Shown piece after piece: positions 1-64,000 of a DNA stretch of 64,000 bases. The notes beneath the pieces were generated by a model, which saw nothing but the letters and a program-made list of their open reading frames with translations, was not told the DNA's origin and ran no database searches. The stretch covers positions 1 through 64,000 of the forward strand of contig JACVRA010000082.1 in NCBI GenBank assembly GCA_019828545.1, written 5' to 3'. The DNA is from Paracamarosporium sp. OC-R06-R3. Its lineage: Eukaryota; Ascomycota; Dothideomycetes; Pleosporales; Didymosphaeriaceae. The translations under genes and the position numbers were made by a program. Each line of letters begins with the position of its first letter. Position 1 is the stretch's first letter.

Positions 1-303
1 TGACAGTGCGCACCAACTGCCAAGAATCGGTATAGGTAACTTCTTTAAGTACTGTAGGTAGGCGCCGTAGATGTATCGGCGCAGGTAGTCAAAAGGTGTC
101 ACGGTTTATGGCTCTTACCCTGCAAGATAGTTGCTCCTGCTGCGGCGTGGTTGCGACTTACTTTCTAGCTGTCCAGGACTAGCGTTGTTGACTCTTGCGT
201 ACCTATACCTTCGATAGCTCCTAGATAGTACAGCCTCAGTTCAATCCCATACTTTTCCACTGCGTCCTGTCCGCTCTGCCTCACCGCGACAAACCATGAT
301 GAT
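1..303. other. window edge, no gene seen
   Basis: I see no supported gene here. The stretch lies downstream (3') of the decayed monooxygenase that reads on the minus strand. Confidence 0.5.
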
Positions 304-2185
304 TTACGTAAGACGAATATTCCAAAATTTGAGCATGTCGATTAAAGCACTTATACTAAGTTCTCTAGCTATCAGCAATTTGATCCTTGGTCTATTCGGG
401 GCCATGCTTTTGCAAACACTCGGCCCATGCTTTGTCCAAATCACTAGGTCGGAACGCCTCGAACCATTATTGCCACCATTCCTTTTGTGCGCTGACAAGC
501 TCATATCTTTCAACAGTGTGTCTGCATACGTGATGGTCTCGAAACTGATTGCATTCCGCAATTCACCGTTAACGAGTGGCGTTTATGGCTAAAAGCCACC
601 CATTTCGCAATATTTTTGTCCCTGTCTTCCCTCAAAGGGAGCGTTATCTGTTCGTCGAAGTACGCCACAACCCATGGTGCCTACACTTCAGCAGCAAGCA
701 GTTTGTTGCCCGTGTTCAAATGATTCATAAAGAAAATGGAATTGTCTTGGACTGGCGCCATACCTCGATGTAGCCGGTAGGTGGTTGAGTCAATCTTCTA
801 ATGTGGGTGTTTTAGTGGATTTGCAAGTAGATTTCCTGATCGACCGCCTGAAGGAGCTTATCCCAATGTCGAGACAACTCACTTGGCTCATCATCTAGCG
901 AGATGGGAAGTCCAAGGTTAACCAATTGTTCGTTGTCAAAGAATTGGAGAGATGGAACCCATCCAGTGCCGCAGACAATCGCATCACTCTTTAGTTCCTC
1001 ACCACGCTCTAACAAGACGAGGATTCTGTTAAGTAACTCAACTTGATCGCTATGCACATATACGTTCGAGGATATAGTGTCCCAAAGGTCATCATGATGG
1101 AGCAATCCGCCCAGGCCGTTCTGCCAGAAGAATCTAGAGATGTCAGCTTCGCATGCTTGGAGAGAGGTGAGCTACAAACGTGATCTCATTCAAGTCGATC
1201 GAAATCCTTTATCATATCTCTTCTATGATAGTTTGCTTCGTACCGAATGTCTTGATCTTGCTTTCCTAGCAATTCTTTCCAAGAGCATTCGGCCTATCCG
1301 ATTATGCTGTAGCAGATTCGTCTAGTTGTTTCGGCTATTGGAAATTGAGGGACGCAGAGAAGCGACCACACGTGTGTGTCACATCAAATTCATTCTTGAA
1401 AGGTCCTTTACCCCTTCCTGAAGCGAAGAAAGAAGGTCGTCCTGATGATCCAGTGCACATGTTTCCCATCTTTAACGCCCTCGTATACAACATCGGCTGC
1501 GGACTTTCCTGCGCCGAGGACTACCAGCTTCGTGATGTTCGGGGCATCCATAATTTTAGTGTCTCCGAACCCTTCAGTGTGGACTATAGGGCCTTGGAAT
1601 ATCCCTGTCCCCGGTAGCATGGGCATATTTGGTAGCGAACATAGACCACTCTCAATCATTAATTTCGGTGCAGTGAAAGTTTTGGCTTCGCTACAAATGA
1701 TCCACATGCCGTCAGTTTTCTCGACTGACTAAATGTCTATATTGAGGATGATTTTGTCGCGCAAAGTACGTCCACTGTTATCTTTTCGACTGCACTACTG
1801 ATACAGGTAGTTAGTGTTATACTTCATACGATAAAAGTCGTGATGACAATCGGCCTCAGGCCGACGTGTCATTGAGAGGTCTGAGAGTTCAGAAAGGCCG
1901 TAACTCCATGGCTTCCAAAATGAATTATACAACCTTCATGCAGATCTTAAGCAGTTGCAATTTCAATGGTTTCTTTACTTACGTCTACTGCATACTCCCT
2001 CAATATCATCATCCTTCTCCAGAATCACTAGGGTTGTTTCTGGATGAGCATCGAGGAAGCGCTGTGCTGCGATGATTCCTGGCAGTCCTTCATTTCATTC
2101 AGAATCCAACGGTTAAGATAAAATATTACGGTTAGGGTAAACTACCAGCTCTAATGATAATCAAATCGTAGCTATGCGATGTCAT
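304..2185 (-). pseudogene. flavin-containing monooxygenase pseudogene
   Basis: In the minus frames one can read a fungal class B flavin monooxygenase (FMO) broken into several frames. In order: an N-terminal FAD motif reading YDLIIIRAG, where the family has GxG, so a conserved Gly has become Arg; after a probable intron, LPGIIAAQRFLDAHPETTLV; the second dinucleotide motif LGAGKSAADVVY (about 1550-1585); LLHHDDLWDT and IVCGTGWVPSLQFFDN (about 900-1105); then YRLHRGMAPVQDN and a C-terminal YADTLLKDMSLSAHK. The frames are interrupted by frameshifts and stops. One stop at 681-683 (TAG on the minus strand) sits inside AEV*APW, where the family has Gln, so CAG has become TAG. Intact relatives run about 500-600 residues and oxidise small metabolites with NADPH and FAD. 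This copy cannot make a full protein. Confidence 0.85.
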
Positions 2186-3242
2186 CACGCATGCAAGTGT
2201 CAGCTGATCAACTCTCAGAAATCTCGCGGGAAAAATAACCAGACTCTTTAGCACCACAGCAACATGGCACAGCAGGAGCTGCCAGGAGCGTGTGATACGA
2301 GGGCTCTTAGGCAACCGTTTTTGTGTGGGTGTGTGGCGAAGCGGCAGTGAAATCATGTTCAAGGCTGCCACTCAATTGCTTGGCCGCATACATGCATGCT
2401 GTGCCGTAATAGATAATCTTTATCCAGAAACCCTGTGAGTATATCACTGCAGACACTAGTATAATCTCGGACTTAAAAGCTGCTTCGGCCCACCATCCTC
2501 TACCGCAGAGTGTCTCCTACGCCGCTTGCAAACATGCCTAGACTCCGCTACGCAATCTCGCACTGGCAACAATACAGATACCCTGCCAATATGTTCTGAT
2601 CCACAGCAGCATGAAACCATGAGCTGGCGTGAATTCACTCTCGGCGGTCTCAAAGAAACTCCACTCTCCCAGCTTCTAGCCTAAAAAGAGCAGCATGCAT
2701 GATGTTGAGCTCTGAATAAGCGAGACCGTGCCCGCAGGATTAGGGTTTTGATTCTGAGAATAAGCTTTGCGCTGTTGGTATGCAGTTGTGTAGGCATTTG
2801 GAAAATGGCACGAGATTGCGCAGCATCAGTGGCGTTGTGTTGCTCGGAGGCAGCGCACTAGGACGAAAATTAATGGCTGCGGAAACACACTGGGGTCTAT
2901 ATGCTATCAGTACGCAGACATGCCGACGGGAACCCAGTGCAAGTTTTAGTCTACACCAGGTTCGTGCGTATCAAGGTATCTTCTAAGCCTACGACCTCGT
3001 GTGTGGTGTCTTGGTATTGAATTACGAAGATTATCGAGAAGATGTTTGTTCAAGACACGAAGAAATGGATAAACATTCAGGAGATGATTGGTTGGACGAA
3101 GGCGATGAAGCTCGGTCAGAGATACTTAGCAGTAACGACGATTAGGAGTAAACTGAACAGGTTTAGCAAAGGGTTTAAGAACTACAATTGTTAAGACATT
3201 ATACTCGGACTAACGTATGCGCTGTCTAACACGGCATCATAT
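2186..3242. other. gene-free stretch
   Basis: Only short open frames without recognisable motifs occur here. It separates the 5' end of the monooxygenase remnant from the 3' end of the hydrolase, both on the minus strand. Confidence 0.5.
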
Positions 3243-4343
3243 CTATCCACAACTTTTAAAGTATTCACCTGCGTATTGAACCGCATCCTCGGCCTCCTTT
3301 ATCAGCCCCAACAGACTAGCTGCTAGAATAAGGTCATGCGGCGCGTCTTTGGTCTCTCAGAACGCAACTTTGTTTCCTTCAATATCCTTCATCGTCTTGA
3401 CAAAACTCCGTATCTCGTCGTAAAGCATCTCCGCCGTACCGACATGCAAGAATACCGGAGTCTTGACACTGAAAGGATGCTCACTTGCTATAAGATACCG
3501 CTCATTGTCCCTAGTTTTAGAAATCGGTCGGTAAGCATCCAAAGCCCATTCCACCAAGCCTACGTTCAAAAAATCCGTCTGGAGACTCACACTCCTCCTA
3601 TATATCTCAGGTACCTCATCTGAGATATTCAGCCAAGGTGACCATACCATAGCTCCATGTGGCCGAGGAAGAGTTGCATGTTCTTCGATGTATCGCAGGA
3701 GCTGAAGCACCAGGCTTCCTCCAGCAGAGTCTCCGGAGATGATGATGCGGCTTGCATCTACGCCCTGTTTCAGTATGTAATGATAAAAAGTTACGGCATC
3801 TTGCAGCGCTGCAGGGAGTCTCGAGGATTCGTCCCGAGAAAGTCGGTATTGCGCGTAGAATGTAAAAGCGCCTAGCTTATCACAAAAAATCTTGGATGGT
3901 GCAAGGCCGGTCTGGAGCGGATCGGTGGCAGTTACGAATGCGCCGCCTTGGAAGTGGATTACGACTAGAGATTTCTCTTCAGCATCATTTTGGCGAGGCG
4001 GTAGTGCATCTGGAAACCAAATCGCCGGACCTGGGCTTGGTTTGATCTTCCCGTCGTTAAGAACACCAGTATAGAGCGTTGAAGCGCCTGGCTGGACAAG
4101 AACATAACGGTTCTTCAGTTTGGGACCGGCGTAGAAAGGCTTCAGCTGGACCGCCACCGTGTACTTATAGAACAATCGAAGCCATGCGTTTCCTATCGCG
4201 GTCTTAAATGTCCAACGAGGGATTGGTCGAAATCGCTTTACAGTGTACAGCAAGGAGAGTAGTACTAAGTACGGCGGAGCAAATAGTACTAGGACGATTG
4301 TCATGAGCCCTTTCAAAGGCTGATGGGATAAAAATCGAGCCAT
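3243..4343 (-). pseudogene. alpha/beta-hydrolase (HSL/arylacetamide deacetylase-like) with late premature stop
   Basis: The first 328 codons (4343 to 3360) are open and encode an alpha/beta-hydrolase fold-3 lipase/esterase. There is an N-terminal hydrophobic segment (about residues 13-33), an oxyanion-hole motif HFQGGAF in place of the usual HGGGF, the nucleophile elbow GDSAGGS, and the acidic-residue region HVGTAEMLYDE. A TGA at 3357-3359 then ends the frame. The same frame continues for 37 more codons to a TAG at 3243-3245 and contains DAPHD, the family's catalytic His motif, so the stop removes one of the three catalytic residues. The simplest ancestral codon is CGA (Arg), a C-to-T change. 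I call it a recent pseudogene. Readthrough or a base error in the assembly would restore a protein of 366 residues. The substrate cannot be told. Confidence 0.75.
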
Positions 4344-6647
4344 TGAAACGTTCGCGCGGCGTGTGTTCTTCAGAGCTTAAGATGAAAAATATATGGCAAA
4401 GGGTTGATAGATTGTGAAATTAGAGGGAACTGTAGCAGAAGAAAGTGCGGATGACAAGTTGAGAAGGCCTAGGAGGAATGTTCGTTTATCATTAACTGTT
4501 CGGTGATAGGAACCCTAATCGTTACAAAATCGAGTAAGCATACATTTGTCGGCTATCCGATACGCTCACCGACATGGGATATAAGACGGTTAAATTGATG
4601 CATTTTGCATTCCAATACATGAAGTAGCAAATGAAAAATTCCACTGTAGATGTAAAGCCTCTGTCGAACTCCGAGAATAGATTGCGGCACGGTACCTCCA
4701 ATGTGTTGTGCCGCAAAAAATGCGACACAAGCCATTGACGTGCCGTGCGTGATTCTGATCAAGGTTCATTACCAGTAGCTGATGTTAAAATTTGATCCAG
4801 GGCCTCGCAAAAACAAAAAAAAAAAAGGGAGGGGGGGGGGGTAACCTCTGCGAAATGCATGCAGGACATGTCAATGGTCCCGGAAGTTTCATCGTCACAG
4901 GTGCCACGTATTAGATAAACACCCTCGAGTAACGACTAGTTAAACAGTATACTTTCGCTCTCATATTGAGTGACCTGATGTTTTATCATTCAGTTAACGT
5001 GTCGGTGCTTTGCTCATAATTATCGACTGCATCTGACTGGAAGCTTGACATTGCCACGCGAGTCAGGTGATGGACTGTCATTAGTTATAATCTCTTCTAT
5101 CACCTGCATGACTGTCAACGTGAAGAACCTAGTCGCATCCAGCTACTAGTAGCAGAACCCTGTTAACCCTACTTTTATTCGTTAAGTTATAATCGAAGTT
5201 TTGTCTCATCTCGTCCTGAAACTAATGACGATGCATTTTTGGCGTCTCCAAGGTGTTGTTGAAGAGGAACTGTCCACCAGAAGGTTTCAGTCAAAATTTC
5301 AGCAGACAGTTCAGAAATATTGTCTCGCAAACTTTAAGCCACAGAAAATTGACCTATACATGTATATAACCATTCTCGATTTTATTAACTAGGATCACAT
5401 TCAAATAGAAATCGACGTTTTTGAACGTGGCCGAGACATGAATTGTTGCCAATCCATTCGTTGACTGATTCTTCGCGTGCAAGGAGGGAAATCCATAGAC
5501 TCATTCGGTCATTCTTCGATCCAACATTATGTGGTCTATAGCCTGAACCTGCTAAATAACGTCACCACTCACGCAAGAAATAGATATAAATCGCAACTGT
5601 ATCCTGTGAATGGAACTCTGGTCATGGTAAACGAAGCAGTTCGCCAGCTGTACAGGTACGATACACTTATCAGCGGCTACCGCTTATAGGATGTCATGAT
5701 CGCAAACGCAGCCGTGCTGCCTGATCTAGAAATGATATCGAAGTGCGACTCCATGTGAATTCGAATGGTACCAGAGCACCTCGAGGAAGCGGACACTATA
5801 GCTGGCGCTTCAACATATACATTCTCGACACAGAAATCTTGGCTAGTTCAGTCAGGCTATATTTTTGTTGAGAGCATCCTCCCAAAATCTTCGGTAGTAA
5901 GAAGTGCACTTCGAAGCACAGATCACTTTCTAAAAGAATTTAACATAGGAAAACAAGTGAAATCTAAACTGAAGACTTACCACGCAATGTATTCTATCAA
6001 ATAAGTTGATTTTTTACTTTTTTGGGGGGGAAGGATGATTGAGAAATTGCTTTTCTTGTTTTAGTCAATGTGTGTTGAAAATTTCTTAAACTAAGTCGTC
6101 ATGAGTATTATTCCAGATACCCTCATATTGTCCATGATAGGTTAAAGATCAACCGAACCAGAATTGTCAGTAATGTAGTTTGAGACTTATCGGTCGTATA
6201 GGTAGTCTTTACATCACCCCAATACTGGCGCCTGCAGTCCATGGTTCGAATTAGGAATAACAGATTCTGGGCTACGCAGGTTTTTGATATGCACCTAGGA
6301 GGGAGCCCTCTACATTAGTAACTAGGAACTAGCACATAAAACTAGCACTGCCAAAAAGAAGCACTGCAACCAAGTGCGTCACATCACAATAGGTTCACGG
6401 CAACGTGCACACCATGCACAAGCAAGGATGAGTGGATTTAATCCAGCTATTTTGACCCTTGCATCGGCAAAGCTTCCTTGATAAGTCGCCCTCCATGGCG
6501 GTCTCAAATGTTCATGAACGATGCCATTCCATATGTCCCTAATGTTTGCACGAAAGACCTCAAGGATTCTGCCTCCTACTTCAATTCCAGATCAATGAGC
6601 AACGGTGTCGAGTCTCTCGATGTCAAACTCCCGGTGTCGCGACGTTC
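4344..6647. other. gene-free AT-rich stretch
   Basis: I find no supported gene in these 2.3 kb. There are short open frames without motifs, a poly-A/poly-G tract at 4815-4841, and the upstream region of the minus-strand hydrolase. No DUF3328 (UstYa) HxxHC motif was recognised, although that was looked for because of the peptide precursor next door. Confidence 0.45.
4815..4841. repeat. poly-A/poly-G homopolymer tract
   Basis: A run of 12 A is followed by GGGA and then a run of 11 G. It lies about 470 bp upstream of the hydrolase start. Homopolymers of this kind are prone to length error in sequencing. Confidence 0.8.
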
Positions 6648-7251
6648 CTATTCTTCGGTGATTGCATCTGCTTCCGCCTCACGACCAACAGGTCGCATAG
6701 CCCCCTCTTTTGTATCGCGACGTCCGTAAGGTCGAGTGACTATCGCCTCTGGGTCGCGACGTCCGTAAGGCCGGGTGACTATCGCTTCTGGGTCACGACG
6801 TCCATATGGTCGAGTAACTATGGGTTCTGGGTCGCGACGTCCGTAAGGCCGAGTGACTATCGCCTCTGGGTCGCGACGTCCATATGGTCGAGTGACTATC
6901 GCCTCTGGGTCGCGACGTCCGTAAGGCCGGGTGACTATCGCTTCTGGGTCACGACGTCCATATGGTCGAGTAACTATGGGTTCTGGGTCGCGACGTCCGT
7001 AAGGCCGGGTGACTATCGCCTCTGGGTCGCGACGTCCGTAAGGCCGGGTGACTATCGCTTCCGCCTCGCGAGATTCCAATGTCAAGTCATCGTTCACGTC
7101 TTGCTCATCGATGACAATACCACGTGCTTGCTCCTGCGACCACCATTAGCGTTCGCGAACTAGTCTGTTGACGACAACCTTGACTGACCACTGGAAACGG
7201 AGCAGCGAGAACTGTAAGGCCAAAAATTGCGAGGATAGTTGTGTAGCGCAT
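6648..7251 (-). CDS. secreted Kex2-processed repeat precursor (RiPP/KEP-like), nine IVTRPYG cores
   Basis: Two-exon model: exon 1 at 7251-7189, intron 7188-7134 (donor GTCAGT, branch-like GCTAATG, acceptor CAG), exon 2 at 7133-6648; 182 residues. Exon 1 is a signal peptide (MRYTTILAIFGLTVL, then AAPFPV). A short acidic pro-region follows (EQARGIVIDEQDVNDDLTLES). Then come nine units of exactly 13 residues whose core IVTRPYG never varies, each followed by RR-D. Units are joined by D-P-E-A or D-P-E-P; the first is preceded by EAEA and the tail ends in REAEADAITEE. Known of the family: Kex2 cuts after RR, Ste13-type aminopeptidase trims X-Ala and X-Pro pairs, and Kex1 trims C-terminal Arg. Applied here, every unit would give the same heptapeptide. 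Dikaritin RiPP precursors (ustiloxin, phomopsin, asperipin) and mating-factor precursors share this plan. No UstYa-like gene is visible nearby, so cyclisation is unproven. A donor at 7191 (58-nt intron) also keeps the frame. Confidence 0.8.
6705..7055 (-). repeat. nine 39-bp in-frame tandem repeats
   Basis: The Ile codon of the first unit is at 7055-7053 and that of the ninth at 6743-6741. The distance of 312 bp is exactly eight periods of 39 bp. Units 3-4 and 7-8, counted from the N-terminus, look identical, suggesting duplication of a block. Base differences between units in the core and RR codons are synonymous (for example GTC/GTT, ACC/ACT, CCT/CCA, TAC/TAT). Confidence 0.95.
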
Positions 7252-7896
7252 GTTGTCGGCAATTTGTCGAGTTCAGGTCTTGTATCTGTATGTGACTTGT
7301 TTTTTTCTGTTTAGACGGTGTTAGTGCACAGCACTTTTACGTAGTATTAAAGTAATAAAGTAAACGAAGTTTCGAAAAGATCGTGAGAACAATGAGTGGA
7401 ACCGGTCCCTACTCTGCAAATTCGGGTGACATGTCCATCTTTAACTGTTTGCAAGCTAAACGAGGTGCAATGGTAGAGGGTGCGTGACCTTAGCGTTGAT
7501 TGGCTCTAGGATATCCTGGCCCCACCATTGAAGGCGCCAGCATCAGCTGTTAGCCGCCCGGTAAGGAAACTGAAACATCAGTTTTATTGATGTTGGTGCC
7601 AGAGCCAATAAGATCATAACAAGCGTTATGCACTGCACACTGCCGGCGCTTATGCTCTGTGACTAGCAGACTGCTTTCACTACAGCTATGAGTCTGGCCA
7701 ACACATCTGGTGCTAGAGATCCGTGCATATCCGCTTCACCGGGCCATGGTACCATGGCGGTTTAAGCGAGCGGCTGATGCTGCACCGAACCGTTCAGTGC
7801 TGGTGCTTGGACTATCCTGAAAACTTCCCTAGGTGAAGAGGAACTAAATAGGCAACCACGACTATGAAATGAAAGATTACTAGCTAAAAGAATCTT
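7252..7896. other. upstream region of the repeat-precursor gene
   Basis: No gene is seen. This 645-bp stretch is the presumed promoter of the minus-strand peptide precursor and the 3' flank of the DUF3176 gene, which reads in the same direction. A pyrimidine/purine tract lies at about 7291-7312. No TATA box was evident close to the start. Confidence 0.45.
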
Positions 7897-10654
7897 TTAG
7901 GATTCTTTCCACTCCGGTTGCGGAGGTGTGCGACGAGGTCTAAGAGAGGCTGGCGAGAATGCGCTTGCACCCGAGAGCCTCCATCCAGTCCCAGGAAGCC
8001 ACTTGACCTTCATACGCTTCGCATTCGCTCGCGGTGTTCCCTTAGCTTTTGCAGACGTAACTTTCCTCCTCACATCGTCTGGGAGGCCATAAAGGAGCGT
8101 TGCAATGGCGGAAGTCTTCCAAACGCCGACGTCCTCATTCATCGAGCTTCGAATGATGGTAGCCACCATAAAGACAAAGGTGAAGACGAGCAGGCCAAGA
8201 GGAAGGGAAAGCCATTCCCATCGGACGTCGACAACACTTACAAGGTCGAATGCTGAGCCCTGGACAATCTCGACTGAGGCCTTCGCTGACCTTATTATGT
8301 TCGTAAAATCAGTAGCCAAGTTGTTCATGTGTGCCGTAATATTAGCATAGAGAAACGGATTGTACGTTTCATCCCGTGATTGATAGTAGAGGGTCTTGTA
8401 CTGCTGGAATCGTAATGTAGCCCGAGCCATGTCCGTGGTATTGGCAACCGTGTACGTCGATGGAAATATATCATCAAAAATCGTAAGGATGTTGTTGTGC
8501 GTTTCATTGCTGACCTCGTAACGGTATCCAGTATCCCCCAAAATAGTGATATTCTCATTGTATTCAACACCAACGCCGACGGGCTCATCACCGTCCATGG
8601 TTATAACAACAGTCCATGGATCAAATCCCAGGGTCTTATTGAAGGTTGTAGCCGTAATATTTTCTGTATATGCTCCTTCAAATACGGCTGACTGCATGGT
8701 TTTGACGCACCACTAAAGAACGAGTCTCGAGTCAGCGGATTTGGACGAAGAGGAGAGATCTTTGGCTAGTGCGCATGCATTGTGTAAAAAGATCGAGCGA
8801 CTGAAACATTACTTGACTGATTTTTCGGACGCTTTTTTTAACAAGCTTTAATCTTAGGACACAGGCTTACTTACAGATATTATGCATTCATGCGCTATAG
8901 GGGTTGCATTCTGCCGCACCTGTGTCACATGCTCACCAGAAACAGCGACAAAATGCGATATCGGATTGCGGGTATCGTTGAGCTTTGCTGCGTAACCAGG
9001 AATTGGAGCTCTTGTGAAAATATCGTAAAGAGGCTGTGCGCGTGATAGAAGAACTTCGCCAGTGTGGTTGGTGAAAAGGTCGGAGGTATAGCCAGTCATG
9101 AGAATCGGTTGGTCTGCTTTGAGATACCATCCACAAGCAGTCCCGTTTGGATAGTTCCAACCAGACAAGTCAGGAAGAGCGTTCGGAGCCGGTATCCAGT
9201 CGAGTATGGAATCTTGACATCGAAACTCGAGGCGGTCAGTGATATCCGCGCACCTGTTACATACACTCAGACTTTCGTACTCGGTCCACGTGCAATTATT
9301 ACTTGGGCACGCTAGCGGAATCGCTGGGCTGATCCCGTTACCGTTGCTTGAAGTGACTGGGTTGGTCCCATTGTCATAGAAGTACTGGTATGCTGTTGCC
9401 GACATGGTTTGATCGAGCTCCAGGATGGGTGCATTTTGTTGTAGCAATGTTCCAGCTGTATACGTTCTGTATGTAGTTGCACGTGGAATAGATCCATTCG
9501 CTGGCTGGATTCGCCATTGTTCAGGGAAATCAACGACTTGTTGGAAAAAGGGGTCCATGGCAAGCGCAAAGATAGTAACGGCTGCGCCAAGAGCCGCCAA
9601 TGACGTTCCTTTAGTACGCAATAACAACATAAAGGATCCCCAGGGGCCTCTAGAGGCGTTATCGAACAGCCTAGAGTTGGGCAATAAAGTCAGCGTGAGC
9701 TACTAGAGTAGAAAGATCAAGGTACTAGGCCCGTTGGATTATATGTTTTAAGATGGTAGTTAGTAGAACTGCCTTTACTTACTCAAAATCCCACATCTTC
9801 TTACTTTCCTTGGATTTGTTTCCCTTTGCTTGAAACCAGTTCCATTTTAACTGCCCGAGTGCTTCGGAAACGGGGAGAAGCAGCGCAGCCGAGGCAACCT
9901 TTGCCAGGACCGAGATATACGCGTTCAATGTCAATCCAAGAGGCCATTGCGGTAAAGGTTGACGCTGGTAACAGTACAAAACGATTATGATACCAGTCAT
10001 GCAAAGTGCACTCAAAGTCCAGCTGATGATCTCCATAAGCCATCTTTTCACAACACTTCGAGATGCGCTGTATTTCCACAGTTTCTGTTCGATCCTTTGT
10101 GCGAGATTCGTTGCGCCAAATAGTTCACTAGAGCTTTCCTCCTGGGATTGCGTCTTTTCAGCTTTGTCGGCCCCCTGCGCTTTCTCCGCCGTTCCGGGCG
10201 TTATTGGGCTGACATCGGGTTTAAACGGAGCATCCGGAATGCCGAGACCTATTTGGTTCTGGCGATCAAAACTTTGCTCGGAAATCTGAGGAGAGATGGG
10301 AGAGAAAGCATTCCGACGAAACCGTACTCGATGTGGATGTGTTCCTTCATTAGTTCGATAAGCGGGTGCAGGGCGAATAGGCTTCGACCATTGACCTGAG
10401 GTTTGCAAGTTGAGGATCGGAACAGACAATCTTCCGGGAGATGGTGTTCGTGGAGTCGCGGTATTATAAGGAGGCGGAGCGGGTGATACCGAAATACAGT
10501 GGATAGGTTGATCTTTCGAGCTCGCTGAGCATTTTGGACATATGTGCTCAGGAGATTCGTCGGCTGTCGAAAGCGTTCGATCGTGGGTTGTGTCAAGATA
10601 TATTGGGATATTCGCGTTGCTAAAAGAGACCGGGGAGACGGGAAGGTTCGGCAT
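7897..10654 (-). CDS. DUF3176 family membrane protein
   Basis: Three exons: 10654-9783, 9670-8875 and 8712-7897, with introns showing GTAAGT donors and CTCTAG and TTTAG acceptors; 827 residues in one frame. The N-terminal 190 residues are Pro/Ser-rich and probably cytoplasmic. Then follow the DUF3176 features: the membrane segment WTLSALCMTGIIIVLYCYQ, a second around ISVLAKVASAALLLPVSEAL, the WNWF and DNASRGPWGS region, a third segment TSLAALGAAVTIFALAMDPF, and a long outer loop with several N-glycosylation motifs and paired Cys (CPSNNCTW, SVCNRCADI). After CVKTMQSAVFEGAY comes a last segment WLSLPLGLLVFTFVFMVATII and the tail motif VWKTSAIATLLYGL. The biochemical role of DUF3176 is not known. 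It lies upstream of, and in the same direction as, the repeat precursor, but a functional link is only conjecture. Confidence 0.88.
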
Positions 10655-13073
10655 AGTCCAGCAGGAGCAACTCGCGCAGCAAGATAGTGAAGGTAACGGC
10701 CGTTCAATAGATCAGGAAAATTAATGTAGCGGAGATTTAGCGGTGAGTTGCATCGGCCCTAATCATATGAGGCTCCAGGTTCAGTTGGGTATACAAACGG
10801 GTGGGTCGCTAAGAATAGAAAACATGCTGGGCCGCATGACGGCATGTTGTTGAAGAGTGTGTTCCACATGATTCTCGCTGATCATGCTTCGTACGGTAAC
10901 CTACTATTGTGCAAGCGCTGGGATCAAACACTACCGTGAACGAACAGGGGTTGTGACGGGAAGGATGAAGAGATGCCGCCTGGAAACGCGCGCCAGCCAT
11001 GGCTTGGCGTTAATGCTAATCGTATCTGGTTAGCTCGGCGCTAGCCGCAACGTAAGGCGCTTCTGAGCACATCGGTTATGCAAAGACGCCGCCAATAACA
11101 TCGAGGGCACAGTTAGTAAGAGGAGGATCATCGCCGAAGTAGCGCTTGCTTCCAAATGAGTGGCACCGGTTGCCCTAACACGAAACCCAGGCCACCGATC
11201 AGGCTCCTCGACGGAGCCGCGTCAATTCACAGCCTTACTATATGGAGAGCAGGCAGAACATGCGACAGAAAAGCTAGTGCCATACGCAGCTTACACTGAA
11301 ACATAGCGAAGTAGAGTCTTCGTTTGCGAAGCTATGTGTCATATTCTGAAGGTTTTGGTGAAGCTTGCACCGAGCATCTGAAGGCTGATTACACCTTTGC
11401 TGCACGTCAAAATCTGTCTACGGTCGTTTGACGGTCGTGGACGCCGTAACTGTGCCTCTTAATATTTCGGCATTATGTCGGTCGATCGCCTCAAACGAGA
11501 TATCTTCCTCTGAGAGCCCCGCTTTCAAAGTATACCGTGCCAATCGATTCGTGACTGGAGTGGGCTCCAGCGCCGCCCTTTTCCGCTCTAGGGCCGCCAT
11601 GGGGCCACCGCACGGCGGCAATCCAACAGAAAGCCTCGACTCTCAAGTTCGGCTGAAATTGCGAACATCTCATGGTTGATGTTAAGCTTACCAATCTTCT
11701 TCCTTAACTGAATAACGACTTGCACACTCAGTGGTGATGGTGCTTCTGTAACATTCGCATTAAGTTTTAATACTCTCAAACGCAGAGCTAGAACTCATAC
11801 CACTTTCTCGACATGTTTTCAACGTTTTCTTTGGTGGGACGATGGATAAATCCCGTCGCAGTGTACCTTAAGCTATCATTAAGAAATTAAACGCTTACGA
11901 AAGTCACGTCCCCAGAGACGAAGTCCGTAGTTTGCATCTTTTGATTGGTCAGCTGCCTAGACGCCTCAATGCCCATAGAAAGCCTATCCACCATAGAAAC
12001 AGTAATACTGCTCAATTACATGTTGTGAGAATTCTCAGCGTCTTTAATGTTTCGACTCAAGCCAACATTTCCATAGATCTCGCCGGTGCACCATCGTTTC
12101 TGTTTCCTAGGTCCGAAGACAAATCACATAACCTAGACGGATTTTATTTGTTCAACCAAGTCTGCCACCTAAAAGTTAGTATAGTACAATATTCTACAAC
12201 TTATTGCTGCATCATGAATAACAAAGCCTCCCAGTTACTGCTATCTACATGATTAAAAATTTAAACAATGGAACAAAGTACGCTGGTCTGCTCTGCCGAT
12301 CTTTGAACCCAAAATATCCCGGACGGCATGCAAAGCTCATTATTGTAACAAGAGCACTGGCACATGTCAGTAAAGGCTTGATTATGATCTGAAGTGGCGT
12401 GTGGCGTATGCAGGATGGTGAAGGGAGCCATGGTGGTTTGAGTCACAAGGCCAAACTTGTTTAACACCATGCCGATATGCTCGGGCGCCCACGAATATTG
12501 TTACACATTTGGGGTTTTTCTGAAAGTGCCTCCAGACGCGCTAGGCACATTATCTTGCCGGAGGGATGTTGGAAGGTGCTTTAGTGACGTGATTGTCACC
12601 GTCGAGCCTTCCGCCTAACTTCGAGTTGTGATTCTCAGATTAGCCGGATGGCACAGTTTATCTTCTTGATTATACTATCACGTGATAAGTGTTGAAACAG
12701 GATAGGCAAGACACACAGATGAGTTGCTTCTACCACGTCATCGATGAAATCTTAGATAGCGAGATCGCGGTAATGGTCCAGCCAATGAGATTACAGAAGA
12801 AGTGACCCTTGCGGCCCCAGAAATTTGCAATGTCATTTTGCCATTGTCTGTACTTCCTACAGCCTCATTTCTTCTCCTACTACATCCATATCTGTAGATT
12901 GTGGACCTTTCTTGATACTTGATGTAGCGACTTTTATTAACATTGATTGTCCGGATATGTCATAGGAAAACGGCAGCCAAGGGGGAGTCCCATTAGCAAC
13001 TGCTTGATAAGACTTGATAGAAATCCAGATTGTTCAAGGCATATCACTCTAAGTCAAATGTCACTGCCAACGC
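10655..13073. other. gene-free stretch
   Basis: No supported gene in 2.4 kb. A pocket around 11,420-11,690 has overlapping short open frames on both strands, but I could match none to a family. The part next to 10,654 is the presumed DUF3176 promoter. Confidence 0.45.
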
Positions 13074-13821
13074 CTAACCAGCTCTCATCCACCGAGACAC
13101 TCCATAAGCAATACCGACGACTAAGACAATCCCAAGGTACTTTCTAAATATTCGCCACAGACATGTCAGAACAATGAAGTAGTGCAGTCTAATGGTAGAC
13201 GAAGCATCATTAACATTTGGGAATGGTTCGTTTTCAGGCTTCTCGTGGCCCAAAAATTCGCACAAAGCTCCCCAACCCTCACGTGGGTGAAACTCCAGAA
13301 GATTGTCTTTGGGGACTTTGGATCGGATGTGGTCATAATGGTCCCTAAATGACTTTCGTAGGGCGGTATAATTGGACATGTCACCATCGGTCCATTTGTC
13401 TACGCTTGCTTTCAGAAGCCAGTAGTATGGTCGCCAGTAGATCTAGGAAACTCGATTCAGCTACAAGGATGGTGTAGAGCGCGAGAATGATACTTACTAG
13501 ATCGATGGCAACCATGAAATGTACTATGCGCAGATTGACGATTTTGAAGGTGGTCTTTCGGACCGACTTTTCCCATGAGTCAATATCTCGCGTGGTCAGA
13601 ATGACCTTCGCTTGCGGGTACTGCTCCAGAAGCTCGTCTACGAAATGTATACACGGTATAAGTAATTTGGTAATTGCTAGAGAAGGAGAATCAAATAGGA
13701 CACGCGAAAGAGTTCTGCGTGCCAGCTGAACTATATGCAGGTATGACCTGGCGCTGTGGCACAGCAACCTAATGGGAAAGAACAGATTACCCCGTACCCC
13801 GAAATCTATACTACGCCTCAT
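13074..13821 (-). pseudogene. 5'-truncated sulfotransferase-family (Sulfotransfer_4-like) remnant
   Basis: The best part runs from about 13,640 downwards: FVDELLEQYPQAKVILTTRD with DSWEKSV, then, after an intron (donor GTAAGT at about 13,498, acceptor CTAG at about 13,444), IYWRPYYWLLKASVDKWTDGD. It continues to HYDHIRSKVPKDNLLEFHPR and EGWGALCEFLG, ending with a hydrophobic C-terminal segment. This matches the central and C-terminal parts of the fungal P-loop sulfotransferase-like family. The N-terminal P-loop (a GTSSL-type motif), normally upstream, is not found before 13,821 or in the next 200 bases, and the sequence before FVDELL is out of register with the family. It is probably a truncated gene. 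Confidence 0.65.
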
Positions 13822-13954
13822 GCTAGCTGATTTGGGCGGTAATTCATTTAGGAACCAAATATTCCAATAAAATAAAAAACAAAGCTTTGGATCGTGTGCG
13901 GCTTACTATGTTGGCAATGATAAGCTGGGAGCCGTTCGCCCCAATCTCATTCAA

Positions 13955-14825
13955 GCATGATGTCTCTACGACCGTCAGTACGAACTGCTCTCCATATTGA
14001 TCGAACATGAGAGTCAAGCATCCATCGAGTCAAAAAAAGAACGCCGGTATGCCATTTTCCAAGGAAAAAACGGTCGCCGCACTTTGATCGCAGCCTGGTG
14101 TCCGTTTTCACTGCAAATGATCGGTATGAAGGTGTTCTTGACTTTCGGGACATATTTCTTCCAGCAAGCTAGAATCTCACAGCCATTCCTTGTGAAGTGC
14201 ATAACCACGTGGATACAAATTTTTGGAGTAATTTTCAACATCTTGACGGTGGAACACATCGGTCGTCGCCCACTCGCCTGCACTGCTGTTACAATAACTT
14301 AGCTCTGCTGTATCGTCAATGGAGTTCTTGGTATAGCCCTGAAAAGCAACGCGACGACCTATATATCAGAGTACCGCACCTTGGCTAACGCAGAATAAAG
14401 GCTTCGCCATGATTTCGCTCGGTGCCGCATCTTCTAGCACTGTTGGTGAAATTGCGAGTCAACGTCTTCGAAGTAAGACCGCTGGATTTTGCCAGGTACT
14501 TGGAACCATCACCGGAATCATTATGGACGTCCTTGTTCCCTGCATGATCAATGCCAACAAATGGAACTGAAGCTACAAGACTGGTTATTTATATGCTGGA
14601 ACTGGTCTGTTTGCCACTGCCGGTGTATGGTGCCTCGTTCCTGAAACGAAGGGGTAGGTGGAACCAGGCCACTTTTGTATCCTGAGGAATAGCTAACCGT
14701 GTCTATCTAGTCAGTGTGCTGCCCAGCTGGACGAACTATTCGAGAAAAAAGTTCCTTCCTGGACATTCAACAAAGTCGAGACTGCGACTCAACGCCTGAT
14801 GAAGATCGAGGAGGAATACAAATAA
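13955..14825 (+). pseudogene. MFS sugar transporter (maltose permease type), C-terminal half, broken
   Basis: Starting with LSILIEHESQ, the frame gives RRTLIAAW, GTYFFQQARISQPFLVK, VEHIGRRPLA (a typical MFS loop), then after breaks SQRLRSKTAGFCQVLG, VLVPCMINANKWN, GYLYAGTGLFATAGVW, CLVPETKG and, past a probable intron, AAQLDELFEKKVPSW...TATQRL. These are the C-terminal landmarks (transmembrane helices 7-12 and the PETKG signature) of fungal sugar/H+ symporters. The N-terminal half is absent. Two stops, TAG at 14,300-14,302 and TGA at 14,568-14,570, stand where relatives have Trp, so both fit TGG changed by G-to-A. There is also at least one frameshift between about 14,380 and 14,450. Confidence 0.82.
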
Positions 14826-15455
14826 GGTTCGCTGAGATAACAGTACGCGGCTCTCCTTTAACTACTCGGGCTCGTTTACCTCCAGTTTTTGTACCAAAGC
14901 GCAATTCTGCTTGCTGTATTACCTGTAGGTCCCGAGTTGTTCCAGGCGCGATGCTCGACCAAAGCTACCCCAATGAGTTACACAGACATGTATGAGAAGT
15001 AGCTCCATAATAACGATTATCACCTACTTCGAGCAAAGCCTGCAATTCTGAAGACTGTCCATCGGAAGATGGCCTTGCGGGACTCGGCATTTCTAAACCT
15101 CTTATGGAGAGGACTTGCTACGCACTGCCAGGCGACGCCGGCGTAAAACGGGCTGGGCCGATCCCACGAGGACCCGCGCGACTGGATTGCCGCGTTGATC
15201 GACAAAGCCACAAGCAACTATACTTCATACTCAAGGCATCTTGAATGGAATGTACCTCGGGATATTTCGTCGCTTCTTTGAAATGCTCCAGCTGCCACAA
15301 CGCTTTTGCGATCTAAGAAATCCGATGCCTAGAATTTTCGCATACGTCATGACTTGAGCTACGGTAGGTAGACCTTGGCGCGGCACACCCAACTTAACGA
15401 CAACGCAGTTCATGAAAACACCAAACGTATCCAAGTGCGAATTCTGACAGCTAAA
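14826..15455. other. gene-free stretch upstream of phytoene desaturase
   Basis: No gene is supported here. It joins the tail of the broken transporter to the start of the plus-strand phytoene desaturase and presumably holds that gene's promoter. Confidence 0.45.
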
Positions 15456-17301
15456 ATGGGCAGAATATACAAGCCGCGCAATGCTGTCATTGTTGGTGCA
15501 GGCGTTGGCGGCGTCGCTACTGCAGCCCGTCTCGCCGCTGCGGGGTGGAAAGTCACCGTTGTGGAGAAGAACGACTTCACAGGTGGTCGGTGCAGCCTAA
15601 TCAACGAAGAGGGATATGTATGTCGGCAGCGTAGGCTTCGTTTTGGTGAGTGAATACTGACCCACGACCAGAGATTTGATCAGGGCCCAAGCTTGCTACT
15701 TCTGCCACACCTATTCCGTGAGACATTCCATGACTTGGGAACTTCAATGGAAGCGGAAGGGGTGCATTTGGTCAAGTGCGAGCCGAATTACAACATTCAT
15801 TTCCATGATGGAACTTCCTTCAAGATGTCTACCGACCTTGCAACTATGAAGGAAGAAATTGAGCGCTTTGAAGGTAAAGACGGTTTTGAACGGTACATGT
15901 CATTCGTACAAGAGTCGCATCGACATTATGAGCTCTCTGTAACGCACGTTCTTCGCAAGAATTTTTATTCCCTGCTTAGCATGATGCGACCGAGCTTTCT
16001 CAGGCATTTACTAGCGCTGCATCCGTTCGAAAGTATTTACGGCCGAGCAAGCAAGTATTTTTGGACTGAGAGACTGAGAAGAGTATTTACATTCGCAAGC
16101 ATGTACATGGGTATGAGCCCGTTCGATGCGCCCGGCACGTACTCTTTGCTGCAGTATACGGAGCTGGCAGAAGGCATCTGGTACCCGATCGGTGGCTTTC
16201 ACAAAGTGCGCACATCCTCATATTTGGGAAGAAACCCGCTTACTATTCACTCAGGTTGTTGATGCACTCGTCGAAGTGGGCAAACGAAAGGGCGTGAAGT
16301 ATCGAATGAACACATCAGTAGCACGCATAGAGATAGATGATCGCTTCAAGCGAGCCACTGGTGTCGTTCTAGACAGTGGAGAGCTTGTAACAGCCGACAG
16401 AGTGATATGCAACGCCGACCTAATCTACTCATACAACAACCTCCTACCCCCGACAAGCTACGCCACCTCCCTGTCAAAACGCAAAGCGTCATGCTCAAGT
16501 ATATCGTTTTACTGGGGACTCGACAGGCAATTTCCTGAGCTATCTGCGCATAATATTTTCCTCGCGAAAGACTACAAAGAAAGCTTCGACAGCATCTTCA
16601 AGAAACACCAGATACCCGAAGAGCCGAGCTTTTACGTAAATGTACCGTCCCGTGTGGACTCACAGGCTGCGCCGAGCGGCTGCGATACAGTCGTCGTGCT
16701 AGTTCCTGTGGGCCACCTCTTAGAATCATCTTCCGAGTCTCACAAGGGCACACCGAACACAAGCGGTGCGACTCAAGATTGGGACGCCATGGTCGCGACG
16801 GCTCGTAGAACCATACTAAAGACCATCGAGTCACGGCTTAAGATTTCACTTGGTGAGCATATAGTCCACGAATCAGTCAACACACCGCCATCATGGAAAG
16901 ACGCATTCAATCTGGACCGTGGAGCCATCCTAGGACTTAGCCACTCATTCTTCAACGTTCTCAGTTTCAGACCGAAAACGAGCCATCCAGATATTAATAG
17001 TTTGTACTTTGTGGGCGCTAGCACGCACCCTGGGACTGGGGTACCTATTGTTCTGGCTGGCGCGAAGATTGTGAGCGAGGAGATCTTGAAACGCGCGCAT
17101 GGAAGCAAAGTACCATGGGTTGAGAACGGAACTTCGATTAACAATAAGAGCGACAGTCCGCTGGATCGTATGCAGTGGATGCCAGTACTGAGCTGGCTTC
17201 ACTGGGTATTGATATCTGTTCTTGTGGTAGTATTGTCGGTGTACGGTACTGGATCAGGAAGCTGGAATTGGAGACAGGTACAGTTTGCAGGCGACTGGTG
17301 A
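15456..17301 (+). CDS. phytoene desaturase (carotenoid biosynthesis)
   Basis: Three exons: 15456-15617, 15672-16205 and 16255-17301, with introns of 54 and 49 nt; 580 residues. The N-terminus has the FAD dinucleotide-binding motif NAVIVGAGVGGVATAARLAA followed by VVEKNDFTGGRCS. The middle shows GPSLLLLPHLF, YSLLQYTELAEGIWYPIGGF and the C-terminal FAD/substrate region LYFVGASTHPGTGVPIVL. A C-terminal hydrophobic anchor (about WVLISVLVVVLSVYG) matches fungal CrtI-type enzymes (al-1/carB), which introduce double bonds into phytoene at membranes. The start is the first ATG in frame with the FAD motif. In many fungi this gene lies beside carRA, carX or carO; none is in this window. No disabling change was seen, although its left-hand neighbours are decayed. 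Confidence 0.88.
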
Positions 17302-17524
17302 CATATATACCCGTTCTACTAGAATGGTGAACTCTAAGTCTCTTTCAATCATGATGCCATATCGCCTCAGCTAGATATTATTGGATCTATGGTGTCCTAC
17401 AGTCATCCTGATCTTGGCACGAACCTCAGGCCATATAGAATGCCTTCTCTAGGGCACCTAATATTAGGATACCTCCAGTATTCATCCTATCGCATCTTTC
17501 TTGTGTGATAGACTAATTTAATCA

Positions 17525-18291
17525 TCACACCCACGGTGCTTTATCTACGCCCGCAACGTAGTCATGACCAACAGGCCTCCACATCAACCATCCGTTCAAA
17601 TTATCAGACTCCAGCTCCTTCCACTTCTCACTCGGATACGGTACATTCAGTGACGGGTCCGCAGGAATCATTTCAATGCAGCCCAATCCGCACTTCTCGT
17701 ACGCACCACGAGCGGTAACAAGCGAACTCACTACGGTTTCAATTCCCAATTCATCGGCTTTGTCGAGACCCCATCGGATCAACAGGCGACCAACACCGCG
17801 GCACCGATGTTCTTGATGTACCACGATTGAGTGAAGGTATGTTTCAATGTCAGCACGTCGTTGTCACGATGGCCATTGCTAATGTCTCGCTCACCCATAT
17901 GCGGTCTCGTCACTCTCTTCCCAATAAACCCCCACAACCCATTGATAAATCTCTCCGCAAATTCACGCTCATCTGAGCCTTCCGGGTGCCACGTAGCCAC
18001 CGTGCGCTCGCCGTACGGATCCGGCTTATCGTTCACGTACCACTGCGCAAACCCGATGGTTTCGTTCGAATCACTGTCGACCGCTTTCAGCATGAATAGT
18101 TTTGGGTCATTTTCCTGGAGTCTTTTGATAGAGCGCTCTTTGCCGTATGCGATGGCCTCGGTACGGGTAGGGAGCACTGGGCGGAAGTGTTTGAGTTGTG
18201 GGTTATAGGGATGTTGCCATGCGTCGAGGACCATGGGTGAGATTTCGTCGAAGTCAGCAGAGTCTGTGATGATAGAAATAGTGATAGGCAT
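17525..18291 (-). pseudogene. GNAT N-acetyltransferase, probably missing a splice acceptor
   Basis: The first part (18291 downwards) encodes MPITISIITDSADF, IGFAQWYV and EFAERFINGLWGFIGKRVTRPHM. The second, in another frame, encodes YLHSIVVHQEHRCRGVGRLL, IRWGLDKADELGIE and AYEKCGLGCIE, the acetyl-CoA-binding motif A (Q/RxxGxG/A) and motif B of the GNAT fold. A good donor GTGAGC at 17,894 and a CTGAC branch-like site lie between them. At the position where an acceptor AG would restore the frame exactly (17,843-17,842) the sequence reads AA, which suggests a G-to-A loss. A weaker alternative acceptor further on (CAAG, 83-nt intron) keeps the frame but deletes the conserved YLHSIVVHQ strand. The gene may thus be dead or give a shortened enzyme. 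The substrate is unknown. Confidence 0.6.
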
Positions 18292-19552
18292 TTTTTACGG
18301 TGAGAATCGAGGCTTCCTTGGGGTAAGTCAGATAGGGAAGAATTGATGGAGCCTGAGAGAACGCCAGAATGGTTCAGATATACTTGCAACAGTCTGGCTT
18401 TGACTTGCGTTACGAAGGGCCCATAAACACAAGTAGACAAGAGTGATTGTTTACCCTTTCAAGTATGGGGGAATGCATGAGGTGCTCGACCCCGCTTTCT
18501 TACTGGAGTGGACCTGAGGAAAATACCGCGATAAGCGACAGCTGTTATTGAATTGCTGGGTTAGGGCTAACGATTGAATTAGCGCTGTGGTTCACCAATC
18601 AACCTTTCTTACCTGTCGTTCAAGCGCATAAGGTTGCAAATGTGGGGCAATGAAAACGGGCAGCAGTTTGCGAGTGATGTCGGACCTGCGTAGATGGGGT
18701 CCAGGCGCCAGCCGACCAATATAGAGACCGAATTGTCTCTACGTGCCATAAAAGCTTCCCTTCGTGCAAGTATCCAGGCTTCAATAATATATTGTGTGAG
18801 AAGCTAGCTGCATAATAAAATCAGAAATGCGTCTAAGATCTACAATTAAGACACAAATAGACCGGCCACCCACTCAGATCCGACTTAAACGCCCCGTACG
18901 AAGAGCACAGAGAATTCCGTTGGTGTACATTCATCAACTGGGTAGCGGACAGCATGAAAATAGCAACTCGAATACTTCGCTACTTCAGACGCAGGCCAGA
19001 AAGTCAACGGCTACATCCAAAGGACTATCCATAGAGCAGTGCAAACGAGAGAACCAACTCAGTAGCTTAAGCCCGTTCCATGTGGCTCGACCTCGGAGCC
19101 ACAACCAGCTCAGACCTCAGTAGAAACCATTCCATTCCCATACTCTCCTAAGCCAAGCAATTCTATTTAAGTTCTTCGTACGCATTTATATTTCCAGCTC
19201 TCGTTATCTCCAAAACTCAGTAGAAGTACGTTTGGTATACTTTACATCTTTCCTTCGGCAAAACAGCCAATCACACCAACGAACCCGCGTATCCATTATA
19301 TACAAGTAAATTAACGATCAAATATCCAAACCAACTTGCCACGCGGCTCTGCACCTCCTGTTCGATGGACGCGAGAATTGAACGTTACGTTCGTGTAGCG
19401 GGATGCTACTGCAACGCTCGCTTTTGCGCAGCCGCGTAGATGGATATATGATAGATGATGGAACACTGAGGTCGCGTATGTAGACTTTGCCGGACGCTCT
19501 CAGGTATACACGTCTACCATTTTGGTCTGAATATTCCAGGGAGACTCTCACG
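18292..19552. other. divergent intergenic region, GNAT / AA9
   Basis: No supported gene. It is the shared upstream region of the minus-strand GNAT remnant and the plus-strand AA9 gene. A plus-strand open frame at 18,827-19,123 has no recognisable motif. Confidence 0.45.
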
Positions 19553-20474
19553 ATGAAGTCGGGGTCTCTTCTCGCGCTCAGCATCGCGTTTGTGAGCGTC
19601 AATGCGCACTGTATGTGCTAAGGCTCTCTCCCCCTTCGTCACCTGCACCACTCTATCGCTCCTAGCATGAAATTGTTAAATAACCAAATCCATTTGCGCA
19701 GATTTCTTCGACCGCCTCATTATAAACAACGACTTCACCCCACCGTGGACTCACATCCGCGCCATCTCCCCACTCCCTCGCACCGACGACGCCTTCATTA
19801 CAGACTACGACTACATCCAGCCGATTGTGGACCCCTCCTCCCCGGACTTGCGCTGCGGCAGAAACGCATCGCGCGCGTGGAATGCACCGAGAACAGTCGT
19901 CATCCACGCAGGAGCCACGCTCGGCTTCGCAGTGAATACCACCGTCGGCCTGCCCATCCCCAACGCGCCCGTCATGCCCTGGGACCGCTGGCCAAACCTG
20001 TACCACCCTGGCCCCCTTACAGTCTGGCTATCTCGCGCGCCGGGCGACGACGTCGGCAGCTACGACGGGTCAGGACCGTGGTTCAAGATTTTGTCCATCG
20101 TGAATCGCACGGCGCAATCTGTCACGCCTGACGACGAGTACACATGGAAACACCAGTGGGGCGCATACGAAGCGCGGTCGTGGAACTTTAGTATTCCGGA
20201 GACAACGCCGCCCGGGGAGTATCTGCTAAGGGTTGAGCATATTTACCCGCTACCTGTGGACTCGCTGCAGGGCGCACAGTTCTATGTTAATTGTGCGCAT
20301 GTGAGGGTTGTTAATGAGGGGGAGGCGAGGGAGCCGGGGGAAGAGTTTAAAGGCAAGTTTCCTGGGGTGTATAGCTTTGGGCAGAGTGAGATTTATCGGT
20401 GGGTGGATGTTGGGAACGAGACGTTTGATATTCGGGATTTTGTGGAGCCGAGGCCTGCGGTGTGGAAGGGGTGA
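19553..20474 (+). CDS. AA9 lytic polysaccharide monooxygenase (formerly GH61)
   Basis: Two exons, 19553-19610 and 19702-20474 (intron donor GTATGT, acceptor GCGCAG); 276 residues. Exon 1 encodes an 18-residue signal peptide ending VSVNA; the next residue is His, so cleavage would expose the N-terminal His needed for the copper histidine brace. The second copper His is in YHPGPLTVWLS. The QFYVNCAHV motif near the C-terminus gives the conserved Gln and the axial Tyr. GSGPWFKI and LRVEHIY also match AA9. The enzyme would be secreted and cleave cellulose or hemicellulose oxidatively with a peroxide or oxygen co-substrate. There is no CBM1 or GPI tail; the protein ends after an acidic and aromatic tail. 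Confidence 0.9.
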
Positions 20475-20600
20475 CTGGGTCGCGTAGTGTTTAGAAACGC
20501 TGTTTTGAAGCAGAGGCTGAGATGGAAACAGAATTTGGATCAGCACGCATGCGTGCATGTCGTGGGTATCATTGCTTTATCGTCATGACTATGGAGGAAA

Positions 20601-22752
20601 CTACTGTTTCCGTTGGCGTTTCTTCGCCTTCGAAAGCGCCGCTGATATTGCAGCGAGCTCTCCCTCTATGTCTTCATCATCACTGGCGTCGCCATCAGCG
20701 ACAAGGGTTTGCGCGTCTTCATCGTCGCCAACATCTAGCTCAGGGCTTTCGTCCTCGCTGAAACCCTCAAACTCACCATCGTCTTCCTCTTCCTCTTCGT
20801 CTTCATCTTCGTCTTCATCTTCGTCCTTGTCAGCGGTAGCGGCAACGCTCTCAGCAGCCTCGCTGTCAGCACCTCGTTTCCTCTTCCTTGGCATCTCGCC
20901 GAGTTTGCCTTCTCTTCCGTCTACGCCCTTCACAGGTCCGCCAGCCTCGCCCTCGGGAACAGGCGGTGGCGTGAACCACGGGATCTTTCCCCTTATCCAG
21001 TCATTCAACACTATTCTCGCTACAGCATCGAGATCTGGCTCGCCACCCTTAAGCAGTCTACCCATCTTCCTGCACAGCAGCTCAAGAAAGCTTGTAGAAT
21101 CGGTGTATCCTGTGACTTCGTATGTTCTTTGCAGATGTTTCGGCTGTACGCGTCGCAGAACAGCTTCCACATATTGCGCAGGCCATTCGACGTTTTCGAC
21201 TCGGACACTACCTCGTAAGAGGAGTTCTTCGTCGCTGTCCTGTTGGTTGGGGGGAACGATGCCGGGGCAGTCGATGAGGTAGATACGCTTCATGAGAGTA
21301 ATGTATTGCCACACCTTTGTCTCACCAGCGATGGGGGCGACGGTGCACACCGGCTTGTTACGGAGAGTGTTGACGATGGATGACTTGCCCACATTAGGAT
21401 AGCCGATAAGGCCGACGGAGATCTGTTTGCGATCGGAGTGCAATTGGCTGAACTGCCTCAGAAGCGATATCAATGAACCTTTACCAAAGGAGTTGTTGAT
21501 AGATGCGTGGAAGGCGAGAGTCGGGAATTCTTTAGAGAGATGGCGGACCCATGCAGCCTGGAGAACGTCAGTTAAACTCTTTGCATCAACGGTAAACTAG
21601 TTCGTGAAAAAGATGTGTGAAGCGTTACTAAGAGAGCCGCCACAAAGCTGCAGAGCCAGAAGCAATGCAGAGGCAGCCCTCAACTCAAACGGGACACGCA
21701 GACTCTAGCGACTTGCCACCAAAACGGTAGCGCGTCTATCCACGACCATAACGGCCGCGGGGGAGCGAGTCGTTTTTAATCTTCCAAAGATGTAACAGAA
21801 CCAGTCCATAGAGAGGGATAGATCCTTGACTTATCGATGGGATTGAAACGTGGGGAAAAGAGAGTTGAACTTACAGCGACTTTGCTAGGCACCAGGTCAA
21901 CCTTGTTCAGAACGAAGACAAGGTGCTTGTGCGGTGCTTCCTCCCTCAAGTACTTTTCCACCGACCTACACCTGGTGCCGACGGGATCTCTCGCGTCGAT
22001 CACGTGCAGGATAACGTCTGATGAATCGATGACCTTGTACAGTTCGTTCCAGATGCGCTTCGAAGTACCCTTGGAGAAGATGGCTTCGCGAGAAGTGGTC
22101 AACTCGCCAGTCTCATCCTCTTCTTGGCCAGAAGTTCCAGAAAGCAGCTTCGCCTGCTCTAACCGATCCAAGTATTGGTCGTGCATGTCGTCCGTCCTTC
22201 CGGCCAAGCTCTCGATCGAGTCGAAGTCTAGCTTGGGCCGCTTCCTCTGCGCTTTGGGCCCAAACGTCTCGCTGAACGGCTGGCTCTCAACAGCAATCTT
22301 TGCCTGGTGTTCCTTCAGGCCGTTCACATTCTTCTTCTCCTCGATCAACGACATGGGCAGCTTGTTGCGCTTGAGAAGGAACGACGTAGGGTCTGAGGCT
22401 TGCGCCTGCACCGCGGAGCGGAAGGAGTCGAGCGCATCCTGAGAGATGACGCGGGTGTTGTTGAACCACTTGCGGTTCGGCTCCACGCGGGCAATGGGGG
22501 CGTCGCGGCTCTGGTACGAAGCAGCTTTGGTGATGTCACCCCTAGCGTTACGCTGTGCCTTGCCATCCGTGAGGCGCTTGAGGACCTTGACCTTCTTGCC
22601 GGTGCGATAGAAGTTTTCGCCCTTGACTTTGACCTGGGAAGTGTCAGTAGGAAGCCACGCGGGGAAAGGTGTGAGGAGCGCACATTGCCCATGCCATCGC
22701 CGGTCTTGCCCTCGCGCTCCTTGCGGTTCTTTTCCTTCTTGTGGGTACCCAT
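20601..22752 (-). CDS. NOG2: nucleolar GTPase NOG2/GNL2 (60S assembly)
   Basis: Three exons: 22752-22684, 22633-21875 and 21557-20601; 594 residues. The N-terminus is Lys-rich ([12 protein letters not shown]). Then come the NGP1NT-type region ([29 protein letters not shown]) and a circularly permuted GTPase domain: NKVD (G4; [15 protein letters not shown]), then [15 protein letters not shown], then GYPNVGKSS (G1) and DCPG (G3). The C-terminus has WFTPPP and an acidic D/E tract (about 20,770-20,830). NOG2 is an essential GTPase of nucleolar and nuclear pre-60S ribosome maturation. The second intron is 317 nt, long for this window. The gene diverges from the mS26 gene, with 186 bp between start codons. 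Confidence 0.93.
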
Positions 22753-22938
22753 GTTGTCTGCGTGGAAGGAGGGAATGGGCCAGAGACAAAGTCTGAGGAA
22801 GCTGGTCGGAGGTTTGCAGAGCGGCGCTCGTCTGAATTTTGGACCGAACTTTTTTTGCGCCCGGGCCACCTCGGCTCTTGGCGCCTTCACTTTTCGATGC
22901 AGGGCACCAGAGCACCTTCATTGCCTCAATTCATCGCA

Positions 22939-23856
22939 ATGCCGCCCCGAATACCCGTCCGCTTCCCTTGGGCTGCCCGAGAGGCTACCCCCATCATCAA
23001 TGCCGGCCTGGGCGCTCGCTCCTTTTCCTCCACCGCGCCCACGCTCGCTCTCGGCCCTGAGTCCCCTAACTACATCGAAGTCCCCAAGCCGGCTCAGCCA
23101 ACATTTCCCCGCGCGCCTGCCGCAAAAGGCCACCTCCCCGTTCCCCGCGACGTCTTCAAGACGCGGTCGCAGCTTTCCAAGGCGTCGGACGAGTTCATCG
23201 AGCAATCCACGCGAGATGCAAAGAAGGTCGCGCAGCCCGGGCCCTGGAGCAAGGACGCAGAATACAGATTGTACAAGCAGCGGCTCGCTGAAGCGAGGAA
23301 GAAGGCGTTCAGGGAAGGTGTCAAGGAGCTGCACGAGCGGAAGGCGAGCACCGAGTCGGCCTTCACAAGGCAAATCGAGAAGAGCAATGCGGAACGGCGA
23401 CGGCTCGCCATGGCACCGCCGCGAGCGGTGGATGTTCTGACGCAGACATCCGTGTCTAAGGGCGTCCGCGATTTCCTCGATAACTCGCTGCCAAGCACGC
23501 CGCGCGTCGTCATCGTCGCGCAGCGACGGAAAGCGTACGAGAACCGCCTCGCAAGACAGGAGGCTGTGCGCCGGTCACGCCTCCACGATCTATACGCCAA
23601 TGCGCGGGAGTTCATCGTGAACGAGGAGCAGCTGGACGAAGCGATCGAGAAGGCGTTTGGCACCGACGACAAGCCAGTGCGCTGGCACGTCAGCGGACAA
23701 ACCAGTTCCACGGGCACAGGGGTCAGCCCCTGGGAGAGTGGCATACCCGAGGGTGTCAGCGAGAGGCTGCAGAAGCTCAAGGGAGGCGAGGGCGTTGGTC
23801 TGGCCAAGGAGCGCGTCAAGAAGGTGGCCGAAGCGCTTACCGGCGGAAAGATGTAG
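22939..23856 (+). CDS. PET123: mitochondrial small-subunit ribosomal protein mS26 (Pet123)
   Basis: A single exon of 305 residues from the ATG at 22,939; an in-frame ATG at 22,897 would add 14 residues. The N-terminus is Arg/Ser-rich with few acids (AGLGARSFSSTAPT), as in mitochondrial presequences. The middle is basic and charged. The segment LHDLYANAREFIVNEEQLDE followed by AIEKAF matches the conserved C-terminal part of yeast Pet123 as I remember it ([20 protein letters not shown]). mS26 is part of the mitochondrial 37S subunit. The gene shares a short divergent promoter with NOG2. Confidence 0.8.
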   Translation: MPPRIPVRFPWAAREATPIINAGLGARSFSSTAPTLALGPESPNYIEVPKPAQPTFPRAPAAKGHLPVPRDVFKTRSQLSKASDEFIEQSTRDAKKVAQPGPWSKDAEYRLYKQRLAEARKKAFREGVKELHERKASTESAFTRQIEKSNAERRRLAMAPPRAVDVLTQTSVSKGVRDFLDNSLPSTPRVVIVAQRRKAYENRLARQEAVRRSRLHDLYANAREFIVNEEQLDEAIEKAFGTDDKPVRWHVSGQTSSTGTGVSPWESGIPEGVSERLQKLKGGEGVGLAKERVKKVAEALTGGKM

Positions 23857-26800
23857 GTTTTCAGACGCCGAATGTTGTAATATACCAAGAGCTCTGTATG
23901 ATATTGGAACATTTGTAAATATATGTAGCACTCTGAACCACGAATTCACAGGGTGCAGGTATCGTTCACCAGTGCTGTTCTTTGTTGGTATTCTGAAACT
24001 ACGCATCAATAAAGTCATTATGCTCACGTGAAGTGCAATGAACTATTCTGAAGCAATGGCTCAAAAAGTTCCAATTTCAGATCGTAACCCGAACTTCCCC
24101 ATAGCTCAATACTGCTGAACATGCAATGTCGATGAAGCGCACATGCATAAACGACTAACCGCCCTCTGAAGATCTAATGCCCCCTGCCTGGTTAAAGAGG
24201 TCCGGCTCCCACGTCCAAACATCACGCGGAGAAAAGCAGCAGTTTCCAGAGTGCAGCGCTAGCGATCTATAGGTAAGTAAACTGCCGGATCCATGGAGAC
24301 ATTGTCCGATGGTCATTGATGAGCACGTTGAATGCCACAAATCCAAACACATGTCCAAAATCCAAGAACCAAACCTCAGAAGAACAGATTTCGCCAAATT
24401 GACGGACTACGTCACAAGAAAATGACAGAGCGGGACACGAAAGTGAAAGATGTGTATACAAGAAACCCTATGGACTAGTAAAAAAAAAAAAGTAACTAGC
24501 GCTCCCAAAGATTCACCTGCGAACGTCTACGAAAAATTGTTGCTGATTCACCATGCTAGCAGGGGAAATCTACTATGGACTGTTCAATCGCAAAGCCGTG
24601 TCGTTTTGATAGACATGGACGGTCAATTATTCCTTGCTAATTGTGTATAATGGCTCCGGTGGAATAACGCGCTAACTTGAGCCGTTATCTGGTCGATTGA
24701 GAGAATACTTGTGGTCTTGATTGGTTTTGCGCCTTGAAAGTGATTGTGACAGGTATTTTGACAGGATTCAATGTGGTGTAATGTAGGGTAGCAGATGTTG
24801 ACCATTGTTAACATTTGAGACGGGAGGCTAGGTGAGGGGTACATAACAAGCTTAGTCGAAAGCAGATGAGATTCTTGGTGTATACTTCGACGTTGCCAAT
24901 TGCTTTGAGCGTTGCGTTTCAGTGATAGCTGGAGGGCTTCCCTAACAGTTGAAGGTCGAGCTCAATCCTGTCAACTTTGGGTTTGATGTTCAGTTTCTGG
25001 CATTGACGCCTCGTTGTATATCTTCATGCAAAGAATGATAAATTCCTTATGGAGTGGTATTGTGCGTTCTTGGCTAATCCAAATCTTAGTTACTAAGATC
25101 AATTATCGGTGATTGATACATATGTGTGCTCAGTGGTGGGTAGAGAATGAATTGTTGATCGAAATTCCATCGCTAAGTGCATTACGGGATATCTTCAACA
25201 TTTGAACAACCTAATCGCTGAAGGTATACTCGAAACGAAACTTGGTCCTTCTTTACCGAGATATCTGCACAAAATATCTTCTCTACATAAAATCTTACGA
25301 CCAAATAAGGTAACTAATTTGACGTCTTTAATTGGCCATATTCACACAATGCCGGGTAAAGCACCTTGACTGGGACTTCTGCGGGCTGGCCCATGCAGTA
25401 AAGATGCGATCAGCGCAGATCCAGTGGCTCGCAATAGGTGTATTGTTGTAGTTGACGCCACCACAAGAAACCATAACAAGTGTAAAAAATGAAATGGGGG
25501 TATGAGCTTACAGGGAACTACTCGAAAACCATAACAATCCCTGCATTTATATGGGTGAAGCTCCGGGCATGAGTGCATTGCAATGGCTCTTGATACTTTT
25601 ATTCGGAACATTGAGACACCGGGGCCTCCGCTAGGTAACCAAGATTGCCGCACCAGGGAGTCAGGCTTCCAGCGTCTCTGCACCATCGGCCTGTACTATC
25701 ACACAAACTGCCCAATAACTATTGGCAAAGCAACGGCCACGGTCATGACCATGATTAATGGATATTCATCAACGACAGACAATCATTTCACGTGAAAGTT
25801 GCTTCAGTGGCCTTCTTAGACCACCCTGTCAAGTATGACAGATTGATAATTGCTGCGTTGAATCTGCGCATATGGCGTTGCATAAGAAAGCCTCCACTGT
25901 AGGGGAAAAAATTGTGCATTGGTGCCGAAAGGCGCGATCCGAACCTAAAGTCTCCGTCTTGCGCGCCATCGATTGTGAGGTACCCTACCAATCTGAAGTC
26001 ACGACCAGTGCTAAGGGCGGTCTCACTGCCAGGCGGGAGTGCTCTAGGTCCTCGGCAACGGGCGAGCTCGCCACGCCTGTCAGTTCGGTAGAAGAAGGGT
26101 TCCAGAAAACAAAGTTATGAGTAGCCTAGAGAGTGGAGGAGGTGCGCTCTCACCTGCAGCCTGTGCATCTACCGCTCGTTGGGAGCCACAGTATAAGGTT
26201 TGCGGGGCTGTTCAGGTTTCTCCGGGGAGCTCTCGGATAGCTATTTAACCTAGCGCTAAACAGCATGTAAGCTTCTTAGAGTTTGTCTAGATTATCGGCA
26301 TATATAACCATGTTTAATCTTCGTCATAGCTTCGAGTTCGCTTCTGTGCCGGTCCAGTACAATTGGCAAAGAAGTGGCGTATAGAAAGCCACTCAGACAG
26401 GTATATCCCAGAACAGAAAAACGTTCAACCCACTTCGATAATGCAAAATGATGTGCAAGATGGGGGCTGACTGGCATGTCAGGGGCGTAGACATGGATTG
26501 GCTGGTTATAGCAACTCCCCGGGTGACACTGCTGCGAACGCGACCTTATCTAAGTTATTTCCTGCGTTCTGTGGGAATTTTTTTGGGGATGATTTCGGAC
26601 GCTTTGTGTTATTTTGATGTTCGTTCCACCTTTGGCTTTGAGACAATTGTGCGACAATCTTGCGTGCTGCAAGATCTCGAAATCTTGAGCGAATAAAATG
26701 CTGTAGTTATATGCAGGTACAATGTAGCCTACTGTCTTCCTGTGCCCATGATTTCTTCTTTACTTCCTGTGTTTCTCCTAGTTTTTAATAGTGGTAACGT

Positions 26801-26899
26801 GTTGATACATGGTTTTGCGGTCCTGACCGTTCTCCGATTACTCGTGTGCAACGTTCGCGACTCAAGATTGCTAACACGCTCAATTGGAACAAATTATCT
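23857..26899. other. 3-kb gene-free stretch
   Basis: No gene is supported on either strand. Open frames up to about 114 codons exist, but none has a domain, signal peptide or family motif that I recognise. It lies between the 3' ends of the mS26 gene and the Pth11-like gene, so it need not hold promoters. Confidence 0.45.
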
Positions 26900-28224
26900 C
26901 TAGAAAGCCCCATATGCCCTTATCGGCCTTTGTTTATCCTCATCATTAAGAGTCGATGCACTATCCCCCCCTGGGCTGCCATTGCGTCTTCGCTCGACGG
27001 TAAGATCGCTCGGCTCATTTCTACGTGGCTCACGATCTGTGCGCTCCTCTACAACAGTAGTCGTCACACTCTTGCTGATTCCATGATCCCAACTCCCCGC
27101 GCCTAGTCCATTTTTCAACATTTTCTCTTCGTCTGATTCGCTGCTTTGCCTTCCAGCTGTGACCGTCGTCGTCGTTCCTGACTTGCCAGTCACTGGCTTC
27201 ATTTCGTGATCTGGCATAGGCGTCTGTCTGCCCATCATGCTCCCGAACTTGCTTCCTACGTTTTTACTCCAAGGATTCCCCGTGGACTGCTGTCCTGATC
27301 GAGATAGCAAGAAAGTAGATTTAGCAAGGGGTTTGAGAGTTGCAATGCAGCCAGCTGTGATACCGATGCCGACCTCGACGGTGGTCCAGATGGCAAAGTC
27401 GGTCGTGCGATAGAGGAAGTCGCCCTTGTACGGTTTAAGTGTAGATGTATAAGGGAGGCGGATTATGGTTGCAGTAGAGCCACTATGAAGGTAAGCATCC
27501 TATCAAGGAGCAAAAAATCCTGGTGATAGACTTACATCGCTGCTAACGCAATAACACCGGAAACAATGATCTTCATGCGCTTTCTCATTTGCAGATCTTT
27601 GACAATGAGAATGGGCAAAATGCCAAAAGCCCAGTCCGCAAAAGAATTTAGTCCCGAAACGACGAACGTGAATATCATGACGAGCGACGCATCCAAACAT
27701 TTGCCATGGTGATTGGGGTTCAGGTCCCACCAGTAGGAAATCGGCTTGCACTGAAATATAACCAAGGCCGTATACCCGACACCCAAGAATGCGGCTACGA
27801 CCATGATGAAACGTATAAGCCAGATATGGTACGGATGGACCGTTATGCGCAATAGGAAGAACCCAACAGCCAATTTAAGAAGACAAGTCGATATGGTGTA
27901 GAAGATTTCGCAAAAGTACCAGTAGCGTAGAGCGGTTTGCGCGCTTTCGTCCGTAAGTGCGGAACGGTGTTGACCGGTACCGTGAACTGCGCCGCCAAGT
28001 TGACAGGATAGGTATGCAGTGAAAAATAAGAGAGTCGCGACCATGAGTTTGTCATCTATACCAAACCCTTTCACCAGGGCCGTTCTGATGTATGTTAGTC
28101 ATCAGTTGGCTATGCGGAGGTGAAGATTCACTGACCGGACATAACACCGCAGGCCAACGGTAATCCATGTCAAGATTAAGAAAAGGACGGCTACAGCAGT
28201 TACTTGTCCACTTCGATTCTCCAT
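26900..28224 (-). CDS. Pth11-like integral membrane protein (fungal rhodopsin-domain family)
   Basis: Three exons: 28224-28136, 28084-27536 and 27482-26900, with donors GTCAGT and GTAAGT; 406 residues. Exon 1 starts with a membrane segment (AVAVLFLILTWITVGLRCYV). Exon 2 has KGFGIDDKLMVATLLFF, YWYFCEIFYTISTCLLKLAV, FFLLRITVH, a CKPISYWWD loop and GKCLDASLVMIFTF. Exon 3 opens with GSTATIIRLPY and WTTVEVGIGITAGCIATLKP, the closing signature of the seven-helix fungal rhodopsin-domain family (PF20684). The C-terminal tail (about 120 residues) is hydrophilic, Ser/Thr/Glu-rich and probably cytoplasmic. No CFEM domain precedes it. Related Pth11 proteins sense surfaces or chemicals; the ligand here is unknown. 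Confidence 0.88.
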
Positions 28225-29865
28225 TGCTAGTGGGGCTCAAGCGACGGATTCGATGAACCCAAGCAATGGCGCAACCAAAATGCCCTCACCCGCCTCAAAC
28301 AGACATAGATGGATGGAGGATCTCGATAGGTAGATCAAAATGATAGGGCTGAGTTTAGAATGCACGGAAGGAGGAATCTGGAGAAGGTTGGTGCCACCGA
28401 AGGAATTGAAGGATGACCGATGAACCTTTTGGGCACACATAGCCTTTTACTCTCCCAAGTTCGTCGATCTTACTACCAATTGTCTCGCTCATCTCCTATC
28501 CGTGCTCTTTGCTAAGCATGTGTGTGTTTGAGAAATATGGGGAAGAAACCTTATTCTCGGTTGAGAACCTAAATTCCGACACCACGATAGCCCCTAGGAA
28601 GATCGCAAGCTAGTTGTGGGCAAGAATCCGAGAAAGGACAGGATATGTTAGTGCCATACCAAGCTACGGGGCCCTGTTCCAGAGGTAGTTCTAACATGAT
28701 CCGTGCGATCGTCGCGAATCGCCAGACGTGGTCGCAAAAACCTAGGTCCAAAACAGGCCAACATGGTGGCAAATTCAAGGTCAAAAGCGACCACTATCGT
28801 TGCGTCTTACCTGAAGCGAATTGCCTGTCGCAGTCTGGTCCCTGTTTCCCCGCAGTGAGCCGCCTCAAATCTGGCAAGTATAGCGTTTGGGTTTGGCGGA
28901 CCGAACAGAATTTGACAGCATCCTTGCGAAATCACGAAAACTGACAGGGCTAGCTGCCGAGGCTGACCCTGTTTTCTAACAGTTTGTTGGTGAACGGGCG
29001 GCACCCAAAACGGATAGGTGGATACATAAGCATCGTAATCGTGTCTTCGGACCGATCAATACGGCCGATGTCTCGCCGACCAAGGGACTGCAAAAAGTCA
29101 AATACCTTGCAACTCGCAGGGAATAGGCAGGATGCCGCATCTCAGCACAATATAATGCAGATATTGCTGTAGCGATAGTGCGGAGCGAAGTGTCTAGACG
29201 GGGCGACAACATATCCGACATATAGATCCCATGCCTACCACGTGACATGCGTTATCTACCGGCCTAGCTTCGGACGAACACCTTCTCTTGACCGACGATC
29301 TTTGTAGCATGAGGAACATGATCATTTAAAACCTTCGGAGCAATCGACCGAGATGTTCTTGGCCACCCAACGCTCGGATCTCAAGAAAGTCGTAACATAA
29401 CCCACTACCCTCGCTCACATTGACAACTGCCGGAGGCTGCGGTTGGAAACGCCTGTTTTTGACATGCTGATCGACATTTACGCGACAAAGAAACCGCATG
29501 TTCTCGAGCTAGCATGATCCTGGGAAAGGTTGAAGTCGAAGAAGGGAGCACATAGCCCATGCTCTCCTATATCTTGAGAAGAGTTCATTTCGAGAAATAC
29601 ATCGCATGAAGCAATTTCGGCGAGGAGCCGCTAGTCTCATTTTCTAATCCTCGTACTTACATACGTTAGATTTATGCCACATCTACAATCGTTCATCGTG
29701 AACCCGACGAAACAGATAAACACCGTAGGCACGAATGCGCCACTTCGAACCGATCGTCTAAGAGTAGTTGGCTCCCAGCTTTTAGGCTTGTACGATTGTC
29801 CCCAGCCGGCATTCCCCAGCCTGCTTCTCCCTACGTGAAATACATTATCCTTTCTGTACACCTTC
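28225..29865. other. gene-poor stretch
   Basis: No gene is supported. The part nearest 28,225 is the presumed promoter of the Pth11-like gene. A short plus-strand segment near 29,420-29,520 can be read as VFDMLIDIYATKKPHVLEL, faintly like BTB/POZ-associated sequence, but this is too little for a call. Confidence 0.4.
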
Positions 29866-30669
29866 TCAGCCCCCCGGTGGTTGCGTCATCAGATCAATAA
29901 GATCATCCCTTAGTTCAGGGTAGGCTTCCAAACCCCTGATCTGCACATGGTGAAGGCCACAAAACCCTGCAAGCATCTGAAAAACTTTATGGCCAGGGAT
30001 ACCACCATCGTATAGAAAACCAATATCATCCCAGCTGATGTGAATCTCCAAGCACGTGAGCTGTTTGCTCTTCTCTGTAGAAAGCTCAGGACGCCGAACA
30101 CTTTCTGCTCGCAACCCCCGTCAAATATCAACTGGCCAGATTGGTCTTCTTCTAGGGCATCAGCATGGAGCTCAATGCTAACACTTGTCAGGAGCCAGGC
30201 ATCCACAGCGCCAAGCCCGTAGATAACCTCCCAAGGTAAAGTACGTCACGTAAACCTCGCTTTGACGAGGCTCAACATACGTAATGGCCTGGAAATCAAC
30301 AACACTACTCTCTAAAACGAAATGGTTGGTGCCGAGGAATTGCTTGCGGGTAGAGTTGTCTAGACCGGATAGACGATAAAGGGGCATATCGCCTGTAAGA
30401 TTTACCGTACGTTCGCGACGGCGTCGGGCAGGTGTGAGAACAACCGTGTGGCACTTGCGGTTGTGCATTCCGTCGCCAGCTGGAAGAAACCTAGACCATT
30501 AGCAACGATCCGCACGTATGGCCTCAAAGCCGAGAGCGCTGTGCTTTCCGATCCATTCTAAGATTTCTGTGGGCATCATCTGAAGCTTAAGCACATCTTC
30601 GAATGTTGGTTGCCGTTTGTCGTCGTTTCCACTAACTCCACGTACCCTCAAGTCATCCTGGGTCTTCAT
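29866..30669 (-). pseudogene. hypothetical protein gene, frameshifted
   Basis: Three minus-strand frames follow each other with short overlaps. The first reads VNLTGDMPLYRLSGLDN and KQFLGTNHFVLESSVVDFQ up to VYVTYFT. The second continues from WEVIYGLGAVDAWLLTSVSI through ELHADALEEDQSGQLIFDGG. The third begins near PELSTEKSKQLTCLEIHISW and runs to LRDDLIDLMTQPPGG. No intron with normal borders joins them, so at least two small insertions or deletions are likely. A possible 5' part with an F-box-like LQMMPTEILEWIG lies near 30,590. I do not recognise the family with confidence; the style is that of lineage-expanded F-box-like proteins of Dothideomycetes. Confidence 0.45.
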
Positions 30670-32999
30670 GAAAGGACGCGGGTAATCTCATAACGATTTG
30701 TGCTCTCATGCATAGAGATCCTGGAAATATGGGGTTCATCGCTAGTTGCTGAATTCCAAAGCCTATCCTTTCTTTGCTTCATCTTACAGACTATTTTCAC
30801 CACAGATAACAGGATTAATGGACTCCAGTACATCCTATTGTTACTCTCAAGACCCTTGTCAGCTTTTTGTGAATGTCCAAAGCTAGGCACTAGCGTGCAC
30901 AGAGACCATAGAAAGGGATGTTGGTCATATCCAATCACCCATCTCTCTCGTCTGCCATGTTGTTATTTCTAGTCACCATGAAAGTGTGAGTTATCACTTG
31001 GAGGAAGGTGAATTTCGGCTTGTGTTCTCAAGAACCGCAGCGCACACGAGTCGCTGGAACAGGTCGGGTAGCGGTGATTTGGCTGATCCAGCTAGCGTCC
31101 AGCGATACAAGTTTGAGTTCAGCTTCGCAAGCCGATCAAGGAAGATCAAGTGCGATGCAAACCCCCTCGCGTCGCAAACGCGGGATCTACTCCGATTCCC
31201 AGCAAGTTGATCAGGCGTCTATCGGCAGTAGGTTCTTCAGGGTCGATAGCACAGTGGTTTCTGCTTCTTGGCTAGTCATGTGTTTCCGCAGAACCCACAC
31301 AATAGCTTCTACACTACGCTTAATCATATTGAGATCCGAGGTTAGGGTGGGGGTCGTCCTAAAATGCATCTGTAACAGAGTTTATACGTTCTTATGGTAG
31401 TAATGACAATCTTTCACCGTAGCGTAGAGACACGTGTTCTTTCGAATGCATCCTGTCTATTCAGTAAGGCTTGCGATGCAGAGGGAATCAAGGTGCTGAC
31501 TTACCTTGCGATGCCCTTCTCAGGAAAAACTTGTAGTTCATTATCATTGAACATATGGGATGTTATGAGTGTGAGCCGCTGTTAGATAGTATCGAAGAGA
31601 GGCATTTTGGTATCTCAAGTGTACTTACAAACTACGCTCCAGGAGAGAACACTGAGGCTGCCGCTTGCTGGGGTCGAGGCCCATAGCACAGTGCGCGGCG
31701 ATCTTGGTACGCGTTTAAGGATTGCCGCGATAGTAATGGCAGTAAATTTTGCTGTCTTAAAGACGTTAGGGGTCCGTTGATGCTGATGTCGTGGTGAGAA
31801 GAGTTGACAAGAATCACTATACGAAACCTACGCGTCAAAACGATTCGCTGGAGTTGATGGCGACTAACTATTCGGTTTGAAACGAATTAGAAATTGAAAT
31901 AGCGCAATCCGAGATTTGTTGTGGTAGAAAATCATTCGATGTGTGTTTGCGGCCGTTGCGCGGACGACGATCCTGGAAGCTGCCGACGATAGGAAGAGGA
32001 AGAGGGTGCGAACTCACGTAGCGGATACCAATAGCACTTCTAAAAGGTCTGTGTTAATTGACAAAATTAATATGAATAGTGGCACCGACCAAAATCACTG
32101 ACGTAATTATTAATATATCAATGAGCTCTAGGACGCGAAGGGGCCTTTGAAACTTACATGCGTTGAATATAGACACAAATATAGAAAAGTTAGCAATTTC
32201 CCTTGTTGAGAAAACGGTGATCAATTCGAAGTCGGAGGATTGAAGATGATAATCGCTCTGATGTTCGACTGTAATTGCGGAAGTGAGTCGCTGGTCGCGT
32301 TCCAGGAAGTTCACACAATGCTCACACCATTAATTGATAAGATATACGAGTTCCAGACTTGGAACCAGGCGTAGCCCTGAAGAACGTGTATCACGATAGA
32401 TGAGACCAGGTAATAACACGTACGTACAGAAGAAAGCACTGCGGAGCATTATCGGGGGACTGCACCTTGGGGCGGTCGACTGGTACCCACCATTATGACT
32501 CGGTATAGCTTGAGAAATGTGATCTAAGCACATACATGCTGGATCCGAGATGAGATTGGACCTCATGTTCATCGTTAATTTCAAGTGTGTTCGCTACTCA
32601 TGCAAACTTGAGCCAGCACAGACAGTGCACAGACGCATTCAAGTCAAGGAGTTGTATCTGCATGTGCCAAGCAAATAGCAATTTCACAGCAGTGTGGACG
32701 TAGCCTGGAGGAAAGATCAGAGAGAAGAAATGTGTCAAGAGTGTGGGCGTTGGTAATACACACCCAGACGAGACCGTTTGTTCGACCTTGGAACCAGGAC
32801 GAAAATCAGAACCCGTGTGTCCTTGATAAACTATCGGATGCTGATCAAGCAATTCTCATGACACACACGTTTCAAGCAGAAATATTGCATACATGAACGG
32901 AAATTGAATTTATTTACAGTAGCTTCATGGCAGTCATAGGTATCGTGATCGTAACTCTACTCGTATCTGCTTTTCCCCATCAACCGCGTTATCATCCAG
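30670..32999. other. 2.3-kb gene-free stretch
   Basis: No supported gene. Open frames are short and without motifs. A run around 31,105-31,160 reads SRSRKIKCDANP, which recalls a Zn(II)2Cys6 cluster, but the other cysteines are missing. Confidence 0.45.
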
Positions 33000-35567
33000 T
33001 CATGCACCCAACACATTAACCTGCTTCTGCACCTTCAGGTCCCTGGAGCTCTCGCCCACCCAGATGCTGAATTCTCCACTGGGCACGACCCACTCTTGCT
33101 GGATGATATCCCAATAGCTTAGATCCCGCCTGAGGAGTTCAAAGCTCACAGTCTGGGTCTCGTTGGCGTTGAGGTAGATCTTCTCGAAGCCACGCAGTTG
33201 CTTGACAGGAGTACCTTCGGGCGCGGAGGAAGGCAGTCCGAGGTAGAGCTGAGGAACCGCGGCGCCGCCTACCTTCCCGGTGTTCGATACGCTGACGGTG
33301 ACATTGTAAAGCGGCGTCCAAAGATCGGGGTTACCCCCAGGCTGGGCAGCCTGCTGGACAGGTAGCGCAGAGATATTGGAGGCGAGCGGTTCGGCGGTGA
33401 TGTCTGCGATCTCGAAGGTGGTGTAGCTGAGGCCGAAACCAAACTCGTAGCGCACGGAAATGTTGTGTGCATCAAAGTACCTGTAATCGATTTCGAGCTT
33501 CTCGTCGAACCAGGATTGCCAGTCGTAGTAACCCGTAGTATTGATGGCGGTCGTAGGAGGTGCGTTGTAATCGCTTCCATTGAGCGCGATGGTGTACGGC
33601 AGATGACCTGATGGGTTCACATCACCGTACAGGATGTCAACGAGCGAGTGGCCGGATTCCTGGCCTGGGAAGTGCGCAGCGAGGATGGCGGTAACGTTCT
33701 CGTGGTCGGCCCATGGGAGCACGTTAATGCCGGAAGAGTGAGTGACAACGACGGTATTGTTGCACTTTGAGGCGACGGACTCGACGACGGCGTCTCCGTT
33801 CCAGTCAACGTGGAGAGAAGCACGATCGGCACCCTCTTCAGCCCAGGTCTTGAGCATTACGATGCAGACTTCGGGACGATCAGGAATGAGTAGGGTGTCG
33901 ATGTCGGTGTCGGCGATGAGCGTGTTGTTGAGCCAGTACTGCACAATCTTTGCGTTGTCCTGGGCGGCGCGATCCTGGATAGCGCGCAGAGGAGTCACGA
34001 CATAAGTCAATTGGCCTGTGCCGGAACCACCGCCAGCAACGAGGGTGCCATATTCGTACTTTTTCTGGTTGAGCTGACCTTGGGTGGGTTCCGCAGCATC
34101 ATTGCCAAAAATTGCAATGTTTTTGGGAGCCTTGAGGGGAAGAGTGCCATTCACGTTCTTAAGCAGAACAGTACCGGCCGCGCCGTGCTTTCGAATAAGA
34201 CTACCATGGTCACCACGAACGTCACGGCTGGATTCGCCGGTAAGATTGAACTCACGCGTCCACGTGGTGGGGGGAGAGAACGTGTTCAACTCGGCCGTGG
34301 ATGGGTCAACAGTAGGGAAGTCCTTGTCTTGTCCGAGGGCGAAATAGGGTGTCAAGATACGAATAATCATGTCGTCAACGCGAGATTCGGCCAAGGTGCC
34401 GTTGTTGACGGCGCGTGTGATGTTACCGCCAAAGAAGGAGGGCATAGGATAATCAGCATCCTCTGCGAAAGCAGTGCCGTACGCGCCGAGACCGCCGGGC
34501 ATGTCCATATCTTGACCAGCCTCAATACCGGCGACACCAGTGTGAGTTGCGCCCCAGTCAGACCTAGTCAATGCCAGTCAGTGAATGTTCCTTAAGTTTT
34601 CGACATCCATAGCACTTACATCACGTAGCCTTGGAAGCCAAGCTCAGTCTTGAGCAAACCATTCAAAGTTTTCGAGTTCTGGCATCCGTAACTACCGTTG
34701 ATCCTCGTGTACGAACACATGAAGCTTGCAACCTTGGCACGTGCAGCGTCTGCAAATGGCCAGAGGTAGAGCTCGTGCATAGTCCTATCATCGAGATTGG
34801 AAGAAATGGCCGCAGAGATGGTATCCGTATCAGTGCCATTGGGGTTGAATATCGGGTTACGCTGAGTCTCCTGCTCATTTGCGATGTAGTGCTTTGCACA
34901 GGCCTGGACACCCGCATCCTGCGTACCAGTGATTGTCTCCTTCATGAAAACACCGGCAAGGTAAGGATCAGCAGCAGAACCCTCCCAGTTGCGGCCAGCG
35001 TAGCCAGAGCGGCCAAGAGGACCAGCAACAGGCTGAAGCGCGACGTGGGCGCCCTTGGCCTTGAACTCCTGGCCCATGGCGTATCCGCGCTCGTACATGA
35101 GAGCCTTGTCCCATGATGCTCCGGCGGAGACACCTGCAGAGAAGGTGCTGGCGTAGTCTGCTACGCGGATAGCAAGCGGCCCATCCTGAAGACAAAGACC
35201 GGGGAAGCCAAGGCGAGGAATGGCGACGGTGTTGCCAACGCAGGGACCAGCTTGACCCGAGACCATATCGGCCTTCTCCTCAATGGTGAGTTGGGCTACG
35301 AAGTCCTTGGCCTTCTGCAGGGCGTCTTCCCAGCCACCCGTTCCGGTTGCATTGGCTGTTTCCAATTAGCTCATCTCTCCTCCACAGCTACTACGTCGAA
35401 AACTTACGAGAAGGATAGACAGCGGGCGAAGAGCCATACTCATTGAGAATCGTCGTGTTCAGTGGCTGTATGTATTCGAACGCATCTTCTCCTCTTGAAC
35501 CACCGCTGAAGTCCTGAGCATACACTAGGGCCGAACCCGCAAGCAAGACAGAGAGAAGAGTCGCCAT
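33000..35567 (-). CDS. GH3 beta-glucosidase, secreted
   Basis: Three exons: 35567-35408, 35355-34620 and 34563-33000; 819 residues. Exon 1 encodes a signal peptide ([18 protein letters not shown]). The GH3 N-terminal barrel shows [27 protein letters not shown] (typical GRNWEGF-like), KHYIANEQE and, across the second intron, [12 protein letters not shown], where the Asp (about residue 301) is the catalytic nucleophile. The C-terminal sandwich domain has [20 protein letters not shown] and [21 protein letters not shown] fibronectin III-like domain closes the protein ([35 protein letters not shown]). It would hydrolyse cellobiose and other beta-glucosides outside the cell. Several N-glycosylation sequons are visible. 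The start is the only ATG next to the signal peptide. Confidence 0.94.
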
Positions 35568-37071
35568 GATCCTGAGAAGCAAGCAGGACTGCCTTGAGGT
35601 CCTGCATAGCTACCGAGAGCCAGGCTTTATACCGAGCTCCCACTGGACCAAAAAGCTGGCCAATTTGTCCGTTACCGGCTATGATGAGCATCCGTGTCCG
35701 CGTCCGCATCCATAGCAAGGCGTGTGCAGACCGAAGTTTAGCCGATGGCTTGCAGAGTGGAGGCTTGTGGAGGATCCGCGTGGAGCTAACATTGTCATCC
35801 CGGTCGGTCAACTGCGGGAAGGATGGTGCCAAGAAGGTAGCCCTCGAATAACTCAGTCTTGTTTGCGCCTCGTAAATCGATCGTGGGATTCTTGCAGCGG
35901 GTGGCTGGAACGGTTTGGATCCGATGCGGAGGCATACGTAGCACATCCTTTACCCGCTCTCTAGGAATTCTCCACTGACGAGACGAAAAGTCGTAGAAAA
36001 TGTGCGATCATACGCTGATATTTCACCTCCGCGGCGCTCAGTGTCTCTTGGTCTGCTTTTCAAGTTGCTGCCCTTACGACTCATTCAAGCGGGGAACCCA
36101 GCCGCAACTGACATGTGCCATCCCAAGATTGAACGTCTTGGCATCCCGGCCCCGCCCAACAAGTACCGACGGGCGGCACAAAACGTTCGGCACCTGACAT
36201 CGTGCACCGAGACGAGACAAGTCGCCCTGCGCGATGAGGGTCCATCGTTCCCGTGGTGTTGAGGAATTTTCTTAGCCCGGGCCGTTGGCGACCATTATTG
36301 CTACGGCGATTTCCCGCTGCAGTTAGACTCAGATCGAAATGGGCGATCCTACCGAGCCGCTACCCCAGTGTCGTCATAGGGACAAATCCATGTGGGGAAA
36401 ACTCCGCGATATTCAGACCGAGGCACCTATGTTCTCCACGCAAACGGTAATTGTAAGCGGAAGATACTTGTGGATGGGGGAAAGAGGGATCACTAACCTT
36501 GCGCCGTCGGCACGTGGACGGACAGGGTCAGACCACTGTTCATGGGAATGGGAATCGGCAGTCGTGGTAAAGATCATCCACGTGCGGAGCAAGGCGCGAG
36601 GCGTGGAAGCCGATCACATACCGGTATACAAGGCTGGGACCGGCAGCAGAAAGGGTCAACTCTGTGTACATCAGCGAATCCCCATCGTCCTAGAAACACA
36701 AAGCGTCGGTGCCCGAGATCAATCACGATGCTAACACTCACAGATTCTAGCGAAAACGAGGCAGTTATGGTCTTTACGTTCGTTCATTCGTTCTCTATAT
36801 CTAACCGTCGTCAAAAGAATGAAACAACTCCGCCAGTTTCTATACATATCAAGGAGTGGCCAACCAGTCTGACTTCAAACCGCACATTGGTATCCCGCAA
36901 TCTACCCCGTATCAACGATCGTCCGCTGATGCTTGTGACGCCCCATCCGAAATCATACTGTAGAACAACCCCCACCTTGAGCTGACATATCATACACTAT
37001 CTCTCCCGTCACCATCACCACTGTGGAACAGTATGTCCACACATATGCCTGGATAGCGCCAGGTCGTCGAC
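35568..37071. other. upstream region of the beta-glucosidase
   Basis: No gene is supported in 1.5 kb. It holds the presumed promoter of the minus-strand GH3 gene and the 3' flank of the TmpA-like gene. Open frames on the plus strand (up to about 147 codons) show no motif. Confidence 0.45.
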
Positions 37072-38680
37072 TTAAGAGTCAAAGATGGCACCATATGCCG
37101 GAACGCCGCGACTCTGCATACCGAACACGACCAAGTCTGTTACTTTGGGGTTGCTGATGATGAACACTGCCTCGGCGTCGCTCTCTTTGACCAACTCGTA
37201 AACACTCTGCACAATCGTGCCACGGCCCATGGTACTCGTATTCCATATCACAGCATTAGGGTCGGCCTTCTTCACGGCTTTCACGACACCGTCGCCGTAG
37301 TTCTGCTGGGGGTCTCGGGTGCTCCAGTATACCCTCGTGGGCGTGATATTAGCGTGCATAAGACTTAGACAAGGGCCAATGCCGGAACCCGTTGCAACAA
37401 CGACGATTCTCTTGAAGAGACGCGAGGTGTACAGTAATCCGTGAAGAGGGTTGCCGCGAATCCAGAGCTTGCGCTCATGGTCAGCCATGATCTGCTTGTT
37501 TGTCCAATCTCCTGCATCGCTAACGACAACGCTGAAGCCAGTCGTCTCTCCTGTTTTTTCATCGGTATCAGGGATCGTCGCAAAAGCGTGCCATTCGGTG
37601 AGCGGGCGGTCCGATAACTTGACGCCATAGAAGGCAGGCATGCCCTTGTAGCGGAAGTGCAAACGTGTAGCATGATCGGACAGCTTCTCCGGGTATACTG
37701 TGTGGAGCCGCAAGCGCGACCATGAGAGAAGAGTGCATCCAGTCGAGACCAGAATGGTCCAGAATGAAGGTGTCTTGATCAGTGCTATGCCAATGGTATC
37801 ACCGGTCTCGCGTGCAGTGACGGCAGCAGAGAAGACGTTGTGGATCCAGAAGTTCATGAGTGCGATCCAACCGGCGAAGCGATGGAATGCTTCAAAGTAG
37901 TCGTGGTACCGTCTCCGGAAGGATGGATGCGCGCCACCCAGAATAACCATGAACATAGTGACCAGGACCCACGAAGTAACCATGTTGGCCAATAGATCGC
38001 CATGCTTGTTCTTGTCTTCAACAAAGAGGATGGTGGCTTCGACTGTGTACATGATGTACCATACAACAGCAGCAACTCCGCAGCCAGAGTGGACGCCGCC
38101 ATAGTGGAAGACCTTCGCGAGACGCTTGCGGATGCCCAATGGCAAACTGTGAGGAGCGCGCGCGAATATCTCGTATATAATGTTGACGAAGTTTTCCTGG
38201 CGGAACAGAATCGAGACCATGAGGTTTGTCGATGTCGCGGTTCCTACATCGCGGTGTTTGGGACGACCACCTGGAGCTTTTGCGACGAGGGCAATAAAGA
38301 CAGCAAGATTGACCGTGAAGATCAACGCGAAGGTCTTACGGTAAGAGCTGGCCCAGGTGACTGCTCAAAGTCAGTTACTCGGTATGAGAGTGTGGAAGGG
38401 GTGACTTGCATCGCAGCCTGCGGAGCAAGGGGGTTCCCCATTGCTCAGGAAGTTCGGGAGTGTTCTTTTCCTCAGACATTTTGTTGATCTCACTAATCTC
38501 ACTGATCTCAGTTGCTGCAGTAATTACTTCGACTTCCTTCTCATTATTTATATTCACGACACCGTCAATTCCAAATGTCGTCGTCCATGGTGAATGAGGG
38601 CACTCGTGTAGCTGATGCTGGGTGACGCCATTTGGTACTCCGGAAAGGGCAACTGCATTTTCAACATTTTGATCTCGCAT
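37072..38680 (-). CDS. TmpA-like integral membrane oxidoreductase
   Basis: Two exons, 38680-38410 and 38360-37072; 519 residues. The intron (38409-38361) appears to use a GC donor (GCAAGT): splicing T to TC gives RRLRFTWASSYRKTFALIFT in frame, whereas the only nearby GT does not keep the frame. The N-terminal 90 residues are soluble and contain a Glu/Ile-rich run. Membrane segments follow (FALIFTVNLAVFIALVA, GCGVAAVVWYIMYTVEATIL, MVTSWVLVTMFMVILGG, and one near TILVSTGCTLLSW). The C-terminal half resembles a ferric-reductase-type NAD-binding module: VVVATGSGIGPCLSLM, VYWSTRDPQQNYG and VTDLVVFGMQSRGVPAYGAIF. Aspergillus TmpA is such a membrane protein and acts in conidiation signalling. An extra upstream exon (ATG at 38,946, MASSILDTDLAAVRR) is possible, but I could not join it in frame. 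Confidence 0.72.
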
Positions 38681-38946
38681 GATAGTTGCCCTGGTAGAAG
38701 AAAAATGTCGCTGCGATGGTTTACCTGGAGAGCGAAGTACATGTCGATCTCGGAGTCACTTTTATGATGAGGTTCGAAAAACGAGGCGTGCTGGGGGCGG
38801 CTTACCCTCAATCTAGAAGGAGTGATATGTACGCTACGCCACAGTGCATTACCGAATGCATAAGGTACAGCCGTATCAGGTGTTTCAGGAAGGGATGTTA
38901 TTCGCCGAACTGCCGCCAAGTCGGTATCCAGAATTGACGAGGCCAT

Positions 38947-39984
38947 CCTAAGCGAGGCTACACGTCAGATGTACTCTCACGGCGTGTAGACGCCTGAGCT
39001 TATCGCTGAAAATCCCTTATGTATTTTTACGACGAGAACGAGAACACGAGCACGCAAGTCCGGCTGATGAGTAAATCGTACATGTCATCCTCACCGGTGT
39101 ATGCGTGTATGAATATGAATGAGCTGGTGCCTACCATAGGCCAATTGAGATTATTCGCCCAGCGTAGATAGACATGGAGCTCTTGCTTCATAAGAAGATA
39201 AAATAACGAAATATCATGCTTGGTGCTCGCTACAGGTTCAACCATGAATCTGGCTGTGTTTTTTTACCAGATCCAGGCGTTTGCCCGAGTCATACTAATT
39301 CGTATGTTAGAAATAGAAGATTATTGCTCTTCTTGGTATGTCCTGTACATGATCGTGTATGAATCGCGCCATCTATTGGTCGTATTTGTAACATCTGGTT
39401 GGCTGTGCGATGATGAGTGAGAGATATTTTCATGGCATTACGTGCTTTATTCCCGGCTATAGCTATACCAAAACGGCAGGCCCAAAGGTGAGGGTCTCCA
39501 GCAAGCGCGCTGCAGCTAAACGACGTGGACCATGAACAGACATGCCATATGACGTATTCCTTTGCTACTACGTAACACTATCAGATAAGCTAACCCTGTT
39601 GCTGGAGGTGGAGGGATGTGGTTGTGGCTCCGGGACTTGCCAATCACGTGACAACGCGTACCCCGGACCCCCACCTGCAGTCGCTCACAAGTTCGGCGTC
39701 CGCCAATACCAAGCGAGAAGTACGGCCTCACTCTGCCTCCGTATGTTTGACTCTCTTGCGGCGCACAACATTCACTTGTAGAGTCTGACACTGTGGTTTT
39801 GACTGAAACCGTGGAACGCAGTAGGCCGGTTGAGCCCGCACGTGGCCGCGCCTGCTCTTTCACCGCCAAACACACAGCGCGCCCTCTCACATAATCTCTA
39901 CACTCTCTTACATTGCTGCATGCGCTCGTGAATCTGCACTCAACCCCACAAGCCGCAGTATTATCGTTACCACGGCTCGCTATC
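38947..39984. other. divergent intergenic region
   Basis: No gene is supported. It lies between the minus-strand TmpA-like gene and the plus-strand DUF7730-like gene and should hold both promoters. The last 150 bp before 39,985 are CT-rich, as is common upstream of fungal starts. Confidence 0.45.
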
Positions 39985-41428
39985 ATGGTGTCCAAGCGCA
40001 CCTACTCGCGGCATAATATGTCATTCGCACGGCCTGAACCCGCTCCCTCAGAATCAGAGGGTACTCTCAATGCCAGTAAACGCCGGAAACCTACTCCGCC
40101 CTCACCCACAACCTCGTTGCCCAGTTCACACGTGTTGAATGGTGGCGGCCGTCCGCGGAGCCTTAAGCAGAACGGTGCGGCTGAGAAGTCGCGAAAGGGA
40201 AACGCAAAGAAGAGTTACAGCGGACCGACCAGCCTACCCACCGATGAGATGGATCTAGATACAACCGAAAAGAAAGCGGACTCCACTCCTTTTCCCCTAG
40301 CAATGCTCAAGGGTAAAAACGGACCGCAGCAGCCGCTCAGGTCGCTCTACGGCGGCGGCCTTAACGTTCTCAGGTCCATCTCCGCTCAGCTTAAAGGCCA
40401 GAAACGCCAAGAGACAAAGAAGCAAGTCCAAGCTTGCCTCAGTGACACCTCGTCGAGCGATGGCGGAATCCCACTTCCTCCACACGGTGCATACGACGTC
40501 GACGACATGGATTTCGACAAAACTCAGTCTTCAGCCGCGGCTCATGATGACAAGCTTTCCGAAATTTCTATGCGCGGCGGCAGCAGTCTGACTGCAGCTG
40601 AGGCTTCAGCTCGCATCTTCGAGGGACGTGAGTGTGCGACGCTTCAGACTGCTCCGCCACGAGAGACTCTATGGGGTAACAATATCAGCGCCGACTCGGT
40701 CCAAGCTCTATTGTAAGTCTACATTTAGCAATATGTTGGATTTAGAGAACAGTCTGCCTATTTGGGGCATGGCAGGTTACTCAAATTGTCAGCATGGCGC
40801 TGGCTCGAGTTGCAAACGAGACTATATGCTAATCGCATATCCTAGATGGTCAGCGAATCAAGCAAATTCGCCCCTGTTACGCCTCCCCGCAGAACTTCGC
40901 TGCATAATCTTCGAGTATGTCCTTGGTGGCAACTCGATCGAATTTGGATACCTGAATTATGACGAGGTAGAAGAGTCGTATAGACTGTACCGACGCGTTC
41001 CCTATTTTCGATATGTCAGCAAGGTGTACAAGGACCGATGCAACCCGTTCGAATGGGTTCGAATTCCTAAGGAGGATCCTTATACAAAAGGCATGACGTT
41101 ACTGAACAGGGTGTGTCGGCAGCTATACTACGAGACGTACATCTTGCCTTATTCTCACAATGACTTCTACTTCAACTCAAGCAATGCCTTGTTCAACTTT
41201 CTGGTCATGGAAAACCGTCTTCAGCGGCAGCAGTGCAAAGCAATCACGTCGATTGTGGTTCTGCATAACTTGCCTGGACAAGCCGTTATCGACAAGCTAC
41301 CGAACCTGCAACGCGTCCGCCTAATGAGATCTGATGGGATCGACCCCACAGGCTCTTACACGGTCGTGAAGTCTGGCAAACTGCGGCGCCTTGAGAGGCT
41401 GAATGCATTTCGACACGTAATCACCTAG
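39985..41428 (+). CDS. DUF7730/F-box-like domain protein
   Basis: Two exons, 39985-40712 and 40846-41428 (donor GTAAGT, acceptor ATCCTAG); 436 residues. Exon 1 gives a long, basic, Ser/Pro-rich and probably disordered region with KRRKPTPPSP and a Lys-rich RKGNAKKS that could act as a nuclear signal. Exon 2 begins WSANQANSPLLRLPAELRCI, the LPAELR...IFEYVL opening of the DUF7730/2EXR group of fungal proteins, and ends with LPNLQRVRLMR and further predicted strands. Between them, TLLNRVCRQLYYETYILPYS is the other conserved block of this group. Function is unknown; the start of the domain resembles an F-box, but an SCF role is not shown. Confidence 0.82.
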
Positions 41429-41994
41429 TCTGAGGGGCAAGGACGTAGGAAACACGACCCACTGACTAGATGAGACGAACATGGGTCTAGAAATGGAGCA
41501 GCCTAGGATTCATGTTCACGGGCAGGAATTGAACAAGAACAAGAAAGTTTAAGAGGCACTGGGGTCCTGCCACTGCACAAGAGCTGGACGACCAGGAGTA
41601 TAGGGGAGCGTTCAAGGTCTGGGTCAAGGGTTGCATGTCCAGCAGCGCGAGGCATAGTAAGAGGTTCTCAATGGCGTACATGGCTCATGGTAAGGTACAT
41701 GATCACGACGTAGCAGCGTTTGCATAGGATCAGCTTTGATTGATGGGCGCTACAACAGCAATACATGCTCACACCAATGAGCTTTTCGCACCCCGCCTTT
41801 GACACCAACTTAATCCCTCGTGATGATCAGTACAATGCATACTCACATAAACCCAATGATGGAGTCCACAACATGCGTGGATCATGATATGATCACACGG
41901 TCCGGTCGGGCAGCGCTATCGGACCGAGCTACCCCACAGCAGCGCAACTCATCGCATCCGTGCCACCCCTGCCTCCGACCACCACGCCGACATC
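41429..41994. other. intergenic region upstream of threonine dehydratase
   Basis: No gene is seen in about 570 bp. It should contain the terminator of the DUF7730-like gene and the promoter of the threonine dehydratase gene. Confidence 0.45.
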
Positions 41995-43851
41995 ATGCTG
42001 TCCCAAAATTTCGAGCTCGATAAACAGTCACAACATCCCCCACGGCAGAGCTCCACCATGCCTCCCGCTGCCATAGACGACTACTCGCGTCCTGTAACGC
42101 CTGATAACACCTCCGGGCCTAATGGCTTGGCCTCGCCACGAACACCCAAGCAGACGGGTCTGAGCCTGACTGAGTACACCGCGAATCCCAGTCCGCCGTC
42201 TGAGGATCAGAAGAGTAGGGCACAGAATGCTGTTCCGGAGTCATTTTTGCTACCGAATGGGTACCCCGATGTATGTTTCAATAGGCTCTAAAGCTGGCAG
42301 AACAGAATTGTTCAACTCTGACGCGATATCTAGTATCTGCGATTGATCTTGACGTCGCGCGTCTACGAAGTCGTCACCGAGACTCCGCTCACGCACGCAA
42401 CGAACCTGAGCAACAGACTAGAATGCAACGTCCTCCTCAAGCGCGAAGACCTCCAGCCCGTCTTCAGCTTCAAGCTGCGCGGTGCCTACAACAAGATGGC
42501 ACACCTGGACCCAAAAGCCCGCTGGAAAGGCGTCGTGGCATGCAGTGCAGGCAACCACGCCCAGGGTGTTGCATACTCGGCACGTCATCTACGTATCCCT
42601 GCGACAATTGTCATGCCCTCTGGCACCCCTGACATCAAGCACAAGAACGTGAGCCGGCTAGGCGGTAGTGTGATATTGCATGGTGCAGATTTCGATGCGG
42701 CCAAGGCCGAGGCTGCACGTTTGGAGAAGCTGCATGGGCTTATCAGTATCCCGCCGTTTGACGATCCGTATGTGATCGCCGGGCAGGGTACGATTGGCAT
42801 GGAACTTTTACGGCAGACGAACCTCCAGGATCTGGAGGCTGTGTTCTGCTGCGTGGGCGGCGGAGGGCTTATCGGCGGAATTGGCATCTACATCAAGCGG
42901 ATAGCGCCGCACGTCAAGATTATCGGCGTTGAGGCCTATGACGCGAATGCTATGGTTGAATCGCTGCGCAAGGGCTCACGCGTTGTGCTCAACGAAGTGG
43001 GCCTGTTCGCCGACGGCGCAGCAGTCAAGACAGTTGGCGAAGAGACTTTCCGCATCTGCCAGGAAGTCGTGGATGAAGTCGTCCAAGTGACCACCGACGA
43101 GACGTGCGCGGCTATCAAAGACATGTTCGAAGACACACGGTCCATTGTCGAGCCTGCCGGCGCACTCGCCCTCGCCGGCCTCAAGAAATGGGTCAAACGC
43201 AACCCCTCGCCCAACTCGCAGCGTGGGCTTATTGCCATTGCCTCAGGCGCGAACATGAACTTCGACCGCCTGCGCTTCGTTGCTGAGCGCGCCGCCTTGG
43301 GAGAGAACAAGGAAGCGCTAATCTCAGTCACGATCCCCGAACAGCCCGGTGCCTTCGCAAAACTGGTGTCAGTGGTGCATCCTATGGCCGTCACAGCGTT
43401 CAACTACCGCTACTCCTCACCCTCGGCGGCAAACATCCTCATAGGTGTTGAAATGAAAGCCGCGACGCGGTCCACCGACCTCCCTGACCTACTCGCGCGC
43501 CTTTCCGCCGAAGGTATGGCCGCCACAGACCTCTCTTCCGACGAGCTCGCAAAGTCGCACATACGCTACCTCGTCGGCGGACGGAGCGAGGCAGCGGACG
43601 AGCACATGTTCATGTTCGAGTTCCCCGAGCGGGGCGGTGCACTGTACAAGTTCTTGAACACGATGCAGCCAGGCATGAACATTAGCCTGTTCCACTACAG
43701 GAACTACGGGGGCGACGTGGCGAGGATATTGGCGGGCATCCAGTGCGAGAAGGAGAAGTACGGGGAGCTGGAGCAGTTCCTGAAGGATATAGGGTACCCG
43801 TGGAAGGACGTGACGAACAGCGAGAGCTACAGGATGTTTTTGCGCAATTGA
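41995..43851 (+). CDS. ILV1: threonine dehydratase (isoleucine biosynthesis)
   Basis: Two exons, 41995-42270 and 42334-43851 (donor GTATGT, acceptor TCTAG); 597 residues from the first ATG, or 576 from the ATG at 42,058 ([12 protein letters not shown]). The catalytic domain has [20 protein letters not shown] with the PLP Lys (about residue 139), [10 protein letters not shown], the Gly-rich phosphate loop [10 protein letters not shown], and [10 protein letters not shown]. Two ACT-like regulatory segments follow: [19 protein letters not shown] and [20 protein letters not shown], with [14 protein letters not shown]. The enzyme deaminates threonine to 2-oxobutanoate in mitochondria and is usually inhibited by isoleucine through these domains. 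No change at a key residue was seen. I cannot tell which ATG is used. Confidence 0.93.
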
Positions 43852-45023
43852 GGGCGCGGGGCGTGCAGCGTGCAGGAAGCAGGAAGCAGGGGTGTTTGGG
43901 GGGTAAAAGGCGTACATGGCGCGTGCATACACTCGTGTGTCGTCTTACACACGCGAGCACGACGAGAAACGATGTCCTTGGTCTTTTTCCATGCACGGTG
44001 CCACACCGATGGCGAAATATCACATCAGATATTTATTTATTTTTTTCGCAGGAGAGGTGTGCCCTGGATTCAAGCACTGCGCCGTCAGTACCAAGCCTCG
44101 CCCCCGTGTGTGTGTGGCTTGAAACCGTCCGAAACCGTCTTACTCTTCCTCAGCGTCCCTGGCCCCCTCGCCTGCTTCCGTCGAAATCCTGTTTGCACAT
44201 GCTGCATCGTATCTGTGTCTCTCATGCGACACGTCGTCATGCGGCGGTGCAGATACTATGTACGGTTGAGTCATTCCGGGTACAGAGGTACGTTGTAAGG
44301 GCGTGTGTGATGATTCGGGCAGGTGTTCTGTGGGGGCGTGGCGCCGATTGGCCCCCTTTCGGGGATCTACAACGGCAGGGTCCGAAGGGGATTTGGATTT
44401 GGATTTGGGCCCTGCGTCAGTGTGGCTGCGCGACGAGTCGAAGTTGGGTGCTTGTGTTGAGCTTATCGTGCTGGACTTGGCCGAGTTGGCGCGCGCGGAG
44501 CACCGTCGACGGTGGGAAGGTCTGTTTGTGTGTCCTTTGTGAGCGTCGCCACCTGCGACGGGAGACGTCCAAGGCATCCCCGTACGGAGATCGCACTCTG
44601 CGCACTGCAGGCCTGCGCCCGTTTGTCATGGTTTGAAGAGTCCGATCAGCAGGGGTGCGAACAGAAGGACTATGCGGCGAATGAGGATCATCCGGGGCGG
44701 CACAGTGGCTGCTCAGCCTCCGTCCGACATACCGCCATCCGGCCAGAGCGTGCGATGCTACACCAGGGGCCGTGTTTGAGGGTTTGCGGGATTGCAACCC
44801 CAGGATTTCCCACGCGAGCCGTGTTTGCGCTGCGGTTTAAGAAAGAGTTGGGCCCGCGTAGGGAGGAGTCGCTCACTTCTCCGCTTCTTGCTTGCATCTG
44901 TCTCCAGTTCGTCGCGCTCATTTGCTCATTCATACCGCGTTCAATTCCTTTCTAACACTCACTACGCCAATTATCCACTTGAATACATTTCTCGAGTCCA
45001 ATTCATATTTCCACATCGTCAAA
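43852..45023. other. 1.2-kb intergenic region
   Basis: No supported gene, though open frames of up to 297 codons cross it on the plus strand. They start inside the threonine dehydratase gene or lack motifs. The part before 45,024 is CT-rich and is the presumed promoter of the GPI-anchored protein gene. Confidence 0.45.
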
Positions 45024-45653
45024 ATGCGCACAACCGCCTTCTTCGTCCCCCTGGCCTTCGCCTTCGCCGCATCCGCATTCGACATCTCCTTCGGGCCCGA
45101 CACCATCTGCGGCGACAACTCCGTCGACTGCAACAACGGCTTCTGCTGCTCGGCCGGCAGCAAGTGCGACACCTCGGGCTCTCTCACGACGTGCGGCACC
45201 GACGGCACGCCTGCCCTCCCCTACGACGCAGGCAGCCTCAAGTCCGCAGCAGAAAGCCAAATCAGCCAGATCAAGTCCGCGGTCGACAACATCCCCTCCT
45301 CTGTCCTCGGCCAGGCGTCTTCCTTTGTCAACGCGCTGCCTACCTCCGTCATGGCCGAGGTCTCATCGCTGCTGGACAGCGGGAACGTGCCCACGGGGAG
45401 CGCGCTGGAGAGCTTGATCGACTCGATCCCGTCGTCGGCCAGGGGCGAGGCGTCGAGTATCTTTAACTCGCTGCCCACGGAGCTGAGTGGTGTGCTCGGG
45501 GGTGGTGCGTCCGGGTCTGGCAGCGGTGCGCCGCAGAGTACGCAGCAGGGTGACAGCGGAGCGGCTGGGTCGGTCGCGTTTGGGAGCAGGGCGGCGCTGG
45601 TGGCTGGCATTTGGGGAGCGGCGGCTGTAGGGGGTGCGATGTTGGTGCTGTAA
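45024..45653 (+). CDS. small GPI-anchored Cys-rich cell-surface protein
   Basis: A single exon of 209 residues from the ATG at 45,024. There is a signal peptide (MRTTAFFVPLAFAFAASA), then a six-Cys segment (TICGDNSVDCNNGFCCSAGS, KCDTSGSLTTC) with a CC pair. The central region is Ser/Ala-rich and carries an internal repeat: DNIPSSVLGQASSFVNALP and DSIPSSARGEASSIFNSLP align closely. A Gly/Ser linker (GGGASGSGSGAPQ) leads to a C-terminal hydrophobic tail (ALVAGIWGAAAVGGAMLVL), the layout of a GPI-anchor signal. The likely place is the plasma membrane or cell wall. I do not recognise a named family. The third-codon-position GC bias is strong, consistent with a real gene. Confidence 0.78.
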   Translation: MRTTAFFVPLAFAFAASAFDISFGPDTICGDNSVDCNNGFCCSAGSKCDTSGSLTTCGTDGTPALPYDAGSLKSAAESQISQIKSAVDNIPSSVLGQASSFVNALPTSVMAEVSSLLDSGNVPTGSALESLIDSIPSSARGEASSIFNSLPTELSGVLGGGASGSGSGAPQSTQQGDSGAAGSVAFGSRAALVAGIWGAAAVGGAMLVL

Positions 45654-46117
45654 GGTGGCCGAGTGAGAGAAGAGGGATGTTTGTTGCATTTTGTGTTGTT
45701 TTGAATACTGCAGGGAGTGCGGGTTGCTGCTACAGTAAAAGGATTGGAGTTGGTTGGAACCTATACCACTGTTCTGTTCATATCGCATTGCATGACGCCG
45801 CCTGGTCATCGGGCGATCTAGCATTAGATTTCTCTTAATCTTCATCTTCTACTTCACGGCATGTCGCGGCTTCGGTTCCTTGTTGTTGTGTTGTGGTCAC
45901 CCGCGTTGCACGCGTATCGCGTACCTGCCTTCACTTGGAGCGGGCCCAAACGACTATATATAACACACGCACCCTACCTGACCCTCACCCTCACACTTTC
46001 TGCTCAACCGCAAAATTAAACCAGTCAACTGTCTTCTAGTTCTTTAAATTTTCTCTTCTCTAACGAAGACGCTATAGACATCAGTGCAGTACCTACATCT
46101 GCAGTCTCGCGCCCGCC
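45654..46117. other. intergenic region with TATA box
   Basis: No gene is seen. It holds a TATA-like element at 45,955-45,963 and a following CT/A-rich stretch that should be the promoter and 5' UTR of the next gene. Confidence 0.5.
45955..45963 (+). promoter_or_regulatory. TATA-like element
   Basis: TATATATAA lies about 155 bp upstream of the next start codon. It is followed by CT-rich DNA and AAAATTAAACC, typical of a fungal leader. Confidence 0.5.
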
Positions 46118-47679
46118 ATGTTCCATCGCTACAACCTGAGTTCGTCTTGCTCCTTCCCCTCAACGCCGTCACAGACTGACGAGCGCACAGAGAAGAACAT
46201 CCCCAACCTCGACCCGTTCGACCTGAACGCGGGCTTTCCACCGCCGGATCCGAAGTATGCGGACTGGCAGCCGCCTGTTGACTGCGTCCCCGTAGCCGGC
46301 ACGATGAAGGGCATGAGGTTCATTGACAAGGACATCCGCCTTGGCCGTTCGAACTTGTCTGCGAAGAGCAGTGAGGGCGAGAACCGCGAGGCTGGTAGTG
46401 TCAAGACTGGCAACGTCAAGACTGGCGTGTCTTTGGAGCGGAAGCGACCCACACTCAAGCTCGATGGAACAGGAGACTGGGGAGATTGGGGCGTGGAGAA
46501 TCCTGAGAAGAGCAGTGCTTCGAGTCCCCGGACCACCTCAAATATCCCAGTCAGCGTTGAGGCGATGAACAAGGTCCTTGCTGAGCGGGCGCAGGCTAAC
46601 GCTACAAGGAAAGCAGCCGCATATGCTAATGGGTCGCCTCTGATTTCAGTTGAAAAGAAGACTGAGAAGGTGGCTTCTGTTGAGCCTGCTGCCTGTTTGG
46701 AAAAGGTCCCAACGAACATTCCTCCGTTCAAGCGGAAGATGATGGCGCAGGTAGGCTCGCCGGTGGCCGCTCAGGATCCGCCGAAGCTGCAGCTCAAGTC
46801 CAGCAATGCTCAGTCGGAAACGACCAATGAACTGGATATCAACAAACTGCTTCAGAAGCGACTCGCGAAGCTGAAAATTCGTACAACGCCTACATCGATC
46901 GTTGATGGTACACACTTCACTGTGCCTTATCGTACACCAGAACGACGACCTTCGAGCGTGACCCTTGTGGAGGAAGGTCTTGACGATGAAGAAGCTCTGG
47001 CTGCGAGATTTCAGAAGAAGGAGTTTGGTGTCACAGGTTCTTATCAGGTTTGTCCGCTTTCTCCTTTGAATAACTCAACCACTAAATACTCCAGCAATAC
47101 GACCGTCCGATTCTCGAGCAAGTCCAAGAGACACTCGATTGGTACAAAGAAAAGGCTCCCATTTCACCAGCTGTTCAAGGAAGGGATCTATACGACAAGC
47201 TTCACAAGGTGCAGGAGATCCTCTGGAAGCAGAAGACTATGCATTTGCCTTCCCTCTCAAAAACCAAGCGCTCTCTCTTCAGGATGGACGAGACCGAATT
47301 CCAAGACTACTACTCTAAGGTCGTCTCAACCCATCTCGCCCAATGGAATGTGCGGCAAGATCCGATACGCCAGATGATGGAGATGCAAGCAGAGCTAGAA
47401 GCTAGCTACGGATACACCGTCCAGGATTTGCTCGCTATGGACGGTGGCGAATTCAACGCCATCTTTGATCAGGTCGCCACTGCTTTCCGAAAGAAAGATT
47501 CAAGTCTGGTCGCAAAGTTAGGTTCAGATCATCAGTTCATGCTCACAGAAGATGACATGAGCCGTTCCGACGATAACAACAATCGGGATTTCGACAGCGA
47601 CGGGTTTGGACACAGTAGTGATGGGGACGGTGATGATGACGACAATGATAGTCTCTTCGTCTTCACAGACCGTGCATAA
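46118..47679 (+). CDS. conserved hypothetical protein, coiled and acidic C-terminus
   Basis: Two exons, 46118-47047 and 47095-47679 (intron of 47 nt, donor GTTTGT, acceptor TCCAG); 504 residues. The N-terminal 300 residues are hydrophilic and low in structure, with Lys/Ser-rich stretches. The segment joined across the intron (GVTGSYQ to QYDRPILEQVQETLDWYKEK, then APISPAVQGRDLYDKLHKVQ) is predicted helical and probably forms a folded core with MDETEFQDYYSKVVSTHLAQ and QDPIRQMMEMQAELEASYGY. The C-terminus is Asp-rich (DGDGDDDDNDSLF). There is no signal peptide or membrane segment. I do not recognise the family. Confidence 0.78.
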
Positions 47680-49301
47680 ACGTAAGTTCTATCATGGTTC
47701 TGGTCGTCGTCTCGCTACGTGGTTCCACATCGGATTTCAACATGGCTTTAAGACCTTCGTATTGGCTACTTCTCTGAAGTCTCCTCTTCAGCAAGGAGGT
47801 GTCTACGGATGTTTTAGACCGTTCAAAAGCATTCAACGCCAAGCAAAGATTGTGTTATTGGTGCTTGAGTGTTGGATGATTACAGTGTATATTTGAGAGC
47901 AGTTGGGTTGGGGTGCATTATGTGGGGGAGTTCTTGAATGCTTTGCGACGACGAACAACATGCCTTGACCATTATGGAGCTGGCACATTTGAACATCCAT
48001 AACAAAACTCAGTCCAATGGCGATTCAGTCCTTGTCCGACGCTAGGCTGGTTAGCATACTTGTGAGCCTAGACTCACTTACAAGTAACACCTATAGCTTG
48101 CTTAATCCTTCACAGACTTTACGAAGGCATGATACTCAATGATAGAAATCTCATTCACACACATACCATCCCATTTACCGCACTCCCAACGTGAAAAATT
48201 CCCCATCGCATAAACTAGCATCCTCACTAACGCACTTGAAACCAACACGACATCAACACCCTACTCTACTGACTCACTCGACCACATACCCTATCCCCCG
48301 TTCTGGCTAACTGGGAACGTCATGACGTGGTACGCATGCGCAATGGGTCCCCTCTCTCAAACTGCGGAGAAGCGTTGAGGATGTGCGGACCACTCACGGA
48401 AGGCAGGTTTGTCAGTGCGTGTCGCGGGAGTGGTGGGTTTGGGCGGTACTTCGCGGGGCAGGACAGCAGGGGAAGCGGGGGTGGGTGGGTGTGACTGTGT
48501 GGGGAGTTTTAGGTGGTAAGGAAAGGGTAAACAGATGGTGATGCGTTGGACGCGAGGTCGGGAGTCGATGATGGGTGTTCTGGATAGGTAGGTTGAAGTC
48601 CGAGGGTGGTAGATTGTTTGCGCGCGGGGTGATAGGTTGTGCGCTCGTTTTCAGATGTTACGTCGAGCTGGGTGGCTTGCCGCGGGGGGTGGGACTCAGG
48701 GCTTGTACGGTATCACGTGGGGACGCTAGGAGTATTGACTGTTTTGTGCGTATGCGGTTCGGTGCGGGGAGGACGGGGTGAGCCATGGGTAAGATGTGGG
48801 TCGGTGGTGCTGCCCGTAGGTGGTGTATCATGTGCGGTCTTTGTGATGTGCGGTGCTTGTCGTGAGGATAGAGAGCTTGTTGTAGATTGTTGCCTGTGGA
48901 TAGGTGGCTATCGAGGTGCTAGATGATGTTGTCTGAGGAAGTCTCCAGGCACTCCCCATCACATGCTGCGAGGTCAGGTTTCTGTCAAATGAAGGGAGTG
49001 TCTTGTTGAGGGGTGTAGAGTCTGGTACCGCTTGTATTTGCAATATCTGCAACGTGAGCCTTCGAGCGCCAAATCACGGCGTCATCGTGGAGATGCCGCT
49101 GTTTCGGTCAATCCCCTATGGAAAGCCGGTCGTAAGCTGGAATGGCCTTACTGGCATTGGACTCGTTCAAGGCACAAGTCCGTGCCATTAATTTAGCACA
49201 TCCCCTTCTTAAGGGCCCGCACTTCCCCAGAGTTTCCCACCTGTCACCTTTCACACGGAATCGAGCTGATAAGAACATACCACACGGTTAGTATCGACAT
49301 A
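47680..49301. other. 1.6-kb gene-free stretch
   Basis: No gene is supported. A G/T-rich stretch spans about 48,400-48,900 on the plus strand. The last part is the presumed promoter of the MFS transporter gene. Confidence 0.45.
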
Positions 49302-51277
49302 ATGGCGCCCTCCCGGTTCAAACGCAAATTAAGCACGGCTCCTACCGTTCCCACGGTGCCTGAGGACGAGGACAAGGATGAGGTCCCCCTGGACCACATC
49401 ATGAACGTGAACACGTCTAGTACGCAGGGCGCCGCGAGTCCACCTCGGCCCCGCACCTTCGAGCTCGGCGGTGTGACTCAGTTGGATGAGATTAACGGGT
49501 ACGAGTACACAGCGTACAACTTCTCGACTGGAAAGAAATGGTGGATTCTCACCGTCGTAGCGCTGTGCCAGACGAGTATGAACTTTGTACGTCGCTTATC
49601 TTTCTTTTTCCTTGCTCGTTGTGGCGTTGACTAATGATTGTAGAACGCAGCGGTATACTCGAATGCGGTGAGGCCGTTGAATGAGCACTATGGTATCACG
49701 CGGGCTCGCGATGGTATGGCTGCGTTTCTGATCACGTATGCGTTTGGGTGCGAGCTTTGGGCGCCGTGGTCTGAGGAGTTCGGCCGCTGGATCATCATGC
49801 AGCTGAGCTTGGGTTTCATCAATGTGTGGCAGCCGCTGGCGGGCGTGAGCAGTAGCTGGAATATGGTGCTTGTGTCGCGTGTGCTTGGTGGTTTCTCGAC
49901 GGCTGGCGGGTCGGTGACGTGTAAGTGAACCTGAGATTTGAAGCCCAGAGGGATATGAGCTAACATTTGGAAGTGGGCATGGTTGCCGATATGTTTGATC
50001 CTGAAGAGCAACAGTATGCTGTGCTCTGGGCTTCGTTCTGGTATGTGATCCAAGCCTTCCTCGAGTTTGTGTCTATGCTGACATCATGTGCGTAGGTCTT
50101 GTCTCGGTAGTGTCATTGGCGGCATTTGCGGTGGCCCTGTAGAGCAGTACCTCCACTGGAGCTGGAACTTCTGGATCCAGCTCATATTCGGAGTTGTGGT
50201 GCAGGCTATCCATTTCTTCACCGTTCCCGAGACGCGCTCCACGGTCATGCTGGATAGAAAAGCGAAGCAGATGCGCAAGAAAAACCAAGCGAACGTATAT
50301 GGTCCGAACGGGAACAAGTCGCTCAGATCGCGCTTGTGTTGGAAAGAAATCAGAAAGACAATGTGGCGACCGTACCACAGTGAGTCACTATCGTAGTCGT
50401 ATCTGTGTGTTTCTACAGGCTAACAGAGTCCAGTGCTACTCTTCGAACCCATTGTGTTGTTCCTCTCGCTCCTCAGCGGTTTCAGCGATGCCTTGATCTT
50501 CTCTTTCCTCGAGTCGTACGGCATTGTCTTCGGGCAGTGGCATTTCAACGCTGTGCAGTTCAGCTTGGCCATGCTCGCCCTACTCACTGGATACTGTGTT
50601 GCATACTTCTCTTTCTTCCCAGTGATTCGACATCACAACAAGCTGCGCAAGCTGGATGCTGCTCGACTCACGCCCGAGAGCCGATTGTGGTGGCTGTTAT
50701 TCCTTGCTCCTCTGCTCCCGATCGGGCTTCTCGGTTCAGCTTTTGTTGTCACTGGGCCTCCTCTGCCATGGTATGCTGATACACAAACGCTTGTCGTGGC
50801 GACTCGGTAGAATAGGATCACTGACTTGTGTCCAGGATCGCTCCCCTCATCTTCGCCGTCCTGATCGGCACCGCAAACATGGCCATCTACTACGCAACCA
50901 TTGACTACATGGTAGCGGCGTACGGTGGAAAATATGCTGCTTCGGCTACAGGCGGCAATGGCTTGTAAGTGCTCAGTGTCCCCGCTCCTATCAGTCCTTC
51001 TCGTCTCCTAACTCTTGTGCACAGCGCTCGTGATCTTCTTGCTGGTCTCTGCGCTTTCTACACTGGGCCTATGTACAAATCTCTCGGCACTCAGAACGCA
51101 ACCTTCCTGCACTTTGGCGTTTCCTTCCTGGTGTGCATTCCAGTGTACATCTTCTACTGGAAGGGACCACAAGTCCGTGCTCGCAGCAGATGGGCTGAGA
51201 AAGTAAAGGTTGAGCAGGAGAAGATGGCTAAGGTGAGGCACGAGGTCAGGGCGAAACGTCAGCAGGCGGAACCGTGA
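49302..51277 (+). CDS. MFS transporter, DHA1-type (polyamine/drug)
   Basis: Seven exons: 49302-49586, 49644-49920, 49974-50040, 50096-50379, 50434-50770, 50836-50964 and 51025-51277; the sum closes in frame at 543 residues. A long cytoplasmic N-terminus precedes the first helix (KKWWILTVVALCQTSMNF). MFS landmarks are the loop 2-3 region WAPWSEEFGRW, VLVSRVLGGFSTAGGSVTLG (helix 4 and start of 5), the motif-C-like SCLGSVIGGICGGPVEQY, WNFWIQLIFG and FTVPETRSTVML. The second half starts at LLFEPIVLFLSLLSGFSDA. Fungal relatives are annotated as polyamine or multidrug:H+ antiporters of the plasma membrane. The substrate cannot be fixed from the sequence. No biosynthetic cluster adjoins. Confidence 0.88.
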
Positions 51278-52725
51278 AGAGTGGCTGCCAGTATAAATAG
51301 ATTAGAGGATGACGGATAGTATGAGAAGAAACGAAGTGAGGTGTATAGCGAAGTAATGAAATCGACATTTACGCTGAAATCTTCATCAGCAAAGGTAATA
51401 CACGTACCGAGTTTGGGGATTGAGGGTCACTGGATAGTCGCAGCGTGGTCAGTTGCATGGTGGTATCGCCGTCGAACGACTCAAACATTTGTAGATAACG
51501 GACTGCTATTCTTAGGCTCTATTTTGTTATCCTGACGATGAAGTGATGAGCTTATGGGAGCGAATGCTGATGTGTTGCGGCGTCCGTATTGGGATGGCCA
51601 AGAGGCGCCTAGTGGAAGCACGAGTGATGGTTGCCGCCGAGAAGCACCAAAAGCGCACAACGGAACGAGTGGAAGAAAGAAGGGAGTCGGATAGCATCAT
51701 GGTGGATGTGCTGGTATCCGCGAACGCAGTGTGATCCGCATCAATCCTGGGATGTGCACGGCTTGTGGCACTCTTCGAACGCACCAAGTCAGCATCGCAA
51801 AGCATCGTACAGCACCCATGGCATAACCCAGAAGCTTTGCGGCGTCTCACGATCGATGAAGCTGATGAAGGTGTGATGTTTGACGCGCTGTCGCGTCGTC
51901 GCGCGTCACTAGCGCGAGGATGGCGTAGCTCCTTGTAACGTCTTCGGTCCGGCACTGGCTGCTCTCCACTCCAGCACCTCCTCCACGTCATCCATCGCAT
52001 CAGACAGCACCTGCGCGAGCACAATGCCGCTCTTCGATATACGATGACCATCTGCCACGACAACTGTTCGCCCATAGAGGCTGCAGCCTGCGGACTCCGC
52101 CATTGCTCAACCCATGACGTAGCTGCTCACGTGAGGCCATGTCACTCTGCAGTTTCCGATCCTACGGTTGACAATGGACAACCGCTCACCGGCGCTCTCG
52201 CATTCAATACTCCGCTGTTGCAGAGCGTACGACGAGTAAACGATGCATGAACGGCGAACCAAACTCGAGTCAAGCTGCCCCACTACACCGTCCCAATTCG
52301 ATTGTATCGCGATCTGCACCGCCTAAAGAAGAAATGCAAATTGCGTAGCGTGGGCCGTCCGCTGAAATGCGTCGTTTTCCAGCCTCTTGTGCCTTGCTAA
52401 TGACGCCAACTACGTCATTTATCCCTGTTACCGCGTCTACACCACTATACTGGGCGGCCCGTAGCCGCAACCATGCCAATCTGGGCTTTCAGCGGTCGCT
52501 CACCGCCAATGACACTCTGCCAGCTGTACAAGTGCATCACTCCACATCACGGCTAACATAAAGTTCGGACCCGACTGGTGTGGCTGGGGCTGGCGACTGC
52601 TGAAAGAATTGCGGGCAAAGCATGGGGTCAGCGGTGTGACGCGGAGAGAAAGACTCATATAATGAATGCAGGGACTGCTAATCATCTGTAGGACCGATTT
52701 CGAAGACGAGGATCTCTTGTGAAAG
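51278..52725. other. 1.4-kb intergenic stretch
   Basis: No gene is supported. A 64-codon minus-strand frame at 51,909-52,103 (MAESAGCSLYGRTVVVADGH) looks compositionally like coding sequence, but I found no family or extension. It is left out as a gene. Confidence 0.4.
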
Positions 52726-54151
52726 ATGAATGTTGTGGTAGGGAGGATCTGGACGCATTGAGAAAGCTGCATACATCGCTAACGTTCTGCAGAACCAGGC
52801 GGTCGATCCCGCAAACGTCGTGCAAGCGCTTGTCCACACGCTATTGGATGTTTTCGATGCGACGAGAGATTTATATCAGACGCTCAAGTCGAAGCAGAAG
52901 AGGGACTATGAGCAGAATTTGAGGTCACGTGGTTACCGGAGGAGCATCGACTATGTGGACGATGATCCAAATGGCGAGGAAGAGATTGTCATGGACAAAG
53001 CTGCGGTGTTGAGGCAGTTTGACATCGGTCTCCAAGATGTTGGCACACAATTTGCTGTGGGAGATGGTAAGGCGAATTGCTACAGCGACAGAAGAGAAGT
53101 CTCTGAGTACCTTCCAGCTGGTACTCAAGCTCTTGTTCTAGGACTGTATCTTGGTGTCCCTGAATGTGAGATGCCATGCTAACTCTTTGTAGTAATCTCT
53201 CAGGCTGGGCTACAGTCCCAGATTATTACCCTACAATCGGTCATTATCACAACATTCCTCTATGGGCCTACCTCACCAGAACCAATCTCACACCACCTTA
53301 CAACGTTACTCGCAGCTTCTCGAGAGGCCGGAACAACAGCCGTTGATATACTATCTGCCCAGAAACAACGGCAGATCGTTGTCTTGCCACCCACTCCACG
53401 GTCAACGCCGAGATCTCGTGCGGGAAGCATGAAAGCACCTCCATACCCTGTGACTACGACAGGCTCAGCGTCCACAGCGGTAGTCAAATCGCGACACGAA
53501 CCGACAGATGAGTATTCGCGCACAGTACACCCTGCAAAGACGACTATCCTTAGCAGGCCTTCTGTGCCCAGAACGGATACAGAGTCCACTGCTTTCTCAG
53601 GTCCTACATCTTATGGCACGGAGACCACACTCCATTCCAACTTCTGTCTCTATGCACTCGATCTCCAAAGACACGCCTCACAGCCCCTTGCATCTAGTAT
53701 CACATCTGACCCTTCGCCTTACTGCCCATACTGCAAGCGTTCGTTGCACCTCTCGCCAGGAAAGTCATGGGAGATATTCAAAGACGACGGCGTCCGAGAA
53801 CGTCGCTTCCACGTACAGAACCGCTTCGTCGTGAAATGCCACCGCGAAGGTGTTGACGGTGGCTACTCATGCGTGCTATGCACAAAGAGCGCCAGCCACG
53901 AAACTGTCTGCGGCGATGTGAAGGCTCTGGTCAAGCACGTGTGGCAAGACCACGATATTGGCGAGCTAGAGGCCGAAGCCGACGTGATCGAGGTCGTGGA
54001 GAAGATCCCGGAGAGGAGAAGGGACAGTGTGATGGGGCCTAGCACCAGGAGAAGCCTGAGTCTCGGGCCAAGCAGGGCAGGTCGGCGCAGGCTCGAGAGA
54101 GAAGTCGAGACTACGGAGATTCGCGTGCCGCGGAGAGATAGGGATACCTGA
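52726..54151 (+). CDS. hypothetical protein with C-terminal zinc-finger-like Cys/His motif
   Basis: Proposed exons 52726-52737, 52793-53066 and 53193-54151; 414 residues. The first exon would have only four codons (MNVV) before a GTAGGG donor. The second gives NQAVDPANVVQALVHTLLDV and a helical, charged region (DATRDLYQTLKSKQKRDYEQ). The third starts VISQAGLQSQIITLQSVIIT. The C-terminal part has CPYCKRSLHLSPGKSWEIFK, VVKCHREG, YSCVLCTKSASHETVCGD and VKALVKHVWQDH: two CxxC pairs plus later Cys and His residues, suggesting zinc binding. The tail is Arg-rich. Exons 2 and 3 are well supported by frame; the tiny first exon is inferred. I do not recognise the family. The stop lies 2 bp from the 3' end of the next, convergent gene. 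Confidence 0.72.
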
Positions 54152-54153
54152 GG

Positions 54154-54819
54154 TTATTTATATTGAGATGGACCTTCATTCGGTAATGGAAGCTTCCAAA
54201 GTAGGAAGCGGACGCTCGCTTGGCCCATTGCGATGAGAATGGCTCGGCAGATCAGCTCTTCTCTCGCAAAGCCCCCAATGACATGATACTTCGTATACTC
54301 ATCGAAGAACCTGCCAATACCACCTTCGGGTAGATAGAAACACCAGTCACTTTTGTTGTACAATATCTTGAAACTGTTAACGTATTCCCAATACTCTGGG
54401 TATGCCCCTCCGGTCTCCTGGTCAACAATCGCGGTGATACGCAGTACATCCTCGCTCTTGACAAGGATATCAAGCGGACACAAGTCAGCGTGTGTCATTA
54501 CGATCTGATAATCGCTTGTCAGGCTCATACAGAGATGATCAAACCGAGCTAGCTCTAACCCGGAATCATCGAGTAGGAAGTCGAACCAGGCTTCGCCGAT
54601 AATAAGCGAAGAGCTTGTTTTCCTAAGCCGATGGTCGCCTTTGCAGATTGGTGGCGCTCCTCCTCCCAGATATCCTTCTTTTGATGGTCTTGGAAACCGC
54701 CCTGATTCAGTGAAGAGGTAATGGGCTGTTCTCGTACATAGCATTTCTTGTAGACCGTGAGATTTTTCCAGGTACGGTCTAGGGGAAGTCCTTGGATAAA
54801 GGATGTAGAAGTGTAACAC
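54154..54819 (-). pseudogene. APH/ChoK-type kinase fragment lacking the N-lobe
   Basis: A 221-codon frame encodes the C-lobe of a fungal aminoglycoside-phosphotransferase-like protein. It includes FPRPSKEGYLGGGAPPI, GEAWFDFLLDD, the catalytic loop region YQIVMTHADLCPLDILV and AIVDQETGGAYPEYWEYVNS. In typical members the loop is HGDL(H/Q)PxNI and the next motif D-W-E. Here Asn is replaced by Asp and Trp by Gln, while both Asp residues of the active site remain. The nucleotide-binding N-lobe with its Lys is absent, and nothing upstream of 54,819 supplies it. It is probably a truncated and drifting copy, though expression of a short protein cannot be excluded. Its stop is 2 bp from that of the convergent plus-strand gene. 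Confidence 0.65.
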
Positions 54820-55407
54820 TATGTATCAATAATAATCATTCCAAGGGGTATAGGCGCCGGAATATGTTGCGAGTGTTCGTGGATGTGGTGAAGGACGTGT
54901 ACTTTGGTCGTGTCGTTGGATTTATTTGTCTTGATAATTGTGTCGCGCGATTTGCGCACAACGGCTTCTACGTCGTACTAGTAGAGTAACTCGCATCGTA
55001 TTAGAAGGCTATTCAAGGTCAAACGTAATGTGCATGCCTGTTCATTCTGAATTATAAATCCGTAGAAGTTGACAATCGGCAAGGTGGACTGATGACAAGA
55101 GAATGAGGATGCAGGTGTCTAACGCTGGACGGAATCGTGGCCGAGTTGAAATATTGGCTTCCTGTTGATCGCAAATGTTCGTATTTGAGTGCGCACACCG
55201 ATATCTCATTTGCTCCAGCAACCCTACATCACATGACCATCTCCTTTTTCTACGTAGAATCACACAACATACGAACACGAAGACAACGGGAACTCAATTT
55301 TTTCGAATCAACACCGTTTGATACATGCACATCTTCGCTCTCGACGCCAATTGGCTGCCTCGCTCTAGACTCATCCCCCAGTGTGACTGAGGTGTCATGA
55401 CGACACG
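54820..55407. other. gene-free stretch
   Basis: No gene is supported in about 590 bp. It separates the APH-like fragment from the small membrane protein gene. Confidence 0.45.
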
Positions 55408-56092
55408 ATGGCCTCAGGAGTCAATTTCAACAAACCCAAACAGATCTGCAAGGCTGCGATCTTCTCCCTGGCTCAGCGTCTTCTTATATCGTGGATTTAC
55501 AAGCTACCTTCAATATCAATCGTCGCACTAAGCTTCTTCTATATAATCTTAACAAGTAACTGTGACTGGACTGTCGTATAAGTCCATTCCTGAAGAAAAG
55601 GTTTCAGTAGGTACAATTGTCTTCCTTATGCCAGAGCCTAGAAGCTCTTTATTCCTACAAAGCGACACCGAAAGTAGTTGGTATGTCCTCTTCTTTGGGC
55701 TCGCAATTAGCTTCATGCTCGTCCTCGTGATTTTCCTAATTTCCCTCCCTAGTCTCCTCTTCCTTACCACTTGTCACGACTGGGAAGGATTAAGGATCTT
55801 TAGCGTCACTGGCCCCTTGGCAGAGATTGCGGGGATCGTTTTCATTGAAGTGTACGTGACAACGGGGGGTAATGAGGCTTGTGGACCTGCTTGCGCACAC
55901 GTGGATTGTTCATCTGAGAAGCCCGAGAAGCCTCAACAGCCCTCTTTGAAGGTATACGAACTTCTCTTGTACGTGCTATCGGGGGGCATTGTCCTGGATA
56001 CGTGTCAAAAAAGGTTACCAGGGGTCGCAAATGGGGCCCGCAAACCGCACGCGCTACGTCAAACGGGGGGGTATTCCGTTAAGATAACTTGA
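55408..56092 (+). CDS. small multi-pass membrane protein, unknown family
   Basis: Proposed exons 55408-55555 and 55608-56092 (52-nt intron, donor GTAACT, acceptor TTTCAG); 210 residues. Splicing joins SISIVALSFFYIILT to IGTIVFLMPEP, making one continuous membrane segment, which supports the model. A second strong segment is WYVLFFGLAISFMLVLVIFL. Two weaker ones are GPLAEIAGIVFIEVYV and VYELLLYVLSGGIVL. A Cys-containing hydrophilic loop (EACGPACAHVDCSSEKPEKP) lies between the last two. I do not recognise the family and there is no targeting motif beyond the membrane segments. The C-terminal 30 residues are basic. Confidence 0.5.
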
Positions 56093-57063
56093 TCGCCGCA
56101 AACATACGATTTTCTATAGCTATTTGACGCTTGCGATAGCACCAGGTGATAAAATGCGGTGATCGTCAGGCCCTATGATCCTTCTTAGGTAGAGCCCTGA
56201 GTCAAACCGCATGTTCAGAGACTCGTGAAATCAACCATCACGACTCACGCGAGTCCATCTCAGCCCGATGTTCACTCCGACAACAGCATCTTTACATCTG
56301 CATCCCCAGGAACGACTGTACAATTAGGCCGGCTTACTACGGCCGTTACTATGTATTATGCTGTCTTACCCAAATCCGCACAATGCACGGTTCCTGCAAA
56401 TCGACCAATATCCTAATCGGGGACTTCCTCCCATCTCGCACGTAACCCTCTTTCGTGCGCATAAGCACCGCCCGTAAGACCCGCTGCGCTTCTGTGCTTC
56501 CGCGCCCCGGCGTTGCATCTCGCCTCGCCTCGTCTCGTCTCGCATCATCGCATCCTTCGCCTCGCGCCCAAAATGGACAATGCTTGCATGCTGCAATCGA
56601 CGCCTTTCGTGCCTGGTTACTTGTTCGAGTAAATTGAGGTGGGCACCACGCCAGCGGAGGGAATCGAGGCGGAATGTGCCGCAAGAATGCGTGATGGTGC
56701 CTGGGTGGATGGGTGTTGGGAGACTGGGGCGAGGACTGAATGCTGGGTTTGGCTAGCGCTGTGTGAACGTTGCCTAGATTTGGGATGGTGGGCGCGTGGG
56801 TTGGCGAGAATTCGGCTTGCTTACCTGATGATTCTTCAATGGAGGCAGTTATTGAGTGCGAGTGCACGCTCTGCTTTGTTCACAGCGTGTCTGTTGTCGG
56901 CTTGTGGGGTTTGTTGCGTCGAGGTCTGGTGTCGTGTTCTTTTGGATTGGGGTGCTTCGGGTCGGAGTTCGAGGAATGGCGCACAGCATGAAAACCACGC
57001 ATGTGCAGCCTTGCACGAACTCTGTTAGGAATGCTGGGCGACTATGCGCATATCCGATAAAGG
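56093..57063. other. gene-free stretch with short CTCGC repeats
   Basis: No gene is supported. A small degenerate tandem of CTCGC/CTCGT units lies at 56,518-56,543. Plus-strand frames between 56,639 and 57,030 look coding-like in length but have a mixed W/R-rich composition without motifs. Confidence 0.4.
56518..56543. repeat. degenerate pentanucleotide microsatellite
   Basis: About five units of CTCGC or CTCGT in a row. It is non-coding as far as can be seen. Confidence 0.7.
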
Positions 57064-57387
57064 ATGCAATATACGAAGAACTTTATATCGCTTTGGGTAG
57101 CGTGCGTCTTGGGATTGCATCCTTCAGATGTTGTGGCACGTTTAACTACAACAGACGGCATTCCGATCCCCGTCCCTCTTTTGATGAATACACCTCTTCT
57201 AATTATACCCACAGTTGCGGATATACAAGAACATCCAGTCAGCATGTTTGATGTGCATCGTGGCATCCTGCTGGAAAAAAAGGAACAAGTACACAGATAC
57301 AACTGTTCCGTGCGCTACCGTTACGGGGCTATCTATTTCGAAGCACCTGAAGGTGATAAGGACAACAACATAATTACTGATATCTGA
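57064..57387 (+). CDS. possible small secreted protein
   Basis: A 107-codon single-exon frame. The first 25 residues (MQYTKNFISLWVACVLGLHP, then SDVVA) have the charged start and hydrophobic core of a signal peptide. The rest (TTTDGIPIPVPLLMNTPLLI and so on) has only one further Cys, so it is not a typical Cys-rich effector. There is no family match that I know. It could also be chance; support is the signal-like start and full length without an intron. Confidence 0.3.
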   Translation: MQYTKNFISLWVACVLGLHPSDVVARLTTTDGIPIPVPLLMNTPLLIIPTVADIQEHPVSMFDVHRGILLEKKEQVHRYNCSVRYRYGAIYFEAPEGDKDNNIITDI

Positions 57388-57681
57388 TTTATCGATGCCT
57401 CATTATCAACTGGCGTATAACTGGGTGTCGATCTCAGAACGCCCTCCGGAAAAGCCCTACGGAAAAATGATGGGGGAACCCTTGCCCGATCGGTAGTACA
57501 TCGTCACTCCCCGCAATTAACGCTACAAACGCGTCTACAGTGTTTTGCTGGACCAATATTTATGTACCATGGACTCTCATGAATGCGCAACACACGCAAC
57601 AAAGACCGCAACCTAAAACCAAGTCAATAGGTATCATATGACAGTTGAGTGTAAAAGTCGCAAAATCTTATCAGCATCGCC
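57388..57681. other. promoter region of the aminotransferase
   Basis: About 290 bp without a gene, directly upstream of the plus-strand aminotransferase start. Confidence 0.45.
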
Positions 57682-59186
57682 ATGGCCCCTTCCCGTGTGT
57701 TATCGTCGGCTGCATGCACCATCACAGACAACGACAACATCAACATTAGCGTAAAGAGTGGAAGCGAGAATGCTCAAGTAGTCCTTGAAGCCGCAAAGAC
57801 CCGCTTCTCCGAAAGGAACAGTACCAGCTTGAAGCTTCACAATGAAGCCGTGAAGAGCTTGCCAGGTGGGAACACGCGCAGTCTCCTACACACAGCCCCA
57901 TTCCCTGTCTTCCTCAAACAGGGCGAAGGCTACAAAGTCATCTCCGAAGATGGCCACATGTAAGTTCACCTGGCTTTTTTTCCACCTACATTTTTAGCAG
58001 TCAAGCCTTACAGCACCCTAGATACACCGACTTCGTGGGCGAAATGACCGCCGGCCTCTTCGGCCACTCTCAACCGCTCATCAACCAATCCCTCATCTCT
58101 ACCATCCAGAACATTGGTATGAACCTCGGCGGCACCACGCAACTCGAGGCTCGACACGCTGCTTTGCTGTGCTCCCGCTTCAATCTCGACCTCATCCGCT
58201 TCACCAACTCCGGCACAGAAGCTAATCTGCATGCCATCAACGGCGCCAAACGGTTCACCGGCAAGCGGAAAGTCGTCGTTTTCACTGGCGGCTACCACGG
58301 TGGCTGCTTCAGTTTCCCGACAGATCATCCAGCAGAGAATTGTGTCGACATGAAGGAATGGATCGTAGCGGAGTATAATGACATCGCTGACACGAAGCGG
58401 AAGATCGAGGAGAGCGGGGACGTAGCTGCGGTTCTGGTCGAGGGAATGCAAGGCGCTGGTCCCTGCATCGTTGGCACGCACGAGTTCCTCCACCAGATTC
58501 AGGAATCTGCGAAAAAGGTTGGTGCGCTGTTCATCTTGGACGAAGTGATGACGAGTCGACTTTCGGATGGCGGATTGCAGAAGCTGGAGGGGTTGCAGCC
58601 GGATCTCACGACGATGGGGAAGTATCTTGGGGGTGGCATCACGTTTGGATGTTTTGGTGGGAGGGAAGAAATCATGCGCGTTTACGGTAAGTATCCTCGC
58701 ATTATGCTACGCTCTTAAACATGTGCTTACGGGACCGCGCGTGAAGATCCTCGCGAAGGAAGCGCACTTGCGCACTCCGGCACTTTCAATAACAACACGC
58801 TTGGCATGGTCGCGGGATACGTCGGCATGTCGCAAATCTATACCCCCGACGTAGCTCGCGACTTCAATGCGATGGGCGACAAGTTCCGCACAAAATTGCA
58901 GGAACTTAGTCACGGCACGAAGATGACAGTCACTGGTCGGGGGTCCCTCACAGGCGTCCACTTCGTAAACGACGGAAAGAAGGAATTGCAGAGCTACAGG
59001 GAAAGAAAGGACGATGTGGATGTGAAAGACCTCTTTTGGTTCGAGATGATGGAGGATGGGTTCTGGATATCGAGGCGCGGGAGTATCTCGCTTATATTGG
59101 AGACGCCGTGGGAGGAGTTGGAGAGATTTGTTGGGGTTGTCGAGGGGTTCTTGAAGAGGCATGAGGCTCTCGTGAAGATTTCATAG
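57682..59186 (+). CDS. class III PLP aminotransferase (glutamate-1-semialdehyde aminomutase-like)
   Basis: Three exons: 57682-57959, 58022-58686 and 58747-59186; 460 residues in frame. The fold-type I class III features are LPGGNTRSLLHTAPFPVFLK, FTNSGTEANLHAI (phosphate-binding SGTEA), VVVFTGGYHGG (aromatic stacking residue region), ILDEVMT with the PLP-contacting Asp, and TTMGKYLGGGITFGCFGG with the Schiff-base Lys. The C-terminal part has HSGTFNNNTLGMVAGYVGM and FWISRRGSISLILETPWEEL. Fungi do not make haem from glutamate, so a true glutamate-1-semialdehyde aminomutase role is unlikely. Such fungal homologues act on other amines or keto acids, sometimes in secondary metabolism. No obvious partner genes are next to it. 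Confidence 0.88.
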
Positions 59187-59443
59187 ATTCAAGAGGCGAG
59201 GATGACAGTGAGCGATTACTTGATGGGTTCGTTGGACACAGGTGAATAGGTTATGCAGTGAGTGTCGGCACATGTATTCACCAACTCACTTCACCTAGTA
59301 TCAACATGAATAATGACCATATCCATAGTCCGGAAGCAGTATCGATTCTCCATTTAACAGAGACAGATATGTTTACGATCTCTTAGTTTGTCCAAAGGAC
59401 AGATTCGGATTAAACGCACTGCAAACTTGATGCAATCGCAGCT

Positions 59444-60736
59444 ATGCCTCCAGGATCCGAAAAATCACCTTGCTCAACACCAGAACCATCGCACGGCGAA
59501 TGCCAAACCGAAACCGACTCCGAACCCGCCACAACGTCGGTATCCAACACTACCTATCTACAAAAAGCCTGGCACTGCGGTCACACACTCCACCCCTCCG
59601 TCACACAAGGCTACGGTCTCTGTCCACCATGCCGAACAGCCCAACGCCTCAGAATTTTGCACGTTATGGCGGAGAACCTCAACGATAAAGAGCGTCCAGA
59701 TCCGCTGGGCGGCGACTACGTGCCTAACCGAAGCTACGGACTTGCGCTCCGAGCTTACTACACAGAACGCCTAGCATTCCAACACCACATCGAAGGCCTA
59801 GAGTTTCTCGCAGAACAGGAGCGAAGATGGGAAGAGGAACATCCAGCGGTGCTCAAAAGCCTGGGGTCTACCAGTGCGAGGGAGGCTTTGGCACTCGCTA
59901 TGCAGGGGACGCCGTTCCTTGATTGGCATGATACTGATGATATTTTCGACAGGAGGAGCTCGAAAAGTGGGAGAGACAAGTCCGTTAAATTTGCGACAGA
60001 TGTTTCTGAGCGGTCGGCTCGTCATAGGCACTGCTTTAGGCGCTCGCACTGGAGATATGCAGCTGGGCGGTGGTCTGCGCCCGATGATGAGCCCTGGCTG
60101 AATACATCGTTTTGGCGAGAAACGCGGTTCGACACGCAGGAGTTTGCTAGTGAGCTTGATGAGGCTTGGGATAGGATTGAGGAGCAGTCTGAGGATGATG
60201 TGTTGCGTCTACAAGAGATTGAACAGGATGGTAGGCTGAGTTTGGCTTGGCTGGAGAATGCTGATTGCGAGGTGCTTTCTGAAGGTAAAGGTGTAGCGGT
60301 ATACCGCGATAACAATCTAGCGGTCCAATTCAGGACATGCTTGCTGATTTTGGTGGTAGGAGATAGTGAATCGGAGGAACCGATCTCAACCATCCAAGCA
60401 GAACCGATTGTATCTGGAAATCAGAGCTACGGAAAGAGGTCAATGGACCCTTCGGATACAGCCACAATCACTATTCAGACAACCGATGTTCCTGCCAATG
60501 CACTTCCATTGGATACGCGCCTACAAGAAACTACCGAGAACGAACGTTCAGTTTCCGATGTGAAATTTCGTCCCGTCCGGGTATATTCTGGGAGGTCAAA
60601 GGTCTGGCAGCGCATTCAGATTGCAGAGCAGGCTTTTCTCAGCCGCTGTTGGGGTGATGAAACTTTTCAACAGAGAAGAGAAGATTCAAACAATGGGGCA
60701 GCAGGATTTTGTCGACAATGTTGCTGTATGATGTAG
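59444..60736 (+). CDS. hypothetical protein with CGH-CPxC motif (tandem paralogue 1)
   Basis: A single exon of 430 residues. After a Thr/Ser-rich start comes WHCGHTLHPSVTQGYGLCPP followed by C, a CxH...CPxC pattern that could bind one zinc ion. A helical charged region follows (YYTERLAFQHHIEGLEFLAE, QERRWEEEHP). Then a block KSVKFATDVSE...HCFRRSHW with YAAGRW and LNTSFW corresponds to a similar block in the next gene. The C-terminus ends in Cys residues (FCRQCCCMM), possibly a site for lipid attachment. I recognise no named family. It lies in tandem with its diverged paralogue, 398 bp apart. Confidence 0.72.
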   Translation: MPPGSEKSPCSTPEPSHGECQTETDSEPATTSVSNTTYLQKAWHCGHTLHPSVTQGYGLCPPCRTAQRLRILHVMAENLNDKERPDPLGGDYVPNRSYGLALRAYYTERLAFQHHIEGLEFLAEQERRWEEEHPAVLKSLGSTSAREALALAMQGTPFLDWHDTDDIFDRRSSKSGRDKSVKFATDVSERSARHRHCFRRSHWRYAAGRWSAPDDEPWLNTSFWRETRFDTQEFASELDEAWDRIEEQSEDDVLRLQEIEQDGRLSLAWLENADCEVLSEGKGVAVYRDNNLAVQFRTCLLILVVGDSESEEPISTIQAEPIVSGNQSYGKRSMDPSDTATITIQTTDVPANALPLDTRLQETTENERSVSDVKFRPVRVYSGRSKVWQRIQIAEQAFLSRCWGDETFQQRREDSNNGAAGFCRQCCCMM

Positions 60737-61134
60737 TAGTATGATGCACAATGTACCCGTCTTTTTTGCATAAAAGGAATGTAGAATCCCTGAAACTTAT
60801 CAATCCCATCCATGTTGCAGGTCAACTATAAGGAAGTGCGATAACTCTTTCGCGAAGTTCTCTGAAGCGCTTCTTGTAATCTGCCTAAGCCAGTCGACAC
60901 GACTGTTCAAAGGCATATCATGTGATCCACTTTCTCAAAGTCCAGGTGAAGGACAGACATGCTGTCGGCACCTTGGCTTGACAACTCAAAATGGAAAGAG
61001 CTGGAGCCCGCGCACGTGACAGAAGTGAAAGAAAGCACCCGTGGTTTCTATATAATCCCCCTCAGGCAGTCGCAACCTTTACCCCCCACCCTCCCCTCAA
61101 CCACATAGCCATCTACTAAAAAGACAAAGCTAAC
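60737..61134. other. intergenic region with TATA-like element
   Basis: No gene is seen. It contains the promoter of the second tandem paralogue, including TCTATATAAT at 61,047-61,056 and a CT/AC-rich leader. Confidence 0.5.
61047..61056 (+). promoter_or_regulatory. TATA-like element
   Basis: TCTATATAAT lies about 80 bp upstream of the start codon of the second tandem paralogue. Confidence 0.5.
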
Positions 61135-63130
61135 ATGGCTACCACAGGGTCATATATATATATATCTTCGCCTAATATCGCATCCTTACTATTCGGTCAA
61201 CAACGATACTCCGAATACCTGTACTTCCAGGACTCGATCGTCGACCCCGGCAGTAGCCGTCTATATACAAACGCGGAACAATGGATTGCGGCGCGCAACA
61301 CCTCGCAGGCTGTACCTCGCGGGTACCTTCCGGATACACAAGGTTATAGGACGTTCATGTTTTGGCTCGACGCATGCGGCAAACTGTTCACGGTCCACAA
61401 GGCACCGGACAAGACCAAACTGCCGATAGCGACGCTCTGCGGTCATACAATTCACCCTGCGATCTCGGCACAGTTCAATGAGAATACAACATGCCCGGTC
61501 TGTTCGATCGACCAAATCAACACATCTCTGACCAGTGCATGGCAGGCTTGGAAGACAATGGGTGCTCCCCACCGGACCTATCCTTTTGAGGAGAATGACG
61601 CTTACTTCGAGCTGTACCGTAAACTTAGAGATATTTGGCGTTTTGAGAAATCTCGATGGGCGGATATTATGACACAGTTGGAGCAGCTAAGCGAGGAAGA
61701 GATCGCGTGGGAAGACGATGAAGCGCGAAAGTCAAACCCGTCGTCAGAGTACACAGCTGAAGAGCTTAGTAAGGCCATGTCGGCAAGTAAGGGTCTCCAA
61801 TTCCTGAGAGCAAACGATCCGCATCGTATGGATGGCGATGACGTGACATTCATACCGCATCCACCTGTTAACCGTCGCGCTATCGTCCAGCCGCCGTCAA
61901 AAGAAGTGGCTGCTGGCAAATCCAAACAGGATCGCGTGAAGGAGCAGAATCTAGATTCTCAATTGCCGTCGTCTAGTGCTCTGCGGTCACCGCCGCACTC
62001 GCTGGGATCCTCGGAGCCGACACTTCTGCACCAGTCGTCGCTTCGTAGCGCATCATTCTCACCCTCGTCTTCATCGGGATCGCCGTCACCGCATGGTCTG
62101 TTTAGCTTCGAAAAGTTCGTCAGGTTTGGGATCGATGCATCAGACTATGAGAAGCGAGGCCAGAGCAAATTTAGGAGGGGCTGTGGCGATTACACACCTG
62201 GACGTCATGCGTGTCCTTCCCCAGCTGGTTGGGAAGACACTAGCTTCATCTACGATAGAAACTTCCTATACGATGGCGAACAAGATGAAGCCGATCAGAG
62301 GTTTGCAGCCATGTTCCCTCCGCGTAGGGGGGATACTGATCCCACTCTGGACGAGTATGACATGGACGATGAGAGTGACACTGACTCGAATGCATCTAGC
62401 GATACCGATACTGATAGCGATTCTGCAGAAGGCGAAGACGAGTTTGAAGATCCGCTAGCAAAGGCCATTATGCAATCACTAGAGACGAATATGGACGCAG
62501 TTGACAGTCTAACCACCACTCACCACGAGGAGAAAGTCAGCCGTGGTAAACCAGCGCTTGAGTTTGACCCGCATCTACTGGAAGCAGTGCAAGGTCTTGG
62601 AGACGGTGCGGTGGAATCTTATCTTATGTCTAATGACCTTTGCTCCGCCCCAGAAGTAGCCAAACGGGGCTTGCACATGGTGAATAACATTAGACCGTCC
62701 GCAAGCGTTCCTTCTTTTCCAGCAACAGCAACAAAAGTCGGTATGGTACAACGCAAGGAGAATATACGTGCCATGCAACCTGGCATAGCTACAAGCTCTC
62801 CGCCCTCAAAATATGGACTGGGACTCAATTCAGGAGCAGCCAAAGATGGTACACAGATAGTTGGATTGTGTGAGACGGCTCCTGACCTGCCTTTTGGAAA
62901 CGACGGGATGACTCTGGACGAACCGCAAGCATTCTACAAAGACTATGTGTCCAAGTCAGTCTTCTCCCCCTTTGCTCTTCGTCGTCTCCAACATGCAGAT
63001 GTACTAATAGCAACGCCGTAGTCCCATCCTCGGTCGTCGCGATCGCGATTCCTTCGAGTCCCAAGAGATTCATTCACCCACCTCGAAGTCCGCAAAGCGG
63101 TCCAAGACCAAGCACAATCTCGACGGCTAG
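61135..63130 (+). CDS. hypothetical protein with CGH-CPxC motif (tandem paralogue 2)
   Basis: Two exons, 61135-62954 and 63022-63130; 642 residues. The intron (67 nt) has a GTCAGT donor, a textbook TACTAAT branch site and a TAG acceptor; without it the frame stops at 63,021. The spliced tail reads NPILGRRDRDSFESQEIHSP and ends in a basic KSAKRSKTKHNLDG. The motif TLCGHTIHPAISAQFNENTT followed by CPVC matches that of the preceding gene. FVRFGIDASDYEKRGQSKFR, with GDYTPGRHACPSPAGWEDTS, aligns with the VKFATDVSE...W block there. An acidic D/S/T run (about 62,345-62,450) lies further on. There is no signal peptide or membrane segment. Function is unknown; protein binding or a nuclear role is only a guess from the composition. 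Confidence 0.75.
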
Positions 63131-64000
63131 CTGATTTTGCCTACTTCCTTGTCTTGTATACTGGCTTGGGAAAAGAATTTCGCGTATTTGACTCGCCTGC
63201 GCGGTATCATGAGTTACTTGATGATCATTCGAGAATGCAATGTTACATAGCGTAGCATTGGAAACACTTCTGTTCTAATATGTGGGAATACAAGATTGGA
63301 CACAAACCAGTGGGGCACGTCCTCAGAGGCACTCAATGGTGCGAAACGCTTATGGTAATGGTCCTAAGCAATAGCCTGGGAACGAATTTTGTGGATGAGT
63401 ATTGGTCGAAGTTGAATAATGCCTTTGGCTTAAATGTTACAATAATAATCATACTCTGAGCTTATGTGCTCTTCCTCGTGCTCTTCCTTTGTCTCTCTCT
63501 TTACCTTATTCTCTAAGTCTTTTCATGCAATCCTTTGTGCAGGTTAGCTACCCGCATATATTCTTAATTAACAACAAGATAGGCTCGACTTCACAACGCT
63601 GGTCTGTTGCTAAGCTCGCATCCTAGTTAATTGCTACTCGATGAAGTCATGAACACACAATGAATAAATGCCAGTTGTGCCATCTTTAGGATTGAAGGCT
63701 TCTAACAAACGAACAAACGCCTCTCACTCTTACGATTCAAGTTCACTTAAGCTAAGCTGCTGGTTTAAAGATAGACACCTGGTCATGCAAGAAGTTTAGG
63801 AAAGAGGAAGAACTCCTAGGGGTGCTGTTTCTTCGTTGCAGGGTAGCAGGAGCAGCTATGCAATCCTCCTGCCTTGAGTTCTCCGTAGGCCTTCCAACTT
63901 GCGGACCGACTCATGATCGTTCGCAAAGAATACTTGCCATTTATTTTATTATCTATTGCAATGAGCTGTCCGGTCTAACTTAAGTACAAGGATCGCAAGC
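63131..64000. other. window end, no gene seen
   Basis: No supported gene in the last 870 bp. There are only short frames and AT-rich sequence downstream of the tandem paralogues. Confidence 0.45.

Follow-up and report, generated by a model that had tools for sequence, protein, structure and literature searches.

A nine-unit repeat precursor gene of Paracamarosporium sp. OC-R06-R3, predicted to release the heptapeptide IVTRPYG, and a paralogue with different cores

Analysis of a window of 64,000 bases (C325:1-64000, on a contig of 171,435 bp in a genome of 43.09 Mb and 337 contigs) identified, on the minus strand at 7251-6648, what on its sequence is a real gene with sound anatomy. We consider it probable that this gene encodes a Kex2-processed repeat protein (KEP) from which the unmodified linear heptapeptide IVTRPYG would be released in eight, perhaps nine, copies per precursor, and that the peptide would serve a role other than mating. 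As a sequence the precursor is novel, although its kind is ordinary; what surprises is its sister gene on another contig. Two sister genes that share leader, intron and flanks and carry different cores are a natural test of which part (leader, promoter or core) carries the function, and the pair also informs how new secreted peptides arise. IVTRPYG itself is a candidate ligand that is small and easy to synthesise.

The precursor gene and its repeat units

The two exons of the gene, of 63 and 486 nt, are separated by a 55-nt intron and together encode 182 residues in the order MRYTTILAIFGLTVLAAPFPV-EQARGIVIDEQDVNDDLTLESR-EAEA-IVTRPYG-RR-(DPEA/DPEP-IVTRPYG-RR)x8-DTKEGAMRPVGREAEADAITEE. The signal-type exon, the intron borders and the nine 13-residue units are as claimed in the original prediction, with which the coordinates agree, and the leader and intron are further supported by the paralogue described below. 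Exon 1 (7189-7251) comprises the start codon and the signal-type peptide MRYTTILAIFGLTVLAAPFPV, 14 of whose 21 residues are identical in the paralogue exon MRYSLIIATFALTVLAAPLPL; by inspection, the segment MRYTTILAIFGLTVLAAP has a basic start followed by a hydrophobic stretch, and a similar segment is present in the paralogue. The phase 0 intron (7134-7188) reads GTCAGT...CTAAT...GCAG and recurs in the paralogue at the same place and with the same length, 45 of 55 bases being identical. Its branch site is similar to the consensus CTRAY, and both this feature and the GT...GCAG borders are found again in the paralogue intron. Exon 2 (6648-7133), as read from the DNA, holds a pro-region, the nine units, a C-terminal tail and the stop codon. 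The pro-region EQARGIVIDEQDVNDDLTLESREAEA (7056-7133; the paralogue matches it at 24 of 26 residues) has a monobasic SR site before EAEA, and this EAEA is counted also as the spacer of unit 1, the first of nine tandem 39-bp units of the form (EAEA/DPEA/DPEP)-IVTRPYG-RR that a tandem-array scan and a pattern search placed at 6717-7067. The tail DTKEGAMRPVGREAEADAITEE and the stop codon occupy 6648-6716, and the end of the tail resembles a truncated ITEQYE unit of the paralogue.

Each of the nine units is 13 residues long and all are identical in IVTRPYG-RR, so that 117 of the 182 residues of the precursor are repeat. The spacers (EAEA once, DPEA six times and DPEP twice) all consist of two X-A/X-P dipeptides; with RR after all nine cores, this bears out the earlier description of a precursor of the KEP type that carries Kex2 and Ste13 signatures. 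The array scored 653, the highest of any tandem array in the window, the sole other being a simple repeat at 20.8 kb with a best score of 74, and a search for the IVTRPYG-RR pattern (with CGN arginines) found these nine places and no others across the 43.09 Mb of the genome, and none in a reversed control. From this top score and the confinement of the pattern to nine places, we conclude that the array is not due to chance. A four-unit period of 156 bp inside it indicates that the units are related by duplication. The count of nine comes from the contig assembly, and the true copy number may differ; the repeats of the paralogue hold a gap of 87 N.

Unit 1 is preceded by ESR, a single arginine and not a dibasic site (the paralogue has NSR there), so that eight copies lie between two dibasic sites and release of the ninth would need a monobasic cut. 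An in-silico digest, in which the chain was cut after KR/RR, stripped of X-A/X-P and trimmed of K/R, with the signal peptide removed after residue 17, a position set by hand, gave eight free IVTRPYG peptides (computed monoisotopic mass 804.45), one still joined to the leader, and the tail. The nine-copy release that had been proposed therefore stood in respect of nine identical cores, each followed by RR, but not in respect of their flanks, since only eight lie between dibasic sites; judged from the sequence, eight predicted copies are certain and nine are possible.

A paralogue with different cores

A search of the genome with the precursor revealed a second gene on the minus strand of contig C244 (105,848 bp), with its ATG at 28217. 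The leaders of the two genes are identical at 38 of 47 residues. Upstream of the window gene, the region 7252-7670 is homologous to that of the paralogue, the two sequences agreeing in 325 of 409 aligned columns (79.5%, against a mean of 61.6% and a maximum of 65.8% in 50 shuffles); identity over the next 420 bases upstream is 60.4%, which is the shuffled level. On the 3' side, flank alignment showed the region 6318-6565 to be homologous as well, the flank matching the paralogue in parts (73.7% over 247 columns). When the upstream-plus-leader DNA was used as query, the genome gave no match at E<=10 beyond these two loci. Further 3' of the window gene, about 660 bases (5654-6317) have no counterpart at the corresponding position of the paralogue, which reflects either an insertion here or a loss there.

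The cores of the C244 gene, all of which stand before RR, are GTAPYRSY (one copy), [IV]TEQ[YH]E (three copies) and (K/G)NASTRPA (five complete copies). Pieces of NASTRPA also flank, on both sides, the gap within the repeats, which is given as 87 N; the two sides lie in different frames, and the intact state of the gene is in doubt. NASTRPA, the most repeated of these cores, is without Tyr, and the C244 cores lack a terminal Gly. The spacers are mostly not pure X-A/X-P (EEEAEA, EPGN), so processing common to both genes cannot be assumed. Taken together, the two loci are a predicted two-gene family with one leader and different cores.

The two genes also resemble each other at their ends. The last residues of the window gene, AITEE, and the letters for ERR that follow past the stop codon resemble the ITEQYE-RR unit of the paralogue, and 43 bases are identical over a 49-base stretch of this end and that unit. 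The last residues of the paralogue, EITRPY, followed past the stop codon by RR, resemble in a short match the IVTRPYG-RR unit of the window gene. This suggests an ancestor with mixed units, of which each gene would have amplified a different one, a reading drawn from two genes and from short motifs that may match by chance. We tentatively raise the possibility, which we hold to be somewhat short of even, of a core-exchange family in which leader, intron and promoter are kept and the peptide is replaced via amplification of a minor ancestral unit. If this were true, sister genes under similar control would send different signals, and the secreted vocabulary could be changed quickly, for example in the recognition of a partner or host. 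According to the survey by Umemura (PMC7329392), two or more types of repeat are often present in a KEP, and core combinations vary among species in some genera; these varying combinations come close to the core-exchange idea. KEP paralogues with exchanged cores were not reported in those portions of the literature that the search covered.

Proposed processing and product

In the processing that we propose, the precursor would be routed into the secretory pathway and cleaved by Kex2 behind every RR. A dipeptidyl aminopeptidase of the Ste13 type would then remove the spacers DP-EA, DP-EP or EA-EA, and Kex1 the arginines, to leave linear IVTRPYG. The peptide would most likely act extracellularly, as a means of communication with other cells or organisms; we do not take it for an alpha mating pheromone. 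We infer in this way expression, secretion, the three cleavages, the lack of modification and the role. In a published KEP study, strains without six KEPs are described as having no evident phenotype in axenic culture, and a biotic role is proposed by its authors.

The original prediction had allowed for either the heptapeptide or a form cyclised through Tyr, and had seen no UstYa-type gene near the precursor. The latter observation holds and extends to all of both contigs: UstYa matches counted exon by exon number 75 in the genome (74 above the cut-off), and none of the 75 falls on C325 (171 kb) or C244 (106 kb), one side of the window gene being short for such linkage as the gene lies 6.6 kb from the contig end. 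We regard it as unlikely that the product is a dikaritin-type RiPP, in which an oxidase of the UstYa type, from another locus in the genome, cyclises the core via Tyr. The core does contain Tyr, the genome has its 75 UstYa matches, and four of its repeat arrays have UstYa no more than 3 kb away; but the linked arrays sit at 0.8-3 kb, whereas C325 and C244 are without UstYa, and the commonest core of the paralogue, NASTRPA, lacks Tyr. Among the matches listed for a combined Kex2 and Ste13 pattern (see below), the linked arrays are those on C163, C54, C110 and C200, and the arrays on C17 and C81 have no UstYa on their contigs. These belong to seven stretches picked by eye, C17, C54, C81, C163 and C281 for at least three clustered matches to this pattern and C110 and C200 partly for the nearby UstYa; among the matches listed, two of four loci are linked if loci are chosen regardless of UstYa and C163 and C281 are taken as one. 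For comparison, 22% of KEPs have a DUF3328 gene within 15 genes, and almost no pheromone does, in the survey by Umemura (PMC7329392). The linear heptapeptide is thus favoured and the cyclic form loses weight, since four other arrays are UstYa-linked and this pair is not. The pair would most likely yield linear peptides, and an unlinked UstYa protein could act on the Tyr.

Seventy-five exon-level UstYa matches seem a large number for one genome. C163:1-500 and C281:1-500 carry an APAYVWASSS array, apparently split over two contig ends, with UstYa on C163; the core resembles the YVW[G/A][G/S] motif given in PMC6339444. The arrays AATYAPLVYVGGLK (C54:20400-21100) and NTRVNGSQNYTGPGNG (C110:72300-72950) each have UstYa within about 2 kb, as does an array with the core QWYDLTYID (C200:20200-20700). 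In the stretch read at C81:727200-728000 there are 18 RGSN-KR/RR units with AVRGSN cores, whose spacers are partly EAEA and elsewhere acidic.

It is quite improbable that the gene is a decaying duplicate, or that its open frame is a by-product of tandem repetition and not an expressed precursor. Both paralogues do end in apparently truncated units, and the plus-strand frame across the array is also free of stops, but it is without the third-position support of the precursor frame. In the core and RR, six bases vary between units, all at synonymous third positions; the chance of six out of six is about 0.001 (site-proportional), the six being not fully independent as the units are duplicates. 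Over the whole unit, 10 of the 12 variable bases are at third positions of the precursor frame, and the remaining two fall on first positions of spacer codons, where the E/D and A/P swaps preserve the X-A/X-P form. Comparison of the 47-residue leader with that of the paralogue gave dN 0.111 and dS 0.474, based on few differences (11 non-synonymous, 12 synonymous). The pro-region alone is constrained (dN 0.051, dS 0.490) and exon 1 alone less so (dN 0.200, dS 0.458), and the splice borders are conserved. A Pfam LMSTEN match on the exon-2 frame was rejected as a composition artefact, as no stretch of it passes alone.

Mating pheromone candidates in the genome

The genome has a single match for the STE2 receptor, on C282, which is 74-76% identical to the proteins of Karstenula rhodostoma and Paraphaeosphaeria sporulosa, the best named matches (two other proteins reach 77% and 76%); both species belong to the Didymosphaeriaceae (Massarineae, Pleosporales). 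That IVTRPYG is the alpha mating pheromone and ligand of this receptor is very improbable. Le Marquer et al. (PMC6339444) give PYG[L/M]P[I/V]G for the alpha pheromones of Pleosporales, and report pheromones with two cysteines from the other Dothideomycetes in their study. PYG is common to this motif and the core, all nine units bear the full Ste13 signature, and the genome is without a PYGxPxG cluster. However, in IVTRPYG the PYG is followed directly by RR and not by the rest of the motif; a diverged paralogue with other cores fits a pheromone poorly; and spacers like X-A/X-P occur also in the UstYa-linked arrays of this genome and are therefore not specific. A better fit is provided by a precursor at C17:150500-151500, MKFTTAIAVAILGAGVYG..., which has four copies of NCRFPGMPCS and two of PGQPIG, KR sites and X-A/X-P spacers. 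It reads as alpha-pheromone-like and would mix the two published Dothideomycete types. Given this separate precursor, IVTRPYG is probably not the mating pheromone.

Pattern searches of the whole genome covered both pheromone types. PYG[L/M/I/F]P[I/V/M]G had no matches, and the looser PYGxPxG had 20, all isolated and in no cluster, compared with 34 in a reversed control. The pattern C-x3-GQ-x-C matched 242 times against 144 in the control and was unspecific, at least for the first ones inspected among the matches listed, while W-C-x3-GQ-x-C matched eight times against three, and none of the eight, all of which were translated, lies in a repeat array. A combined Kex2 and Ste13 pattern was found at 109 places against 83 in the control, with clusters among the matches listed (contigs to C302); it excludes the CGT/CGC-R sites of the window gene and is to that extent without a positive control here.

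An end in G-R-R is the layout of amidated animal peptides. A product IVTRPY-amide, with the Gly before RR as amidation signal, is scarcely credible, for although nine of nine cores end in G-R-R, the amidating enzyme PAM is reported missing throughout fungi (PMC6529398), the C244 cores have no final Gly, and Pleosporales pheromones (PMC6339444) likewise end in Gly.

Relation to known precursors

A search of 5.8 billion proteins, many of them from Pleosporales, returned no homologue of the precursor at E<=10 among the best 7997 candidates by shared words, in a whole-precursor search that could pass over homologues with other cores; with residues 1-50 as query there was likewise none at E<=10 (two candidates). 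In the literature searched, IVTRPYG was not found, although relatives in the supplementary tables of KEP surveys are possible; RPYG together with Kex2 gave no match; and TRPYG, RPYGRR and four PYGxPxG spellings matched only items with titles on other subjects. Within these two sources, the earlier statement that no described fungal peptide has this core remains valid.

The rule for KEPs in PMC6339444 calls for at least three similar repeats separated by KR, RR or KK that account for no less than 15% of the protein; here there are nine units, each with RR, covering 117 of 182 residues. The precursor resembles the KEPs of PMC6339444 and PMC7329392 in its putative signal peptide, tandem repeats with RR, short cores and Ste13-type dipeptides, and differs from them in that its homologue was found only in its own genome and that this paralogue has the same leader with other cores. 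With ascomycete alpha-pheromone precursors it has in common the Kex2 site, the X-A/X-P dipeptides and identical short peptides, but its seven-residue core is different and without the P[I/V]G end, and the C17 gene fits better. The dikaritins (ustiloxin, phomopsin, asperipin-2a) likewise derive from repeat precursors that Kex2 cuts and whose cores contain Tyr, whereas here no UstYa lies on the contig of either family member. The KEP 490115 of the basidiomycete C. cinerea (PMC9769878) is alike in RR sites, XA/XP removal and linear short peptides; it is from another phylum, one of its cores, QMRPPSW, is dissimilar, and it has been seen as a peptide, whereas IVTRPYG is known as a predicted one. 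PMC7329392 counts 7878 KEPs, which come from 1345 of the 1461 strains and of which 2560 have no homologue, and most KEPs have no known function according to PMC9769878.

Other genes in the window

Beside the precursor gene lies an alpha/beta hydrolase frame (Pfam) at 3357-4376 on the minus strand. An alpha/beta hydrolase as common neighbour of both repeat genes was considered and rejected: the two proteins are unrelated (E 0.23) and the C244 one has no Pfam match, and so no shared cluster is claimed. Frames on the minus strand at 7897-10711 include two that match DUF3176 (8857-9699 and 9782-10711) and one without a match (7900-8712). Further along are a sulfotransferase at 13.1-13.9 kb and an amine-oxidase-like frame at 16.1-17.3 kb. 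No marker of a peptide-modifying cluster was seen among the window frames run on Pfam, namely 40 of the 120 stop-to-stop frames of at least 110 residues, a set in which short or split genes could be missed.

Several other features were noted in passing. An snR191 H/ACA snoRNA (Rfam, 60.3 bits) is located at 21611-21842 on the minus strand, between NGP1NT and MMR_HSR1 frames, and apparently lies in an intron of what we take to be a NOG2-like gene, as in yeast. A fungal rhodopsin domain (PF20684) is found at 26903-28098 on the minus strand, with one frame over the cut-off and the next just under it. A frame for an AA9 lytic polysaccharide monooxygenase occupies 19680-20471 on the plus strand, and glycoside hydrolase family 3 frames lie at 33003-35365 on the minus strand.
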